This document shows positions 1 to 64,000 of a stretch of 64,000 nt of DNA, one piece after another; positions within the stretch are counted from its first letter, which is position 1; the number at the start of each line of letters is the position of its first letter. This stretch comes from a candidate division WOR-3 bacterium (GTDB taxonomy: Bacteria > SDB-A): the NCBI GenBank assembly GCA_016934535.1, contig JAFGSQ010000016.1, positions 1 through 64,000 on the forward strand, read 5' to 3'. The notes under the pieces were generated by a model. The model was not told the origin of the DNA and searched no databases. It saw nothing but the letters and a program-made list of their open reading frames with translations. The translations under genes and the position numbers were made by a program.

Positions 1-147
1 TATACAGTAGAAGAAGTCGCTGTTTTCCTTGATATTTCTGAGCAGACGGTCAGAAAGCATCTCAGAGTAAATTTGCTGAAAGGGAAAAAAATAGGAAGAC
101 GCTGGCACATCAAAGGCGCTGTCATCAGAAAATTCATCGAAGGTTAG
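1..147 (+). CDS. Helix-turn-helix (excisionase/MerR-like) protein, 3' end only
   Basis: The frame is open from the first base and ends with TAG at 145-147, giving the last 48 residues of a protein whose start lies outside the window. The piece reads as a small winged-helix DNA-binding domain of the excisionase/MerR type: TVEEVAVFLDIS (helix 1), EQTVRKHL (recognition helix), then GKKIGRRWHIKG, the usual beta-wing of this family, and a short C-terminal helix. It ends 13 bp before pilM, so it is probably co-transcribed with the pilus genes. Whether it regulates them or is the tail of a larger protein cannot be decided here. Confidence 0.7.
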   Translation, partial: YTVEEVAVFLDISEQTVRKHLRVNLLKGKKIGRRWHIKGAVIRKFIEG

Positions 148-160
148 GCAGGAGGAGGAT

Positions 161-1183
161 ATGGCAAAAAAGGGAATTGGAATAGACATCGGGACGAGTT
201 CGATTAAAATTGTCGAACTCGCGAACATCGGGAAAAAACCCTCGCTCGTCAAATACGGAATCAAGGAACTGCCTTCCGATGTAATTGTCGACAGCCACAT
301 AATGGACCCACTCTTGATTACAGAGACAATTCAAAGAATAACAGAGAGTGAAATGATAAAAGCGGGTAAAGTTAACATAGGTCTTCAGGGAAGATCCGTC
401 ATGGTAAAAAAGATTGAAACGGAACTGATGAACGACAGCGAATACAGCCATCAAGTCCGATTCGACGCTCAAAATAACTTCCCGTTCGACTTTGAAGACA
501 TAGACATAAGCCTGGATTTTCACGTAATCGACAGGAACAAACAGGAGAAAAAGATGGACGTCCTCCTGCTTGCCGCAAAAACTGAAGTAATAGACCAGCA
601 GATCGATCCTCTGTCGGAAAGCGGCATGAAAGTTAACATAGTGGATTACAATCTTTTCGCCCTTCAGAATTGCTACGAAAAAACAATGGGTTCTCTCGGC
701 GGCGGAACAGTCGCGTTCGTTCACTTGGGCGCCGAGTGGTTCTTGACGAGTATTGTTTCGGATGGAAAACCTTTGATAGCAAGAGACACAAACGCAACAG
801 GCACTCTCAAGATTATTCATCAGATGATGCGAAAACTGGGCATTTCCGAAGAAGAAGCAAAAAAGGTTTTAAAGAACGAAACTCCTCCGCCCCCCGATCA
901 GCTTTCCACTGTGACTCTTATATACAACGAGTTCATTACGGAAGTCGCAGACAATATATCAAAACAGGAAGATTCCTCGAACAAGAAAATAGAAAAACTG
1001 ATCGTTTCAGGAGGCGGAGTTTTGATACCGAGATTGAAACAGGGTCTGGAAGAAACTCTGAAAAAACCCGTAGAGATATTCAATCCGTTTCATGAGATCA
1101 GTGTACCCGATCATCACAGGGAAAAACTTGAGACCATAGGTCCCATTCTGTCCATTGCCGCAGGTCTCGCAATGAGAGGATAA
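161..1183 (+). CDS. pilM: Type IV pilus assembly protein PilM
   Basis: 340 residues, close to the usual PilM length. It is an actin-fold (FtsA-like) cytoplasmic ATPase that forms the inner-face ring of the pilus alignment subcomplex and binds the N-terminal tail of PilN. The N-terminal phosphate-1 motif GIDIGTSSIKIVEL is at residues 7-20, and a late adenosine-type motif VSGGGVLIPRL is near 282-292. The start is supported by AGGAGGAT just upstream. It is the first of five consecutive genes in the canonical order M-N-O-P-Q. The family assignment is firm from motif, length and synteny together. Confidence 0.93.
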   Translation: MAKKGIGIDIGTSSIKIVELANIGKKPSLVKYGIKELPSDVIVDSHIMDPLLITETIQRITESEMIKAGKVNIGLQGRSVMVKKIETELMNDSEYSHQVRFDAQNNFPFDFEDIDISLDFHVIDRNKQEKKMDVLLLAAKTEVIDQQIDPLSESGMKVNIVDYNLFALQNCYEKTMGSLGGGTVAFVHLGAEWFLTSIVSDGKPLIARDTNATGTLKIIHQMMRKLGISEEEAKKVLKNETPPPPDQLSTVTLIYNEFITEVADNISKQEDSSNKKIEKLIVSGGGVLIPRLKQGLEETLKKPVEIFNPFHEISVPDHHREKLETIGPILSIAAGLAMRG

Positions 1184-1205
1184 TAACTAACTTGAGAGGT
1201 TTAAT

Positions 1206-1820
1206 ATGATAGAAGTAAATCTACTTCGCCAGAAGACGATGAAAAAGAGACCCAAGGCTCAAAAAGGGCCTTCGGGAGGAGGAGCGGGAAACATTCTTCC
1301 TGTGGTCCTCGCATTTCTCATCGTCCTTATTATTTTACCGTTGGTCTTTTTTTTCCAGCAGATGCGGATAAATTCCGTAAAGAACAGAACAAAGCAGGTT
1401 CAGGGAGACATATCCAGGATGGCGGAAGAGCTTGAAGCCAGAAGAGAAGCCCAGAAGACCCTGGAAGGTCTTCAGGAACAGGAAAGACTCCTGAGAGAGA
1501 GAATAAACATAATAGCCTCGCTCAATTCCGGAAGAACCGCATACGTACATCTGCTTCAGGAAGTGTCAGACAGATTTCCTCAATACACTTGGATATCTTC
1601 CCTGACAGAATCAAACGGATCAGTCACAATAACAGGACTTACACTCTACGATGTTGTTCTTCCTCACCTCTGGGACGGTTTGGGTGAATCCCCGTACATA
1701 AACAACATACAGATTGAAAGTTGGGCATTGACAAACATCAGCGATCAGACTGCGGTTTCTTTTGTTCTCACGGCAAGCCTTCTCAAAACAACCTTGATTC
1801 AAACCGGAGGCGCACAATGA
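1206..1820 (+). CDS. pilN: Type IV pilus inner-membrane protein PilN
   Basis: 204 residues. The short cytoplasmic N-terminus IEVNLLRQK corresponds to the conserved PilN 'INLLP' tail that docks into PilM. One hydrophobic transmembrane helix follows (about residues 29-50), then a coiled-coil segment rich in Glu, Gln and Arg (about 55-105) and a periplasmic ferredoxin-like domain. It partners PilO as a heterodimer in the inner-membrane alignment complex. Its last codons overlap the pilO start by four bases (ATGA), which suggests translational coupling. The N-terminus is unusually rich in Lys and Gly before the membrane helix. Confidence 0.88.
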   Translation: MIEVNLLRQKTMKKRPKAQKGPSGGGAGNILPVVLAFLIVLIILPLVFFFQQMRINSVKNRTKQVQGDISRMAEELEARREAQKTLEGLQEQERLLRERINIIASLNSGRTAYVHLLQEVSDRFPQYTWISSLTESNGSVTITGLTLYDVVLPHLWDGLGESPYINNIQIESWALTNISDQTAVSFVLTASLLKTTLIQTGGAQ

Positions 1821-2404
1821 ACAACAGGGTAATAGCCGCACTTATTTTTCTTCTCGGGATTGTCGGCGCCGTCGTTCTTTTCTTTTACATGCAGTATAAT
1901 CCGTACAAAAGCGCCAACAATCAGTTAAAGCAAAAACTTGAAGTGAAAAGAGCTTACGAGGACTCGCTCAGACAAGTCGTAGATGTCAGTGAGAAAATAG
2001 AATACTACAAAGCGCTTTTGAAAAGCATGGAAGGTCTTCTCGCCAAAGCAGAAGCTATGGTTCCGAAAGAGGCGGACAGGAACGATATATGCGCCCTGCT
2101 GATAGAACTCTCTCATCAGGCAAACGTGACAATAGTGTCATCGACCCCTTCGCCGCCGATGTCTTCAGCGGACGGCTCCGGAAGCTTCATGATACCGGTT
2201 TCCCTGAACGTGGAGGCGACTTATCAGACCCTGGGCAAATTTCTGGAATTTCTTGCCAACAATCAGCGTATTTTAAAGCTTTCCTCTCTCAGCATGACTC
2301 CGTCTTCTTCAAAAACAGGCTTCATAAACGCATCACTGATTGTCAACGCTTATTATCTGCCCGTAGGAGCCGCCCAAACTCAAGCTCCCGAACAATGGAA
2401 CTGA
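1817..2404 (+). CDS. pilO: Type IV pilus inner-membrane protein PilO
   Basis: 195 residues from the ATG at 1817, which overlaps the pilN stop and follows GGAGG. A longer reading of the frame from 1721 would lie inside pilN and is not credible. It has a single transmembrane segment (about residues 6-26), a coiled coil (about 35-80) and a C-terminal periplasmic ferredoxin-like domain that includes the stretch QTLGKFLEFLANNQRILKL, typical of PilO. It pairs with PilN and contacts PilP. Identification rests on domain order and its place in the pilMNOPQ cluster. Confidence 0.88.
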   Translation: MNNRVIAALIFLLGIVGAVVLFFYMQYNPYKSANNQLKQKLEVKRAYEDSLRQVVDVSEKIEYYKALLKSMEGLLAKAEAMVPKEADRNDICALLIELSHQANVTIVSSTPSPPMSSADGSGSFMIPVSLNVEATYQTLGKFLEFLANNQRILKLSSLSMTPSSSKTGFINASLIVNAYYLPVGAAQTQAPEQWN

Positions 2405-2420
2405 AGGGAAGGTGGTAAAA

Positions 2421-2957
2421 ATGAAAAAAACAATCATGTTAACCGCAATATTTACCGCCGTTTTTCTATGCGGCTGTAAGAACAAAGGAGACATAATATC
2501 GGGGACAATAGGCCAGGCGGCAGAAGTGGTCTCTCACACATCAACAGGAAGAGTTCAGCAGAACGGTACCCAGCAGTCTGACACTTCAGTCAACCTCGGA
2601 AGCCTCAGCAATCAGATATCTACCGAGGAAATAGAACAGATGCTCGCCACCGAAGAATTCTATTTCACGAGTTCGAGAGATCCTTTTAATTCCCCTCTTT
2701 CGTCTCTGGAAAGGTCCAACCTTCTGAATCCTCAGGAAGGCATCCTCGAAGGGGTCATATCCGGTCCGAGAGGACTTCTCGCCATAATAAGGAGCACAGA
2801 CGGCAAGCACTGGCTTCTGAGAAAAGGAGACAGGGTCAGCGGAGGCAACGTCGCTGAAATAACACCAGAAGCAGTAACTTTCGCTCTCGAACATTACGGT
2901 CAAATTTCAAGAGTAGTCATAAGAAGAGAAAACGCAATAAACCAGGAGGAGCAGTGA
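2421..2957 (+). CDS. pilP: Type IV pilus lipoprotein PilP
   Basis: 178 residues from the ATG at 2421, preceded by AAGGTGG; an in-frame GTG at 2412 is less likely because it lies in the ribosome binding site. The signal peptide ends in a lipobox with the lipid-bearing Cys at residue 19 (LCGC). After a low-complexity linker comes the PilP domain: RDPFNSPL, then EGVISGPRGLLAIIRSTDGK and a GDRV turn, the small beta-sandwich that links PilN/PilO to the PilQ secretin. It overlaps the pilQ start by four bases. Confidence 0.87.
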   Translation: MKKTIMLTAIFTAVFLCGCKNKGDIISGTIGQAAEVVSHTSTGRVQQNGTQQSDTSVNLGSLSNQISTEEIEQMLATEEFYFTSSRDPFNSPLSSLERSNLLNPQEGILEGVISGPRGLLAIIRSTDGKHWLLRKGDRVSGGNVAEITPEAVTFALEHYGQISRVVIRRENAINQEEQ

Positions 2958-4591
2958 AAAAATATTTTTTGACTGCCGTTTTGATGTTATCAGCTTTCGC
3001 TGTGCTTTCGGCATACAACATAAACGAAATTGAAATAGCGCCCGCGTACTCGGGAGCTCAGATAACAATCAAAACAGACAGACTCGGTTCTTACAGGGAT
3101 TACCAGTCCGGAGACAACATAGTCGTAGATTTTTACGGAGCGACGAACAATCTCAGAGCCGCCGCCTTCCCTTATGTTGACAGAGGTTCAATTGTGGGAA
3201 TCGGAATTGCCGATTTCTCGTCCAGCGACATAATCAGAATCGTAGTCGAAACCAAGGGTTTAAAAAGCTACAATGTCTCGACTTCGGGCGGAAATCTTGT
3301 AATAACAGTTGAACCCGTTGTTTCTGCCGGAAGTTTCAGCGTCTGGAGAGCCACGGAGAGCATCACGAATCTCGAATACGCCGATTTTTCGTTCGGCGGT
3401 CTGCCGAGCGGCTCCTTTGTCGGCTCAGGCGGACTGATAAGCATGAATCTCGACAAAGCCGATATAACAACGGTTTTAAGGGCAATAGCCGATTACAGCG
3501 GCAGGGATATAATTGCGGCTCCCAACATTGCGGGAACCGCCACTCTGAGACTCAACAACGTGACATGGTGGCAGGCGCTTCAGGCGATCTGTCATTCTCA
3601 CGGCCTCGGTATCTCGGAAGAGAACGGCATTCTTCTTGTCGGCAGTCAGGGTGATTTCGACACGTGGAGAGAGGCTCAGGAAAGCGCCGAGAGAGTCATA
3701 TACAGGGTTTACACTCTTCAGTATTCGACTCCTGGCAACGTCCAGGGTTCGATCGCCTCGCTTCTTTCGGCAAAAGGCACCATACTTCAGGACTTGAGGA
3801 CCAATTCAATAATCGTCAGCGACATTGAATCCCGTCAGTCGGCAATTCAGGAAATGATAAACATGCTCGACAAACCCACTCCCCAGGTCGAGATTGTCGC
3901 CAAGATAATCGACATAAACATGGATGCTTCGAGAAGTTTGGGCGTAAACTGGAGTGTCATAGGAATGAACATTTTCGATCAAACATCCATAAATTTTGGT
4001 GACTCAGTCTCGTCAAGACAACCTGGCATGCTAAATATAAGCATAGGTCAGGTATATGATCAAGTGACAATAAATGCCATAATAAACACGATGGAGACTG
4101 AGGGTCAAGCCAAGACCATAGCGAGCCCTCACGTCACAGTACTCGACAACAATCCGGCGACCATACTTGGCGGAAAAAGATTCGGAGTTCCGGTCAGAGG
4201 ATCGGACGGATCCGTAACAATACAGTTCTACGACGCAGGCACGAGGCTTGAAGTCACACCACACGTCAACGCCAACGACGAGATTACTCTCGAAATAAAG
4301 ACTGAGCTTTCGGACGTCGACGTCGCGTCCGTACAGGAAGGCAAACCGATAATAACAACACACGAAGCTACGACCAACCAGAGGGTCATGGACGGCGAAA
4401 CCGTTGTTCTCGGAGGGTTCGTAACCGAGTCTGAGAACGAAAACGAGAGCGGAATCCCCATTCTCAGAAGCATTCCCATTCTGGGATGGCTTTTCAAGAC
4501 GAGAAGCACTTCGACCACTCAGCGCGAGGTTCTGATATTCATCACGCCTCACATTTTGAGACCGAACATAACTCCCGCTTCTATACAATAA
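2954..4591 (+). CDS. pilQ: Type IV pilus secretin PilQ
   Basis: 545 residues, a compact PilQ. It forms the gated outer-membrane ring through which the pilus emerges. In order: a signal peptide (about 1-20); one AMIN domain (about 22-120) that would bind peptidoglycan; an STN/N0 domain (about 165-230, with MNLDKADITTVLRAIADYSG); one N1/NolW domain (about 245-315); and the secretin core to the C-terminus, with the late signature GIPILRSIPILGWLFK and an ending EVLIFITPHIL. A longer PilQ often has two or three AMIN copies, so this one is reduced. Pilus motors PilB and PilT and platform protein PilC are not in the window. The cluster ends with strong terminators just downstream. Confidence 0.95.
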   Translation: MKKYFLTAVLMLSAFAVLSAYNINEIEIAPAYSGAQITIKTDRLGSYRDYQSGDNIVVDFYGATNNLRAAAFPYVDRGSIVGIGIADFSSSDIIRIVVETKGLKSYNVSTSGGNLVITVEPVVSAGSFSVWRATESITNLEYADFSFGGLPSGSFVGSGGLISMNLDKADITTVLRAIADYSGRDIIAAPNIAGTATLRLNNVTWWQALQAICHSHGLGISEENGILLVGSQGDFDTWREAQESAERVIYRVYTLQYSTPGNVQGSIASLLSAKGTILQDLRTNSIIVSDIESRQSAIQEMINMLDKPTPQVEIVAKIIDINMDASRSLGVNWSVIGMNIFDQTSINFGDSVSSRQPGMLNISIGQVYDQVTINAIINTMETEGQAKTIASPHVTVLDNNPATILGGKRFGVPVRGSDGSVTIQFYDAGTRLEVTPHVNANDEITLEIKTELSDVDVASVQEGKPIITTHEATTNQRVMDGETVVLGGFVTESENENESGIPILRSIPILGWLFKTRSTSTTQREVLIFITPHILRPNITPASIQ

Positions 4592-4600
4592 AAACGATAA

Positions 4601-4649
4601 AAGGGGCTCTGCCCCTTTCTTTCTTGGGGGCTTTTGCCCCCTTTTTTTT
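4601..4649 (+). terminator. Tandem rho-independent terminators after pilQ
   Basis: Two perfect hairpins follow the pilQ stop. The first has a 7-bp stem (AAGGGGC at 4601-4607 with GCCCCTT at 4611-4617). The second has a 6-bp all-GC stem (GGGGGC at 4626-4631 with GCCCCC at 4636-4641, loop TTTT) followed by eight T residues at 4642-4649. The second is a textbook intrinsic terminator and closes the pilus operon. Confidence 0.92.
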
Positions 4650-4687
4650 ACCGGCTTTTCCGAACGCTTTCAAACTCCCGATTTTTA

Positions 4688-4716
4688 TTGAAATGAAAAG
4701 GTTTTATTGTTAAATA
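4688..4716 (+). promoter_or_regulatory. Candidate promoter giving a leaderless L,D-transpeptidase mRNA
   Basis: TTGAAA (4688-4693), a 17-bp spacer and TAAATA (4711-4716). The expected transcription start is near 4723, which is the A of the ATG. No Shine-Dalgarno sequence is visible before that ATG, so the two observations agree with each other. The -10 matches consensus poorly, so the call is tentative. Confidence 0.35.
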
Positions 4717-4722
4717 CAATAT

Positions 4723-5604
4723 ATGAAATATCAGATTTATTTTTCAATAATATCTTTAGCCGGAATCGGTTCCTCTTTTTTTTCCAACCTCGACCCAACA
4801 CCATACAATAAAATAAACCGGGTCGTCTCCCTGCCGGACACCCTTTATGCCCATCAAAAGGTCTTCATACCCCCTTATTACGGAGATTTTACCGAATTGA
4901 CTTTGCTGTACAACGGAACCGGCATCACCGCAACGAGACTGGACGGAACAAATTCATTCGAGGTACCCGCTTTACCCGAAGACACTGTTGTAGCGCTTGT
5001 CGAGATAAAAAGCCGCTTCACACTTCAGATTGACACTGTGACTGTCGTATCGGAGAGATGGCTCGAGTTTTTTCTCGATCCCGAACTGCAGTTCTCAATA
5101 CTTTGGGAAGGAGCAAGACCTCTTGTTTATTCACTCGTGTCGAGCGGAAAATCCCAGTCTCCGACCAGCGCCGCACACACGAAGATTTTCGATAAAAAGC
5201 CGAGTTCGGAGTTTTACGACGGGGGTCTGATGCGCTGGTGGATGTCCATTCAGAGAACTCACAACGTCAAAGTTATTACCGACAGCGGGGAAGAACGATT
5301 TTTCCCGGTCCTCGAGAACGGAACACACGCACCTTTGGCCGGGACTTATCATCAGGTCGGCAGTCAGGCGAGCCACGGATGCATAAGAAATCCTCTCGCG
5401 AAACAGTACTACGATGTCCTCGAAATAGGAGACCGGGTCGAAATGCATTACAGGAATTCAGGGTCAACTTTCAGACACGAAAGGATAAACGGAGCGTACA
5501 GATTCGTCAACTGGGAACCCGTATTGACAGTGGACTCCTCGCTTTTGAAATACGTCGAAGAAGCCCGATTTAGAATTATAAAGGAATTTGAATTAAATCA
5601 TTGA
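4723..5604 (+). CDS. L,D-transpeptidase (YkuD domain), exported
   Basis: 293 residues. It has a hydrophobic N-terminal signal or anchor (about 3-20), then a beta-rich region and a YkuD catalytic domain in the second half. The catalytic signature H-x(14)-SHGCxRN is complete: His202, Ser217, His218, Gly219, nucleophile Cys220, Arg222 and Asn223. Such enzymes make 3-3 peptidoglycan cross-links or attach proteins to the wall, and act in the periplasm. It sits directly after the pilus terminators and before an LpoB-like lipoprotein, so the three genes to 7529 form a cell-wall group. Its exact substrate is not predictable. Confidence 0.88.
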   Translation: MKYQIYFSIISLAGIGSSFFSNLDPTPYNKINRVVSLPDTLYAHQKVFIPPYYGDFTELTLLYNGTGITATRLDGTNSFEVPALPEDTVVALVEIKSRFTLQIDTVTVVSERWLEFFLDPELQFSILWEGARPLVYSLVSSGKSQSPTSAAHTKIFDKKPSSEFYDGGLMRWWMSIQRTHNVKVITDSGEERFFPVLENGTHAPLAGTYHQVGSQASHGCIRNPLAKQYYDVLEIGDRVEMHYRNSGSTFRHERINGAYRFVNWEPVLTVDSSLLKYVEEARFRIIKEFELNH

Positions 5605-5618
5605 TTCAAGGAGGTAAA

Positions 5619-6194
5619 ATGAAAAAAATAATTTTTCTGGCGATGTTCTCCGCGCTCATCATCGCCTGTTCTTCGAGAAGAGTTACGAGAATTGACACCG
5701 ACCTAGTAACGGACGTCAGCGGCAGATGGAACGACACCGATTCCCGACTCGTCGCTCAGAAAATGATATCGGAGTGCCTGGGAAGCTCGTGGCTGACAAG
5801 ATTTCACGACCGCTACGCAGACAAGCCGACAATAATTGTCGGCAACGTCCAAAACAGGAGTTACGAGCACATCGACGCTACGACTTTCATGAAAGATATA
5901 GAAAGGGAATTTGTCAACAACGGCGAGATAAGAATTGTCGCTTCCGTTTCGGAAAGAAACGACCTGAGGGACGAAAGATGGTCTCAGCAGGGATTCGCAT
6001 CTCCCGAAACGAGAACCGCTCTCAGAAACGAATACGGAGCCCAATACATGATGATGGGGACCATTACTTCCATTATTGATGAAGCTTCAGACGTCAGGGT
6101 TGTTTACTACCAGATAGACCTCGAATTGCTCGACATAGAAACCACAGAGAAAGTCTGGATGGCGACGGAAAAGATAAAAAAAGTCATCGAATAA
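5619..6194 (+). CDS. LpoB-like penicillin-binding-protein activator lipoprotein
   Basis: 191 residues from the ATG at 5619, which follows AAGGAGGTAAA; an upstream in-frame TTG at 5601 lacks such a site. The signal peptide ends in a lipobox with Cys17 (IIAC). The mature part matches the LpoB/COG3417 fold: RWNDTDSRLVA, then a strand PTIIVGNVQNRS, then GAQYMMMGTITSI and VYYQIDLELLDIETTEKVW. In Enterobacteria LpoB spans the periplasm to activate the class A synthase PBP1b; a comparable role is inferred here. No class A synthase gene lies nearby. The gene overlaps the end of the L,D-transpeptidase region only in its unused upstream frame. Confidence 0.8.
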   Translation: MKKIIFLAMFSALIIACSSRRVTRIDTDLVTDVSGRWNDTDSRLVAQKMISECLGSSWLTRFHDRYADKPTIIVGNVQNRSYEHIDATTFMKDIEREFVNNGEIRIVASVSERNDLRDERWSQQGFASPETRTALRNEYGAQYMMMGTITSIIDEASDVRVVYYQIDLELLDIETTEKVWMATEKIKKVIE

Positions 6195-6203
6195 CATTCA
6201 CAA

Positions 6204-7529
6204 ATGAAAAAGCACCTTCTGAAAATAATTCTTCCGACTTTTCTTTTCTTGTCCGCTTTATCGTGCGCTTCCAGCAAAACGAGAATGGAACCCCTCACCC
6301 GATACATGTATCGGGGTGAATATTCAGAAGCTCTGTCAGTCTATGACAGCTTAGGCATAAAAGACGAAAACGCGGTTTCTCTCGATTACGCCAACAGGGG
6401 TCTGCTTCTTCATTTATCCGGCCGCTACGAAGAAAGCAACGGCGAATTGGAGCTTGCAGAAAGATACATGGACAGGATACTCAGGAGCAATTTCAAACAA
6501 ACGGTTTCTTCATACATAATAAACGAATATTCCCTGCCATACTCCGGCGAGGATTACGAAAACATAATGGTCAACTTTTACAAAATGTTCAACTACGCTT
6601 TACTCGGTTTGCCTGAAGAAGCGCTGGTCGAATGCAGAAGAATAGACTACAAGCTCAATCTTCTAAATGATATGTACGAAGGTTCGGCGACTTACACAGA
6701 TGACGCTTTTTCCCGATACATGGCGGGGATTTTCTTTGAAAGCGAAAAAATGTACGACGACTGTTTCATAGAATATTTCAAATCATACAGAATATACGAA
6801 GACCTGTACTCCGAGAAATACTCCACTTCGATTCCATCCTCGCTTGTAGAATCGTTGAAAAAAGCAGCCGTTATGACGGGCAGGGAGAATGATGTTCCCT
6901 TCCTTTTCAGGGAGAAAACCCGGCCGATCACCTCCGGTCAAGAAGCGGATTCTTTTTGCGAGTTCATTTTCATACTCGAAGCCGGTCAGCTTCCTTACAA
7001 AGAAGAGATCGTATCGTACGCGACGCTTGAAGACGGAAAAATTCTTTCAGTAGCCCTTCCGGTCTTGATACCTGCGGAGACTCAGATTTTCGGGGGAACG
7101 ATGCGAACAACCGATCGTTATTCTGAAATTGAGATGGTCCAGAACCTCGGCTCAATCGCTGAAATCAGCCTTAAAGACCGCGGCGGAAGGATTTTAGCGA
7201 GAGCCGTAGCAAGAGCCGGCCTTAAATATCTGGCTCAGCAGGCCGGCGAGAAAATCGGCGATGAAATTGCCGACGATGACGATTCGTTTCTCGGAGATCT
7301 TTTTTCGGGCATAATCGGAATTTTTTCAGCGGCGACAGAACATGCGGACCTGAGAGGCTGGACGCTTTTACCCGACAAGATTTTCCTCGGAAGAATATTT
7401 TTCACCGGGGCCGACACTGTAATAAATGTGACAATACACATAGCCGGACCCGGAGATATTTCATTCGTCTATCCGGTCGAATTCACCCGTGGAGGAACAG
7501 TTTTTACAAAAGAGAGGATCTGGTTCTAA
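6204..7529 (+). CDS. COG3014-like lipoprotein with helical (TPR-type) repeats
   Basis: 441 residues. The signal peptide carries a lipobox-like ALSC with Cys21. The mature N-terminal half is alpha-helical and TPR-like (for example GEYSEALSVYDSLG and SGRYEESNGELELAERYMD). A glycine-rich, partly hydrophobic middle (about 325-390) precedes a beta-rich C-terminus. Architecture and position next to an LpoB-like gene match the uncharacterised COG3014 family, which often accompanies LpoB homologues. It starts 9 bp after the previous stop, so co-transcription is likely. Function is unknown; a scaffold in envelope synthesis is only an inference. Confidence 0.65.
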   Translation: MKKHLLKIILPTFLFLSALSCASSKTRMEPLTRYMYRGEYSEALSVYDSLGIKDENAVSLDYANRGLLLHLSGRYEESNGELELAERYMDRILRSNFKQTVSSYIINEYSLPYSGEDYENIMVNFYKMFNYALLGLPEEALVECRRIDYKLNLLNDMYEGSATYTDDAFSRYMAGIFFESEKMYDDCFIEYFKSYRIYEDLYSEKYSTSIPSSLVESLKKAAVMTGRENDVPFLFREKTRPITSGQEADSFCEFIFILEAGQLPYKEEIVSYATLEDGKILSVALPVLIPAETQIFGGTMRTTDRYSEIEMVQNLGSIAEISLKDRGGRILARAVARAGLKYLAQQAGEKIGDEIADDDDSFLGDLFSGIIGIFSAATEHADLRGWTLLPDKIFLGRIFFTGADTVINVTIHIAGPGDISFVYPVEFTRGGTVFTKERIWF

Positions 7530-7535
7530 AAACGT

Positions 7536-8435
7536 CTAGAGAAAATATTCCGCACCTTCTCTGGCGGCCCAGGTTTCAGGGAGAATGGTTTTCCCTTTCT
7601 CTTCCATGGCTCTGATTTTTTCATCGTCGTATTCCGGATTCAGATGAAAAAGGACAAGTTTTTTGACTTTGGCTTTTTTCGCGTGAGCGAGAACATATCC
7701 CAATGAAGAGTGCCCGAATCCCTGATGCAAGGGATAATCATCATCGGTGAACTGACAATCGTGGAACAGAAGATCCGCGCCTTCTATGAAATTGCATATT
7801 TTTCTGTCTCCTCCAACATAATTCTCCGTGTCGGTGACGTAACAGAATGTCTTTTCTCTTTGAGTTATTTTGTATGAGAAAGAACCGCCCTTCGGATGAG
7901 AAAAATTTTTATGCATTGTCATGACAATGTCATTCCGGAGAGGTTTGTAGTCTTCGTTTTTGTTTCTTATCACAATAATATCTTCCGATCCTGCAGGCAG
8001 AATTATTTTGTCCCATTGATTTATCGAATTAACTGTTATTTTCGCCGCGACGTCTTCGATAAAAAATGCCGCGAGAGGCGATGAGAACCAGGTGGAAATA
8101 ATGTCCGCCAGCTTGAGGTCAAAAAGATCCGGACCAATAACGTCAATCCTTTTCCCCGAAAGCCACAACGGCTTGAAAAAAGGGAGCCCCAATATGTGAT
8201 CGTGATGAGTGTGGCTCAAAAAAATCAATATCCTTTTTTTATTATCATTCTCTTTTTCCAGCTTTTTTCCGAGAGGTATGATTCCGCTTCCCGCATCAAA
8301 AATCAGCAATCTGCCGCCGATTGAGACTTCCACACACGAAGTGTTGCCCCCGTAATAGGCAAAGTCGCTTCCGGGAGTGGGATAGCTCCCTCTGACACCC
8401 CATATTCTAACCTTGAAATCATTTTTATCAGGCAA
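7536..8435 (-). CDS. MBL-fold metallo-hydrolase
   Basis: 299 residues. The metallo-beta-lactamase metal site HxHxDH is present as H75, H77, D79 and H80 (SHTHHDHILG). Later ligands follow, with LLFHDCQFTDDDYP and GHSSLGYVLAHA near 225-250. The opening KVRIWGVRGSYPTPG with YGGNTSCVEV matches the family of MBL hydrolases related to cyclic-nucleotide phosphodiesterases and RNase Z. The TTG start at 8435 is preceded by AGGAGG six bases away, which decides it. It stands alone on the minus strand, convergent with the lipoprotein gene. Substrate unknown. Confidence 0.85.
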   Translation of the reverse strand: MPDKNDFKVRIWGVRGSYPTPGSDFAYYGGNTSCVEVSIGGRLLIFDAGSGIIPLGKKLEKENDNKKRILIFLSHTHHDHILGLPFFKPLWLSGKRIDVIGPDLFDLKLADIISTWFSSPLAAFFIEDVAAKITVNSINQWDKIILPAGSEDIIVIRNKNEDYKPLRNDIVMTMHKNFSHPKGGSFSYKITQREKTFCYVTDTENYVGGDRKICNFIEGADLLFHDCQFTDDDYPLHQGFGHSSLGYVLAHAKKAKVKKLVLFHLNPEYDDEKIRAMEEKGKTILPETWAAREGAEYFL

Positions 8436-8526
8436 TATCCACCTCCTGATATATTCTATACTTCTGCTGCATCAAGTCAAACATTTCATGCAATTAATTT
8501 TTCCCCTTCAATTTTACATCAGAAAC

Positions 8527-8553
8527 TTGACAGTTTTGACATAATTCTATACT
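8527..8553 (+). promoter_or_regulatory. Candidate promoter for the grpE-dnaK-dnaJ operon
   Basis: TTGACA (8527-8532) and TATACT (8548-8553) are near-perfect vegetative elements but only 15 bp apart, shorter than the usual 17. A second TTGACA lies at 8536-8541. The leader of about 95 nt to the grpE start is AT-rich. No CIRCE inverted repeat and no sigma-32-like CCCCAT box was found in 8436-8653. Confidence 0.4.
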
Positions 8554-8653
8554 TTTATCAGTTAAAGATGACATATTTATATGCGCATTGTTTTTCCTGT
8601 TGATTTGACGAAGTGTTAGATTTTGATTTGTCTTACATAGGAGGATTTTTTCT

Positions 8654-9352
8654 GTGCTTGTAAACTTCGATAAAACAGAAGCTAATTTCGAAACCGACGA
8701 TATAGACACTGATATTTATAGTAATTCCGAAGGAATTACTAGTACTAATTCCGAAGGAATTACTAGTACTAATTCCGAAGGAATTACTAGGGTAAATTCT
8801 GAAATTACAATAAATAATTCTGACGAAATCGAAAATGAAAAAAAGAAGATCGAAAACGAAAATATGGAATTGAACAAAAAATATAAAGAGCTCTATGAAA
8901 CCTATCTGCGCTCATTGGCTGATTTCGAAAATTTCAAAAAAAGAACAAGAAAAGAATCCTTGAACAATTACAGGTCAGGTCAAACAGAGATTTTAAAAGA
9001 CATTCTCGATATTTCCGACGATTTTGAAAGAGGAAGGGAATTTTTAACTAACTGTAAAAACGAAAACGAATTTTTAACCGGACTTGAACTTATAGCGAAC
9101 AAGTTCAAAAATCTCCTCGTTTCGCACAATACATTGTGTTACGGAGAATGCGGAGAAGATTTTGATCCGAAGATCCACGAGGCCGTCGCTTCAGAATGCG
9201 TCGATGACCCGGAAATGGACTGCAAAATAATCAAAATTATAAGAAAAGGCTTCATTAAAGAAGACGAAATTCTAAGACCGGCTCAGGTCATCGTCGGCCG
9301 TTTCGATAACGATTTCGAAGAAAAGCTTGAAAACACCGCAGAAAACAAATGA
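8654..9352 (+). CDS. grpE: Co-chaperone GrpE
   Basis: 232 residues. GrpE is the nucleotide exchange factor for DnaK. Residues about 20-55 are a repetitive acidic/polar tail made of NSEGITST units. A long coiled coil follows (about 57-95, ending in ADFENFKKRTRKES, a GrpE hallmark), then the C-terminal beta-wing with HEAVASE and GFIKEDEILRPAQVIVG. The start is GTG at 8654, with GGAGG nine bases upstream. It heads a grpE-dnaK-dnaJ operon; hrcA is absent. The first 150 bp are markedly AT-richer than its neighbours. Confidence 0.9.
   Translation: MLVNFDKTEANFETDDIDTDIYSNSEGITSTNSEGITSTNSEGITRVNSEITINNSDEIENEKKKIENENMELNKKYKELYETYLRSLADFENFKKRTRKESLNNYRSGQTEILKDILDISDDFERGREFLTNCKNENEFLTGLELIANKFKNLLVSHNTLCYGECGEDFDPKIHEAVASECVDDPEMDCKIIKIIRKGFIKEDEILRPAQVIVGRFDNDFEEKLENTAENK
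8723..8790 (+). repeat. 24-bp in-frame tandem repeat inside grpE
   Basis: Two identical 24-bp units (8723-8746, 8747-8770) and the first 20 bases of a third (8771-8790). Each unit encodes NSEGITST and contains the palindrome AATTCCGAAGGAATT plus overlapping ACTAGT and AGTACT, so the transcript could form short hairpins. Because 24 is a multiple of three, gain or loss of units would only change the tail length. Confidence 0.93.
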
Positions 9353-9377
9353 ATAAAATATTTATAAAGGAGCTGTT

Positions 9378-11291
9378 ATGGCAAACGAAAAAATAATCGG
9401 CATAGACCTCGGGACGACAAATTCCTGTGTTGCGGTCGTTGAAGGCAACGAACCTGTAGTAATTCCAAATCCGGACGGGGAAAGGACCACTCCTTCTGTA
9501 GTCGGATTCACAAAACAGGGCGAAAGATTAGTCGGCCTCCTGGCAAAAAGACAGCAGACCACCAACGCTAAAAACACAATATATTCAATAAAAAGATTTA
9601 TGGGAAGACGCATGGAGGAAGTGAACAGGGAAAGAGACCTTGTGCCGTACGAAATAATTGACGGCGGCGCTGCCGGAGTAAAAGTATCCGCTATGGGAAA
9701 AGAATACACGCCTCAGGAAGTATCATCCATGACACTGCAGTACCTGAAAAAATCGGCAGAAGACTACCTGGGTACAAAAATCTCAAAAGCGGTAATTACC
9801 GTACCCGCATACTTTAATGACGCACAGAGACAGGCCACTAAAGACGCAGGCAGAATTGCGGGATTGGAAGTTATGAGGATTATCAACGAACCAACGGCAG
9901 CTGCTTTGGCTTACGGCTTGGATAAAAAGAAAAACCAGAAAATCGCCGTGTACGACCTTGGAGGCGGCACTTTCGACATAAGCATTCTTGAAATCGGTGA
10001 CGGGGTTTTTGAAGTGATATCAACTAACGGTGACACTCACCTCGGCGGGGACGACTTCGATCAGAGGATTGTCGATTTTGTCGCTGAAGAATTCATCAAA
10101 ACCGACGGTATCGATCTCAGAAAAGACCCTCAGGCTTTGCAGAGGCTCAGAGAAGCCTCTGAAAAAGCGAAACGCGAACTATCCACCTCGCTCGAAAGAC
10201 CGATACAACTTCCGTACATTACAGCAGACAGCACTGGCGCCAAACATCTCGACATAACGCTGACAAGAGCTAAATTGGAATCACTCGTCGAAGATCTCGT
10301 CAAAAAAACTCTCAGGCCCTGCGAACAAGCCCTTTACGACGCTAAACTTTCACCCGCCGACGTTGACGAAGTAATCCTCGTCGGTGGAATGACGAGAATG
10401 CCGAAAGTTCAGGAAACGGTGTCGAATTTCTTTTCCAAGGAACCTCACAAAGGTATAAATCCCGACGAAGTGGTGGCTATAGGAGCCGCTATACAGGGAG
10501 CGGTTCTGGCAGGAGATGTAAAAGATGTTCTCCTCCTCGACGTCACTCCTTTATCGCTCGGAATAGAAACCCTCGGCGGGGTCATGACAAAAATAATCGA
10601 GAGAAACACGACAATACCGACAAAAAAGAGCCAGATATTCAGCACCGCAACAGACAATCAGACAAGTGTGACTATTCACGTCCTTCAGGGAGAAAGAGAG
10701 ATGGCTTCCGACAACAGGACCCTGGGAAGATTTGATTTAATAAGCATACCCCCCGCACCGAGAGGTATACCTCAAATCGAGGTCACGTTCGATATCGATG
10801 CGGACGGAATCCTGCACGTCTCGGCAAAAGACCTGGCGACATCGAGAGAGCAAAAAATAAGAATAGAGGCCGGAACTGGCATAAACGAGGACGAGATAAA
10901 CAGAATGGTCAGAGAAGCAAAAGAGCACGAAACTGAAGACAAGGAAAAGAAAAAACTGATTGAAGCGAAAAACCAGGCCGACAACCTCATATATACGATA
11001 GAAAAGACTATGAGAGAAAATTCATCCTCTGTAACTACTGAAGAAAAAAACCAGATCCTTTTCAGCATAGAAGAACTGAAAAAAGCCATTGCGAGCAACG
11101 ACCTTATCTCAATCAACAACGCCATCAGCACTTTGACGACCAATTTCAATCCGATAGCCCAAAGGCTGTATCAGCAGGAAGCAAAACAAAACGCCCCTGA
11201 ACAGGGTGAACCCGAAAAAACCGAACAAAACAAGGATTCGTCCGAAAGCGACGCGGACTTCGAAGTGATAAACGACGGTCAGCAGAAATAA
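9378..11291 (+). CDS. dnaK: Chaperone DnaK (Hsp70)
   Basis: 637 residues, full length. The ATPase domain opens with [16 protein letters not shown] (residues 7-22) and has [35 protein letters not shown] and [12 protein letters not shown] substrate-binding beta domain (about 385-505, with [15 protein letters not shown]) and a helical lid follow, ending in an acidic tail [19 protein letters not shown] lies seven bases before the ATG. It folds client proteins together with the adjacent GrpE and DnaJ. Confidence 0.98.
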
Positions 11292-11309
11292 TCCGGATCC
11301 GGTAATAAT

Positions 11310-12491
11310 TTGCAAAGTCACAACGCACAGAAAAAAAGAGACTATTACGAAGTTCTCGGCATAGCGAGAACCGCTTCCGAAGACGAAATCAAAAAATCGT
11401 ACCGTTCTCTCGCAAAAAAATACCATCCCGACCTCAATAAAGGCGACGAAAAACAAGCGGCTGAAAAATTCAAGGAAATCAGCGAGGCATACGAAGTGCT
11501 GATGGATAAAAACAAACGCGCACAATACGACAGGTTCGGTCACGAGGGACTTTCCCAGAGCTTCGGTCAAAACGGATTCTCCATGAGAGATTTCACTCAC
11601 ATGGACGATCTGAACGACATATTTGGAAGTTTCGGTGGCCTGGAAGACATTCTCGGATCTTTTTTCGGAGCTTCACCCGGTTTCAGAAACAAAAAACAGA
11701 GAAATCCTTTCTCTCCCCAAAGAGGAAAAAACATTGAGATTTCTTTGAAAATGCACCTGAAAGAGATGAATTCAGAAATCCTGAAGACCATATCTCTTTC
11801 AAGGCACGAAAAATGCGAGGACTGTTCGGGTGCCGGTTACAAGGACAAAAACGACAAACAGAAATGTTCCGTTTGCCAGGGCTCCGGCTATGTTAAAAAA
11901 TCCGTCAACACAATGTTCGGAAGGATGGTATCTACGACGACATGCCATAAATGCGGCGGATCGGGTTCAGAAATCAAAAATCCCTGCACCAAATGTCTCG
12001 GCGAGGGAGTTCTCAGCGTATCGTCCAAAGTCGAAATAAACCTGCCAGCCGGCATAATCCCTGAAGAAGGCCCCTACGTCCTTAGAGGTGAAGGAAACGC
12101 CGGAAAATCCGGCGGAGATAGGGGCGACCTCATTATAAACATCCAGGAAATACCCGACGACATCTTTCTGAGGTCGGGTAGAAATGTTCTTTGCAGGTTT
12201 CCGGTCAGTATGAACGCACTCGCGACGGGAGATAAAATTAAAGTCCCGACTATCGAGGGAGACGTATTGATGACTATACCCCAGGGCACTCAGACGGGGC
12301 ATGTATTCAGGTTGAAAAACAAAGGGCTCCCCCATCCGAGAAAAAATCAAAGAGGAGATCAGCTCGTTGAAGTGGTCGCCTGGACTCCTCAAAATATGTC
12401 AAAAAAGGCCAAAGATCTTTTCAAAGAGCTCGGGGGAGAAATCGCTGAAAACACACCTCCACCTTCGAGAAAACTATTCAACATAGATTGA
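11310..12491 (+). CDS. dnaJ: Chaperone DnaJ (Hsp40)
   Basis: 393 residues. The J domain at about 10-75 carries the HPD motif ([10 protein letters not shown]) that stimulates DnaK ATPase. A Gly/Phe-rich linker follows (about 80-125). The zinc domain has all four CxxCxGxG repeats: [24 protein letters not shown] and CTKCLGEG. The C-terminal substrate-binding domains end the protein. The start is TTG at 11310 with only a weak purine-rich region upstream; it lies 18 bp after dnaK, so translation may depend on coupling. Its stop overlaps the rsmE start. Confidence 0.96.
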
Positions 12492-13231
12492 CCCCTGCAA
12501 AAATCAGACCTCTCTTTATTTCGTCTTCAATTGATCTGTCGCAAAAAACAGTCTTGTTTGATGACGACGAATCCAGGCACGCAAAAAAATCCTGCAGGCT
12601 CAATAGAAATGAACCCTTCTTCGTAACTGACGGCAAAGGATGTCTGGTTAAAGCTGTCTTCGGTGACAAAGAAAGAAAACATTCAAACCTGTCGAGAATA
12701 ACTGAGATAATCGATACATCTGATTTTCCGGAGAAGAAAATCGCATTGACGGTGGCCTGTTCGGTTGTAGACGGAAAGAGATTCGAAGATGTGGTCTCAA
12801 AAACAACAGAAGTCGGAGCGAGCGAGATCCAGCCGATAATATCGGACAGATCGCAGAAATTTGTCCTCAAAGCGGACAGGCTTTTTAAAATAGCTGTTTC
12901 CGCCATAAAACAATCAGGAAGAGTTTATCTTCCTGAAATAAGGAGACCGATCACTCTTTCTGATTTTCTGCGCCGGCGCTCATTCGTTCCAAACGAATGC
13001 TGTTACATGGAAAAAGAGAACTGCGGAAAAAAAAATAACGACATGAGCTCCGTCAGAGTCATTTTAATCGGTCCCGAGGGCGGATGGACTGACGAAGAGA
13101 TCGAATTGTTCTGCCGAAACGGTTTCAGACGGCTTTCTTTGGGATTTACAACATTGCGAGTCGAAACAGCAGCGACAATAGGCACTGCCCTGGCAATAGA
13201 CGCACAAATAAATTCAAAGGGATTGAAGTGA
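12488..13231 (+). CDS. rsmE: 16S rRNA (uracil-1498-N3)-methyltransferase RsmE
   Basis: 247 residues. It methylates N3 of U1498 in 16S rRNA. An N-terminal PUA-like barrel (about 1-70, with [21 protein letters not shown]) precedes the SPOUT methyltransferase domain. The S-adenosylmethionine-binding trefoil knot shows as [17 protein letters not shown] and [20 protein letters not shown] near the C-terminus. The TTG start at 12488 overlaps the dnaJ stop by four bases. A gene order of dnaJ followed by an RsmE gene is common in bacteria. Confidence 0.93.
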
Positions 13232-14274
13232 AAAAAAAGATTGCGATCGTATCCGGGACCAGACCAAACATAGTAAAAATCGCTCCTCTTCTGAAGCAAC
13301 ATCTGTCTTCTTACGAACATCTTATTGACATCGAGCTTTTTCACACGGGTCAGCATTATGACTTCTCAATGCACGGAACTTTTTTCGAAGATTTTTCACT
13401 TCCTCTTCCCGATCACATATTTGAAATCCGGGACATGAAAACATCTGCACAGATAGGCGCAGTGATGACTGAGCTCGAAAAAGCTTTCGAGAAAAAAAAT
13501 CCGGACGCGGTTCTGGTCGTAGGAGACGTCAATTCGACTTTAGCCGCCGCGATCACTTCGTCGAAAATGGGCATTTTTCTTGTGCACCTCGAAGCCGGAG
13601 TCAGATCTTTCGACATGTCTATGACTGAAGAACAGAACAGGGTGGTAGTCGATTTGCTGGCCGATTTACTGCTCTCGCCAACGAAAACTGCTGTTTTCAA
13701 TCTCGAAAAACAGGGGATCTCGAAATCCTCGGTAAAGCTCGTCGGCAACATTCTGGCAGAATCTCTTCTCAAATTCAATCATAAGGACTCCGAAAGGGAA
13801 AATTTTGGATTGATGACGCTTCACAGGCCTTTCAATGTAGACGACGAGCAAAATCTTGAAAGAATCATTTTAACCATAGGAAAAAACACGGATGTTCCCG
13901 TGATTTTCCCCGTTCATCCGAGAACTGCAAAAAACATTATTAACATTGATATCCCCGAAAATATACGTATTTCAGAACCGATGTCTTACTCAGAATTCAT
14001 AGGGTCACTGTCTAAATGTGCTTTTGTTATTACAGATTCGGGCGGAGTTCAAACCGAAGCGACCATTCTCAAAACGCCCTGTGTCACTTTGAGAAAAAAC
14101 TCAGAATGGCCCGAAACAATCGAAACCGGAACCAACGTCCTTTTGGAAGATCCGTCAGGTATAAAGGTCGCGCTCAAAGAAGCTTCGCAAAAATCCCTGT
14201 CAGCGACACTTCCACTGTTCTGGGACGGTGAAGTGTCGCGAAGAATATGGGAATCGGTTATCGCGGCTCTGTAA
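13228..14274 (+). CDS. wecB: UDP-N-acetylglucosamine 2-epimerase
   Basis: 348 residues, the usual length. It interconverts UDP-GlcNAc and UDP-ManNAc for surface polysaccharides. The GT-B-like fold is recognisable from SGTRPNIVKIAPLL (8-21), HTGQHYDFSM (about 41-50), VVGDVNSTLAAA, HLEAGVRSFDMSMTEEQNR, and ITDSGGVQTEATILKTPCVTLR (about 267-288), all diagnostic of this family. The GTG start overlaps the rsmE stop. No other polysaccharide genes adjoin it; the sugar-nucleotide group at 60-62.5 kb is the nearest related set. Confidence 0.93.
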   Translation: MKKKIAIVSGTRPNIVKIAPLLKQHLSSYEHLIDIELFHTGQHYDFSMHGTFFEDFSLPLPDHIFEIRDMKTSAQIGAVMTELEKAFEKKNPDAVLVVGDVNSTLAAAITSSKMGIFLVHLEAGVRSFDMSMTEEQNRVVVDLLADLLLSPTKTAVFNLEKQGISKSSVKLVGNILAESLLKFNHKDSERENFGLMTLHRPFNVDDEQNLERIILTIGKNTDVPVIFPVHPRTAKNIINIDIPENIRISEPMSYSEFIGSLSKCAFVITDSGGVQTEATILKTPCVTLRKNSEWPETIETGTNVLLEDPSGIKVALKEASQKSLSATLPLFWDGEVSRRIWESVIAAL

Positions 14275-14283
14275 TATAATTTT

Positions 14284-15567
14284 CTACTGCAGAACGCCGC
14301 CTTTTCCCTTGAGCAGATTCTGAATTTCCGTGTGACCGGCCTCCTCGGCGTAATACAGCGGTGTGTGCTGTTCGTCGTTTTTCAAGTTAACATGAGCCCC
14401 GGCGGACAAAAGAGATTCAACAATGTCCGCATGTCCGTACTGTGAAGCGTAATGAAGAGGCGTCCACTGTTTTACGTTTCTGACGTCGACGTCGGCTCCG
14501 TTTTCAATCAGGATTTTAACCGTTTCCGCGTATCCTTCCGCGGCGGCGAGATGTAAGGGGGCTACAGCAGAATCACCCCTGGCTATGCTGTTGACATCAG
14601 CTCCGGATTCCAAAAGCAATGATATTATTCCACTTTCACCATTGAAGGCTGCTAAATGCAACGGAGTCCAGTAACCGACGACAATTTCGTCTATTGAAGT
14701 TTTTCCCTCAGCGCTGATTTTTGCCCCTGATTCCAATAGCAGCTTCACTATGTCCGCGTATCCTTCTCTGGCGGCATAATGCAGAGGTGTCCAGCCGTTT
14801 TCTTTTTCTGCGTTAACGTCGGCGCCTTTGGCGATGAGTTCTTTGACAACGAGCAGATGTCCGTAGTTAGAAGCCATATGAAGCGGCGTGACTCCGTTGT
14901 AATCCGAAATATCCACAGCCGCTCCGCTCATTATAAGCTCCTGAACAGCTATCAGGTTGCCGTATTCCGAAGCGGCAAAAAGAGGCGTTTCACCGAATTC
15001 GTTCCTGGCATTCACGCTTGCCCCTCTATCCAGATAAAGACTGATCACTTCAAAATATCCTCCTCTGGCGACCAGATGAAGAGGTGTGTCTCCGGAATCG
15101 CTCCAGACACGCGAGTTAACATCGGATCCTCTGTCGAGAAGCAGTTTTGAAACCTCGTATCTGCCGTTGTATGCGGCCAAATGAAGAGACGTCCAATATC
15201 CCGCTGTGTTTTCGTCGACCGATGTTTTTCCTCTCAACGTCAGGTCTGCACCAGAATTTATAAGCATGACAACGATGTCCTGGTATCCTTCTCTCGTGGC
15301 ATAATGAAGAGGAGTCCAACCCCACTCGTCTTGGGAGTTTACGTCGGCGCCTGCGCTCAAAAGCTCTTGTGCTATCGATGTTTCACCTTCATCCGCGGCC
15401 ATTCTCAAAGCGTAACCGTATCTCTCTTTGCCTTCAGGATAAGAAGAAACGTCGTAGAGATTGTTCATCCATTCGTTCGTTTCCTGACTGATTCTCACGC
15501 CGCATGAAAAACAGGCGAAGACAATGATAGCAAGCGGCAGAAACTTCAACGAGAGATTTTTTTTCAT
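14284..15567 (-). CDS. Ankyrin-repeat lipoprotein
   Basis: 427 residues. The hydrophobic signal peptide has Cys19 (VFAC) or Cys22 as candidate lipidation sites. The rest, from about residue 50, is a solenoid of roughly eleven ankyrin repeats with clear TPLHxAAxxGxxxIVxLLLxxGADVN consensus. Residues 83-167 and 258-342 are copies of each other 175 residues apart, including an unusual insertion (GKTSVDENTAGYWT and GKTSIDEIVVGYWT). The protein probably binds other proteins at the outer or inner membrane facing the periplasm; the partner is unknown. It is divergent from hisC. Confidence 0.9.
   Translation of the reverse strand: MKKNLSLKFLPLAIIVFACFSCGVRISQETNEWMNNLYDVSSYPEGKERYGYALRMAADEGETSIAQELLSAGADVNSQDEWGWTPLHYATREGYQDIVVMLINSGADLTLRGKTSVDENTAGYWTSLHLAAYNGRYEVSKLLLDRGSDVNSRVWSDSGDTPLHLVARGGYFEVISLYLDRGASVNARNEFGETPLFAASEYGNLIAVQELIMSGAAVDISDYNGVTPLHMASNYGHLLVVKELIAKGADVNAEKENGWTPLHYAAREGYADIVKLLLESGAKISAEGKTSIDEIVVGYWTPLHLAAFNGESGIISLLLESGADVNSIARGDSAVAPLHLAAAEGYAETVKILIENGADVDVRNVKQWTPLHYASQYGHADIVESLLSAGAHVNLKNDEQHTPLYYAEEAGHTEIQNLLKGKGGVLQ
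14542..15321 (-). repeat. Internal 525-bp-period duplication in the ankyrin gene
   Basis: The copy at 15067-15321 (residues 83-167) and the copy at 14542-14796 (residues 258-342) align without gaps at a spacing of 175 residues. Shared landmarks are GWTPLHYA (83 and 258), GKTS (113 and 288) and GYWT (123 and 298). The DNA copies have drifted in many third positions, so the duplication is not recent. Confidence 0.85.
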
Positions 15568-15605
15568 ACGTCAGCCTCCTTTTTTCCAGTCTGTACTTTT
15601 TTTTT

Positions 15606-15611
15606 ATTATA
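15606..15611 (-). promoter_or_regulatory. Candidate -10 box for the ankyrin gene
   Basis: Reads TATAAT on the minus strand, about 40 bases before the ATG, with an AAGGAGG ribosome site further down. No good -35 element is seen 17 bp upstream (TTATTT), so only the -10 is convincing. Confidence 0.4.
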
Positions 15612-15649
15612 CTATATTCACTCTTAAAAAATAACAGATTAAGCATAGA

Positions 15650-15678
15650 TTGTTTTTTTTTTTGGCGGGTTTTATAAT
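15650..15678 (+). promoter_or_regulatory. Promoter for hisC-ftsK-lolA
   Basis: TTGTTT (15650-15655), 17-bp spacer, perfect TATAAT (15673-15678). It would start transcription near 15685, giving a leader of about 20 nt that carries CAGGAGGGCGG before the hisC ATG at 15705. Confidence 0.65.
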
Positions 15679-15704
15679 CTAGACTAAACATTTCAGGAGG
15701 GCGG

Positions 15705-16799
15705 ATGAAATACAAGGCGAGGAAAATAATAAAAAAAATCGAACCGTACGTGCCCGGGAAACCTCTGGAAGAAGTCGCGCGACAGCTCGGGATAAAAGAT
15801 GAAATCGTGAAACTGGCATCAAACGAAAATCCCCTCGGACCCTCGCCGGTAGCTGTTCAGTGCATAAGAGAAATTTTGAACGACCTGAATTATTATCCTG
15901 ACGATAATGTTTACTATCTCAAGGAAAAGCTATCTTCTATTTACGACATTCCTCACAATTGCATCACAGTGACAAACGGCAGCGCAGAGCTTATAGTTCT
16001 TGCTATCATGAGCCATCTTGACAAAATGCACGGTATTGTGATGGGTTGGCCGTGTTTCATAATCCCTAAAATAGCCTCCTGTTTTGTTGAAGCGCCTGTC
16101 AAGTCAATACCTGTGAAGAATAACTACTGTCACGACTTCGAGACCATGATCTCTTCAGTAGACGGAAAGACCAGAATCCTTTACCTGGACAATCCCACCA
16201 ATCCTCTGGGCACAATGCTTGATCCCGATGAAATTGATCATCTTTTGAAAAAAACGCCTGATCACGTTCTCGTCATGCTTGATCAGGCATACGAGGATTA
16301 TCTCCCTGAAGAACTGAAAATCCCTGTCAAATCACTGTTAGAGAAAAGAGAGAATCTTCTGATCCTGAGAACCTTTTCAAAAATATACGGACTTGCCGGC
16401 CTGAGAATAGGATACGGGATATCTAACTCACAGATTGCAGAAAACATATCCAAAGTCAGAGTTCCTTTCAACGTCAATTCCCTGGCCCAGAAAGCGGCGA
16501 TTCACGCCCTCGACGACTTGGATCACATAAGAAAATCAAAGTCTCTCAACGATGAAGAAACCCGCTTCCTTTCGTCAGAACTTAAAAACAGAAAATTCGA
16601 AGTTCTCGATTACTTCGCTAATTTTATCACTTTCAACTTTGGAGATGACGTTTCCGACGTCTTTTCACACCTTCAAAAAAAAGGAGTTATAACAAGACCT
16701 TTGAAATCATACAAAATCAGTAATTTGCTGAGAGTGACAACCGGCACGAGAAGGCAGGACGAGAAATTTCTTGCTGCTCTCGATAATTTCAAATCATGA
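15705..16799 (+). CDS. hisC: Histidinol-phosphate aminotransferase-like enzyme
   Basis: 364 residues, a fold-type I PLP aminotransferase. ASNENPLGPSP (38-48) and the Schiff-base lysine K226 in RTFSKIYGLAGLRIGYG are diagnostic of HisC-type enzymes; DNPTNPLGT and the conserved Asp in MLDQAYEDY contribute to the PLP site. It transaminates imidazole-acetol phosphate in histidine synthesis, and many isolated HisC proteins also act on aromatic amino acids. No other histidine gene is nearby, so the physiological substrate is uncertain. Its stop overlaps the ftsK start by four bases. Confidence 0.88.
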   Translation: MKYKARKIIKKIEPYVPGKPLEEVARQLGIKDEIVKLASNENPLGPSPVAVQCIREILNDLNYYPDDNVYYLKEKLSSIYDIPHNCITVTNGSAELIVLAIMSHLDKMHGIVMGWPCFIIPKIASCFVEAPVKSIPVKNNYCHDFETMISSVDGKTRILYLDNPTNPLGTMLDPDEIDHLLKKTPDHVLVMLDQAYEDYLPEELKIPVKSLLEKRENLLILRTFSKIYGLAGLRIGYGISNSQIAENISKVRVPFNVNSLAQKAAIHALDDLDHIRKSKSLNDEETRFLSSELKNRKFEVLDYFANFITFNFGDDVSDVFSHLQKKGVITRPLKSYKISNLLRVTTGTRRQDEKFLAALDNFKS

Positions 16800-19261
16800 G
16801 CGTTTTCCTCGAAATACTAAAAGCAGTCGGAAAAATACTACTGTTTTCAGCCGCCGGAGTCGTTGGTTTTTATCTGATATACAGAATTTTAAAATACTTT
16901 TTTTTCAGAGCCGTCAATCTTCCGAAAAAAATATGGAAGGACTTGTCGGCAATCGGTTTTTTTGCTTTTTCTCTTTATGTGCTCACAGCTTTTGTTTCAA
17001 ATTCGTTTTTTGCCGAAAAAAACTTGTCGGGATTCTTCGGCAAATGGATTTCATCCTGGTGTTTTTATTTGTTCGGCTGGCAATCGTATGTCTTTCTTGC
17101 CGCATTGTTTATTTTGGCTTGGAAATTATGCGCAAACGCATGGTCCCAACAAAGCCAAAAAAGTGACAGCCGAATATACGCTTTGACAGCTTTCCTGATC
17201 ACGACAGCATTTACATCCATGTCTATACTGGGAATGTTCAAAATTCCCGGCAAGAAACCGGTTGACAATTATACGGACTATCTCGCTTCAGGACAGCTGG
17301 GACAAATCATAGCTGACTACGGAACGGCGTTTTTAGGCAGGACGGGCTTTGTCCTCACAGTTCTTATATTTTTTCTGACAACATCAGTGCTCGCTACGGG
17401 TTTCGACGCCGTTAAAATCTTTTTTTTAATCAAGAAATTATTGATCTTTGCAAACAAAAGATTTAAAAAATACCCCGTTAAGAAAAAAAGAGAGAAACAT
17501 AATCTAAAGACAACGGGCAATGTTTCTAAAACAGAACCGGCTCCTCATTTAATAAAAAATCCCCCTGCGGAACAAACCGAAGATATCCCGGACGAGCAAA
17601 TCAGTTTCGAACCTGGCGACTACGGAGATTTTATAGACAATGCTTTCCAGGATAGGATAATGTCCCTATTCGACGAACAGAGTACCGGGGACGCTACTCC
17701 TCCGGCTCCGGAGAATAAACTCGCCGCAGCTCTCGAAAGTAAACTCGCGGATTTCAACATCATAGGCAAAGTCACAAACGTCGAAACCGGTCCGGTTATA
17801 ACAACTTTGGAATATCTTCCCGAACCGGGTATAAAACTCTCGAAAATCAGCAGCCTTTCAGACGACATGGCAATGGCTATGCACGCAGAAAAAGTCAGAA
17901 TAGTCGCCCCGATACCTGGAAAGTCAGTCGTAGGTTTCGAAATACCTAACAAGTCCAAATCGACAGTCTATCTCAAATCCATATTGCTCGACCAGTCTTT
18001 CCAAACCAGCCCGCAAGCACTGACCATAGCACTTGGCGTGACAACCTCTAACCAGCCGACAGTCGCGGACCTCTCCCAGATGCCCCATCTGCTGGTTGCC
18101 GGAACAACAGGCAGCGGCAAGAGTGTCTGCATCAATTCGATCATTTGTTCTCTGATTTCACGCATTTCACCGAAAAATCTGAGATTCATACTCATTGACC
18201 CCAAACGTATTGAACTATCAATATACAATGGCATTCCCCACCTCGTAAGACCTGTAATAGTTGAACCGAAACACGCTCCCCAGATACTCAATTCCCTTAT
18301 AAACTGGATGGATTTACGCTACAAGGATTTTGGAAAACTGGGCGTCCGCAATATAACGGCTTACAACAAAAAAGCGCCGGCTGATCAGAGCAAACCTTAC
18401 ATTGTGGCTGTCATAGACGAACTGGCCGATTTGATGATGACGACAGGAAAAATAGTCGAGGACAGTTTAATCAGACTGGCGCAGATGTCTCGGGCAGTCG
18501 GGATACACCTGATTCTTGCAACTCAAAGACCTTCTGTCAACGTGATAACGGGTTTAATCAAGGCTAATTTTCCTGCGAGGATAGCTTTCAAGACCTCTTC
18601 CCAGATAGATTCACGGACGATTCTCGACGGTCCCGGTGCGGAAAAACTTCTGGGCAAAGGAGACATGCTTTTTTCTTCACCCGGAATGGGCGACGTCGTC
18701 AGGCTTCATGGGGCTTACCTGAGCACTGAAGAGGCAAGAAGAATTGTAAAGTTTTGGGCCCGCAATCATCTCGAAAAAACACTCCGCGGAAAAATCAGGC
18801 ATTTTTCAAAGATAGCGGAACTGGCGGTTCGTGAAGATTCAGTGCTCGATGCTATAACTGATCCTGAGCAAACCCCGGGAGCCGAAGAAATTCTGGAAAG
18901 ATTTGTCTTTTCAGCCGCAAGACTCACGGGCGCTGAAAAAGAATCCATTGCTGAAGCCCTGTCTTCCATAAATTATTATCCGACAGTAAAGGAACAGGAA
19001 GAATCCCCGTTGCCGGATTTCTATCCCGAAGAAATCGAGACCTCGGATACCGGCGTAGACGGCCTTGATACTCTATACGAGCAGGCTAAAGAATTCGTTC
19101 TTCGCACCAGGGTAGCCTCTGTTTCTGCGATTCAGAGGCATTTTAAAGTCGGTTACGCGAGAGCCGGCAGAATTATTGATCAGCTGGAAAACAACGGAAT
19201 CGTGGGTCCGCATCAAGGTTCAAAATCGCGAGATGTATTCACTGAAAAGGAGTTCAAATGA
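16796..19261 (+). CDS. ftsK: DNA translocase FtsK/SpoIIIE
   Basis: 821 residues. It pumps chromosomal DNA through the closing septum. Four or more transmembrane helices lie within residues 10-235. A charged linker precedes the alpha and beta motor domains. Walker A is AGTTGSGKSVCINSI, Walker B is VAVIDELADLMM, and TQRPSVNVITGLIKANFPARIAF is the typical motor signature. The C-terminal gamma winged helix (from about 755, FVLRTRVASVSAIQRHFKVGYARAGRII) reads the polar KOPS sequences. It overlaps hisC upstream and lolA downstream. Confidence 0.97.
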   Translation: MSVFLEILKAVGKILLFSAAGVVGFYLIYRILKYFFFRAVNLPKKIWKDLSAIGFFAFSLYVLTAFVSNSFFAEKNLSGFFGKWISSWCFYLFGWQSYVFLAALFILAWKLCANAWSQQSQKSDSRIYALTAFLITTAFTSMSILGMFKIPGKKPVDNYTDYLASGQLGQIIADYGTAFLGRTGFVLTVLIFFLTTSVLATGFDAVKIFFLIKKLLIFANKRFKKYPVKKKREKHNLKTTGNVSKTEPAPHLIKNPPAEQTEDIPDEQISFEPGDYGDFIDNAFQDRIMSLFDEQSTGDATPPAPENKLAAALESKLADFNIIGKVTNVETGPVITTLEYLPEPGIKLSKISSLSDDMAMAMHAEKVRIVAPIPGKSVVGFEIPNKSKSTVYLKSILLDQSFQTSPQALTIALGVTTSNQPTVADLSQMPHLLVAGTTGSGKSVCINSIICSLISRISPKNLRFILIDPKRIELSIYNGIPHLVRPVIVEPKHAPQILNSLINWMDLRYKDFGKLGVRNITAYNKKAPADQSKPYIVAVIDELADLMMTTGKIVEDSLIRLAQMSRAVGIHLILATQRPSVNVITGLIKANFPARIAFKTSSQIDSRTILDGPGAEKLLGKGDMLFSSPGMGDVVRLHGAYLSTEEARRIVKFWARNHLEKTLRGKIRHFSKIAELAVREDSVLDAITDPEQTPGAEEILERFVFSAARLTGAEKESIAEALSSINYYPTVKEQEESPLPDFYPEEIETSDTGVDGLDTLYEQAKEFVLRTRVASVSAIQRHFKVGYARAGRIIDQLENNGIVGPHQGSKSRDVFTEKEFK

Positions 19262-19818
19262 TATTTTTTATTTTTTTACTAGGATTTTCTCCGGTGACGG
19301 ATTCATTTTTCGGTTATCTCGGAAAAATCGATTATTTTTCGTCCGAATACGAAGAGACTGTTTACGATTCTCTGACAGAATCAGAATTCGTCTTCAGAGG
19401 CAGAATATACCTTTCGAGACCGAGCTTTTTCAGGATGAACGTGACATATCCGGAAATTCAAACTCTGATTTGTGACGGAGATTTCCTTTTGGTGGACATA
19501 CCGTCTGACGAGAACAGGCTCTTAATACCCCTTGACGACCCTCAGGCAAATTTACCGAGACCGGAAAAATTCATCTTCGGTACGCCGGAAGAATTCCGCG
19601 AGACTGGCGTCGTCGGGAACGATTCCACGACACTCATCAGCCTTGTACCCGTGTCAGAAAACGACTATTTCAAGAAAGTCGAAATCACTTTTGTCACAGG
19701 AAAAATGACAATTTTGAGTCTTAAAATATTCACGGAAGACTATGGCGTCAGGTTTATGAAGTTTAGTCCCGGCACTCAGAGTTTTTCGCCCCTCAATGAT
19801 TCTCTATTCAGGATTTAA
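19258..19818 (+). CDS. lolA: LolA-like outer-membrane lipoprotein carrier
   Basis: 186 residues with an N-terminal signal peptide (about 1-17). The mature protein fits the LolA half-barrel: EFVFRGRIYLSRPSFFRMNV, then ICDGDFLLVDIPSDENRLLI, and later FKKVEITFVTGKMTILSLKIF. LolA ferries lipoproteins across the periplasm to the outer membrane. FtsK followed by LolA is a gene order seen in other diderm bacteria and supports the call. It overlaps ftsK by four bases. A weak hairpin (AAACC with GGTTT, 19817-19832) followed by four T residues lies at its end. Confidence 0.8.
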   Translation: MIFFIFLLGFSPVTDSFFGYLGKIDYFSSEYEETVYDSLTESEFVFRGRIYLSRPSFFRMNVTYPEIQTLICDGDFLLVDIPSDENRLLIPLDDPQANLPRPEKFIFGTPEEFRETGVVGNDSTTLISLVPVSENDYFKKVEITFVTGKMTILSLKIFTEDYGVRFMKFSPGTQSFSPLNDSLFRI

Positions 19819-19859
19819 ACCTTTTCGGGTTTTTCTCCGTCTAAATTAGTGTTAAATTG

Positions 19860-20363
19860 ATGGAGAATGAAATCGACTTTGATAATATCTACAAATCGCT
19901 TTGGCCGAAGATTTACAGGATTTGCCACCGGTTCGTCGGGGAAACTGAAGCCTACGACATGGCTCAGGAGGCTTTTTTGAAATTTTACAGGGCAAAAGCT
20001 AAATTCAGAGGGGAAAGCTCCTACTACACTTACATATACAGGATAGCCGTTAATTTATGCCTTGACAGACTGAAAAAAGAAAGCAGATTAGCCTCCATCG
20101 AAACTTTCGGAAATTTACTCGTAGATAAAAAATCAGAAAAAGAGGATCCTCTGATATCTAAAAGGATAGCGGAAGCGTTCGGATCACTCTCAAAACAGAG
20201 AAAAGCAGTCATTGTTCTTAGAATCCTCGAAGGGCTGTCCATCAGAGAGACCGCGGGCATTATGAACATATCTGAAGGTGCCGTTAAATCTCACCTTTTT
20301 CTGGCGGTCAGGGAAATGAGCAAAAAACTGGATTCATTGCGATCGGAGATCAAAAATGTTTGA
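19860..20363 (+). CDS. ECF-type RNA polymerase sigma factor
   Basis: 167 residues from the ATG at 19860; a TTG immediately before it is the alternative. Sigma region 2 spans about 10-85 (ETEAYDMAQEAFLKFYRA, the core-binding and -10 helix, then YIYRIAVNLCLDRLKK). Region 4 spans about 110-160 with LSKQRKAVIVLRILEGLSIRETA and the recognition helix ISEGAVKSHLFLAVREM. Region 3 is missing, as expected for ECF sigmas. No Shine-Dalgarno is visible. It overlaps an anti-sigma gene. A possible self-controlled promoter is AAACC (19817-19821), 17 bp, GTCTAA (19839-19844), resembling ECF elements only loosely. Confidence 0.9.
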   Translation: MENEIDFDNIYKSLWPKIYRICHRFVGETEAYDMAQEAFLKFYRAKAKFRGESSYYTYIYRIAVNLCLDRLKKESRLASIETFGNLLVDKKSEKEDPLISKRIAEAFGSLSKQRKAVIVLRILEGLSIRETAGIMNISEGAVKSHLFLAVREMSKKLDSLRSEIKNV

Positions 20364-20913
20364 AAAATGCTCCGAATTCAAACAATCTCTTTACGAATTT
20401 TCTTTCAGGGAAATACCAGAAGATGACTTGAAATTATTTTTAGCCCACGCTGAAAAATGCCCCTCGTGTAAATCCGAATACGAAAAAGTGATCCGGATTT
20501 TTGACGTCTTGAACAGGATTTCCTCTCCCGGAGTAATTCCGGAACCTGTTTTCGTGAAACCGCCAGAAAAAAAGTCTCTTTCCCGCGGAGTTTTCGGCAG
20601 ATTTCTCGCGGCCGCGGCACTGCTCTCTTTCATTGCTTTTTTCGTTTTCATAGAAAAGAATTCAATAGTGATAGAGAACGAAAAAATGAAAGAAGTCAAC
20701 TCTGCAATGTACGATATTTCAGGAGTTTCCGATGAAGAACTATACGAGTACGCCGATTACGAACAAAGGTTTTTTCAGGCTGAAAGCTTGTATTATTCAG
20801 AAGAAGACATTTATTTTCTTCTCGGATCACTGGAAGCCGAAGAATTCGGTCTTCTCAACAAAACACTCAAAAATAAATTTTTACTAAAAACTGCCGTCGG
20901 AGGGCTTTTATGA
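20356..20913 (+). CDS. Zinc-binding anti-sigma factor, membrane anchored
   Basis: 185 residues. The N-terminus carries the anti-sigma zinc finger HxxxCxxC (H31, C35, C38), with C5 as a possible fourth ligand. One transmembrane helix lies at about 80-102. The C-terminal 80 residues would be periplasmic and are strongly acidic (SDEELYEYADYEQRFFQAE). The gene overlaps the sigma gene by eight bases, the usual arrangement for a cognate pair: the cytoplasmic domain sequesters the sigma factor until an envelope signal releases it. The release mechanism is not visible. Confidence 0.85.
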   Translation: MFEKCSEFKQSLYEFSFREIPEDDLKLFLAHAEKCPSCKSEYEKVIRIFDVLNRISSPGVIPEPVFVKPPEKKSLSRGVFGRFLAAAALLSFIAFFVFIEKNSIVIENEKMKEVNSAMYDISGVSDEELYEYADYEQRFFQAESLYYSEEDIYFLLGSLEAEEFGLLNKTLKNKFLLKTAVGGLL

Positions 20914-21338
20914 AAATATTTACCTGTTTAATGCTCCTTTTTTCTTCCTCGCTTTTCTCTCAGAGAGAACACCACATGAGGGACTTTGAAGCCATAAGAC
21001 TTTGGGAGATGGCTCAGCACCTGGAATTGACAGAAGAACAGATGGCGTCAATTATCCGGATCCACAGGGAAAATTCCGAGCTTTTGTCTCAAATGCATTC
21101 GAGAAGGTCTGAATTAATCGAGGATTTGAAAAAAGAAATCTCACTGAACAGCAGGGACGAAAATATTCTTTCGCTCGTGGCAGAGATAACTGACATCGAC
21201 TTGACTTTTCAGGAAATTAGGGAAAAAGAAAGAGAAAACATGTTCACAGTTCTCACACCCGTCCAAAAAGGCAAATTTTACATTTTCCAGGTCGAATTTG
21301 CAAAACGGGTCAGGGAACATTTGAGCGAGCCGAGATGA
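20910..21338 (+). CDS. Spy/CpxP-like periplasmic protein
   Basis: 142 residues. A signal peptide (about 1-17) is followed by an all-helical mature protein with two LTxxQ motifs (LTEEQ near 39 and LTPVQ near 121), the signature of the Spy/CpxP family of small periplasmic chaperones and stress sensors. The gene overlaps the anti-sigma stop by four bases, which makes it the third member of one transcription unit. A role as the periplasmic sensor or effector of the sigma switch is inferred from this position. Confidence 0.75.
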   Translation: MKIFTCLMLLFSSSLFSQREHHMRDFEAIRLWEMAQHLELTEEQMASIIRIHRENSELLSQMHSRRSELIEDLKKEISLNSRDENILSLVAEITDIDLTFQEIREKERENMFTVLTPVQKGKFYIFQVEFAKRVREHLSEPR

Positions 21339-21339
21339 T

Positions 21340-23835
21340 TTATTCATCCCTTCTTTCTTTGTAGTCTCTTCTGTCTTTTTCGTCAGTTTTGCCTTTTTCG
21401 ACAATATTCCTGAAATCGTTTTCATCGACCAATTTTCTTCTTTGTTCTGTTCTCGCATCCATCAGGAATTCGGACACGATTATTTTTCTGACTTCGAATT
21501 CAGATTGCTCTATCTCGACAAAATCATTCATCTTCAATCCCAGAAGCTTCTCTCCCAGCGGAGAAAGATATGAAATGATCCCTGATTCCGGGTCCGAATC
21601 CCAGGGTCCCAGTATGGTAATGTTTTTTTCTTTTTCTCCGCTTTGCAGAAAGACAGTGGTTCCTATTGAGACTTTATCTGTATCAATCATGCCCTCGTCA
21701 ATGACACGTGTTTTAGAAAGCTGGTCTTCAAGATCCGAGATTTTACCCGCGATCTCGCGGTGTTTCGCTCTGGCCGCGTGATACTCAAAATTTTCGGACA
21801 GATCACCCATCGCCGCCGTCCTCCTTATCTCTTCGACAATAGCGGGCAGGGTGTCATAAAGAAGTTTGTCCCGAAGCGACTGTCTTTTGAAAAAAGAACT
21901 CTTTGAAACGTACACGGCTTTATCGCCGGAAGCCTGGGCTTCGTCTGAAACCACTACTTCGGGTCTGAGCCTGATCAGTTTCGTCCTTATCTCGCTCTTT
22001 TGAACAGGATTGAAAGCTGAGGAATCGCTGACCCAATTTACAATAAGTTTTGCCTGAGGCAAAAGTGCTTCGTCAACGGCGTTTTTAATTATTTCGTAAT
22101 CATTTTTCTTTAACAATTGTCTGACCTTAACAATGATCTTTTTGTTTCTTTCGGAGTTTTCTGAGGAACTTTTTTCAGTCAATTTGAAAATCCACTCTGT
22201 CAGATTTTCGTCAGACGGTATTCGGTCGGGTAAAATAACTTCGCCGCTTTTTACTTTCTCTGCCGCCCACAGCAAGGCTTCCGGCGATTCGAAAGGTCTT
22301 TCAAAAATATATGCCATGTCTTCTGCCCTGGTTTCAACGGGCAAGGAGTCTCTGAACCCGAAAGCCTTTGCGCAAAGAATCTGCTTCCGCAGACCTTCGT
22401 CAATTCTCGAAGAGCTTGTTAGGTTTCTGATTAACTTTTCCTTCAAATCTGTTTTGACCGAACTTTCGATTATCTCTAAAACTTCCATATCGCTCATTTG
22501 GCCGAAATCCAATTCCGTCAACTCGAATTTCTTGAAGTACTTTTGTAATTCAACAGACAAATAATGGAACTTCAACCTGGTTAGAGCCGAAGCTTTTTCA
22601 AGTTCACATTTCACGGCGAAAAAGTACTCTGAAGCTTTTTTCTCGTTTTCTTCCGTTGCGCCTTCTTTTTTCACCAACTGGAGAAAACTCGTCAATTTCC
22701 TGTAATGAGATTCGATGTCGCCGTCGTAAACGAAATCCTTATCGTTGCTTTGTTTTTTTTTCTTCTGTTTTTTAATTAAAATGAATTTACCCCCCTTTCC
22801 TCCGGCAGAATAATCAATGAAAGCGTCGTTTTTAATTCTGTCTCTCGAAGAGTTCCACCACGAGTCTTTTATTCCGAGACTGCTGGAGATATCTTTTTTC
22901 ATATCCTGGCCGAAAGCCTGGCCTGAAAAGCTTTTCAGATACATTTTTACAACTTGGACGGGATCTTCTTTTATAAGCGCCAAAAGTTTTTCTTTTTGAG
23001 TTTTTGTAACTACCGTCCAGTGATCGTCGTTGAGAGGTTCAATTATTTTTTCAGCGCCACCAAGATTCATCACGTGACCTTTTTTGTTTTCAAAGTCTAT
23101 CACAAGTTCGTCCTGATACGGGATCATTTCCCTTACCCGGCCCAAACCCCACGAATCGTGAAAAACCCATTTTCCTTCATCGTACCTGAGTATTTCCTGA
23201 AGCTTGTCGAGAACTGAAGTGACGTCTTTTCTAGAATGAACGTTCAGTTCCTCAAGAAAATATTCAAGATGCCGGCAATTTTTAAATTTCTCTCTCAGGC
23301 AAATCAGCAGATTTTTTCTTACTTCTTCACAAGGATTTATCTTCCAGCAAAATGCGAGTATTTTTTCCATTTCCTTCCAAAGTGACATTTTTTTGTAAAC
23401 TTCGATCACGTGAAACACCCAATCGTAAGCCGTTCTACTTTTCCCCGAATTCGATAACCTCTCGGCCCATTTTGATATTTTCTCATAATCAAACCAACCA
23501 TTTTCAGTCATTTGCAGAAAAATTTCTTCTGCTTCGGCGTCTCTTTTTTCAGAGATTAGTTCATCTATCACCTGTTCTTTCATTTCGTCGGATTTGTCCG
23601 ACAGCTCCATAAGTCTAAGGACGACGTCGCCTTTTTTTACTTCGGTTGCCAGAAGCCTTTTCAGAAACGCCAGTTCGTTATCACGATCCCCTGCCTGTTT
23701 TGCCTGCTCTGCGAGAAATCTAAGGCAAGTTCTGTTCTCTTCGGTTTTAAGCACTTTTTTACAGAATTCACAGGCTTCAGGAATTTTATCGTCTTTTTTG
23801 AATTCTTCAAGTTTTTCGGCTATGTTCTCATCCAT
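21340..23835 (-). CDS. greA: Long GreA-domain transcription elongation factor
   Basis: 831 residues from the ATG at 23835, which follows GAGGGC; the in-frame start at 23859 would overlap pgi. Standard GreA is about 158 residues. Here GreA is the C-terminus: an N-terminal coiled coil with the tip MGDLSENFEYHAARAKHR holding the conserved acidic pair (D, E), then the FKBP-like domain with ISYLSPLGEKLLGLKMND. About 640 residues of helical-repeat sequence precede it, with an SH3/Tudor-like segment (WVFHDSWGLGRVREMIPYQD, about 225-275). Similar giant GreA proteins are known from Borrelia and Treponema. GreA restarts stalled RNA polymerase; the role of the front part is unknown. Confidence 0.88.
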   Translation of the reverse strand: MDENIAEKLEEFKKDDKIPEACEFCKKVLKTEENRTCLRFLAEQAKQAGDRDNELAFLKRLLATEVKKGDVVLRLMELSDKSDEMKEQVIDELISEKRDAEAEEIFLQMTENGWFDYEKISKWAERLSNSGKSRTAYDWVFHVIEVYKKMSLWKEMEKILAFCWKINPCEEVRKNLLICLREKFKNCRHLEYFLEELNVHSRKDVTSVLDKLQEILRYDEGKWVFHDSWGLGRVREMIPYQDELVIDFENKKGHVMNLGGAEKIIEPLNDDHWTVVTKTQKEKLLALIKEDPVQVVKMYLKSFSGQAFGQDMKKDISSSLGIKDSWWNSSRDRIKNDAFIDYSAGGKGGKFILIKKQKKKKQSNDKDFVYDGDIESHYRKLTSFLQLVKKEGATEENEKKASEYFFAVKCELEKASALTRLKFHYLSVELQKYFKKFELTELDFGQMSDMEVLEIIESSVKTDLKEKLIRNLTSSSRIDEGLRKQILCAKAFGFRDSLPVETRAEDMAYIFERPFESPEALLWAAEKVKSGEVILPDRIPSDENLTEWIFKLTEKSSSENSERNKKIIVKVRQLLKKNDYEIIKNAVDEALLPQAKLIVNWVSDSSAFNPVQKSEIRTKLIRLRPEVVVSDEAQASGDKAVYVSKSSFFKRQSLRDKLLYDTLPAIVEEIRRTAAMGDLSENFEYHAARAKHREIAGKISDLEDQLSKTRVIDEGMIDTDKVSIGTTVFLQSGEKEKNITILGPWDSDPESGIISYLSPLGEKLLGLKMNDFVEIEQSEFEVRKIIVSEFLMDARTEQRRKLVDENDFRNIVEKGKTDEKDRRDYKERRDE

Positions 23836-23842
23836 TTTGCCC

Positions 23843-25096
23843 TCACAGACAGTTTTCAAGAAGTTTGAGCATTTCTTTTTTGTAAGCCTCTACCCCCGGC
23901 TGATTGAAAGCGTTGACCCCCAGGAACTGCGAACTGAAAGCGGCAGAGAACATTAAAAAAGCAAAAAGATCTCCCAGGCTGTTTTCATCGCTTTTTTCAA
24001 CAGTAATCTCAAGGACAGGTCTTCCGCTTTTTTCGTGAGCGCTTTTTGTTCCGTTTTTTGCCTGTTCGTTTATCCACGAAAGCTGTTTCCCGGCAATATA
24101 ATCGAGTTTGTCATTTATCTCAAGAACGGGGACTTCGAATTGGAAATCGTTTTTCACGTAAAAGAAAGTTTCGAACAGTTCCTTCCTTCCGTCCTGAATA
24201 TACTGACCGAGTGAATGAAGGTCCCTGGTGCAATGGATCGTAGAAGGAAATATGCCTTTGGAGTCTTTGCCTTCACATTCTCCGAAAAGTTGCTGCCACC
24301 ACAAACCCAAATAATTGCTCCTCTCCTGCCACGTGACAAACAGCTCGTTCAGAAAGCCCATCATCAACAGATTGAATCTCGCGAAAGAATACACCATCGC
24401 AGGATTTCGAGCGAATTCAAGATTGGTATATCTGTCTCTTCCCTTGCGGAACGATTCTGAAAAAGCTTCAATGTCGGCTCCGGCTATAGCAAGTGGGAGA
24501 AGACCGACAGGTGTTATGACCGAAAATCTTCCTCCTATATCGTCCGGAACAGAAAATGTTTTCCAATTATTTTCTGTCGCCATTTTTTTTAAAACACCCC
24601 TGGATGAGTCTGTAATTGCAGTGACGTGAACACTGTTGCCCCGATCTTTCGACAACTCGCTCAAAAATATCCTCAGTGAAACAGAAGGTTCAATAGTTGT
24701 TCCCGACTTGCTTATAACTATAAGGGCGGTCCTGTTTTTCTTTACATCACCCAGCAGTTTTATGTAAGTGTCCGGCGAAAGATTATACCCGCAAAAACTG
24801 ATATCGGGACCGCCGTCTTTGCAAAGAAAATCCAACGACGCTTTTGAGCCCAGATAAGAACCTCCCACACCCAGGATCACTACTTTTTCGAATTTATCCC
24901 GTATTTGTTCCGAATGTTCGACAATGTCTTTTTTCAGGAGATCAGACATTTTACAATCCATCCATCCTGTGTACTGAGATCCCGGGATTTTTCTTGTTAT
25001 CACAGAAAGAATGTTCCTGCAATATCCGTCCGAAGCATTGAATACCTCGTTCAATCTGGATAGCACCGCATTTGAGCCCAAAGATAATTCTACCAT
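23843..25096 (-). CDS. pgi: Glucose-6-phosphate isomerase
   Basis: 417 residues, the short bacterial form (the E. coli enzyme is about 549). It interconverts glucose-6-phosphate and fructose-6-phosphate. Recognisable parts are VVILGVGGSYLGSKASLDFL (about 71-90), VISKSGTTIEPSVSLRIF (about 127-144), DDIGGRFSVITPVGLLPLAIAG (about 180-201, containing the catalytic region GGRFS), and the C-terminal GVNAFNQPGVEAYKKEM. It lies 7 bp upstream of the long greA gene and is probably co-transcribed with it on the minus strand. Confidence 0.95.
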   Translation of the reverse strand: MVELSLGSNAVLSRLNEVFNASDGYCRNILSVITRKIPGSQYTGWMDCKMSDLLKKDIVEHSEQIRDKFEKVVILGVGGSYLGSKASLDFLCKDGGPDISFCGYNLSPDTYIKLLGDVKKNRTALIVISKSGTTIEPSVSLRIFLSELSKDRGNSVHVTAITDSSRGVLKKMATENNWKTFSVPDDIGGRFSVITPVGLLPLAIAGADIEAFSESFRKGRDRYTNLEFARNPAMVYSFARFNLLMMGFLNELFVTWQERSNYLGLWWQQLFGECEGKDSKGIFPSTIHCTRDLHSLGQYIQDGRKELFETFFYVKNDFQFEVPVLEINDKLDYIAGKQLSWINEQAKNGTKSAHEKSGRPVLEITVEKSDENSLGDLFAFLMFSAAFSSQFLGVNAFNQPGVEAYKKEMLKLLENCL

Positions 25097-25133
25097 TTTG
25101 TCTCCGATGATTTTTTTTTAAAATCGTTGGCTT

Positions 25134-25162
25134 TTACAGTTTTTATGCTTAAAATTATAAAT
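25134..25162 (+). promoter_or_regulatory. Promoter for the esterase-fold / HD-GYP operon
   Basis: TTTACA (25134-25139), 17-bp spacer, TATAAA (25157-25162). Each element has five of six consensus bases. Transcription would begin near 25169, about 30 bases before the ATG, which is preceded by CGGAG. Confidence 0.65.
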
Positions 25163-25198
25163 TAATACTTGCAATTTTAAAAGCCTATTCGGAGTTTT

Positions 25199-26383
25199 AT
25201 GGACTTCAGTGATTTTTTTCAGCTCGTTGATTATTTGAACGGTCAGGAAGACCCTGAGCAAAGACAGGCTGTAATGACAAAGACGCTGAAGAACCTTGTT
25301 TCAAAGAAAAAAATTCCGCTATCTTCGAAGGACGGTACAGTTTTATTCGCATGGATAGGCGACGGCCCCTCCATTGAAGATAAAACGATTTACCTGAGAA
25401 CCTCTGAGACCGGCTGGGAAAGGGATGGTTTTCTTGGCAAATACTACAACGGCAATATTAGATTGGCCGTCAGAAATTTTAACGGAACGGAAAAAGTTCT
25501 GTACAAATTTGAATCTGACTGCATTTGGTTTCCAGACCCACTGAACCACAACGTGGAGTGGGATGGAACAACCGGAGAAAGCATGAATTCGCGTATGAAT
25601 TCCGTAGTTTTTTTTTCGAGCGAACCATCCTGGCCCAACGGAAGGACCGAAATGTTCGACGTGGAATTTGGTTTTGAAGGATTCAAAATAACTGTCAGAA
25701 ACTGGATTGTCATTCCCCCCGACTACGACAGAAACCTCTCATCCTATCCTCTTATGCTGCTGGCGTGCGGAGATCATTACGCGACTCATTTCGAATTGCC
25801 TTCACTTCCGGCTAAACTCATGTCGGAAAACTCGATAACCGAATTTCCTCTGATAGTTCTTGTCAGTTCCGAAGTAACTGAATCGGGAAGACCAATAGGC
25901 AAAGAAGAACTGTTTTCAAAACGAGGGGTATTCAGCAAAATGATGGAAAACTACTTCGCAAGTTTTATTGTTTACGAAATTGAATCCAGATTCCGAACGA
26001 AAAGAAATCCTGTATACAGGACCATAGGCGGTTTCAAGGAAGGCGCTTCTTTTGCCCTTAAAACCGGGCTTAATCATCCGGAGGTGTTTTCGGGCATAGT
26101 CTGCCAATCGCTGGATGAATATGATCCTGATTTGACAGCATCTCATCCCGGCGATTCCGCTCTTCCGCCCCCTTTTATATATTTTGACTGCGGCGAATCC
26201 GGTTGTCACGAAAAAACAAGAGAGTCTTCCTTGTCTCTGAAAAAAAAGGGGTACAAATATATAGACATCACCGTATTCAAAAATCAGGAAGAAAAACCCG
26301 AAGAAATAAAATCCAGACTCAGAAAAATGTTCGAAAAGATTTACGGCAGATTTCCTTTAAGTGCGGAGAAATATTATGATTGA
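25199..26383 (+). CDS. Esterase-fold protein with degenerate catalytic site
   Basis: 394 residues, no signal peptide. Residues about 45-125 look like the immunoglobulin-like domain found ahead of enterochelin-esterase-type hydrolases. Residues about 150-385 fit the putative esterase alpha/beta fold (PPDYDRNLSSYPLMLLACGD, then GGFKEGASFALKTGLNHPEVFSGIVCQS). In active relatives the nucleophile elbow is GxSxGG; here the serine position is K280 (GFKEGA). The C-terminal GGH that carries the catalytic His is replaced by KNQEEK (361-366). It is therefore probably a non-catalytic binding protein. Its stop overlaps the HD-GYP gene start. Confidence 0.75.
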   Translation: MDFSDFFQLVDYLNGQEDPEQRQAVMTKTLKNLVSKKKIPLSSKDGTVLFAWIGDGPSIEDKTIYLRTSETGWERDGFLGKYYNGNIRLAVRNFNGTEKVLYKFESDCIWFPDPLNHNVEWDGTTGESMNSRMNSVVFFSSEPSWPNGRTEMFDVEFGFEGFKITVRNWIVIPPDYDRNLSSYPLMLLACGDHYATHFELPSLPAKLMSENSITEFPLIVLVSSEVTESGRPIGKEELFSKRGVFSKMMENYFASFIVYEIESRFRTKRNPVYRTIGGFKEGASFALKTGLNHPEVFSGIVCQSLDEYDPDLTASHPGDSALPPPFIYFDCGESGCHEKTRESSLSLKKKGYKYIDITVFKNQEEKPEEIKSRLRKMFEKIYGRFPLSAEKYYD

Positions 26384-27545
26384 CATGGTCAAATTACTTT
26401 ACAGACTCAACCAGATAGGAATTTCTCTTTCTGCCATCAGGGACCTCGATGTTTTTTTCGACTACATCCTTAAAGAAGCGAGAGAATTCACGAATTGCGA
26501 CGGCGGAACGCTTTATACCGTCCACGGAGACATGCTGGAACTGACCGTGAGCCAAAATCAAAAACTTTCTGAAAGAGCTGGAGACAACGCAGTAAAAACA
26601 AATTACATCAAAGTCTCAATGCCGATATCTACACAAAGCATAGCAGGTTACGTCACGCTGACAGGCAATACTGTCAACATTGCGGACGCTTACGACATAG
26701 ATAAGAAATACCCGTTCAAACACAACAGGTCATTCGATGAAAAGTCGGATTACAAAACGACATCAATTCTCACCGTGCCTCTGAAAGAACCCTCCGGGAT
26801 CATACTCGGTGTATTACAGCTGATCAACAGGCGCGACGACGAAGGGAACATTACACCCTTCCCCGATCATCTTGTCGAACTCACTCTCTCACTCGCCTCG
26901 CAGGCCGCTGTCGCCCTGAGAAACGTAAAGTACTCGGAAGAACTTAAAAAATCGTATTACGAAACTATTTTCAGGCTTTCAGTTGCCGCTGAATTCAAAG
27001 ATTCGGACACGGCCAACCACCTAAAAAGGATGAGTAATTACACACTGATGATAGCCAAAAACATCTCTCTTTCGCCTGAGGAAACAGAGCTCATATTTCA
27101 TGCGGCACCCATGCACGACATCGGAAAACTCGGAATACCTGATCACATTCTCCTCAAACCCGGAAGGCTGACTGACGAGGAATGGGAAGAAATGAAAAAA
27201 CACACGATATACGGTTCGAAAATACTAGAAAATTCTAAGAACACCATACTCGAAACTTCGCGCATAATTGCGCTTTATCATCATGAAAAATACAACGGTT
27301 CAGGATATCCATTCGGCCTGAAAGGCGAAGACATCCCTCTTTACGCGAGGATTTGTTCAATAGCGGACGTATTCGATGCGCTGACTTCACCCAGACCGTA
27401 TAAGAATGCTTTCTCGACTGATAAATCTTTTGGCATTATACAGGAAGAAAAAGGAGTTTCATTCGATCCTGAACTCACCGAGGCTTTCCTTAAAGACAAA
27501 TCACAGATTCTCTCAATAATGAATATGTACAGCGAATCAGACTAG
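26376..27545 (+). CDS. GAF-HD-GYP domain protein (cyclic-di-GMP phosphodiesterase type)
   Basis: 389 residues from the ATG at 26376, seven bases after GGAG; a GTG at 26361 is less likely. A GAF sensor domain (about 18-185, with FTNCDGGTLYTVHGD) is followed by an HD-GYP domain (about 195-370). The metal-binding HD is H247-D248 (MHDIGKLGIPD), then HHE (302-304), GSGYP (308-312) and ADVFDALTSPRPYK. Family members hydrolyse cyclic-di-GMP, which in many bacteria controls pili and motility. It is soluble, so the signal is likely cytoplasmic. It overlaps the esterase-fold gene by eight bases and converges with the CcdA fusion gene, overlapping by nine. Confidence 0.9.
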   Translation: MIDMVKLLYRLNQIGISLSAIRDLDVFFDYILKEAREFTNCDGGTLYTVHGDMLELTVSQNQKLSERAGDNAVKTNYIKVSMPISTQSIAGYVTLTGNTVNIADAYDIDKKYPFKHNRSFDEKSDYKTTSILTVPLKEPSGIILGVLQLINRRDDEGNITPFPDHLVELTLSLASQAAVALRNVKYSEELKKSYYETIFRLSVAAEFKDSDTANHLKRMSNYTLMIAKNISLSPEETELIFHAAPMHDIGKLGIPDHILLKPGRLTDEEWEEMKKHTIYGSKILENSKNTILETSRIIALYHHEKYNGSGYPFGLKGEDIPLYARICSIADVFDALTSPRPYKNAFSTDKSFGIIQEEKGVSFDPELTEAFLKDKSQILSIMNMYSESD

Positions 27546-28601
27546 TATCTGTAAAAGAACTAACGTACCGAGAGAAAGGATTACAGCAGCAACGGCTATT
27601 TTGAAAATCCTAAAATTTCTCTGAACGAACCTCTGCACAGGACTCAGATCCGAAGTGAACGAATACAAAATAATTATCGCCAGAAGAGGTAAAACAAACA
27701 TGACGTTGTAAATCAAAAGCAATGCGGCTGTTTTGAAAGTCACTTGCGAAATCATGACTATTGTCGGAATGTAAATTTGACCCGTACAAAGAAGCTCTGA
27801 AAAAGAAACTGCTATGCCCACGAGGAAAAATATAAAAAAAAGCGCGTTTTTGTTAATCCTGAGGATGTTATGGATTCTACGAACGCTTTTCTGGGAAAGG
27901 GACGAAAGCCTGCCTGCTGGTTTAAACGCGTCCAACAACTGAATAAACGCCGTAACAAGGCAAAACCCGATTATAAGTATTTTAACGAAAAGCGCTGACC
28001 AAGGGAAAAAAGAGAAATTTCTGGCGAGAAAAACAGACGACGCCCATCCGAAAAAGAAATAAAAAAAGAAAATGCCGGTGACGTAGCAAATTCCTGAAAA
28101 AACGACGTTTTTTTTATTTCTTCCTTTTAATGAAAGAAAAGACAACAAGAACACCAGCGCCGTAAAAGCGCAGGGATTAACTCCGTCCGCCAACCCGAGT
28201 AGTGCGGTTGATAGCAAATGAAGATTGCTTTCATTTGGAACCGTAACTGAGTTTTCTTCCTGATTCCTGTAGTAAAAATAATAAAAGATCAAAGAGTCGT
28301 CCCTTAGATTGCCCGTTAGAAGAGTGTCTCCTATGAAAAGTGCGGGAAACTTGAAATAATCCATTCCGTCAGGATTTTCGAGTGAGTTCCATTTCAGCTG
28401 ATATGACTCTCTTCCGGATGCGGAATAAGGATCAACTTTGTAAAAAAGGATTCTGGGATCTTTTTCTTCGAGAGTCTTCAGCCACATAAAATAATCGGTG
28501 CATTTACCGCAGGAATTTGAAGCGTAATAATAAGCTGGAGCGGTCCTCAATAAAGACGGAAAAACCGACAGGACGATCCCGGCGAAAAAAAGTTTTCTCA
28601 T
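27537..28601 (-). CDS. Thioredoxin-fold / CcdA fusion, membrane thiol-disulfide protein
   Basis: 354 residues from the ATG at 28601; the frame is open upstream but that part lies inside the response regulator gene. A signal peptide (about 1-22) leads to a thioredoxin-like domain with CGKC (C31, C34) and a cis-proline segment FPALFIGD (85-92). From about residue 130 come six or so membrane helices of the CcdA/DsbD type with the redox cysteine C144 in ADGVNPCAFTAL and a second in SELLCTGQIYIPT. Such proteins carry electrons across the membrane to periplasmic thiols. Last gene of the ileS-kinase-regulator unit. Confidence 0.85.
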   Translation of the reverse strand: MRKLFFAGIVLSVFPSLLRTAPAYYYASNSCGKCTDYFMWLKTLEEKDPRILFYKVDPYSASGRESYQLKWNSLENPDGMDYFKFPALFIGDTLLTGNLRDDSLIFYYFYYRNQEENSVTVPNESNLHLLSTALLGLADGVNPCAFTALVFLLSFLSLKGRNKKNVVFSGICYVTGIFFFYFFFGWASSVFLARNFSFFPWSALFVKILIIGFCLVTAFIQLLDAFKPAGRLSSLSQKSVRRIHNILRINKNALFFIFFLVGIAVSFSELLCTGQIYIPTIVMISQVTFKTAALLLIYNVMFVLPLLAIIILYSFTSDLSPVQRFVQRNFRIFKIAVAAVILSLGTLVLLQILV

Positions 28602-28606
28602 TTGGT

Positions 28607-29524
28607 TCAGAACTTCTTTATATATTCTTCCGACATCATAGAAAATATCTTCATTGCTATCGTGTAACTTGAAAAAGGAAGAATTCTGGTTATCTCTTCG
28701 TAATTGAATCCTTCCTTGATCTTGTCGATGATCATCTTTCCGGTTTTGTCCTCCGGATCCAGGTTTTCCGAATTTACAGCATAAACAGAGTTTTTTCCGC
28801 CAATGAGCTTTAAGATTCTTTTCTCTTCGTCCATCTGACGGGCACATTCGAGAAGAGCTTTTTCAATGGGCACAGACATGTCAACAGACACTTCGTCGGA
28901 TTCGCTGAACTGGAAAACACCCTGTTCCAGACTCAGTAAAGTGTAAAGAGCGTCCCATCCTTTTCTGTTTAGCATGGAGGCTCCGGTTATTTTCCCTTCC
29001 TTTATCCATATATTACCTGAAAAGTATTCGGTCTCTACGGTGATTTTTCCTTTTTTGCCGGCAGAAGTCAGATTTTGCAGTATGTCGGACAGAGAGAGAA
29101 TGTCAAAACTTCCTCTGAGCCCTTTCGATTCGAGCTCTTTAATTCTGTGAGCTGTTTGTAAACGCGTTTTAACTCTCGCGAAAAGCTCCTCGAACACGAA
29201 AGGTTTGATAATGTAATCGTCGGCGCCGTCTCCGAGCCCTTTTATTCTGCTTTCTATCCTGTCGTCTCCTGTCAGAAAAATAAACGGGAGATCGCTCAAA
29301 GTATCGTCAGCTTTAATGGTCTCGAGAAGAGAAAACCCGTCCACTCCCGGCATTCTTATATCTGAAACGATTATGTCGGGTTTGTTTCTATTAATCTTAA
29401 GTATTGCATCCATACCGTCATAGCTCGTAAGAACTTCCCATCCTCTCTGCTGAAAGTTGAATTTGACGAGGTCGACAAGCTCTCTGTCATCGTCAATTAT
29501 CAGGACTGTCGTTTTCTTTTTCAC
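28607..29524 (-). CDS. Response regulator with PATAN (DUF4388) output domain
   Basis: 305 residues. The receiver domain (1-125) has acidic residues D11-D13, phospho-acceptor D55 (SDIRMPGVDGF) and the conserved Lys in YIIKPFVFEELF. From about 133 to 235 it matches the PATAN/DUF4388 domain (FDILSLSDILQNLTSAGKKGKITVE, then GNIWIKEGKITGAS and FQFSE). A helical C-terminal part (about 260-300) resembles an incomplete winged helix. PATAN domains mediate protein contacts in PatA-type regulators rather than DNA binding. It overlaps the histidine kinase gene by four bases, so the two are a cognate pair. Confidence 0.87.
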   Translation of the reverse strand: MKKKTTVLIIDDDRELVDLVKFNFQQRGWEVLTSYDGMDAILKINRNKPDIIVSDIRMPGVDGFSLLETIKADDTLSDLPFIFLTGDDRIESRIKGLGDGADDYIIKPFVFEELFARVKTRLQTAHRIKELESKGLRGSFDILSLSDILQNLTSAGKKGKITVETEYFSGNIWIKEGKITGASMLNRKGWDALYTLLSLEQGVFQFSESDEVSVDMSVPIEKALLECARQMDEEKRILKLIGGKNSVYAVNSENLDPEDKTGKMIIDKIKEGFNYEEITRILPFSSYTIAMKIFSMMSEEYIKKF

Positions 29525-31017
29525 GCTTCTTCTCTTTTTTGAAGTTTGAGAGAGACCGAAGTTTTCTCGCCTGGAACACTTTGAACTGATATCACTCCGC
29601 CGTGAAGATGGACAATTCTTTCAACAATAGAAAGACCCAATCCCGAACCCGGATAGTTTTTTGCGTCGGCTGACCTGAAAAACTTCTGAAATATTTTTTT
29701 CATATCTTCTTCCAATATACCTATGCCGTAATCATCCACAGAAATTTCCCATTTGTCCCCTCTTTCCGTCAAGGAAACACCTACTGTCGTTTTTTCATTT
29801 GAAAACTTTATGGCGTTATTAATAATGTTTTCGATCGCGCGCTGGAGAAGTCCGTCGTCACCTTTTACCAAAGCGTTTCCTTTGGGCAGTTTTATTTCAA
29901 ATTCAACATTCTTTGAATACGCAAAATCACTCTGGGTAAGCAACGATTTTCTGACCACGTCTTTCAAATCTATCTCCTTGATATCAATCAGTTGCTCAAT
30001 ATTCTGCAATTTTGACAATTCAAGCATGTCTTCGACCATGGAAAGAATGTGACGGGATTTATCTATTATGACTTGCGAAAAATATTTCATTTTTTCATAC
30101 TGAACTTCTTCTCCCAGAAGAGTTTCGGCGTACACTCTGATAATCGATATTGGATTTTTCAAATCGTGAGCTATCTCGTAGAGAATCGTTTCTCTTTCTT
30201 TTTGCGACTTTATAAGTTCCAACGATGTCTGAAGAACGTCGAGTTCTGAAATTACGGACTGGAAAAATCCAACGAGGTTGAAGATGTCTTCTCTCACAGG
30301 ATTATCGCTGGCCATGGGGTCGTCGAACATGAGCCATCCTGCGTAGGAGTTCTTGCCTCGCTTCATCGGTATTATTATCAGATATCCTGGATTCCAGTGC
30401 CTTATTCTGTTTCTGCCGAGGATTTCCTCGAATTTCCTGTGTCCCGGAACGATGTAATATATCCCTTCGATCTTGGAAAGTTCGGTCAGTTTCTTCTCAA
30501 ACTGAACGGGCAGATCGAAGGGAAGCCGGGATAAAATATCGTTTTTTTCGTCTTCGCCGTACCCCCGCGATGAAAAGTAATTTTCGTTCTTCCATGTGTA
30601 GCAGAAAAATATCTTCTCCCAGCCCATACAGCTTGCGGCTTCAACAGCTTTGTCGAGTTTTGCCTTGATCCCGTCTTCTTCGACAATTCTTTTCCATGAT
30701 CTCATGAGGTCGTATACTGCATTTTTTTTTCTGTTTTCTGTCAAAGCGGCTTTTTCGAAAAAATCCTCTCTGTTGATAAGAAGAAGGGCGGCTTTTTTGG
30801 AAGAATGAATCGTCGGAAAAATATCGAGGTACCCGAAATTTTCTATAAATTTTTCTTTATGGACAAAATCTTCGAACGAAAAAAATTCCGCAACCTGTTC
30901 ATAAAAAGGAAACGACGTGTCAATTTCATCGCCGATTTTCAGCGAATACTTCTTTGAAAAACCTTTGTTTACCGACAGAACTTTTCCTTCTTCGGATATA
31001 ACAGTGTATTGAATCAT
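29521..31017 (-). CDS. Cytoplasmic sensor histidine kinase
   Basis: 498 residues without membrane segments. The first about 90 residues look PAS-like; residues about 115-255 look GAF-like. The dimerisation domain holds the phospho-acceptor H284 (EIAHDLKNPISIIRVYAETL). The ATPase domain follows with the N box ENIINNAIKFS, G1 DDYGIGI and G2 GSGLGLSIVERIVHLHGG. It phosphorylates the PATAN regulator encoded four bases into its own end (inferred from overlap). The signal is unknown. It starts 7 bp after ileS. Confidence 0.92.
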   Translation of the reverse strand: MIQYTVISEEGKVLSVNKGFSKKYSLKIGDEIDTSFPFYEQVAEFFSFEDFVHKEKFIENFGYLDIFPTIHSSKKAALLLINREDFFEKAALTENRKKNAVYDLMRSWKRIVEEDGIKAKLDKAVEAASCMGWEKIFFCYTWKNENYFSSRGYGEDEKNDILSRLPFDLPVQFEKKLTELSKIEGIYYIVPGHRKFEEILGRNRIRHWNPGYLIIIPMKRGKNSYAGWLMFDDPMASDNPVREDIFNLVGFFQSVISELDVLQTSLELIKSQKERETILYEIAHDLKNPISIIRVYAETLLGEEVQYEKMKYFSQVIIDKSRHILSMVEDMLELSKLQNIEQLIDIKEIDLKDVVRKSLLTQSDFAYSKNVEFEIKLPKGNALVKGDDGLLQRAIENIINNAIKFSNEKTTVGVSLTERGDKWEISVDDYGIGILEEDMKKIFQKFFRSADAKNYPGSGLGLSIVERIVHLHGGVISVQSVPGEKTSVSLKLQKREEA

Positions 31018-31024
31018 GAGAACT

Positions 31025-34000
31025 TTATCCGATTCTCCTCAGGTGAATTTTCACGTTTTCGCCGAGAGCGTTTTCTTCGTGAGTGAAAAATCCTTTCTTG
31101 ACTTGCGATTCGAGCGCTGAACTGTTTGACAGGGTTTCGCTCTCGATGAATTTCCTGTGTTCCAAATAAGCTTTTTTCCAGCTCTCCGGAACATCTAATA
31201 ACAAGTCGATTCTGTCCTGAACGTTCAATCCTGCTTTCGATCTTGCGTTTTGAACTTGTCTTATCAATTCCCTGGCTTTTCCTTCATCTATGAGAGATTC
31301 GTCAAGGTTAAGATCCAGCGAAACTATCATGTTTTCTTCAGACATACAGTCTTTACCGGCGCCGGATTTCCATTCGATGGAAAATTCATCTTCCGAAAGC
31401 TCGATTCCGGCTATAATCGCCGTTTTTTCGGGTGTCAATTCAAAATTGCCCGTTTTTCCCGCTTTTATCACGGCTTGAATTTTAGAACCTAATCTCGGCC
31501 CGGCGGCTTTCAAATTAACTTTGAGAACAGGCGTTCCGAGCTCGTTGGCATCGCGTACGAAAAGGACTTCCTTGACGTTTAGTTCATCCTTTATGACTTC
31601 AGAAAAATCGAGCGATTCTCCGGCTTTCTCTCCAGAGACCAGCAGTTTAGAAAGCGGCTGTCTTACCCTCATCGAATTTTTTTTTCTCAGGGAATGACCT
31701 AAATAAACTATCTTACGGACACTCCTCATCTGCTCAAGTAGTTTTCCGTCATACGGAATTCTTTGCCAATCCAGCCATTTTTCAAGATGAACGCTCTCTT
31801 TTCTCGTCAGGGATCTGAATATGTATTCCGTCAGGAACGGCAGAAACGGAGCCGCGATAATAACAAAAGAAGTTAAAACAGTGTAAAGAGTGTCAAAGGC
31901 AAAAATCTTGTCTTCGTCGTTTTCGGATTTCCAGAATCTTCTTCTGCTCCTTCTGACGTACCAGTTCGTCAGAGAGTCTATAAACTCTCTCAGTGTTTCA
32001 GTTGCTCCGAAAAGGTCGTATGCCGTCATTTCGTTTTCAACCTTTTCGGCTGTCGTTCTCAATTCTGATAGTATGTAAACATCGAGAGGATTGGAACTTT
32101 CAAAAGACTCTTTCGCAATATATGAATCAATGTTGGCGTAAAGCGTGAAAAAATAATATACATTCCACAACGGCAGCATGACGTCCTTTAAAACGGAAAT
32201 TATCTCGTCTCCCCCTTCGCTGACCATGAGATTTCCGCCTTTCAGAATAGGATTTGCGACAAGGAACCACCTCATCGCGTCCGCACCGTATTTGTCGAAT
32301 ATCTCCATAGGATCAGGGTAATTGTTCAATTTTTTTGAAAGTTTTCTGCCCTGTTTGTCGAGGACTACTCCGTGACAGATGACGTTTTTGAAAGCCGGTT
32401 TACCGAAAAGAGCTGTCGAAAGGACATTTAAAGTATAGAACCAGCCCCTGGTCTGAGCTATGTACTCGACAATAAAATCCGCCGGAAAATTTTTTTCAAA
32501 CCATTCTTTGTTTTCGAACGGGTAATGGATTTGAGCGTAGGGCATCGAGCCGGATTCAAACCAACAGTCGAGAACTTCGGGCACCCTTTTAATGGTGCCT
32601 CCGCAATCCGGGCAGTGGGTTTTAAGCGCATCAATGTAAGGCCTGTGAAGATCTTCGACACTAATTTTAAAAAACGTTTCGATTTCTTTTACGGAACCGA
32701 AAACCTCCCTCTTTCCACAATTTTCGCATTTGAATACAGGTATTGGGGCGCCGAAATATCTGTTTCTGCTTATAGACCAGTCTCTCGCTCCCTCGATCCA
32801 TTTACCGAACTGTCCGTCTTTTATGTGCGTAGGTATCCAGTTGATCTGCCGGTTTGTCTTCAGCATGTCGTCTTTGATTCTCGTGACATCAACGTACCAG
32901 GATGAAATAGCCCTGTAGATCAGCGGAGTGTTGCATCTCCAGCAATGAGGATAATTGTGCTCAATAGTCTCGTGCAGCAAAAGCTTTCCTTCATCTTTCA
33001 GTCGTCGAAGAATTATCTTGTTGGAGTCGAATACGTGAATTCCGCAGAGATCCTCAATTTCATTTGTAAATTTCGCCTCCGCGTCAACCGGACAGACAGT
33101 TTCTATGCCGTTGTCCGCGCAAACTTTCTGATCGTCTTCTCCGAAACCCGGAGCTATGTGCACTATGCCGGTGCCTTCCTCCGTCCCGACGAAATCACCT
33201 GTTATCACTCGGAAAGCGTTTTCAATGTTCCCGAAGTACCCGAACAGAGGTTCGTACGTTTCTCCAGTAAGGTCTTTACCTTTTCCCCTCCACAGTATTT
33301 TCGGATCTTGATTGAATATTTTAGTCACTTCCTTGATCCTGCTCTCGGCGATGATGTACAAGGAGCCTTCGTGTTCGACTCCGGCATAATCAATTTCATC
33401 TCCAACGGCAATGGCAAGATTACTCGGCAAAGTCCAAGGCGTCGTTGTCCACACCAGAAGATACGAGTCCCTGCCTGAAAACTGTTTGTTTAATTTAAAT
33501 CTGACAGTGACGGAAGGGTCCTGCCTCGGTCTCGTCGCGTCGTCCATCCTCGTTTCAAAATTCGAAAGCGGTGTTTCGCATCTGAAACAGTAAGAAACTA
33601 CCCTGTCTTTTTCGTAGATAAGTCCTTTGTCGTATAATTGTTTAAAAGCCCAAAGAACCGACTCAATGTATCCGGTGTCCAGAGTTTTGTACGCGTTCTC
33701 GAATTCGACCCACCTGCCTTGTCTTTTGACAAAACGTTCCCATTCATCGACGTATTTCAGGACAAGTTTTTTGCATCCCTCGTTGAACTTATCTATGCCG
33801 TATTTCTCAATGTCTTTTTTTCCGTGTATGCCCGCCTCTTTTTCCATTTCCATTTCGGCGGGAAGCCCGTGGCAGTCCCATCCGAATCTTCTAAGAACCC
33901 TGAACCCTTTCATAGTAAAAAACCTCGGGACTATGTCTTTGACAAAACCTGTCAGGATGTGTCCGTAATGAGGTAAACCGTTGGCAAAAGGCGGCCCGTC

Positions 34001-34150
34001 GTAAAATACATAGTCGGGTGCGTTTTCTTCTCCTCTCGAAACCACTGATTTTTCGAACGTTTTGTTGTCGTTCCAGTATTTCAGCACGTTCTCTTCCATA
34101 GTAGGAAAATCCGGCATGGTTTTTTCTGCGGGATATTTTTTTTCGAGCAT
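31025..34150 (-). CDS. ileS: Isoleucyl-tRNA synthetase, eukaryotic-like type
   Basis: 1041 residues. It charges tRNA-Ile. The class I signature HIGH appears as PHYGHILTG (about 60-68). The second signature reads GRKLSKKLNNYPDP, where KLSKK replaces KMSKS. The long length, DYVFYDGPPFANGLPHYGH and the KxxNYPDP continuation place it with the eukaryotic-type (IleS2) clade, whose bacterial members are often insensitive to mupirocin; that property is only inferred. Cysteine pairs typical of zinc sites are seen (CENCG, CPDCGG). No T-box leader fits in the 83 bp upstream. Confidence 0.95.
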   Translation of the reverse strand: MLEKKYPAEKTMPDFPTMEENVLKYWNDNKTFEKSVVSRGEENAPDYVFYDGPPFANGLPHYGHILTGFVKDIVPRFFTMKGFRVLRRFGWDCHGLPAEMEMEKEAGIHGKKDIEKYGIDKFNEGCKKLVLKYVDEWERFVKRQGRWVEFENAYKTLDTGYIESVLWAFKQLYDKGLIYEKDRVVSYCFRCETPLSNFETRMDDATRPRQDPSVTVRFKLNKQFSGRDSYLLVWTTTPWTLPSNLAIAVGDEIDYAGVEHEGSLYIIAESRIKEVTKIFNQDPKILWRGKGKDLTGETYEPLFGYFGNIENAFRVITGDFVGTEEGTGIVHIAPGFGEDDQKVCADNGIETVCPVDAEAKFTNEIEDLCGIHVFDSNKIILRRLKDEGKLLLHETIEHNYPHCWRCNTPLIYRAISSWYVDVTRIKDDMLKTNRQINWIPTHIKDGQFGKWIEGARDWSISRNRYFGAPIPVFKCENCGKREVFGSVKEIETFFKISVEDLHRPYIDALKTHCPDCGGTIKRVPEVLDCWFESGSMPYAQIHYPFENKEWFEKNFPADFIVEYIAQTRGWFYTLNVLSTALFGKPAFKNVICHGVVLDKQGRKLSKKLNNYPDPMEIFDKYGADAMRWFLVANPILKGGNLMVSEGGDEIISVLKDVMLPLWNVYYFFTLYANIDSYIAKESFESSNPLDVYILSELRTTAEKVENEMTAYDLFGATETLREFIDSLTNWYVRRSRRRFWKSENDEDKIFAFDTLYTVLTSFVIIAAPFLPFLTEYIFRSLTRKESVHLEKWLDWQRIPYDGKLLEQMRSVRKIVYLGHSLRKKNSMRVRQPLSKLLVSGEKAGESLDFSEVIKDELNVKEVLFVRDANELGTPVLKVNLKAAGPRLGSKIQAVIKAGKTGNFELTPEKTAIIAGIELSEDEFSIEWKSGAGKDCMSEENMIVSLDLNLDESLIDEGKARELIRQVQNARSKAGLNVQDRIDLLLDVPESWKKAYLEHRKFIESETLSNSSALESQVKKGFFTHEENALGENVKIHLRRIG

Positions 34151-34195
34151 AAATCTCCTCTTGTAGTGAGCGAATTACAATATCAGCGAGTGAAA

Positions 34196-34224
34196 AGTAT
34201 ATATCGTCCAAAAATAAAACACAA
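34196..34224 (-). promoter_or_regulatory. Candidate promoter for the ileS operon
   Basis: On the minus strand TTGTGT (34219-34224), 17-bp spacer, TATACT (34196-34201). The -10 matches five of six bases; the -35 is weak. The leader of about 40 nt ends with AGAGGAG before the ileS ATG. Confidence 0.45.
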
Positions 34225-34233
34225 GACCCGGTC

Positions 34234-35406
34234 TCAGAAATCACTTTTTGGGAGCAAAGTAATTCTTAACTTTTCTAGTATTTTTTTTTCGTTCGCTTCA
34301 AAGATGCCGCAAAGTTCTCCGACAGCGGCCGTCAGGGGTTTGGTCCGCTTGTCAAAGTTGACAAGCTGCCTTATTCTGAGAGGATCGAACCATTTGTAGT
34401 ACATTTTCATAAAATTGCGGGGGTTGGAGGAATTAGACAGTGCCGACGAGATGACCTCATCGTGTCTGTAGCGGTTCAGAAATTCCGCGATTTTCCCGCA
34501 GGTTGGACTGAATCCGCTTTCAGGCAATAAAACTCTCCATCTTTTCACTTCTTTGTAGTGACAGGCTATTTCAGCGAATATTTCGGGGGAAGGGAGTACG
34601 CTCAGGTTCTTTTTGTGCTCGTAAAGAGCTCTGACGGAAGCGGCCGTACCGTAAGGCGTCCTCACCGAAATTCTCGGTGAGGCCGAAACGTGAATCTCTG
34701 AAGCGTGTTTCACTTTTCCATGATAGATGAGTTTGCGCAGAAAATAAAAATCTTCACCGGCTTTCCTTCTGTTGAATCCTCCTACGGCCAAAAAAGCCTT
34801 TTTCCGGAAAGTCATGGAAGAACCGACGGGCCAAAAAATGTAAGGATTACCTGTTGTAAGAAGGGCGTAATGATAATAACGAAGGTAAATCTCGTATTTT
34901 ACCAGAGCTGCGGCGTGTTCATTTTCTTCAGGAAATTCATGAACAGTGTCAACTGTGAGTCCTGCAAGAGCGGGATCTTTATCGTACTCAGAAAGAACGA
35001 GACCGAAAAAACCTTCGCACAATGCTACATCCGCGTCCAGCGATATCATAATATCATCCGGGCCGAGGAACCGGCAGGCCTCATCGAATCCCGCTTTCCT
35101 TGCTGAACCGACGCCGGCCTCTTTTTCAGAAAAACAATTATCTTCATTGCATCTGTCAAGAACTGTTACTCCCGGAAAGCAAGTTTTTACCGAGTCTATT
35201 GTCATTAAGTTATTTTTCTTTACATCAAGAGGGGCTGAACAGGAATTGTTTACGACAAGTATAACTATGCCGTCATGTCCCGTCAGTTTTTCAGAAACCG
35301 AAGCAATAGTTTCCAAAACCGAGGGGTACTCCCGGCAAGCCGGAATTACAACAGCAATTTTTCTCTTCAAGTCACACGAAATCACTGATTTTATCGAAAA
35401 CGGCAT
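34234..35406 (-). CDS. Family 2 glycosyltransferase
   Basis: 390 residues. A GT-A fold glycosyltransferase is indicated by the N-terminal strand KIAVVIPACREYPSVLETIASV, a DxD-like motif in MISLDADVALCEGF (about 113-126), PVGSSMTFRKKAFLAVGGFNRRKAGEDFYFLRKL (acceptor/ED motif region) and SPRISVRTPYG. No transmembrane segment is seen, unlike many polysaccharide synthases. Donor and acceptor cannot be predicted. The ATG at 35406 overlaps miaA by 35 bp without a ribosome site; a TTG at 35370, directly after the miaA stop, is a real alternative. Confidence 0.8.
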   Translation of the reverse strand: MPFSIKSVISCDLKRKIAVVIPACREYPSVLETIASVSEKLTGHDGIVILVVNNSCSAPLDVKKNNLMTIDSVKTCFPGVTVLDRCNEDNCFSEKEAGVGSARKAGFDEACRFLGPDDIMISLDADVALCEGFFGLVLSEYDKDPALAGLTVDTVHEFPEENEHAAALVKYEIYLRYYHYALLTTGNPYIFWPVGSSMTFRKKAFLAVGGFNRRKAGEDFYFLRKLIYHGKVKHASEIHVSASPRISVRTPYGTAASVRALYEHKKNLSVLPSPEIFAEIACHYKEVKRWRVLLPESGFSPTCGKIAEFLNRYRHDEVISSALSNSSNPRNFMKMYYKWFDPLRIRQLVNFDKRTKPLTAAVGELCGIFEANEKKILEKLRITLLPKSDF

Positions 35407-36265
35407 CTTGGTCGTCGGGAGAGAACCATTCTATTTTTAGACCTTTTTTCTCCATTCTCCTGTACCAGGAATTCTGCCGCTTTGAAAAAGCGACAATGTC
35501 CGACCTCAAACCCCTGAAAAAAAAGTCAAAAGTATATTCGCCTTTCAGATATCCGATACACCACCTGTATTCCAGTCCCAAAGACTTGAGCCAATCCTCG
35601 GAAACTCCCTTTTCGCAGAGAAAGTACACTTCGTCTATCATTCCCTGTTCTATTCTCATCTCAAGCCTTTTCGTTATCATCGATTTTTGAAGGCTTCTCT
35701 CCAACTTCAGTCCTATTGTCAGAAAACGGGCGTCAGGATGACTGATCTCCGGAACGTCTCCCGGACTGCCGTCGCTTCGGAATATCTCAATTTTTCTCAG
35801 CAATTTTCTTTTTTCGATTCTCTCAGGAGTTTCTATCCCCGCTTCTTTCGCGGCTTCAATTAAACCCGCGCGGGAACCGTCGAGTTTTTTTCTCGCTCCG
35901 TGATCCGGTTTGACTGAGGGGATTTCGTATCTGTTAAGGATGCAATCCAGATAGAGAGCCGTCCCTCCGCATATAACCGGAAGCTTGGATCTGTCCGTAA
36001 TATCTTCTATTGCTCTGTATGCGAGATACTGGAAAATTTTAAGATTGAAAAATTCGCCGGGCTGAACTATGTCCACCAGATGAAATTTCACCCTTTTTAA
36101 TTCATCCATGTCCTTTCCCGTGCCGATATCGAGACCTTCGTAAACCTGTCTGGAATCAGCAGAGACGATCTCTCCTGAAAACTTTTCGGCGCACTTTACC
36201 GCCATTGATGTTTTACCGCTCGCAGTGGGCCCCAGAATGACTATGACAGGAAAGTTTTTTTTCAC
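35372..36265 (-). CDS. miaA: tRNA dimethylallyltransferase MiaA
   Basis: 297 residues. It prenylates N6 of A37 in tRNAs reading codons that start with U. The P-loop ILGPTASGKTSMAV (about 10-23) and SADSRQVYEGLDIGTGK (about 36-52) are diagnostic, as are PVICGGTALYLDCIL and the C-terminal KRQNSWYRRM that binds the tRNA. It overlaps the phosphorylase gene by four bases upstream. Confidence 0.95.
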   Translation of the reverse strand: MKKNFPVIVILGPTASGKTSMAVKCAEKFSGEIVSADSRQVYEGLDIGTGKDMDELKRVKFHLVDIVQPGEFFNLKIFQYLAYRAIEDITDRSKLPVICGGTALYLDCILNRYEIPSVKPDHGARKKLDGSRAGLIEAAKEAGIETPERIEKRKLLRKIEIFRSDGSPGDVPEISHPDARFLTIGLKLERSLQKSMITKRLEMRIEQGMIDEVYFLCEKGVSEDWLKSLGLEYRWCIGYLKGEYTFDFFFRGLRSDIVAFSKRQNSWYRRMEKKGLKIEWFSPDDQDAVFDKISDFV

Positions 36266-37122
36266 TCCTGTTCTTTTGAGCCTATTTTCGCTCTTTCTAG
36301 AAAATTTATAATCAAATCTTCCAAAGTCCTTCCTCCGACGGTCGCGTATTTGTTCATAGATTCTTCGTCTGCCGGAGTCATTGAATCAGGATCGTTGATG
36401 TTTGTTATAACCGACAGACCCAGCACATCCATTCCCATGTGAACGGCTGCTATCACTTCCGAGACTGTCGACATGCCTACGGCGTCTGCCCCCAAAATCC
36501 TGAGCATTTTTGTCTCGGCGGCCGTTTCGAAAGCCGGTCCGAGAACTGCGGCATATACCCCGAAATGTAACCGTATTTTCAAAAGGCTCGATACTTCATC
36601 GGCAATTCTTATATAATCGGGAGTGTAAGCGTGCGCCATCATCGGAAATCTTTGCCCAAATATGTCTATATTAGGCCCGGTCAGTGGATTTTTACACTGA
36701 AGGTTTATGTGATCGGTGATTACCATGACGTCGCCTTCCTTCATTTCTTTTCTCAAACCTCCGGCTGAATTTGTTATCACCACCATTCTCGTTCCCAGCC
36801 AGCCGATCATTCTGAGAGCCCGCACGATTTCCCATTCCCCAAAACCTTCGTAATGATGAAGCCGTCCGTTCATAATCGCGGCTCTTTTGCCGCAAAGGTC
36901 GCCGAAATAAATGACGCCTTCGTGGGTCGGCGCGGTCGGGTCGAAAAGACCGGGGACATTTTTCATCTGTATTTCGAGGTCAATTTTAGAGTAGTGCCTT
37001 AGAATTCCGGACAGGCCGGAACCGAGTATCACCAAAACCTCAGGATCTCCGGCTCCCTGCTCGTCCATCCAATTTGCTCCGGTCTGAATTATCTGGTGTT
37101 CGAGAAATGCCTTGTAGTTCAT
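36262..37122 (-). CDS. punA: Purine nucleoside phosphorylase
   Basis: 286 residues, matching the trimeric purine nucleoside phosphorylase family (inosine and guanosine cleavage with phosphate). Phosphate-site residues appear in VILGSGLSGILRHY (about 31-44) and NGRLHHYEGFGEWE (about 80-93). VVITNSAGGLRKEM, GPAFETAAETKMLRILGADAVGMSTVSEVIAA and VITNINDPDS complete the purine and ribose pocket. It catalyses salvage in the cytoplasm. It lies 9 bp after the peptidase gene and overlaps miaA. The symbol is given by family; substrate range is not certain. Confidence 0.93.
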   Translation of the reverse strand: MNYKAFLEHQIIQTGANWMDEQGAGDPEVLVILGSGLSGILRHYSKIDLEIQMKNVPGLFDPTAPTHEGVIYFGDLCGKRAAIMNGRLHHYEGFGEWEIVRALRMIGWLGTRMVVITNSAGGLRKEMKEGDVMVITDHINLQCKNPLTGPNIDIFGQRFPMMAHAYTPDYIRIADEVSSLLKIRLHFGVYAAVLGPAFETAAETKMLRILGADAVGMSTVSEVIAAVHMGMDVLGLSVITNINDPDSMTPADEESMNKYATVGGRTLEDLIINFLERAKIGSKEQE

Positions 37123-37131
37123 CAGATCCGC

Positions 37132-39978
37132 CTATAATACGGTGAACTTGCAAACTGAAACATTTACTCCTCTTTTCAACACCGCGAAATAACTGGACTG
37201 AGGAAGAAGATTCCCTCTGCGGTCTGTCAGATTTATTTCAAAGGGTCCGGATCTAAAAACATCCTCGCTTCTTATGATCCTGCCCGTTATGTCGAACAAA
37301 ATGAACTCCGCAGGATCGGATGAGCTGGCTCCCGTGACGTAAAAAACAGCAGTTCCTCTGTTAAAAAGCGAAGAAGGCTTGATTGACAAAACACGGTTTT
37401 CGGGAATCAGGACAATTTCTTCTTCGACACCGAGGGGATTGTACATTCTTATGTCGTCGACGAACCAGCCTTCACGCGTTACCGAACCGTCTGAATGAAA
37501 CCTGAACCTGAATTTTACCGTGCTGCCGACAGGTATCATGTTCAAATCGTATGAAGTCTCGTGCCAGACACTGTCTGTTCCAAATCTTGAACTGATTGTA
37601 TTCCATGTCGTTCCGTTCAGCGAATACTCTACCAATACGGTGTCCCATCCCGATTCTGTGTTGTAACGTTCCCAAAACATGAAAACGCAGTCATTTCCGA
37701 CGAGCATGTCCTGCGATATCAAACTCGCGTTGACGCTGTTCGAGTAAACGTGCGTGGCGGAGTTACCGCAATACCAGCTGTGAGTCGGACTGTGAGACCT
37801 GTATTCGGTTATGTGCCACTGATCACTGGTTCCCGAATGAGTCCACGTTCCCTGTCCGTTTTCGACCGAGTCGATAAACCCCTGAAAACCGACGAGAAAA
37901 CCTAAAGTGTCTACAGTGTTAACGACCGAAGACAATTCGACAGTAACCTCTAAATTGACGAGAGTTCCTACCGAAACGGCGGGATCAACGTAAACCGAAA
38001 ATCCTCCCGCGACCGCAGTCGAACAGGAAGCCAGGCTGTCAAGGTGTGCCGTAGAATCGAGAGCCGTGACACCTGCGGTCAAAGAAGACAGGGTCACGTC
38101 TATGTCGTAACCGGTGGACAGTCCGGTGTTGAGAAGAGTTATGACAGCGGAAACAGTGTCGCCGGGCATCTGGCAAACCGGAGAGAAAGAATGATCGGAT
38201 ATTATTATGGCTGCATTTTGAGGGAGAGAGTATGCCTGTATCGCGTCTAAGTCGTAACCCGGAGTGCCGCCTGTGTAAGAACCGTTGCCGTCGTCGACAA
38301 GCATGACGTACCTTGCTTCAGTTAAATTCGAGGAATTTATGTCTATTCCTGATGTACCGCTGGTCATTCCGACAAAAAACCAGGGTCCGGACCAAGTCGG
38401 GAAGTTGCCGACGTAAACACTGCACGCTTCAGCAGTTCCGTCGTTTCCTTCATATATGATCATGTCCGGTCCAGGTCTGTTCCTGACAGGTGTGTCAGGT
38501 CCCATGTCGAAAACGGCCCATCCCTGTCTTTGTCCGGTTTCAAATCTGACACCGAGTGAAAGATACTGGCCGTCCGGCGCTCCAAGCGCGTTTACCGTCA
38601 GGGTGTGGTTTTGATCGTTGTAATTAGGAACGTTGCATATCGGTATTTTGAAAGCATAGGAAGAGTCCCAGGGAGCCAATTGGACGTCGACTCTCGTGAA
38701 GGTGTCCGCGGTCGTGGTTATTCCCGTCACAGTCTTGGGTTTGTATCCCGGAGCTTCAATTTTTATGGAATATGTTCCGGGCAAAACGTATCTGTGATAA
38801 TCGCCGAAATCCGCGTCAGTATATACGGGCCAACCTATCTCCAGGACTTTTACGCTTGCCCAGAGAGGATTTCCCGTCACTGAGTCCGTCACTGTGCCGG
38901 CGATACCTTGTGAAGCTTTCTGAATCAGGACGAACATCGCACTGTCTTCCCTGTTGCAGATAGCTTCTATCGAATTTGCCGGAGGGTTTTTTATAAGACA
39001 AATTTCAACAGTTGAACCAATGCAGCCGGAAACTCCGTAATCGTAATCTTTGGTCGGTCCGTTTATATAATACATCGTGTGGGAACCCTGTCCGTGTGAA
39101 TAACCTGTGATCACCGAATAGTAGCCCCACAAATTGTCGTACACGGCGGCGTCTTTTGGAGCGTCGTAGTGATAGCTCCACGCCTGGGATATCTGGACCG
39201 TTCCACCGTGATATGATGCGGCCGAGGAAAAATTCCTTGATCTCATGAGTTCTCCGAGAGCCCGGCTTTCGGGTTGGGAAAACGGGCTGGTGCTGGACCC
39301 CTCCCTGTCCCACATGTAGCCGTAATCGCGGTTTATATCGACACCGTTGGCGTTGTACCTTGTCAGATTGGTCCTTCCGTCGGGATTCATCATGGGAATA
39401 ATCCATATTTCCCTGTTGTCGACGAGGCTGGTCAGATAGGGGTTGGCTCCATATCCCTGACAGAGTCTGTAAGCCAGCCAAAGACAGACTTCGACGCTCG
39501 GAGTTTCGTCTCCGTGATGATTGCCGTCGAAACGTATCTCCGGTTCAAATTCGTTTTGATGAGGATTGTCCGTGATTTTTATTGCCTGTATGACTCTGTT
39601 CTGAATCGAATACCCGAGAGTCTCAACAGACACGATGTTCGGATTTGACACGGCAAGACTCTCGATGAACGCTACTGTCTGAGAGTGACTGTGATAAGCC
39701 GACCAATCGGGTTGGCTGAAAAGGCTGTCCAGGTATTTTGAGTAATCATCTACTATTATCTCTACATCGTAACCTCTCGATTCCACTTCCTCTATCATTC
39801 TTTCAGTCAAAACGGTTTCTATCAGCCTCGGACCGACAATCCTGTCCGGGACCGTTCTTATGTTCCTGCACTCAAGCCTTACGTCGTCCGAGTGAAGCCT
39901 GATTCTCACGACACTCTCTTTCGCCTGAACGCTTGAAAATGCCGCAAAGACTAAAATCAAACCAAAAAGTCTTTTCAT
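37132..39978 (-). CDS. Secreted M14 zinc carboxypeptidase with multi-domain tail
   Basis: 948 residues from the ATG at 39978, preceded by AGGAG; an upstream TTG at 39993 lies before that site. A signal peptide (about 1-19) is followed by an M14 peptidase domain (about 85-355). The zinc motif HxxE is H155-E158 (NHHGDETPSVE), a later His is in ASYHGGT, and the catalytic-type Glu is in STVEICL. Then come a carboxypeptidase regulatory-like domain (about 360-435), a CARDB-like segment, a MAM-like beta domain (GWFVDDIRMYN) and a FlgD/type-IX-sorting-like C-terminus (FILFDITGRIIRSE, then YFAVLKRG). It probably degrades peptides outside the cell. Confidence 0.87.
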   Translation of the reverse strand: MKRLFGLILVFAAFSSVQAKESVVRIRLHSDDVRLECRNIRTVPDRIVGPRLIETVLTERMIEEVESRGYDVEIIVDDYSKYLDSLFSQPDWSAYHSHSQTVAFIESLAVSNPNIVSVETLGYSIQNRVIQAIKITDNPHQNEFEPEIRFDGNHHGDETPSVEVCLWLAYRLCQGYGANPYLTSLVDNREIWIIPMMNPDGRTNLTRYNANGVDINRDYGYMWDREGSSTSPFSQPESRALGELMRSRNFSSAASYHGGTVQISQAWSYHYDAPKDAAVYDNLWGYYSVITGYSHGQGSHTMYYINGPTKDYDYGVSGCIGSTVEICLIKNPPANSIEAICNREDSAMFVLIQKASQGIAGTVTDSVTGNPLWASVKVLEIGWPVYTDADFGDYHRYVLPGTYSIKIEAPGYKPKTVTGITTTADTFTRVDVQLAPWDSSYAFKIPICNVPNYNDQNHTLTVNALGAPDGQYLSLGVRFETGQRQGWAVFDMGPDTPVRNRPGPDMIIYEGNDGTAEACSVYVGNFPTWSGPWFFVGMTSGTSGIDINSSNLTEARYVMLVDDGNGSYTGGTPGYDLDAIQAYSLPQNAAIIISDHSFSPVCQMPGDTVSAVITLLNTGLSTGYDIDVTLSSLTAGVTALDSTAHLDSLASCSTAVAGGFSVYVDPAVSVGTLVNLEVTVELSSVVNTVDTLGFLVGFQGFIDSVENGQGTWTHSGTSDQWHITEYRSHSPTHSWYCGNSATHVYSNSVNASLISQDMLVGNDCVFMFWERYNTESGWDTVLVEYSLNGTTWNTISSRFGTDSVWHETSYDLNMIPVGSTVKFRFRFHSDGSVTREGWFVDDIRMYNPLGVEEEIVLIPENRVLSIKPSSLFNRGTAVFYVTGASSSDPAEFILFDITGRIIRSEDVFRSGPFEINLTDRRGNLLPQSSYFAVLKRGVNVSVCKFTVL

Positions 39979-40014
39979 ATCCTCTCCTAGCAAGGTAAAA
40001 TTTTCAGATACTTG

Positions 40015-40043
40015 TTGACTAATTTTGAGGCTCTAAATATACT
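40015..40043 (+). promoter_or_regulatory. Promoter for the glycine-cleavage / oxidoreductase operon
   Basis: TTGACT (40015-40020), 17-bp spacer, TATACT (40038-40043), five of six consensus bases in each. The start near 40050 leaves a leader of about 44 nt, too short for a glycine riboswitch, with CGGAG before the gcvT ATG. Confidence 0.75.
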
Positions 40044-40093
40044 AATATACATTGTGCCAGACCTATAATCAACAAGAATTGAACGGAGTAAAT

Positions 40094-41203
40094 ATGACTG
40101 AACCGGAACTCAAGACGACACCTTTTTACGAAGAACACCTGAAAAATGCAGCAAAAATAGTGCCGTTCGCGGGTTTTAAAATGCCCATCCAGTATCCCGC
40201 CGGAATTGTATCCGAAGTTTTAAACGTCCGCACAACGGCGGGATTGTTCGACGTCTCTCACATGGGCGAAATCGAAATCAGGGGCAAGCAAGCTGCGGAT
40301 TTTGTCAATTTCATAGTCACAAACGATGTCTCGAACCTGCCCGATAAAGGAGTACTGTACACTGCCATGTGCTACCCCGGAGGCGGGATAGTTGACGATT
40401 TACTTGTCTACAGACTCGAGAATTACTTCCTTCTCGTGGTCAACGCTTCCAACATAGAAAAAGATTTCAGCTGGATAACTGAGAACTCAGCAGGATTCGA
40501 TGTTGAGATCGCCAATAAATCCGATGAAACGGCGCAACTTGCGCTACAGGGACCCGTTTCGGAAAAAATAATGCAAAACATTGCCGACATAGATTACGGA
40601 TCTCTCGGATTTTATCAGAGCGCCCGGACTGAAATCGAAAATGTGCCCGTTATCATATCCAGGACAGGTTACACGGGAGAAGACGGCTTTGAGATTTATT
40701 CCCCCGCAGACAGGTCTACTTTTCTCTGGCAAAAAATTCTTGACGCCGGAGAGAAATTTTCCGCATGCCCTGTTGGCCTTGCCGCCAGAGACATTTTGCG
40801 GCTCGAAATGTGCTATTGCCTTTACGGGAATGACATATCAAAAGACACCACACCGCTGGAAGCAGGATTAGGATGGGTGGTAAAACTTGAAAAACAGGAT
40901 TTTGTAGGGAAGAAAGTTTTACTCGATCAGAAACAAAACGGAGTGGACCGAAGGCTTGTTCATTTCGTGATGAACGGGAAAGGAGTCGCCAGGAAAGGAT
41001 TCGCCATACATTCCGCCGGCGAAGTTGTCGGAGAAGTGACCAGCGGCGCTTATTCCCCAATTCTCGACAAAAGCGTAGGCATGGGATATGTTAAAACAGG
41101 CCATCACAAGATAAATTCACGGATTGACATAGACGTCAGATCAAAATTATTTGAAGCGGTCATCGTCAAACCGCCTTTTTACAAAAACGCAACGCACAAA
41201 TAA
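40094..41203 (+). CDS. gcvT: Glycine cleavage T protein (aminomethyltransferase)
   Basis: 369 residues from the ATG at 40094, which follows GGAG; a GTG at 40052 would lie at the transcription start. GcvT moves the methylene from the H-protein lipoyl arm to tetrahydrofolate and frees ammonia. Seen are TPFYEEHLKNAAKIVPFAGFKMPIQYP, then FDVSHMGEIEIRG, RTGYTGEDGFEIY and ARDILRLEMCYCLYGND, all conserved in GcvT. It is first in an operon with gcvH and gcvPA. Confidence 0.96.
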   Translation: MTEPELKTTPFYEEHLKNAAKIVPFAGFKMPIQYPAGIVSEVLNVRTTAGLFDVSHMGEIEIRGKQAADFVNFIVTNDVSNLPDKGVLYTAMCYPGGGIVDDLLVYRLENYFLLVVNASNIEKDFSWITENSAGFDVEIANKSDETAQLALQGPVSEKIMQNIADIDYGSLGFYQSARTEIENVPVIISRTGYTGEDGFEIYSPADRSTFLWQKILDAGEKFSACPVGLAARDILRLEMCYCLYGNDISKDTTPLEAGLGWVVKLEKQDFVGKKVLLDQKQNGVDRRLVHFVMNGKGVARKGFAIHSAGEVVGEVTSGAYSPILDKSVGMGYVKTGHHKINSRIDIDVRSKLFEAVIVKPPFYKNATHK

Positions 41204-41230
41204 AAGTAATAATCAAAAGAAGGAGGACCG

Positions 41231-41632
41231 ATGTCCGAAACGACAATTATGCCGGATCTTTTTTACACAGCAACTCACGAATGGGTTAAAGTTGAAAACC
41301 AGAAAATCACGATCGGACTGACTGATTTCGCGCAACAAGAACTCTCAGACATTGTCTATTTGGAGTATCACGCCGCCGAAGGAGACATCGTAAAAAAAGG
41401 CGATTCCCTGTGCACAGTTGAAGCTGTGAAGACGGCAGAAGATATTTTTTCGCCTGTTGACGGCAAAATACTAAAGATAAATGTCGCTCTGCCGGACAAT
41501 CCTTCCTTGCTCAACAAAGAACCTTACGAAGGTGGATGGATAGCCGTTATAGAAACCTCCGAAGAATTTTCTCCAGCCTATCTTCTCAGCGCCGAAGATT
41601 ACAAAATGGTGGTGCTTGAAAGCGCTCATTAG
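41231..41632 (+). CDS. gcvH: Glycine cleavage H protein
   Basis: 133 residues. It carries the lipoyl arm that shuttles intermediates between the P, T and L proteins. The lipoylation site is the Lys in LCTVEAVKTAEDIFSPVDG (about residue 63). YTATHEWVKVENQKITIGLTDFAQQELSDIVYL is the usual opening and NKEPYEGGWIAVI the usual C-terminal strand. AGGAGG lies just before the ATG. Confidence 0.96.
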   Translation: MSETTIMPDLFYTATHEWVKVENQKITIGLTDFAQQELSDIVYLEYHAAEGDIVKKGDSLCTVEAVKTAEDIFSPVDGKILKINVALPDNPSLLNKEPYEGGWIAVIETSEEFSPAYLLSAEDYKMVVLESAH

Positions 41633-41640
41633 AGGAACGC

Positions 41641-42996
41641 ATGCCCTACATCCCTCACACAGATGACGATAAAAAGAATATGCTGGAAAGAATCGGATTT
41701 ACTGATTTTGATTCTCTCTTGAAAGACATATCACCGGACCTGCCGTGCAAAGATCATTTCGACCTGCCCAAAGGAATAACCGAATGCGAACTTATAAAAC
41801 TAATGCAAAAAACCGCTTCTCAAAACTGCGATTCCGTCAAAACACTGTGCTTCGCCGGAGGAGGAGTTTATGACCACTACATTCCTGCGGCTGTTCAGCA
41901 CATATCATCGAGACCCGAATTTTACACTGCATACACGCCATACCAACCGGAAGTGAGCCAGGGCACTCTTCAGGTTATCTTCGAATTTCAATCAATGATC
42001 TGCGAACTGACGGGCATGGATGTTTCCAACGCTTCAATGTACGACGGAGCAACAGCACTTTCTGAAGCTCTGATAATATGTTCAAAAATAAAAAAGAAGA
42101 ACAGGATAATTATTTCCCAATCATTTCACCCTTCGGTTCTTAAAGTTGCCGAGACTTATCTTTCTCACGGCTTCGAACTGGTCAAATGCCCGATAAACGA
42201 AGACGGTGCGACGGACATTAAAGAGATGGAAAAACTCTTGAACACAGATACGGCTGCTGTCGCGGTACCTTACACCAATTTTTTCGGGACGATTGAACCG
42301 ATCGCCGATTTCATTGTCGGAGCACGCTCCAAAGGAGTTCTGTCGGTGATTTACACGAATCCGCTTACACTTTCACTGCTCGAACCGCCGGGAGCATTCG
42401 GCGCCGATTTCACTGTAGGTGAAGGCCAACCTCTCGGTATAGAAATGTCATACGGCGGCCCTCTTCTCGGCATTTTCACCTCAAGAAGAGAACACATCAG
42501 AGCAATACCAGGAAGGATAATCGGTGAAACTTCCGACAAAAAGGGCAACACAGGATATGTGATGACCCTTCAAACCAGAGAGCAGCACATTAAGAGGGAA
42601 CGGGCAACGAGCAATATATGCACGAATCAGGCTCTGTGCGCACTCAGAGCGGCTGTTTATCTTGCCCTGATGGGGAAAAAAGGGCTTGAAGACGCCGCAC
42701 TGCGTTCTCACCAGAACGCTCAAAAACTGAATTCATCACTGACCGCAATTAATGGAATAAAAAACGTTTTCCCCGATTCCGCTTTTTTCAATGAATTTGC
42801 CATAGAATTGCCTGTTGACGCTTCCGTCGTTTCGGCAAAGATGCTGGAGAAAAACATAATCGCCGGAATTGATCTCGGAATTTTCGACAAGAAAAGAAAA
42901 AAACAGATTCTCATAGCTGTCACTGAGAAAAGAACCGACGGAGAACTCGAGTATTACGCTGATTCAATCAAAGAAGTTTTAAAGGAGGCCAAATGA
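41641..42996 (+). CDS. gcvPA: Glycine dehydrogenase (decarboxylating) subunit 1
   Basis: 451 residues, the N-terminal half of the split P protein. It opens PYIPHTDDDKKNMLERIGF and holds CFAGGGVYDHYIPAAVQHI, YTPYQPEVSQGTLQVIFEFQ and GMDVSNASMYDGATALSEA, all typical. In two-subunit systems it needs GcvPB, which holds the PLP lysine. No gcvPB follows: the next gene, overlapping by four bases, is a ferredoxin. The partner must be encoded elsewhere or the system is incomplete. Confidence 0.95.
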   Translation: MPYIPHTDDDKKNMLERIGFTDFDSLLKDISPDLPCKDHFDLPKGITECELIKLMQKTASQNCDSVKTLCFAGGGVYDHYIPAAVQHISSRPEFYTAYTPYQPEVSQGTLQVIFEFQSMICELTGMDVSNASMYDGATALSEALIICSKIKKKNRIIISQSFHPSVLKVAETYLSHGFELVKCPINEDGATDIKEMEKLLNTDTAAVAVPYTNFFGTIEPIADFIVGARSKGVLSVIYTNPLTLSLLEPPGAFGADFTVGEGQPLGIEMSYGGPLLGIFTSRREHIRAIPGRIIGETSDKKGNTGYVMTLQTREQHIKRERATSNICTNQALCALRAAVYLALMGKKGLEDAALRSHQNAQKLNSSLTAINGIKNVFPDSAFFNEFAIELPVDASVVSAKMLEKNIIAGIDLGIFDKKRKKQILIAVTEKRTDGELEYYADSIKEVLKEAK

Positions 42997-43229
42997 CCGC
43001 AGTTGAAACTTATCCCAAAGTAGTCATAAACGCTTCACTGTGCAAAGGATGCGGACTGTGCATAATAGCCTGCCCTAAAAATTGCCTTGTAGCTTCTCCC
43101 GATCTTAATGAAAAAAGCTTCCATCCCGCCGCTTATACTGGCGAAGGTTGCATAGGATGCGGGACGTGCTTTTACACATGCCCTGAACCCGGCGCCATAG
43201 AAGTTTATCCAAAAGATCACAAAGAATAG
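42993..43229 (+). CDS. 2[4Fe-4S] ferredoxin, delta subunit of 2-oxoacid oxidoreductase
   Basis: 78 residues. Two CxxCxxCxxxC clusters are complete: CKGCGLCIIACP and CIGCGTCFYTCP. Each ligates a [4Fe-4S] cluster. Its position directly before the alpha subunit gene identifies it as the electron-transfer subunit of the 2-oxoacid:ferredoxin oxidoreductase. AAAGGAGG precedes the ATG, which overlaps the gcvPA stop. Confidence 0.92.
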   Translation: MTAVETYPKVVINASLCKGCGLCIIACPKNCLVASPDLNEKSFHPAAYTGEGCIGCGTCFYTCPEPGAIEVYPKDHKE

Positions 43230-43238
43230 GAGAAAAAA

Positions 43239-44297
43239 ATGGCAAAAGAACTGATAAAAGGAAACTACGCCGTCGTCAAAGCGGCAATCCTAGCCGGTGC
43301 CGAGACATACTTCGGCTACCCGATAACGCCGGCTTCCGAAATAGCTGAAGGTTCGGCATATTATTTTCCCAGGGTCAACAGGACTTTCCTTCAGGCAGAA
43401 AGCGAAGTCGCTTCAATAAACATGCTCTATGGTTCAGGAGGAGCCGGAGCGAGAACACTGACCGCGAGTTCCGGCCCCGGCATCAGTCTCATGCAGGAAG
43501 GCATTTCCTATGCCGTCGGAGCTGAAGTCCCGTGCCTGATAGTCAACGTTATGAGAGCCGGACCGGGTCTCGGAAACATCGCTCCTGAACAGGCGGATTA
43601 CAATCAGTCGGTCAAGGGCGGCGGACACGGGTCTTACCATCTCATTGTGCTGGCGCCTAATTCGGCACAGGAAATGTGCGACCTGACTATAAGGGGTTTC
43701 GAACTCGCCGATAAATACAGAATTCCGGTTGTGCTTCTTTCTGACGCGTTCATCGGCCAGATGATGGAACCCGTGGAATTTCCCGAACCGCTTCCCCAAA
43801 AAGACCTTCCTAAAAAACCATGGTCAACACAGGGAACCAAAGAATTTTCGCGCAGCATAATCAATTCGATTTATCTGGAACCCTCCGAAATGGAAAAACA
43901 CATCGAAAGGCTCGGTGATAAATTCAGAAAGATTGAAGAGAATGAAACCGCGTTTGAGGAATTCATGACAGACGATGCTGAAATCATACTCATAGGTTAC
44001 GGAATAACGTCGAGAATTCTCAAAGACGTCACTGAAATCGCGAGAAAAGAAGGTATAAAAGCCGGCCTTTTCAGGCCGATAACTCTTTGGCCGTTCCCGG
44101 GGAAAAAACTTAAAGAACTCGCCAAAAAAACAAAAAATATCCTTGTAGTAGAGATGTCAGATGGTCAGTTGTTCGATGACATCAGACTCCAGACAGACTG
44201 CAAAACAGAAATATATTTGTACAAAAGAATGGGCGGTATTGTTCCAACTTCGGCTGAAATACTTGAACAGGTCAAAAAAATAACGGGGAGGAAGTAA
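43239..44297 (+). CDS. vorB: 2-oxoacid:ferredoxin oxidoreductase alpha subunit (VorB type)
   Basis: 352 residues. It contributes the pyrimidine side of the thiamine diphosphate site. GNYAVVKAAILAGAETYFGYPITPASEIAE and TASSGPGISLMQEGISYAVGAEVPCLIVNVMRAGP are diagnostic. Length and sequence look most like the branched-chain (3-methyl-2-oxobutanoate) VorB form, but 2-oxoglutarate (KorA) use cannot be excluded. The oxidoreductase turns 2-oxoacids into acyl-CoA and CO2 while reducing ferredoxin. The stop overlaps the next start by one base. Confidence 0.85.
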   Translation: MAKELIKGNYAVVKAAILAGAETYFGYPITPASEIAEGSAYYFPRVNRTFLQAESEVASINMLYGSGGAGARTLTASSGPGISLMQEGISYAVGAEVPCLIVNVMRAGPGLGNIAPEQADYNQSVKGGGHGSYHLIVLAPNSAQEMCDLTIRGFELADKYRIPVVLLSDAFIGQMMEPVEFPEPLPQKDLPKKPWSTQGTKEFSRSIINSIYLEPSEMEKHIERLGDKFRKIEENETAFEEFMTDDAEIILIGYGITSRILKDVTEIARKEGIKAGLFRPITLWPFPGKKLKELAKKTKNILVVEMSDGQLFDDIRLQTDCKTEIYLYKRMGGIVPTSAEILEQVKKITGRK

Positions 44298-45718
44298 TGG
44301 GAAAAGTTTTGAGAAAACCCAAAAGTTTTTACGACGAATTTTTCAGAAATCCCAGCCCCGACAAAGGAACCACTCATTACTGTCCCGGCTGCGGACACGG
44401 CATTGTACATAAATACATTGCCGAAGCGATAGAAGATTTTGAAATCGCCGGTAAAACAATTTGGGTAAGTCCCGTCGGATGCAGCGTCTTCGGATACTAT
44501 TACTTCGACTGTGGACATCAGCAGGCTCCCCACGGAAGGGCTCCCGCTGTAGCGACCGGAATAAAAAGGTCCCGGCCTGATTCCGTGGTGATAAGTTATC
44601 AGGGCGACGGCGATCTCGCGGCGATAGGCGGAAACGAGATACTCCACTCAGCCAACAGAGGGGAAAGCATAACCGTATTTTTCGTCAACAACAGCATATA
44701 CGGAATGACAGGCGGACAGATGGCTCCGACCACTTTGGTCGGTCAGAAAACGACCACCACACCGTACGGAAGAAATCCTGCAAACGAAGGTCACCCTCTG
44801 AGAATGGCTGAATTGATATCTCAGCTTGAATCTCCGGTTTACGTCGAAAGGGTGAGCCTTCACGACACCAAGCACAGAATAAAAGCCAGACTAGCAATAA
44901 GAAAAGCTCTGCAGATTCAGATGGAAAATAAAGGATTTTCATTCGTCGAAATTCTCTCCCAGTGCCCTTCCGGCTGGAAAGTAACACCCGTCGACTCCCT
45001 GAAATGGATTGAAGAAAATCAGTTGCCGTATTTTCCTGTCGGTGTTTTCAAAGACGTGTCTTCACAAAGAACACCCCGGGAAATCATAAGACCTTTGTGG
45101 GAAAACAAAAAAATTAAAGAAGCTCTTGAGTTCGAAACGCAGGTAAACGTTTACCCTGAGCCAAAACCGAAAAAAGAAATATTCGAAAATCCCAAAATCA
45201 AAATAGCAGGTTTCGGGGGACAGGGAATTCTGATGCTCGGTGTACTTCTCGCCGAATCCGCGATGCTCGCAGGCAAAGAAGTGACCTGGATCCCTTCATA
45301 CGGCCCTGAAATGAGGGGCGGTACGGCGAATTGCCACGTTGTCATAAAATCAGGAAAAATCTCGAACCCGAGCGTCGACAAACCCGACATACTGATTGCC
45401 ATGAACCAGCCTTCATTGGAAAAATTCGAAAAAGACGTCGCGCCAGGCGGTTTGATCATAATAGACACGACGCTTGTCAAAAAAGGCGTGTCGAGGAAAG
45501 ACGTCCAGGTTCTGGCAAAGCCTTTCAGCGAAATAGCCGATAAAGAACTTAAAAACACGAAAGTGACAAACTCGCTGATACTCGGAGCACTCATTGGATT
45601 GACAGGATTAATCGATAAAACCGCAGTATTCGACGCTTTTAAGACTCACATCTCCCGCGAAAACCTCATAGAGATAAACAAAAGCGCTTTGGAAAAAGGG
45701 ATGAACCTGACTGATTGA
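44297..45718 (+). CDS. 2-oxoacid:ferredoxin oxidoreductase, fused beta and gamma subunits
   Basis: 473 residues in one frame. Residues about 25-275 are the beta subunit: HYCPGCGHGIVHKYIAEA, then the thiamine diphosphate motif GDGD (103-106) and NNSIYGMTGGQMAPTT. Residues about 300-473 are the gamma subunit: KIAGFGGQGILMLGVLLAES and SYGPEMRGGTANCHVVI. A short Pro/Lys-rich linker (about 285-298) joins them. Many bacteria encode these as separate genes. With the ferredoxin and VorB-type subunits it would form a complete enzyme. Confidence 0.93.
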   Translation: MGKVLRKPKSFYDEFFRNPSPDKGTTHYCPGCGHGIVHKYIAEAIEDFEIAGKTIWVSPVGCSVFGYYYFDCGHQQAPHGRAPAVATGIKRSRPDSVVISYQGDGDLAAIGGNEILHSANRGESITVFFVNNSIYGMTGGQMAPTTLVGQKTTTTPYGRNPANEGHPLRMAELISQLESPVYVERVSLHDTKHRIKARLAIRKALQIQMENKGFSFVEILSQCPSGWKVTPVDSLKWIEENQLPYFPVGVFKDVSSQRTPREIIRPLWENKKIKEALEFETQVNVYPEPKPKKEIFENPKIKIAGFGGQGILMLGVLLAESAMLAGKEVTWIPSYGPEMRGGTANCHVVIKSGKISNPSVDKPDILIAMNQPSLEKFEKDVAPGGLIIIDTTLVKKGVSRKDVQVLAKPFSEIADKELKNTKVTNSLILGALIGLTGLIDKTAVFDAFKTHISRENLIEINKSALEKGMNLTD

Positions 45719-45774
45719 TTTCGACGCTCATTTAATTTTTACCGACTGACTCCAGCATAACGTAGGAGGAGACT

Positions 45775-46671
45775 GTGCCAGAAAAAATGGACGATCTGTA
45801 TAAAATAGCCCTGTCAAAAGGCAGAAAAATACTTTCCGTCGCCTGTGCCGAAGATGAGAATGTCCTGGAAGCCCTCATCGAATCAGTGAAAATGGGCCTG
45901 ACTTCACCCGTACTTTTCGGCGATAAAATCAAAATAACCGGCATTTTACAAAAGAAAGGCGTTGAACCAGATGATTTTGAAATCGTAGACGTGAAAGACC
46001 GGTATCAAGCTGCGCATCAGGCAGTAAAAGCAGTCAGCACAGGAGAAGCGGACTTCCTGATGAAAGGCTTGATTCCGACCTCGAATTTCCTAAAAGCCGT
46101 CCTCGATAAAGAGACAGGACTCAGGTTCTCGGAAGTCTTAAGTCACGCGGCGGTTTTATCTCTCAATCTATATCACAAACTCTTGATAATTACGGACGGA
46201 GGAATGAACGAGCATCCTGACTTGACGACAAAAATCCGGATACTCGAAAACTCGGTCAAACTGTGCGAAAAACTCGGAATAAACAATCCCAAAGTCGCAG
46301 TTCTGGCCGGAGTGGAAACTGTTTCCGAGAAACAGCCTGAGACCATTGACGCCGCACAATTAAGCAAGATGAACTCAACAGGTCAGATAAAAAACTGTAT
46401 TGTAGACGGACCGCTCGCGATAGACGCGGCCATTTCAGAAGAATCGGCACACCACAAAAACATTTTATCTCCAGTCGCTGGCGACGCTGATATTCTTTTG
46501 GTACCTTCGATGTCTGCAGGAAACATGCTCGCAAAATCCCTGATATATTTCGCCTCAGCGCAGGCGGCAGGAGCAATTCTCGGCACGACTAAACCCGTTG
46601 TCATGCTGTCAAGATCTGACGAACCGAAAACAAAACTCAATTCCATTGCCCTTGGATCGGTGCTCTCATGA
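45775..46671 (+). CDS. ptb: Phosphate butyryltransferase
   Basis: 298 residues, family length about 300. It exchanges CoA for phosphate on butyryl- or branched acyl-CoA; a kinase then makes ATP. Characteristic parts are GEADFLMKGLIPTSNFLKAVL (about 84-104), LIITDGGMNEHPDL (about 137-150), AVLAGVETVSEKQPETIDAAQLSKM and LLVPSMSAGNMLAKSLIYFA. The GTG start at 45775 follows TAGGAGGAG. The kinase gene (buk) is not in the window. Being next to the 2-oxoacid oxidoreductase suggests use of its acyl-CoA product. Confidence 0.9.
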   Translation: MPEKMDDLYKIALSKGRKILSVACAEDENVLEALIESVKMGLTSPVLFGDKIKITGILQKKGVEPDDFEIVDVKDRYQAAHQAVKAVSTGEADFLMKGLIPTSNFLKAVLDKETGLRFSEVLSHAAVLSLNLYHKLLIITDGGMNEHPDLTTKIRILENSVKLCEKLGINNPKVAVLAGVETVSEKQPETIDAAQLSKMNSTGQIKNCIVDGPLAIDAAISEESAHHKNILSPVAGDADILLVPSMSAGNMLAKSLIYFASAQAAGAILGTTKPVVMLSRSDEPKTKLNSIALGSVLS

Positions 46672-46689
46672 AGTTTATGGCAGTTCGCT

Positions 46690-46726
46690 CATTCATTAAC
46701 GATTGCATTTTTTCGTTAATTGAATG
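46690..46726 (+). promoter_or_regulatory. Imperfect dyad before the Crp/Fnr gene
   Basis: CATTCATTAACGA (46690-46702) and TCGTTAATTGAATG (46713-46726) are inverted copies with one unpaired base, separated by 10 bp. No T-run follows, so a terminator is unlikely. It could be an operator for the regulator encoded 37 bp further on, or an mRNA hairpin. Confidence 0.5.
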
Positions 46727-46762
46727 ATAATTCAAAGTGTTGTAACTCATCAGGGAAACATA

Positions 46763-47422
46763 ATGAAAACGGATGCAAGCGAATCAACCGAAAAAAAAAT
46801 CATCTACAAAAAAGGCGAATTGATATTCAGTGAAGGCGAAACCGGGAATGAAATGTACCTCATCAAATCAGGAAACGTAAGAATTTATAAACTGACAGGC
46901 AGAATTCAGCACACTTTGGCGGTTATAAAAGAAGGTAATTTTTTCGGAGAAATGGCCATTCTAGACCAATCCCCCAGATCGGCGAGCGCCGAAGCATACA
47001 CAGATGTCGAACTGGTCATATTCGACAAAGAAGCCTTCGTTTCACACATTAGGAAAAATCCCTTCATCGAATTCGTCGTAAATGAATTGATCTCCAGACT
47101 CAGAGTCACTTCCAATCAATTCAAACTTCTCGCTATTCCGGATGACGAACTCAGGTTCGCCACGATTCTGCTCACAAAAGCCCAAAATTTTTCGGACGGA
47201 TTTACCGACGGCGCGATCGTGTCCATGAACATTGACGCCGAAATAATAGCGGCAAGCGTAGGCATAAAAGACGCGACTGCAAAAAAAATCATCGATAATC
47301 TGAAAGAATCAGAAGTCATCATCTACGAAGGCGATAATATGAAAGTCAACACGGATAAACTCAAAGAATTCATCAGATACATAAAACTTAAAAACAAATT
47401 CGAAGACGAGGAGACGGCTTGA
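46763..47422 (+). CDS. Crp/Fnr-family transcriptional regulator
   Basis: 219 residues from the ATG at 46763 (AGGGA upstream); an ATG at 46724 overlaps the dyad and lacks a ribosome site. The cyclic-nucleotide-binding-type domain (about 10-125) has ISEG-like FSEGETGNEMYLIKSGNVRIYK and FFGEMAILDQSPRSASAEAYTD. A dimer helix and a winged helix-turn-helix follow (about 150-205, IDAEIIAASVGIKDATAKKIIDNLKESEVI). The Fnr cysteine cluster is absent, so it is not an iron-sulfur oxygen sensor of that type. Ligand unknown. The stop overlaps the next start. Confidence 0.88.
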   Translation: MKTDASESTEKKIIYKKGELIFSEGETGNEMYLIKSGNVRIYKLTGRIQHTLAVIKEGNFFGEMAILDQSPRSASAEAYTDVELVIFDKEAFVSHIRKNPFIEFVVNELISRLRVTSNQFKLLAIPDDELRFATILLTKAQNFSDGFTDGAIVSMNIDAEIIAASVGIKDATAKKIIDNLKESEVIIYEGDNMKVNTDKLKEFIRYIKLKNKFEDEETA

Positions 47423-47832
47423 AAATCAGCACGAATTTGCTAATCCTGATTGCTATGACATCTGTCGTATCCTGCAGCAAAGATCCCCTCTCACCGCACA
47501 GCAAACCTGTAGCCGTCCTCAACGTAAGACCTGAGACGGCCTATATTTCGAATGCTGTTTTCACGATAGACGCTGAAGGAAGCAGTTGTTCGGGAGTACC
47601 GGCCGCGGACTTGTGGGCGAGAATATCCTGGAATTTCGACCGGGATCCTGATTCGATCCTCTGGGAAAACTGGACAAGTTTGCACAGTATTCTTACATCG
47701 CCTCCGTCAATCTCCTATTCGCTCGACACGAATCAGTCGTTTCCGCTAGTTAAAATAATCGCTCTCGAAGTAGCCAATCCAAACGGTGTTTCTGACACTG
47801 CCGTCGACACCGTCATCATTCTCAAAAACTGA
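47419..47832 (+). CDS. Small PKD-like lipoprotein
   Basis: 137 residues. The signal peptide ends in VVSC with Cys19. The mature 118 residues are beta-rich, with PVAVLNVRPETAYISNAVFTIDAEGSS at the start and LVKIIALEVANPNGVSDTAVDTVII at the end, which resembles a single PKD (immunoglobulin-like) domain as found on surface lipoproteins. The TTG start at 47419 overlaps the regulator stop by four bases, so it is probably co-expressed with it. No specific function can be given. Confidence 0.65.
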   Translation: MKISTNLLILIAMTSVVSCSKDPLSPHSKPVAVLNVRPETAYISNAVFTIDAEGSSCSGVPAADLWARISWNFDRDPDSILWENWTSLHSILTSPPSISYSLDTNQSFPLVKIIALEVANPNGVSDTAVDTVIILKN

Positions 47833-47842
47833 AACAGCAGAT

Positions 47843-48742
47843 ATGAATTTAGTTAAAGTAGGCGGACAAGCGATTCTGGAAGGCGTGATGATGATCACTC
47901 CTAAGAGCTGGTCGCTTTCGGTACGTCAGGACGACGACACCATAGTGACAAAAAAATGGAACCGAAAATCCTTCCTCGAAAAACATTTTTTACTAAGACT
48001 GCCGCTCGTGAGAGGTTTCGTGGTTCTCTTTGAGACAGTTTTTCTCGGATACAAAGCCCTCGAAATGTCGTCTCAGATACTAATGAAGGACCAGAAGAAA
48101 ACCTGGAAAGATGATTTAATCATGATACTCTCGCTTTTAGCCGCGATTCTCGTATTTTTCAGTCTTCCTCTTCTCGCGTCGAAATACATTTTCCCGGGAA
48201 TTTACAAAGACAATCAGTTTCTTCTGAATCTTATCGTCGGATCATTCAGACTGACATTTTTTATACTGTATGTTGTAGCAATTTCGTTCTTGAAAGACGT
48301 CAGAAGAGTCTTTGAGTATCACGGAGCGGAGCACAAAGCAATATACTGTTACGAATCCGGACATGATCTCACTCCTGAAAACGCATTGACGTACAACAAG
48401 GAACATCCGAGATGCGGCACAAGCCTGATCCTGGTCACGGTAGTTCTCGCAATCATTATCAGCGCTCTTTTCGACACCATCATATTTAATCGTTTTCATT
48501 TTTCAAACACCCCGCTGAACAGGACGCTGGTTCATCTTTTTTACATTCCCTTCATAGCCGGTTTGGCTTACGAATTCAACAGACTCGGATCAAAACACGC
48601 AAACAATCCTTTTTTTAGAATACTTGTCTATCCCGGACTGCTGATGCAGAAACTGACGACAAAGCAGCCGGATTGCAAACAAATGGAAGTGAGCATATCT
48701 GCTCTGAAAGCTTCCGTAGAAGAATCCGGCAATGCTTCCTGA
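47843..48742 (+). CDS. DUF1385 membrane protein
   Basis: 299 residues from the ATG at 47843, just after the preceding stop; an upstream in-frame start lies inside the lipoprotein gene. The opening VGGQAILEGVMMITPKSWSLSVR is the signature of DUF1385. Three to four membrane segments follow (about 105-125, 145-170, 210-235 and 245-262), with FEYHGAEHKAIYCYESG and EHPRCGTSLIL between them (conserved His and Cys). The gene order DUF1385-prfA-prmC is widespread. Function unknown. Confidence 0.88.
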   Translation: MNLVKVGGQAILEGVMMITPKSWSLSVRQDDDTIVTKKWNRKSFLEKHFLLRLPLVRGFVVLFETVFLGYKALEMSSQILMKDQKKTWKDDLIMILSLLAAILVFFSLPLLASKYIFPGIYKDNQFLLNLIVGSFRLTFFILYVVAISFLKDVRRVFEYHGAEHKAIYCYESGHDLTPENALTYNKEHPRCGTSLILVTVVLAIIISALFDTIIFNRFHFSNTPLNRTLVHLFYIPFIAGLAYEFNRLGSKHANNPFFRILVYPGLLMQKLTTKQPDCKQMEVSISALKASVEESGNAS

Positions 48743-49823
48743 AAACATAAAACTCACCGAATTTATTGAAAAGGCGAGATCCAAACATCTTGTCATAAAT
48801 GACGAAATATCGGACCCTGCGATTTTCTCGAATCAGAAAAAATATCTCCGCCTTCTCAAAGAAAAATCCGAACTTGATCCAATAATATATTTAAACGATG
48901 AGATAAACGATTTAAAGAAAAAACTCTCGGATGTAACCCGGATCATATCTTCAGAAAATGACGAAGAAATTCTGGCGCTCGCACGAACCGAGGAAAAAGA
49001 ATTGCAAGATTCAATAAAAAGAAAAACCGAAGAATTAATGATTTGTCTTGTCCCGAAAGATCCCCTCGACTCCAGAAACATCATAGTTGAATTGAGACCG
49101 GCGGCAGGAGGTGAAGAAGCGGCTCTTTTCGCCGGCGACATGTTCAGGATGTATCAGAGATTTTCTGAATTGAATTCCTGGAAATTCGACTTGATAGACA
49201 TACACAAAAGCGAGCTCGGAGGCGTCAAAGACTGCGTATTTTCCGTTTCCGGAAAAGACGTGTTCAGAAAAATGAAATTCGAATCCGGAGTTCACAGGGT
49301 TCAGCGCGTACCTGCGACCGAATCAGGCGGCCGAATTCACACTTCGACAATTACTGTCGCCATACTTCCCGAACCCGAAGAAGTCGAAATTCAGATCGAC
49401 CCGAAAGATATAAAAATGGATTTTTTCCACGCGTCCGGACCGGGAGGCCAGAATGTAAACAAACTTTCCACGGCGGTAAGACTGACGCACATTCCAACGG
49501 GTCTGGCTGTTGTTTGTCAGGACGAAAGGAGCCAGATAAAAAACAGGGAAAAAGCCTACAAAGTTCTCAAGGCCCGGATATATGATATAAAACTGAACGA
49601 AGAAACAGAAAAAATTTCCAGTCAGAGAAAAGCGCAGGTCGGAACCGGCGACAGAAGTGAAAGAATACGGACATATAATTTCCCTCAGAAAAGAGTCACC
49701 GACCACAGGATCAATTTCTCCATACACAGACTTGAAGAGGTTCTCGACGGAGATCTCGACCCCGTTATATCAATGCTTCTCGAAGACGAGCAAAACAGAA
49801 AAATAATGTCTATAGGTCTTTGA
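48732..49823 (+). CDS. prfA: Peptide chain release factor 1
   Basis: 363 residues. It reads UAA and UAG stops. The catalytic GGQ is in ASGPGGQNVNKLSTAVRLTHIPTG (about 236-259); VHRVQRVPATESGGRIHTSTITVAILPE (RF1 type) precedes it. The C-terminus with HRINFSIHRLEEVLDGDLD is standard. The start lies 11 bp inside the DUF1385 gene and lacks a clear ribosome site, which suggests coupling. The modifying enzyme PrmC is encoded next. Confidence 0.96.
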   Translation: MLPENIKLTEFIEKARSKHLVINDEISDPAIFSNQKKYLRLLKEKSELDPIIYLNDEINDLKKKLSDVTRIISSENDEEILALARTEEKELQDSIKRKTEELMICLVPKDPLDSRNIIVELRPAAGGEEAALFAGDMFRMYQRFSELNSWKFDLIDIHKSELGGVKDCVFSVSGKDVFRKMKFESGVHRVQRVPATESGGRIHTSTITVAILPEPEEVEIQIDPKDIKMDFFHASGPGGQNVNKLSTAVRLTHIPTGLAVVCQDERSQIKNREKAYKVLKARIYDIKLNEETEKISSQRKAQVGTGDRSERIRTYNFPQKRVTDHRINFSIHRLEEVLDGDLDPVISMLLEDEQNRKIMSIGL

Positions 49824-49829
49824 TAAGAG

Positions 49830-50678
49830 ATGAGAAATATTGCTGATTTAATTGAAGACGGATCCGCGAAACTCCAATCGGAAGGAATTGAAAACTTTTT
49901 AGACGAAGCATATTACCTCCTGTCTCACGCTTCGGGTATGAGCATAGACGAATTGCTTAAAAACAGTGAAAAATGTATAAAAGAATCCGGAACTCTCTTG
50001 TACTATGAATATTTGAAAAAAAGAGTCCAGAAAATTCCGAGACAATACATTACGGGAACCGAAAAATTTTTCGGTTTAAACATCAAAGTCGGTCCCGGGG
50101 TATTTATACCGAGACCGGAAACGGAAATTCTCGCAATAACGGCAGAAAAGTTTTTAAAGGATAAAAAAGGGAAAGTAATCGAATGCTTCTCCGGCTCGGG
50201 CGCCGTGTCTTTGTGCTTATCAAAACACTTGCCCTTTGCCGAGATAATTTCGATTGAGATATCCTCTGAAGCGGTCAAATGGCAGAAAAGAAACCTTTTG
50301 TCACACGGGAACCTGTCACAAAAAATTTCGCTCGTAAGAGCCGACACTTTACAATCATTGAGACCTGGAAACGACATTATCGCCGTCGTAGCCAATCCCC
50401 CCTACGTCCCTTATCCGGAACTCGCCGGACTCGATCCGGAAATTATTGAAAACGAACCTGAATCTGCATTAAACGGAGGATTTGACGGACTGGAACAGTT
50501 CAGAAATCTGTCGGAGCAGGCGCAGGAGATTCTTCCCGACGGATCATTTTTATTCTCTGAAATCGGAGAGGATCAGTTCGACAGAGCCAGGAGAATACTG
50601 TACGGAAATGGTTTCCGTTCTGTTCACGGAGAAAAAGACTTATCGGGAATAACAAGAATCGTTATCGCCAGTAAATAA
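49830..50678 (+). CDS. prmC: Release factor glutamine methyltransferase PrmC
   Basis: 282 residues. It methylates the Gln of the GGQ motif in release factors. The N-terminal helical domain (about 1-80) is followed by a class I methyltransferase fold with PRQYITGTEKFFGLNIKVGPGVFIPRPETE, the SAM loop VIECFSGSGAVSL and the catalytic NPPY in VVANPPYVPYPELAGL (about 187-202). It is placed 6 bp after its substrate gene prfA. Confidence 0.95.
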   Translation: MRNIADLIEDGSAKLQSEGIENFLDEAYYLLSHASGMSIDELLKNSEKCIKESGTLLYYEYLKKRVQKIPRQYITGTEKFFGLNIKVGPGVFIPRPETEILAITAEKFLKDKKGKVIECFSGSGAVSLCLSKHLPFAEIISIEISSEAVKWQKRNLLSHGNLSQKISLVRADTLQSLRPGNDIIAVVANPPYVPYPELAGLDPEIIENEPESALNGGFDGLEQFRNLSEQAQEILPDGSFLFSEIGEDQFDRARRILYGNGFRSVHGEKDLSGITRIVIASK

Positions 50679-50696
50679 AGGCGGAAAGAGGATGGA

Positions 50697-51548
50697 ATGG
50701 ACTTCAAATTCGTCAGAATTCTAGCCAACCCAAATAAGGATTACGCTCCGGTCATGAAGAAAATCATTTCTTTTCTCTCAAAAAGGGGTGTAACGACATT
50801 CTTCGGTGAAATCCCGAACGATGAAGAGGACCTCGTGATTTCCCTCGGCGGCGACGGGACCATGCTCAAAGCCGCCAAGACAGTCCGGCACAAAGACATC
50901 CCCCTGCTCGGCATCAATCTCGGAAATCTCGGTTTTCTTGCCGACATTAAAGCGCAGGACACTGACCTTTCTCTCGAAGAACTCGCAAGAGGAGATTACA
51001 GACTCGAAAGAAGGATCAATCTAAGAGTAGACGGCACTTCTGATGCTCTGAACGATGTAGTGGTAATGCCGAGGATGTCGTTCAGGGTCATTCACCTTCT
51101 TTCGTTCGTCAACGGTAACTTCCTGACTGAAATAGTCGGTGACGGGGTTATAATTTCCACTCCTACGGGCTCAACGGCTTATTCGCTTTCCGCAGGAGGT
51201 CCGATAGTTCAGTCCGACATGGACCTTATAATCATAAATTCAATATCCCCCCATTCTCTTTCCCTGCGTCCGATCATTATTCCTCCGGACTCAAAAGTAA
51301 AAATTACCCTTTGCAGTGAATCCGCTTTTGTAGCGATAGACGGTCAAACAGCAAAAAACATTTCGAAGGGCGATGAAATTGAAATCGCGAAATCTGATTC
51401 TTACACAACTCTTCTCAGACTCAAAAGCGTCGACTATTTTTCGACTCTCCGCTCGAAACTGAAGCTCGGAGACACGAAAATGAAAACGAGCTGCGGCGGC
51501 TGTAAGAACAGTTCCAAATGCTATTATTTCAGCATACACGATGATTAA
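50697..51548 (+). CDS. nadK: NAD kinase with Cys-rich C-terminal tail
   Basis: 283 residues. It makes NADP from NAD. The GGDG motif is at 51-54 (ISLGGDGTMLKAA); LGINLGNLGFLADI and GDGVIISTPTGSTAYSLSAGGPIV are typical of the family. The last 22 residues, after the normal end of the fold, hold C266, C269 and C275 in a C-x2-C-x5-C pattern. This tail is not part of standard NAD kinases and could bind a metal. It overlaps recN by eight bases. Confidence 0.94.
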   Translation: MDFKFVRILANPNKDYAPVMKKIISFLSKRGVTTFFGEIPNDEEDLVISLGGDGTMLKAAKTVRHKDIPLLGINLGNLGFLADIKAQDTDLSLEELARGDYRLERRINLRVDGTSDALNDVVVMPRMSFRVIHLLSFVNGNFLTEIVGDGVIISTPTGSTAYSLSAGGPIVQSDMDLIIINSISPHSLSLRPIIIPPDSKVKITLCSESAFVAIDGQTAKNISKGDEIEIAKSDSYTTLLRLKSVDYFSTLRSKLKLGDTKMKTSCGGCKNSSKCYYFSIHDD

Positions 51549-53181
51549 ATCCATAAACATAAAAAACGTGGCGACCATAAAAAATGCCGAAATTCATTTC
51601 GACAAGGGTCTCAATATCATCACCGGAGAAACAGGTGCCGGAAAATCGTTGATTTTCGACGCGATCTCTCTTTCTCTGGGACATGAAAGTGACAGAAGAT
51701 CTTTCAGATCAGACGCCGCACCTCCTGAAATAAAGACAATTTTGACGGACAACTCGGGAAAAGAGATCTTCCTGGAAATAAAAATTCAGAGAAAAGGCAG
51801 GCCGCCCAGAACTATAGACGGTGAAAAATCCGGCGTAGAACGAGTCAGATCAGTCTCGTCGCAGACAGTTATGATGTTCGGCCAGAACAGAATTTCGGAA
51901 CTTCTTAGGCCGGAATTTTTTCACGAATATCTCGACAATTTTTCAGAAAACGACGCCATATTCAGCGCCTATAAAGAATTTTTCGATAGATACCGTATTC
52001 AGATTAAAGAACTCTCAAGGCTTGAAAAAGAAAAACTGGCAGGAGATGAGAGGAAAAGACTCGCGGAATATGAGCTCAAGGAATTGAACGACCTGGATAT
52101 AAAAAGCGGCGAATGGGAAGACATCAATTCTTCCATAAAAAAAATTGAGAATTACGAGAAGATCAAAACTCATCTTCTGAACTGCGAGGATCTGGTTTGC
52201 TCGTCTGAAAACGGTGTGTTTTCAACGATAAAAAAACTCCACAATGAAGCCGTTCAGCTCTCAAGAATAGATACCTCTTACGATGAGCTGAACAGCCTGA
52301 TAGAACAGCTTTCTTTGGCAAGAGAGGAAATAGAAAGAGTTTTAACAAAGATGTCTGATTTCGAATACGATTCCAAAAAGCTGGGCTCCCTGAGAGAACG
52401 CCGGGATCTACTTCATACAGCAATGAGAAAATTCGGCGGTACTTTTGAAAACATGATAAACCGCAGAACAGAACTGCAGGATATTCTCTCCGCTTCTTCA
52501 GTCTCAGAAGAAACGATCCGTCAAGCGAAAGAAGCTTTGTCATATTTGGAAAAAAAAGTATATGATCTTTCCTCCGCCTTGAGCGAGAGAAGGAAAAAGT
52601 CTTCTTTAAAACTGACAAATCAAATATGCGAAATGCTGGAAAGCCTCGGCTTCAAAGGAGCCAGGTTCAAAGTCGAAATCAACGAAAAAAAATCCGGCGA
52701 TCACAGAATCGAAGATGTTTTCCTGGACGAAACCGGCAGAGACGAAGTCGAATTCCTGTTTTCCGCAAATCCGGATCTCAAAATGGACACTCTTTCCAAA
52801 GTTGTCTCCGGAGGAGAACTTTCGAGGATCGCTCTGGCTATTCAAGCGACAACTATGCAGCAGAGGCTTCTCCCCGTCATTGTGTTCGATGAAATAGACA
52901 TCGGCATTTCCGGCAAAACAGCAAGGTCGGTCGGAAAGTACCTTCACGACATGTCTCGTCAGCGGCAGGTCATCGTCATAACGCATCTCCCGCAGATAGC
53001 ATCGTTCGCAGATCATTACATCGTAGTCAACAAAAATGTTTCAGGCGGATCATCCGAAACCGCGATAACATACGCAAACGAATCTATCGAACGTGTAAAA
53101 GCCGTCGCGGCACTTGCAAGCGGCAAGACCGTGACAAAAGAAGCTCTCGATTACGCGCAAAGCCTCATTAATTCAAAATAA
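51541..53181 (+). CDS. recN: DNA repair protein RecN
   Basis: 546 residues, an SMC-like ATPase used in double-strand-break repair. Walker A is ITGETGAGKSLIFDAI (27-42, P-loop G29-S36). Long coiled coils span about 150-370. The signature SGGELSRIALAIQ and Walker B VIVFDEIDIGISG precede VITHLPQIASFADHYIVV. The first ATG overlaps the end of nadK. The nadK-recN order is frequent in bacteria. Confidence 0.95.
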   Translation: MIKSINIKNVATIKNAEIHFDKGLNIITGETGAGKSLIFDAISLSLGHESDRRSFRSDAAPPEIKTILTDNSGKEIFLEIKIQRKGRPPRTIDGEKSGVERVRSVSSQTVMMFGQNRISELLRPEFFHEYLDNFSENDAIFSAYKEFFDRYRIQIKELSRLEKEKLAGDERKRLAEYELKELNDLDIKSGEWEDINSSIKKIENYEKIKTHLLNCEDLVCSSENGVFSTIKKLHNEAVQLSRIDTSYDELNSLIEQLSLAREEIERVLTKMSDFEYDSKKLGSLRERRDLLHTAMRKFGGTFENMINRRTELQDILSASSVSEETIRQAKEALSYLEKKVYDLSSALSERRKKSSLKLTNQICEMLESLGFKGARFKVEINEKKSGDHRIEDVFLDETGRDEVEFLFSANPDLKMDTLSKVVSGGELSRIALAIQATTMQQRLLPVIVFDEIDIGISGKTARSVGKYLHDMSRQRQVIVITHLPQIASFADHYIVVNKNVSGGSSETAITYANESIERVKAVAALASGKTVTKEALDYAQSLINSK

Positions 53182-53200
53182 AACGCAAAGGAGGCATATT

Positions 53201-53689
53201 ATGGAAATTTCTGCGGTTGAAATTGAGAACGGAAAAGGTTTCAATTTAGTTATCGGGTCCTCTCATTTCATAATGACTCCGGAAGATATAGCCGAAGCGA
53301 TCCTGAAAGCCGTCCCTGCAGTGAAGTATGCCGTCTCGTTTTGCGAGGCTTCGGATCCGGCTTTAATCAGGTCCGAAAGCAACGATGAAGAACTGCTCGA
53401 TCTTTCGCAGCGAAACGCAATGGCGGTGGGAGCAGGCCATTCTTTCATAATTTTCGTCAAAGACTGCTATCCAATAAATTTTTTAAATTCACTGAAAAAC
53501 CTGCCCGAGATAACAAACATATACTGCGCAACTGCAAATCCTGTTCACGTTATTGTCGCATCAGCCGGCAAAGGAAAGGCCATCATCGGAGTCGCCGATG
53601 GAAATTCACCGAAAGGTTTTGAAAACAATGAAGAAAGAAAGAAGAGATTCGAATTTCTGAGAAAAATCGGCTACAAACTTTCTTTCTGA
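53201..53689 (+). CDS. COG1839 'adenosine-specific kinase' family protein
   Basis: 162 residues, the family length. It matches the COG1839/PF04008 family: KGFNLVIGSSHFIMTPEDIAEAI, AVKYAVSFCEASDPALIR, NAMAVGAGHSFIIFVKDCYPIN, and IYCATANPVHVIVASAGKGKAIIGVADG. Archaeal members were described as adenosine-specific kinases, but the biological role in bacteria is unclear. AAAGGAGG precedes the ATG; it is 19 bp after recN and probably in the same unit. Confidence 0.87.
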   Translation: MEISAVEIENGKGFNLVIGSSHFIMTPEDIAEAILKAVPAVKYAVSFCEASDPALIRSESNDEELLDLSQRNAMAVGAGHSFIIFVKDCYPINFLNSLKNLPEITNIYCATANPVHVIVASAGKGKAIIGVADGNSPKGFENNEERKKRFEFLRKIGYKLSF

Positions 53690-53785
53690 CGAAACAGCTG
53701 TCCTTCCACTTTCTTTGCGTGTAAAATACATTTTTATTGAAATATATTTTAAAGTAGAATTCATACTGTAAAAAAGGAGGATCGA

Positions 53786-55207
53786 ATGAATTTTTTACTT
53801 TTAATAGCATTGACGTCATTGACGGTTAATCAGCTTCCCGTTGGCGGACCCGGAACATATTCCATTAAGGACGAACCCCTGTATTTCTCCTTCGAGGCTC
53901 AAAGAAGCGGGTATCTTTCAGTCGTCGTCAAAGCGTCTGACGATAATACTGATCTCACTTTAACCGGCAGAGGCCCCAACACTTATTTCCTCGATATGTC
54001 TCCTGCCGTTGTCGACATAGACGCCGGAGGCAACACGGGTACTGAACAGGCGGTTTTTACCATACAATCGCCGGGAACTTATTATTTAATAGTCAATCCA
54101 TATTCTGCCCTTACTGAAGAAAAAAATTTCGAAGTTCTCGCCTGGTTTTATGAAACCGGCGAACTTATTGAAACCTCCGGCATGATAACAGTCGCGGAAA
54201 GAAATATAAACGATATGGAAAATTTGTCGGGGAATCTCAATCTTTCAGAACCAATCCAGATATTCATCCCTCAAAACTACGACGCGTCGTCAAATTTGAT
54301 ATATGTCAGAGCAGAAGCCAGCGAAGACATAATGCTCGAATTATATTCCCCGGAAAATCCTCTTTCTTACATACTGCAATCCGATTACGATCTTGAAGGA
54401 AATCTCGGCATAGAGGAATTGCTATATTATTCAGGAAAGGAAAAACCTCTGATCGTCGTAAGACCTTATCAGATAACTGACACGACAGAAATTTTTTTCA
54501 ACGTATATTTTGAAACAGTCCCCGAAGACGACAAGCTTACCCTTTCATCAAACAAAGCTGTTGACGAATCATTCATAGACCCGGACAATAACGCGCTGTC
54601 ATATGTTTACAGCGTTTCTATCCCCGAAGACGGCCTTTCGGAAGTAAATCTTTCCTCCGACGACGCCGATCTGGTTCTCATGGCCTTCTCTGATGACACC
54701 ATGTATTATTCCGACAACGATTTTGACGGAAATACAGGCCATGAAAAACTTATTCTTCCGGGAGGAAAATATTACATCGTAGTCACAAACAATCCGAATT
54801 CAAGACAATACTCTGATTTCACGATTGAGGTACTTCATCATCAGGACAGAGATGCCTCCCGCACTAATGCGACAACCTTAAAACTCGGAGTCCGCAGCAA
54901 CGGAGACTTGTCTTACGGGAACTTCGATTTTCAGGATTATTTTGTTTTCACTGCCGATCAAAAAGCGACGTACACTTTTGAAGTTCAGGGACTTACCGGT
55001 GAAGGCGACCTGATAATGGCCGTCGAAGCTTCCGATGGAGAATCACTCCTTTATTCAGACATCGACAACAACGGAGACCCTACTAACGAAATCTGCACGA
55101 TCGAACTTGACAGAGGGCAGAAAGTATATGTAAAAATTTATCCGTACTCGGATTATGACGGTGTCTTCACGGACTGCGGATACTTTTTAATTGTAACGAT
55201 GGAATGA
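53786..55207 (+). CDS. Secreted protein with PPC-like repeats
   Basis: 473 residues with a short signal peptide (about 1-14). The rest consists of about four beta-sandwich units of the bacterial pre-peptidase C-terminal (PPC) type, each with a pattern like YFSFEAQRSGYLSVVVKASDDNTDLTL, then a DxDxDGNTG-like acidic turn (DIDAGGNTGTE, DNDFDGNTGHE, DIDNNGDPTNE) and YYLIVNPY. The acidic turns may bind calcium. There is no catalytic domain, so it is probably a surface or secreted binding protein. AAAAAAGGAGGATCG precedes the ATG. Confidence 0.7.
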   Translation: MNFLLLIALTSLTVNQLPVGGPGTYSIKDEPLYFSFEAQRSGYLSVVVKASDDNTDLTLTGRGPNTYFLDMSPAVVDIDAGGNTGTEQAVFTIQSPGTYYLIVNPYSALTEEKNFEVLAWFYETGELIETSGMITVAERNINDMENLSGNLNLSEPIQIFIPQNYDASSNLIYVRAEASEDIMLELYSPENPLSYILQSDYDLEGNLGIEELLYYSGKEKPLIVVRPYQITDTTEIFFNVYFETVPEDDKLTLSSNKAVDESFIDPDNNALSYVYSVSIPEDGLSEVNLSSDDADLVLMAFSDDTMYYSDNDFDGNTGHEKLILPGGKYYIVVTNNPNSRQYSDFTIEVLHHQDRDASRTNATTLKLGVRSNGDLSYGNFDFQDYFVFTADQKATYTFEVQGLTGEGDLIMAVEASDGESLLYSDIDNNGDPTNEICTIELDRGQKVYVKIYPYSDYDGVFTDCGYFLIVTME

Positions 55208-55215
55208 ATTCGAAA

Positions 55216-55288
55216 GGGGCAGTAGCTCAGATGGAAGAGCGCCTCCCTCGCACGGAGGAGGCCGGCGGTTCGAATCCGCTCTGCTCCA
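55216..55288 (+). tRNA. tRNA-Ala (anticodon CGC)
   Basis: A complete 73-nt cloverleaf. The acceptor GGGGCAG pairs with CTGCTCC and includes the G3:U70 wobble that marks tRNA-Ala. D stem GCTC/GAGC, anticodon stem CCTCC/GGAGG with loop CTCGCAC (anticodon CGC, reading GCG), a 5-nt variable loop and T stem GGCGG/CCGCT with loop TTCGAAT. Discriminator A at 55288; CCA is not encoded. It starts 8 bp after the PPC-protein stop and is followed by seven T residues. Confidence 0.95.
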
Positions 55289-55327
55289 TTTTTTTCCCTG
55301 ATCGAATCGAATTCCGAATAATTATAA

Positions 55328-55429
55328 AAGCGGCCGGCCTTTCCGTAGGATGTGCCGGAGAACTCCGCCAGGGCTGGAAGGCAGCAACGGTATCCAGAGC
55401 ACTCCTGTCGGGAACAAAGCTGGCCGCTT
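55328..55429 (+). ncRNA. ffs: Signal recognition particle RNA, bacterial small type
   Basis: About 102 nt. The ends pair (AAGCGGCC at 55328-55335 with GGCCGCTT at 55422-55429), and the apical domain IV carries GCCAGGGCTGGAAGGCAGCAACGG, here split in meaning as asymmetric loop CAGG, GGAA tetraloop and AGCA side. This is the SRP54/Ffh-binding hairpin of the short 4.5S RNA class, with no Alu domain. It lies 16 bp before dnaX, the same order as in many Firmicutes and other phyla. Confidence 0.93.
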
Positions 55430-55445
55430 AAAAAAAGGAACGGGG

Positions 55446-56885
55446 ATGAGCGATGATTATCTGATTCTGGCGAGAAGGCTGAGACCCGCTGATTTTGAAG
55501 GTTTGATAGGTCAAAAACACGTCGTTGAGACCCTTAAAAGCGCTCTCGACAAAGGCAAAGTGGCGCAGGCATATCTTTTCGCAGGACCGAGAGGAGTAGG
55601 CAAAACAACTGCTGCAAGAGTCCTGTCAAAAGCCATAAATTGTGAAAAGGGTGTTTCTTCGAAACCGTGCAATGAGTGCATGCCCTGCAAGGCTATATCT
55701 GAATCTCGTTTTCAGGACGTCATAGAAATAGACGGCGCTTCAAACAGAGGAGTCGACGACATAAGATCTATCAGGGAAAATCTTTTGTATACGCCTTCAT
55801 CGCGGGAAAGAATTTACATAATCGACGAAGTTCACATGCTGACAAAAGAAGCTTTCAACGCGCTTTTGAAAACTCTCGAAGAACCTCCCCCCTGCACAAG
55901 ATTCATTTTCGCCACTACAGAACCTGAGAAAGTTCCTCAAACTATAATCTCGAGATGTCAAAGATTCGACTTCAAATTGGTCGGCGACAAAACCATCTTC
56001 GATCATCTTAGAAATATTTGCGACAAAGAATCCATAAAGATTTCAGATGAAGCTCTCAAAATCGTAGTTCGGAAAGCACAAGGTTCGGTCAGGGATTCTC
56101 TGAGCCTTCTCGATCAGATTTCGGTTTATTCCGACATCGACGAATCAAAAGCACGCGAGATACTTGGTGAAGTTGATTTCAGTCGCATCGAAAAAATAAT
56201 CGAGGCGGTTTCAGCCAACGACGTCAAAAAAACCCTTTCCCTTTGCGGCAATATAATTGAAGAAGGATACCAGCCCTTTGACATCGCGCATTCTCTGGCT
56301 CTTGTTCTTTACGAATCTCTCAAAGAAAATTCGCAATACCGGAACATATCAGCCAAACTTGGAGTGGACAGAACCATCAGAGCCCTCGACCTTCTTTCCT
56401 CATTTATCGACGAAAATTCCAAACTGTCGCCGAAAATACGTTTCGAAATACTAGTCGCCAGGATTTCGAGAATGGTTGACACTCGCAGCATCAAAGATCT
56501 CATCCTTAAAATAGAAAAAGAGGAAAAACTCACGACGATTCCTGAAAAACATGAATTTGCCGAACCGGAAAATCAAAACGGCCGATGGGAAGAAATGCTG
56601 TCTTTGATAAGGTCTGAGAACACCGTTGTTTACCATTATCTGGTCAATTCATCAGCCGCGATTGAAAACGATTCACTAGTAATAACTTTACCTAATCCCG
56701 GTTTCATTAAACTTCTTCAGAATAAAAAAAATTCGTCGGTCCTGCATAACGCCGCGCTTAAAATTTGGGGTAAAAACATCAAGATAAATTTCGCATCAAG
56801 CCCGAATGAACCCGACGCAAACAACGACGAAAATGTAAAAAAGCTGAAAAGCCTTTTCGGCGGTGAGGTGATCGAGATTAACTGA
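55446..56885 (+). CDS. dnaX: DNA polymerase III gamma/tau subunit
   Basis: 479 residues from the ATG at 55446; the frame is open upstream but runs into the SRP RNA. It is the clamp-loader ATPase. Walker A is GPRGVGKT (47-54), the zinc ligands are C66, C75, C78 and C81, Walker B is IIDEVHML, and sensor motif TTEPEKVPQTIISRCQRFDF follows. The C-terminal part after the collar is short (about 110 residues), so a long tau-type tail is lacking. It is first of dnaX-ebfC-recR. Confidence 0.95.
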   Translation: MSDDYLILARRLRPADFEGLIGQKHVVETLKSALDKGKVAQAYLFAGPRGVGKTTAARVLSKAINCEKGVSSKPCNECMPCKAISESRFQDVIEIDGASNRGVDDIRSIRENLLYTPSSRERIYIIDEVHMLTKEAFNALLKTLEEPPPCTRFIFATTEPEKVPQTIISRCQRFDFKLVGDKTIFDHLRNICDKESIKISDEALKIVVRKAQGSVRDSLSLLDQISVYSDIDESKAREILGEVDFSRIEKIIEAVSANDVKKTLSLCGNIIEEGYQPFDIAHSLALVLYESLKENSQYRNISAKLGVDRTIRALDLLSSFIDENSKLSPKIRFEILVARISRMVDTRSIKDLILKIEKEEKLTTIPEKHEFAEPENQNGRWEEMLSLIRSENTVVYHYLVNSSAAIENDSLVITLPNPGFIKLLQNKKNSSVLHNAALKIWGKNIKINFASSPNEPDANNDENVKKLKSLFGGEVIEIN

Positions 56886-56896
56886 AAGAGAAAAAT

Positions 56897-57214
56897 ATGC
56901 AGAATTTTGATAAAATAATAAAACAAGCGCAAATAATGAAATCCGAAATTGACAGGATTCAAAAAGAGCTTGCATCAGAAAAATTTGAGGGAGAATCCGG
57001 CGGAGGGATGGTAAAAACCATCGTGAACGGCACTTTTGATCTTCTGTCCGTAAAGATAGAAAAGGAAATCCTCGCTTCCGATGACGCAGAAATGCTTGAA
57101 GACCTCATTGTGGCAGCTTTCTGCGCGGCTCAGAAGAAAGCAAAAATTGCCGCGCAGGAAAAAATGAAAAATGTTTCCGGACCCTTCGATTTTCCCGGAG
57201 TTTCGTTTAATTGA
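56897..57214 (+). CDS. YbaB/EbfC nucleoid-associated protein
   Basis: 105 residues, family length. A tweezer-shaped DNA-binding dimer is expected. Recognisable are an N-terminal helix with KQAQIMKSEIDRIQKELA and the core GESGGGMVKTIVNGTFDLLSVKIEKEIL, then MLEDLIVAAFCAAQKKAK. It sits between dnaX and recR as in most bacteria. The stop overlaps the recR start. Confidence 0.94.
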   Translation: MQNFDKIIKQAQIMKSEIDRIQKELASEKFEGESGGGMVKTIVNGTFDLLSVKIEKEILASDDAEMLEDLIVAAFCAAQKKAKIAAQEKMKNVSGPFDFPGVSFN

Positions 57215-57825
57215 TCACTCTTCCGAAGCATTTAAACGATATTATAGATATATTAGCATCTTTTCCTGGACTGGGCCGAAAAAGCTCACGCCGCATTCTT
57301 TTTCACGTTCTCGCCGAAGGTCCGCATGTTGCGGCACGCCTGGCTGACTCCCTGAAGGAAATGCACGAAAAGACATATTTTTGCCGAAATTGCGGATGTA
57401 TTTCGGATTCCGAAAAGTGCTCTGTTTGCAGCGACGCATCGAGGAATAAATCGATACTGTGCGTCGTGGAAAACTTCATCGATCAGATAGTTCTTGAAAG
57501 CACGAATTTCTACGACGGACAATACCATGTTCTAGGAGGAGTTCTTTCTCCTCTTGACGGAATGGGTCCTGAAAAACTCAGCATTGATAAACTTGTCGCC
57601 AGAATCGGCGGCAATGAAATACGAGAGGTAATAATTGCCACAAATCCCACTCCGGAAGGCAACGCCACTGCTCTGTACATCGCTGAACTGATTTCGGATT
57701 TTAACGTCAAAATAACAAGACTTGGAAGGGGCATCCCTGTGGGCGGAGACATCGATCTTCTCGATTTGGAAACCATCAGACTTTCGCTTGAAGGCAGAAT
57801 TGAAATCAAAAAACAGGTTGACTAA
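57211..57825 (+). CDS. recR: Recombination protein RecR
   Basis: 204 residues. RecR works with RecO and RecF to load RecA on gapped DNA. A helix-hairpin-helix opens it (LASFPGLGRKSSRRI), the zinc finger has CRNCGCISDSEKCSVC (about 53-68), and a Toprim domain follows (SILCVVENFIDQIVLE, then GGVLSPLDGMGPEKL and ATNPTPEGNATALYI). The TTG start at 57211 overlaps the previous stop by four bases. Confidence 0.96.
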   Translation: MITLPKHLNDIIDILASFPGLGRKSSRRILFHVLAEGPHVAARLADSLKEMHEKTYFCRNCGCISDSEKCSVCSDASRNKSILCVVENFIDQIVLESTNFYDGQYHVLGGVLSPLDGMGPEKLSIDKLVARIGGNEIREVIIATNPTPEGNATALYIAELISDFNVKITRLGRGIPVGGDIDLLDLETIRLSLEGRIEIKKQVD

Positions 57826-57876
57826 TAGTGCTATTTCATATAACAAATACTCGTATTCCATGCAAACGGCAGTTTT

Positions 57877-58371
57877 ATGTCTTATGAACATATAGATATA
57901 CTTGAAGAAGACTTTTGGGTCTTGAAAAACATTACTTCGACGTTACAGAAGACAATTGACGCCAGAGTGGTTGTTCTGATTGACCGTTCCGGCCAGCCCA
58001 TTGTGTCGTGCGGTGAAACCGAGGACATTGACATCCTCGCCTTTTCTTCGCTGGTCGCCGCAGATTACGCCGCTACAAGCCACCTCGCGGGACTTATTGG
58101 AGAGAACGCTTTCGCCACTCTTCACCACCAGGGCATTGAAAACAACATTTTCATTCAGATAATAGAAAATAAATTCATCCTGGCGATAATATTCAAATCT
58201 CACACTCCGTTGGGCAGAGTAAAGGTCGAAGCTCTTAGGACAAAGGAAAATCTTACCGATATTTTCCAAAAAATTACGAAAAAGATTGAAGAAGACAAGA
58301 CCGCGGCTTTTCCGACTGAAGACGTCGAAATAGACAATTTCCTCGAAGACTTTTTTGAAGATTTACATTAG
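57877..58371 (+). CDS. mglB: Roadblock/LC7 protein, MglB-like GTPase-activating partner
   Basis: 164 residues, close to MglB of Myxococcus (about 159). A roadblock fold spans about 10-125: [44 protein letters not shown], then [28 protein letters not shown]-terminal acidic helix ([16 protein letters not shown]) extends beyond the fold, as in MglB. Dimers of MglB act on the polarity GTPase MglA. The mglA-like gene starts 8 bp later. No clear ribosome site precedes this ATG. Confidence 0.85.
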
Positions 58372-58379
58372 GAGCATAT

Positions 58380-58961
58380 TTGTCAGTTATTAACTACGCG
58401 TCAAGAGAGATAAACTGCAAGATAGTTTATTACGGACCAGGCCTCGGTGGCAAAACGACAAACCTGAAGAAGATATACGAAAAAGTGAATCCAAGCCACA
58501 GAGGAGAGTTGATATCTTTGGCCACAGACATGGACAGGACGTTATTTTTCGATTTTGTGCCGGTTGATCTCGGTAACATCAGGGGATTCAAAACCCGTTT
58601 TCACCTCTACACTGTTCCCGGACAAGTCTATTATAACGCTTCAAGAAAACTTATTTTGCGCGGCGTTGACGGTGTTATTTTTGTCGCAGATTCCCAGATA
58701 GAAAGACTCGAGGACAACATTGAGAGCATCAGAAATTTGATTGAAAACCTGAAAGAATACAACCTAAAACTCGGTGAAACCCCTTTTGTCATTCAATACA
58801 ACAAACGCGATTTGCCGAACATAGCGCCATTGAATCAACTTGAAAAACTCTTAAATCCGTTGAAAGTTCCTTCTTTTGAAGCTGTCGCCAGCGAAGGTGT
58901 AGGAGTTTTCTCCACTTTGAAAGAAATTTCAAAGCTCGTTCTCAAAAGACTCTCCCAATAA
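58380..58961 (+). CDS. mglA: MglA-like small Ras-family GTPase
   Basis: 193 residues, nearly the same as Myxococcus MglA (195). The P-loop is GPGLGGKTT (19-27). The atypical G3 motif TVPGQ (78-82) has Thr78 in place of Asp, a hallmark of MglA. Arg53 ([10 protein letters not shown]) and Gln82 match the catalytic residues known in Myxococcus, at the same numbers. G4 is NKRD. MglA-GTP marks the leading cell pole and directs pili. TTG start at 58380 after GGAG. It ends one base into the next gene. Confidence 0.92.
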
Positions 58962-60061
58962 TGGCTGAAACAGAAATCGGAAAATCATTCTTTGACGCCC
59001 TCAGGGGCATGAAGATAGCTTTTAAAACTCAAAAACACATTCATTTGCACATTTTCATTTTTTTCCTGGCTCTTTACTCGATAGTTTTCGGCGGGGCAGG
59101 TCTGAAAAATTCATTGGCACTGCTCGCGGTAGCTACAATGGTGATAACGGCAGAACTGATTAATTCTTCAATTGAGATTCTCTGCGATTTCATATCTCCC
59201 GGTCAAAACGAATTTATAAAAAATGCCAAAGATTTATCAGCGGGAGCGGTTCTTTGCGCGACATTTTCTTCAATAGTTTTTTCGTACATGATTTTAGCCG
59301 ACTCAGTAATGGTTTCAATCTCCCGCTTTTCTGATTACATTGTGAAAACCCCACTTTTTTTTCTGGTTATGTCAGTTTTCCTTTTTTCAATTATCGTCTC
59401 GATTTATTACAAAAGATACTACGGAAAATTTTCATTTCCCCTGGAAAAAACCACTTTCGGGTTAGCTCTGCTGATTGCTTTTCTTTCTCTTTACAGCATT
59501 TCCGTGACTTTCATCTTTTTCCTTCTCATCGGCGGCATAATTCTCATAGAAGCTCTTCTGAGAAACCATCCCTGCGACAAAGTATATTTCACGGGAATTC
59601 TTGCAATCATCACAGCCTTTTTCTGCTATCGAATTTCATCCCAGATTAACCTTTATATATCGAATGAGTGCGCACTTGCATTTATAATAGGACTGTCGCC
59701 GTCTTTGGGATCATGTTACTTAGCTTCTCTCGGCTCTTCATTAACGTGTTCTGAAGTTTCAATCCTCGGTGAGTTTTTGTGTCTTGTTTTTTTTGTATTT
59801 TGGGGCGTCAGATTCAAAAATTCATTCGGAAAAAATCTGACTAATCATAAATCTTCACCTTTGAGCAGGTTTTATCTTCTTGGCCTTTTCGTCGTGTCAG
59901 CCTCTCCCCTCCCCTTTTCTTCAGCCGTTGTTTCTGCATCTTATGCCGTCGCTTTTTCATGCCCAAAAAAATATTCTATTCCCGTATCTTCAGCCGGATT
60001 TTGCCTGAAGTATTTCCTGGTATTTATCTCTTTTCCACCCTACGGAAGGATAGGAGCGTAA
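58961..60061 (+). CDS. DgkA-type lipid kinase fused to an unknown polytopic domain
   Basis: 366 residues. Residues 1-115 match diacylglycerol/undecaprenol kinase: FFDALRGMKIAFKTQKHIHLH, then E65, N68, E72 and D76 in AELINSSIEILCDF and KNAKDLSAGAVL. This trimeric membrane enzyme phosphorylates a lipid alcohol. Residues about 130-366 hold seven or eight further hydrophobic segments with no family I recognise (for example RISSQINLYISNECALAFIIG and GVRFKNSFGK). Stand-alone DgkA is about 120 residues, so the fusion is unusual. It starts at the last base of mglA. Confidence 0.82.
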   Translation: MAETEIGKSFFDALRGMKIAFKTQKHIHLHIFIFFLALYSIVFGGAGLKNSLALLAVATMVITAELINSSIEILCDFISPGQNEFIKNAKDLSAGAVLCATFSSIVFSYMILADSVMVSISRFSDYIVKTPLFFLVMSVFLFSIIVSIYYKRYYGKFSFPLEKTTFGLALLIAFLSLYSISVTFIFFLLIGGIILIEALLRNHPCDKVYFTGILAIITAFFCYRISSQINLYISNECALAFIIGLSPSLGSCYLASLGSSLTCSEVSILGEFLCLVFFVFWGVRFKNSFGKNLTNHKSSPLSRFYLLGLFVVSASPLPFSSAVVSASYAVAFSCPKKYSIPVSSAGFCLKYFLVFISFPPYGRIGA

Positions 60062-60994
60062 ATGACTTATCTCATCACCGGCGGCGCGGGATTCATAGGA
60101 TCTCACCTCACCGAAAAACTTCTCGATCTCGGCCACGAAGTTATTTGCCTGGACAATCTCTCGACCGGACACAGGATGAACGTGGAAAAATTCAAAAATG
60201 CCCGGTTCAGGTTCATTGAGGCAGATGTGACAACGCCCATAAAATTCGACGGGAAAATCGACGTGTTATTCCATTTCGCCTCTCCGGCCAGTCCACCGGA
60301 TTATTTCAGGCTTCCGGTGGAAACACTTTTAGCCGGATCGCAGGGCACATACAACGCTCTGAACCTTGCTCTGGAAAACGACGCGGTGTTTTTCCTTTCT
60401 TCGACTTCGGAAATTTATGGCGATCCGACAATTTCTCCCCAGAAAGAAGATCTGTGCGGGAACGTAAATCCCATCTGGCCGAGAAGCGTGTATGAAGTTT
60501 CAAAACGCTTTGCAGAATCCATAACCATGACATATCACCGGAAAACCGGCTTAAAAACCCGCATCGTAAGAATATTCAACACATACGGTCCAAACATGAG
60601 AATCGATGACGGAAGATCAATACCTAATTTCATTAAATTCGCCTTGTCGGGAGAAGACATAACTATTTACGGCGACGGCAGACAGACGAGAAGTTTCTGT
60701 TACATAGACGATGTCACACAGGCGTTCATTCTTCTTTCACAGACAGACTACAATTACCCTTTAAACATAGGCAATCCTGAAGAGATATCAATATTGGATC
60801 TGGCGAGAACAATAATTGATATCACCGGATCAAAATCCGATATTTCTTTTCAAAACCCTCTCGATGACGATCCCAAAATAAGAAAACCTGACATTTCGAT
60901 GGCGCAAAAGATACTGGGATGGCAACCAAATGTTTGCCTGAAAGAAGGATTGGAAAAAACAGTGGCCGCTTTTAAAAAAAAGCTCAGAGGATGA
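60062..60994 (+). CDS. UDP-glucuronate decarboxylase-like NAD-dependent epimerase
   Basis: 310 residues, extended short-chain dehydrogenase fold. The Rossmann motif is TGGAGFIGSHL (6-16). The catalytic YxxxK is in YEVSKRFAESI, with STSEIYGDP before it. FHFASPASPPDYFRLPVETL, RIFNTYGPNMRIDDGRSIPNF and GDGRQTRSFCYIDD are typical of UDP-xylose synthases (UXS). It would make UDP-xylose from UDP-glucuronate. The start follows directly on the previous stop (TAAATG). Confidence 0.87.
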   Translation: MTYLITGGAGFIGSHLTEKLLDLGHEVICLDNLSTGHRMNVEKFKNARFRFIEADVTTPIKFDGKIDVLFHFASPASPPDYFRLPVETLLAGSQGTYNALNLALENDAVFFLSSTSEIYGDPTISPQKEDLCGNVNPIWPRSVYEVSKRFAESITMTYHRKTGLKTRIVRIFNTYGPNMRIDDGRSIPNFIKFALSGEDITIYGDGRQTRSFCYIDDVTQAFILLSQTDYNYPLNIGNPEEISILDLARTIIDITGSKSDISFQNPLDDDPKIRKPDISMAQKILGWQPNVCLKEGLEKTVAAFKKKLRG

Positions 60995-61716
60995 CAGGCA
61001 TCATCCTCGCCGGAGGCATAGGAACAAGGCTTATGCCGCTGACTAAAGTGACAAACAAGCATCTGTTGCCTGTTTTCAAGAAACCCATGATTTTTTATCC
61101 CATAGAAAAAATTGCCGAAACCGGAATTGAAGAACTTATCATCGTAGTCGGCGACAGGTCCTCCGGCGACTTCATAAGACTTCTCGGAAACGGCAGGGAT
61201 TTCGGTTTAAAAAATATTTTTTACATTTATCAGGAAGGAGAAGGCGGCATTGCCCATGCTCTCGGTCTTTGCGAAAATTCGGTCCGGGACGATAAAATAC
61301 TGGTCGTTCTGGGCGACAATTTGTTTTCCCACAACCTGTCCGATCAAACTGAAATATTCTCGCGGCAGTCAAATGGAGCCCGAATACTGCTTAAAAAAGT
61401 CAATGATCCTGAAAGGTTCGGAGTCCCGGAAATTATTGACGGAAAAATAGTGGGAATTACGGAAAAACCGAGTTCCCCCAAATCTTCCTACGCCGTTACA
61501 GGAATTTACATGTACCACAGAGATGTTTTCGACGTCATAAGGCGCTTGAAACCTTCTGAAAGAGGCGAAATAGAGATAACCGAAGTAAACAACTCCTACA
61601 TCGAAAATCATACTTTGTCTTTCGGATTTCTTGAAGGCTGGTGGACTGACGCAGGGACTTTCGATTCGTACTCGCGGGCGTGGGATTTCGTCAGAAAAGG
61701 AATCCTGGAACAGTGA
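60991..61716 (+). CDS. Short nucleotidyltransferase of the glucose-1-phosphate thymidylyltransferase type
   Basis: 241 residues. GIILAGGIGTRLMPLTKVTNKHLLPVFKKPMIFYPIEKI at the N-terminus is the RmlA-type nucleotide and metal site, and LGDNLFS, then RFGVPEIIDGKIVGITEKP and EGWWTDAGTFDSY are typical of RmlA-like enzymes. RmlA is about 290 residues, so this is a truncated-looking but intact short form. It joins dNTP or NTP with a hexose-1-phosphate. It overlaps the epimerase by four bases. Confidence 0.83.
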   Translation: MTGIILAGGIGTRLMPLTKVTNKHLLPVFKKPMIFYPIEKIAETGIEELIIVVGDRSSGDFIRLLGNGRDFGLKNIFYIYQEGEGGIAHALGLCENSVRDDKILVVLGDNLFSHNLSDQTEIFSRQSNGARILLKKVNDPERFGVPEIIDGKIVGITEKPSSPKSSYAVTGIYMYHRDVFDVIRRLKPSERGEIEITEVNNSYIENHTLSFGFLEGWWTDAGTFDSYSRAWDFVRKGILEQ

Positions 61717-62552
61717 AAACAATCCTCCTAACAGGAGGCGCGGGAGTAATCGCTTCCGAACTTTCTAAACATCTGAGCGGATACAGAGTTATTTCCCCCG
61801 GTAAAAATGAACTCGACGTCGCCAGGGCGGCTTCTGTCAACAGTTTTTTCAGAAATACACGCGCAGACATGATTGTTCATTCCGCCGCGCTAACAGACGT
61901 TGATTACTGCCAGAACAATCCCCAGGAAGCCATGAGAGTCAACCTCATCGGCACGGAGAATCTCTTTCCTTACGCCGAAAACAAAAGGTTTCTGTTCTTC
62001 AGCACAGACTACGTTTTTGACGGCAAATCGGAAAGACCCTACACGGAGACCGACAAACCCAATCCGATTTCTGTTTACGGCAAATCAAAATATGCCGCCG
62101 AAAAGGCAGTAAATGCGGCCCTGTCGGATTTCGTAATAGTGAGGACTTCCTGGCTTCTCTCCAACTCGGGTGGATTTTTAAAAAAAATATCCAACCTATA
62201 CGCGCAGAAAAACGAGCTGTTCGTTGTCAATGACATTAAAGGGTCTCCCACGGTCATCGACTACCTCTGTCTTGCAACGATCGGGCTCCTCGAAAGTTCA
62301 TTCAGCGGCACAGTAAACGTAGCAAATTCAGGAGAAGCGACGTGGTACGAAGTTGCGAAAGAGTATTTTTCTCTGATCAATGCAGATCCCGGACGAGTCA
62401 AAAAAGCCGTATCTCCGACTTTTTCAGAAAAAGCTCCCAGGCCGAAATATTCAGTTCTCGACTGTTCCCTGCTTTCATCATTGATTGAATGCAAGCCTCC
62501 CGGATGGAAAACTTCACTCAAAAAACACTTGTCGGGAAAAAATGTAAATTAA
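61713..62552 (+). CDS. rmlD: dTDP-4-dehydrorhamnose reductase-like protein
   Basis: 279 residues from the GTG at 61713, which overlaps the previous stop; the frame continues upstream inside that gene. The Rossmann loop is TGGAGVIASEL. VHSAALTDVDYCQNNPQEAMRVN and STDYVFDGKSERPYTETDKPNPISVYGKSKYAAEKAV (YxxxK) are RmlD hallmarks. RmlD reduces the 4-keto sugar to dTDP-rhamnose. rmlB and rmlC are not in the window, so its role is provisional. Confidence 0.83.
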   Translation: MKTILLTGGAGVIASELSKHLSGYRVISPGKNELDVARAASVNSFFRNTRADMIVHSAALTDVDYCQNNPQEAMRVNLIGTENLFPYAENKRFLFFSTDYVFDGKSERPYTETDKPNPISVYGKSKYAAEKAVNAALSDFVIVRTSWLLSNSGGFLKKISNLYAQKNELFVVNDIKGSPTVIDYLCLATIGLLESSFSGTVNVANSGEATWYEVAKEYFSLINADPGRVKKAVSPTFSEKAPRPKYSVLDCSLLSSLIECKPPGWKTSLKKHLSGKNVN

Positions 62553-64000
62553 ATATTCTCGAGGTCTCTGTAAAGTTTCACAGTGAATCTGGTTCCCGTT
62601 TTATGCTCACTCTCGGCTTTTATAGACCCCTGATGCCTTCCGATTACCTTCTTTGCAAGAGCCAAACCGAGTCCTGCTTTTTTTTCGGGACTTTCGTTCT
62701 GTGAAAAAAAAGGATCAAACACTCTCTCAAGATTTTCTTTACTGATGCCGATTCCGTTGTCTTCAAAAATCATGTAAACGCATTTGTCTTCTGCGTCCGA
62801 TTTCGTTGTAATCTTTATGGTTCCCGTTTCCGTATCAACTGCTTCTATCGAATTGATGAGAATGTTAAGTATAACCTGCCGGATCTGATCTTTATCAGCC
62901 TGAATTTCAGTGTTTTTTTTATCCAGAAAAGTCTCGATTTTTACTTTTTTCTTACCCGCGTAATTGCCCAGGATATTTATGGCATCTTTTATCAAGTCGT
63001 TCAAGTTCACGGAAGAATACATGAGTTTGTTGCTAGCGGAAATAGACCGCAAGTTGGTGACAATTTCCGAAATCTTTCCGACACCTTCAGTGATGCACGA
63101 AAAAGCCTGATCGAATTTCTCTTTTTCGGACACGATGTTCAAGTTGCCTATATAATCTATCGCGATCTGCAAAGCGCTCAACGGGTTAGAGATCTCGTGT
63201 GAAATTATAGAAGCTATCTCGGATACGAGAGTAGTTTTCGCATATTCGACAGTCGGCATTTGATATTGAGGAGGATTTCTTAAAGAGTCCGCAATGCCTT
63301 TGATCAGCCAAGTATTTTCAATAGATATTGACACTCTGTTGGCCAGCAGTCTGAGAATTCTCAAATCTTCATCGGATATTACGAAATCCGGCGGCAGCGC
63401 CATCAGTATCACGCCGTTAATTTCGTTTCTGCTCATCATTGTGAGAACAAACAATTTTTCATTTTTTGTTATTTTATGCATGTAAGCTTGGTTACTGGAT
63501 ATCGCTTCCCTGGCTGTTTCTTCATAACCGGAAGTTTCTTTTTCATCAAAGCCTTCTCCTTTGACCAATACGATGTCATTCTGTTCAGGCGAAGGTTTTA
63601 TGAAAAACAGCAGTTTTTCGACCGGTAATATGTACCTGCAAGTATCCAGAACGCCCTTGAAGGCATTCTCGATTTTAACTTCGCAGGAAAGCGAATCAAA
63701 AAAGTCATTGACGGCGATTATTTTTTTCAAATACGTGTTTTCATTTCTCAAATCCCTCGCCTCAAGTTCTTTTTGAATCACTGAAATAATGTTTTTTGCT
63801 CTGAAAGGTTTCGGAATATATCCGACCGCTCCTTTTTTCATGGCTTCAACGGCTGATTCAATAGTCCCGTAACCGGTCATTACTATTGGGATAATCTTTT
63901 CTCTGACCTGCAGCGCACTTTCAATGAGTTCTATACCGCTCATTTTCGGCATTTTGAGGTCGGTGAGAACGACGTCGAAAGGTCTGTCTTTTATCATCTG
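62549..64000 (-). CDS. Hybrid REC-GAF-histidine kinase, N-terminus outside window
   Basis: At least 483 residues; the frame runs off the right edge. The visible N-terminal part is the end of a receiver domain, with phospho-acceptor Asp in VLTDLKMPKMSG and Lys in VGYIPKPFRAKN. A GAF-like domain follows (about 95-245), then a dimerisation helix with the phospho-His in IISHEISNPLSALQ and an ATPase domain (NILINSIEAV, DNGIGISKENLERVF, AGLGLALAKKVIGRHQG). The receiver in front of the kinase suggests phosphorelay control. No partner gene is visible. It overlaps rmlD tail-to-tail by four bases. Confidence 0.9.
   Translation of the reverse strand, partial: QMIKDRPFDVVLTDLKMPKMSGIELIESALQVREKIIPIVMTGYGTIESAVEAMKKGAVGYIPKPFRAKNIISVIQKELEARDLRNENTYLKKIIAVNDFFDSLSCEVKIENAFKGVLDTCRYILPVEKLLFFIKPSPEQNDIVLVKGEGFDEKETSGYEETAREAISSNQAYMHKITKNEKLFVLTMMSRNEINGVILMALPPDFVISDEDLRILRLLANRVSISIENTWLIKGIADSLRNPPQYQMPTVEYAKTTLVSEIASIISHEISNPLSALQIAIDYIGNLNIVSEKEKFDQAFSCITEGVGKISEIVTNLRSISASNKLMYSSVNLNDLIKDAINILGNYAGKKKVKIETFLDKKNTEIQADKDQIRQVILNILINSIEAVDTETGTIKITTKSDAEDKCVYMIFEDNGIGISKENLERVFDPFFSQNESPEKKAGLGLALAKKVIGRHQGSIKAESEHKTGTRFTVKLYRDLENI

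Follow-up and report, generated by a model that had tools for sequence, protein, structure and literature searches.

The window is a 64,000-nucleotide stretch (positions 1 to 64,000) of contig JAFGSQ010000016.1 from a candidate division WOR-3 bacterium. Within it, a gene for an esterase-like protein that has lost its catalytic residues runs into a gene for a GAF-HD-GYP phosphodiesterase. The genes, domains, and residues referred to below are as follows:

23843-25096 (-): phosphoglucose isomerase gene (PF00342), divergent neighbor of the pair in all four genome neighborhoods
25199-26383 (+): predicted pseudo-esterase gene, 394 aa, ATG start
25199-25333 (+): N-terminal helical segment, residues 1-45, without a signal peptide
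25334-25642 (+): CBM48/E-set-like domain, about residues 46-148 (boundaries approximate), the best conserved part
25415-25417 (+): Trp73, aligned with AMPK-beta1 W100
25505-25507 (+): Lys103, aligned with AMPK-beta1 K126
25526-25528 (+): Trp110, aligned with AMPK-beta1 W133
25643-26380 (+): CE1-like alpha/beta-hydrolase domain, residues 149-394, predicted to be catalytically dead
26036-26038 (+): Lys280, replacing the nucleophile serine
26201-26206 (+): Gly335-Cys336, replacing the catalytic acid
26279-26296 (+): KNQEEK (residues 361-366), replacing the catalytic histidine motif
26365-26369 (+): GGAGA, possible ribosome-binding site of the HD-GYP gene, found by sequence inspection
26376-26383 (+): overlap of the esterase stop with the HD-GYP start, 8 bp
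26376-27545 (+): predicted GAF-HD-GYP phosphodiesterase gene, 389 aa, PmGH-like, metal-ligand positions kept

The initial annotation had seen an esterase fold in outline, and a Pfam search with the window protein agrees: residues 170-304 match PF00756 (E 8.5e-7, above the gathering score), and by sequence the fold is present in all four members of the lineage. An AlphaFold2 model built from the window, L013, and L014 proteins was unusable (mean pLDDT 35.7, pTM 0.23). Alignment of the four proteins with their relatives revealed the loss of each catalytic position. First, the AAG codon of Lys280, in GGFKEGA, lies exactly at the serine column of GxSxG, where the initial annotation had put it. The initial annotation had proposed checking whether homologs share the lysine: they do not, as the column reads K, K, E, and G in the four lineage proteins, which rules out Lys280 as a conserved functional residue. 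Serine, though, is missing from every one of them. Among 31 distant relative domains the column holds Ser in 30 and Gln in one, counting ORFs in loci L001-L040, a subset of the 80 matching genomes (42 rows, less seven duplicate-locus rows and the four themselves). Second, the acid is lost as well, a point absent from the initial annotation. In a 12-row alignment, the acid column after DCG-x-x is Gly followed by C, S, N, or S in the four, and Asp or Glu, or Asn/Gly followed by Asp, in eight relatives. Third, the C-terminal histidine motif is replaced, as had been claimed: KNQEEK stands where relatives have [ED]GHSWG[NS]W (GGHDWFYW in L022), and the four proteins read FKNQEEK, FKDQTES, FKNQQEK, and FDQEDDN. 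Acid and histidine positions are thus lost in four of four. Constraint on this histidine segment is lowered, with a mean pair identity of 0.51 in the four versus 0.70 in seven relatives (L022 was excluded from seven-relative comparisons).

In each of the four genomes a further PF00756 protein, whose GHSxGG elbow is intact, serves as an internal control. This second protein (G000:C18:10585-11052, L043; also L042, L044, and L045) has a hydrophobic N-terminal stretch and is flanked by a PpiC/SurA-like protein on one side and an MBOAT-like O-acyltransferase on the other (both named by eye from translations). Separately, the distant PF00756 protein at L033:1363-2511 has Gln in place of the serine (GPQAGA), carries a TPR region at its C-terminus, and is possibly an independent pseudo-esterase.

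Profile comparison shows descent, at the level of homology, from mostly secreted esterases composed of a CBM48-like and a CE1-type domain. In hhalign, a profile of the four proteins matched the seven best relatives over residues 5-354 (probability 99.6, E 9.1e-24), a span that takes in the N-terminal helical segment, the E-set domain, and the hydrolase. A 12-row profile, in which the four are mixed with eight relatives, matched CBM48-CE1 esterase structures at E ~4e-35. What the four have lost, besides the triad, is the export signal. Their N-terminal hydropathy maxima lie between 0.52 and 0.85, versus 2.04-3.34 in six of the eight relatives; the other two are L022 (0.91) and L018 (1.84), whose available stretch begins inside the gene, so that it was used from an arbitrary start and its own N-terminus is missing. 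By our criterion no member of the four has a signal peptide, nor a strongly hydrophobic N-terminal segment, which argues that the pseudo-esterase is probably cytoplasmic, like its HD-GYP partner.

The partner gene begins with an ATG at 26376, six bases 3' of GGAGA, and it overlaps the esterase stop, as first described, by 8 bp. The pair is adjacent in all four genomes of the phylum examined, with overlaps of 8, 8, 8, and 11 bp, so the pairing of a dead esterase with an HD-GYP protein extends beyond the window. The partner contains HD_5 (E 7e-35) and GAF (E 6.6e-14) domains, and an HD-GYP profile aligned with PmGH over residues 86-388 (E 3.5e-91). D209, D211, H215, H247, D248, K251, H276, H302, H303, and D331 are invariant in the four genomes. 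The eight metal ligands that PMC4159591 names for PmGH correspond, as read from the printed alignment, to D211 (for E185), H215, H247, D248, H276, H302, H303, and D331. By its HD, GYP, and metal-ligand residues, the partner is an intact HD-GYP phosphodiesterase and is predicted to hydrolyze c-di-GMP. A weak PADLOC match of the HD part to Cas10_Id was set aside. The four genomes carry 5, 6, 6, and 9 GGDEF matches and 3, 4, 4, and 3 HD_5 matches, which makes a c-di-GMP network likely. Judging from titles and abstract openings, we found no open-access paper describing an esterase-like protein as the partner of an HD-GYP protein.

The phylum is sampled by four genomes, and all four encode the protein, at 68, 65, and 36% identity to the window copy in the other three. 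A scan of genome contigs with the single protein gave no match, and a profile scan gave two named loci, recorded as MAG candidate division WOR-3 Zod_Metabat.185 and MAG Desulfuromonas sp. SDB. The latter name (L014, LKUE01000420.1) looks wrong: the matching genome is placed in the window's own family, within the four-genome phylum. Viral contigs, scanned with the relatives to deepen the alignment, gave no confirmed match. Reading frames are open in all four lineage genes, with no internal stop; synonymous sites are saturated in five of six pairs, and dN is 0.23-0.66. Forty-two positions are invariant in the four and unseen in all eight relatives, many of them in the E-set domain (in WERDG, VEWDG, and MNSV) and in HYAT, which would adjoin the loop that we take, from its inferred position, as the oxyanion side. 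A retained non-catalytic function would leave such a pattern. A bias of conservation toward the E-set domain was rejected as a feature special to the four, since the relatives show the same in 20 of 21 pairs.

A conserved pseudo-esterase is, on these alignments, well supported, and the binding or sensing role proposed in the initial annotation is plausible. We suggest, with roughly even confidence, that a non-catalytic pseudo-esterase under purifying selection binds a carbohydrate or metabolite and acts on the GAF-HD-GYP protein to adjust c-di-GMP breakdown. Under this model, a CBM48-like module joined to a CE1-type fold, with Ser, acid, and His all gone, would have been kept as a binding protein. 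Its ligand would most likely be a carbohydrate or related metabolite, held at the CBM48-like face or in the groove next to the former active site, and the pseudo-esterase would act on the co-translated enzyme. The location of the protein, its ligand, its physical contact with the partner, and the direction of regulation are parts of the model that we infer.

The strongest competitor, to which we would give about a one-in-three standing, is that the pseudo-esterase works by itself inside the cell, binding carbohydrate or serving as a scaffold, and that the HD-GYP gene is adjacent only through block synteny. At least seven genes around the pair keep the same order even in the more distant genus. 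In the record named Desulfuromonas sp. SDB, the kept order is GreA-like, isomerase, pseudo-esterase, HD-GYP, membrane protein, response regulator, and kinase (names assigned by eye against the window genes). Co-occurrence with HD-GYP, which the initial annotation had offered as a check, therefore stands as adjacency in four of four genomes, but this adjacency is weak evidence because the wider block, pair included, is syntenic. Within L001-L040, HD-GYP relatives occur only beside the four, and none was found in flanks of ~1.5 kb (shorter at contig ends) around L006, L011, L016-L018, L020, and L021; among these loci the pairing is restricted to this lineage. The HD-GYP protein also evolves more slowly than the esterase (89, 85, and 70% identity versus 68, 65, and 36%) and, given this, may act alone. 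Against independent action stands the recurrence of the stop-start overlap in all four genomes; such overlaps are, however, common in compact genomes.

The surrounding genes have features of their own. An 839-aa protein (21340-23859, -) carries the GreA/GreB domains at its C-terminus, and a protein laid out in the same way, by eye, is encoded in L013 (4144-6636). Farther upstream (19857-20913, +), an ECF-type sigma factor gene is overlapped by the start of a gene with a weak, anti-sigma-like zf-HC2 match. A response regulator fused to DUF4388 (28607-29524, -) lies beside a histidine kinase, an order kept in L014. The listed ORF at 27537-28847 (-) converges with the HD-GYP gene, the stop ends of the two sharing 9 bp, and it also reaches 241 bp into the gene for the response regulator; an ATG within it, at MRKLFFAGIVLS, is the likelier start. 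A promoter and terminator scan was near chance (8 versus 4.2 and 5 versus 2.8).

A more specific proposal about the ligand, which we consider rather improbable, is that the protein is a bacterial counterpart of AMPK-beta: a cytoplasmic CBM48-bearing pseudo-esterase would read glycogen or maltodextrin and gate the GAF-HD-GYP enzyme, so that reserves set c-di-GMP. In the PDB, the 12-row E-set profile matched the AMPK-beta glycogen-binding domain best (1Z0N, E 1.6e-6), and W73, K103, and W110 are invariant in 12 of 12 rows at the Trp-Lys-Trp positions of AMPK-beta1 (residue pairing read from the alignment). According to PMC2642990, W100, K126, and W133 of AMPK-beta1 contact sugar, and mutation markedly lowered glycogen binding. 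All four genomes contain matches to glycogen synthase and to a CBM48 branching enzyme (the latter named by eye from translations). Direct tests of the E-set domain failed: the window segment matched no Pfam family, a profile of the four alone missed every AMPK chain, its matches being weak and unrelated, and comparison with the CBM48 of branching enzymes gave no match (probability 10.8). The CBM48/E-set assignment thus runs through a chain of profiles built on relatives. The site is inherited, since all eight relatives share this W-K-W, and so it provides no evidence of a new sensing role. Glycogen as the signal is speculative; if true, information would flow from reserves to c-di-GMP, opposite to the Streptomyces case, in which c-di-GMP is reported to bind the debranching enzyme GlgX (PMC9530166).

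We regard it as unlikely, at just under one chance in ten, that catalysis persists at a relocated or unusual site, for example through Cys331 or His193 or by non-serine chemistry in the old pocket. All four proteins share His193, Asp330, Cys331, and Glu333, and the loop containing His193 aligns with the putative oxyanion-side loop. However, His193 is the only invariant His, and the L003 copy lacks a C-terminal catalytic His, its last His being residue 197, which together make a different active site unlikely. A loose elbow, [GA]x[SCT]x[GA], is absent from three of the four proteins, the sole match being GASFA at 282, and triad-keeping relatives also have D330 (most of them) and C331 (L011). 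A decaying pseudogene kept by chance, which pairwise identities as low as 35-37% between genera might suggest, is already largely refuted by open frames in all four genomes, synonymous saturation with much lower dN, and strongly conserved family-specific motifs, and we give it almost no weight.

Pseudoenzymes that keep a fold and lose the entire triad show how catalytic scaffolds turn into sensors or adaptors. In this isolated phylum the change is fixed, every one of the four genomes carrying it, and it is accompanied by a lost export signal and by overlap with the gene of an intact second-messenger enzyme. The combined loss of triad and export signal, with the overlap, suggests the conversion of a former sugar-processing enzyme into an internal sensor or adaptor in a small, isolated lineage.

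Several known systems resemble parts of this pair. Enterochelin esterase Fes (PDB 2B20, 3MGA), an active enzyme, shares the N-terminal E-set-like domain and the PF00756 fold but is more distant, and MPT51 is a Ser-less relative of antigen 85. PmGH (PDB 4MCW, 4MDZ, 4ME4), a GAF-HD-GYP c-di-GMP phosphodiesterase, has the same architecture as the partner, which keeps all eight metal-ligand positions, with Asp at E185; we know of no esterase-like partner for PmGH. The AMPK-beta glycogen-binding domain belongs to a eukaryotic kinase subunit, and the profile of the four proteins alone does not reach it. Closer are the mostly secreted PF00756 relatives (L006, L011, L016-L018, L020, and L021), which have the same helical segment, E-set domain, and hydrolase but keep the GxSxGG elbow, the acid, and the histidine motif that the pseudo-esterase lacks. 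DmCE1B and wtsFae1A/B (PDB 7B5V, 6RZO, 6RZN, 8BBP) share the CBM48 + CE1 order, and the mixed profile matched these structures over nearly the whole length; 6RZN and 8BBP have Asn and Lys where the pseudo-esterase keeps Lys and Trp. According to PMC8040265, no glycan in the set tried was bound by the CBM48 modules under test, and the DmCE1B triad is located in the groove between the CBM48 and CE1 domains. There the DmCE1 enzymes, for which secretion is predicted, retain Ser-His-Asp/Glu, whereas the pseudo-esterase has neither signal peptide nor triad.
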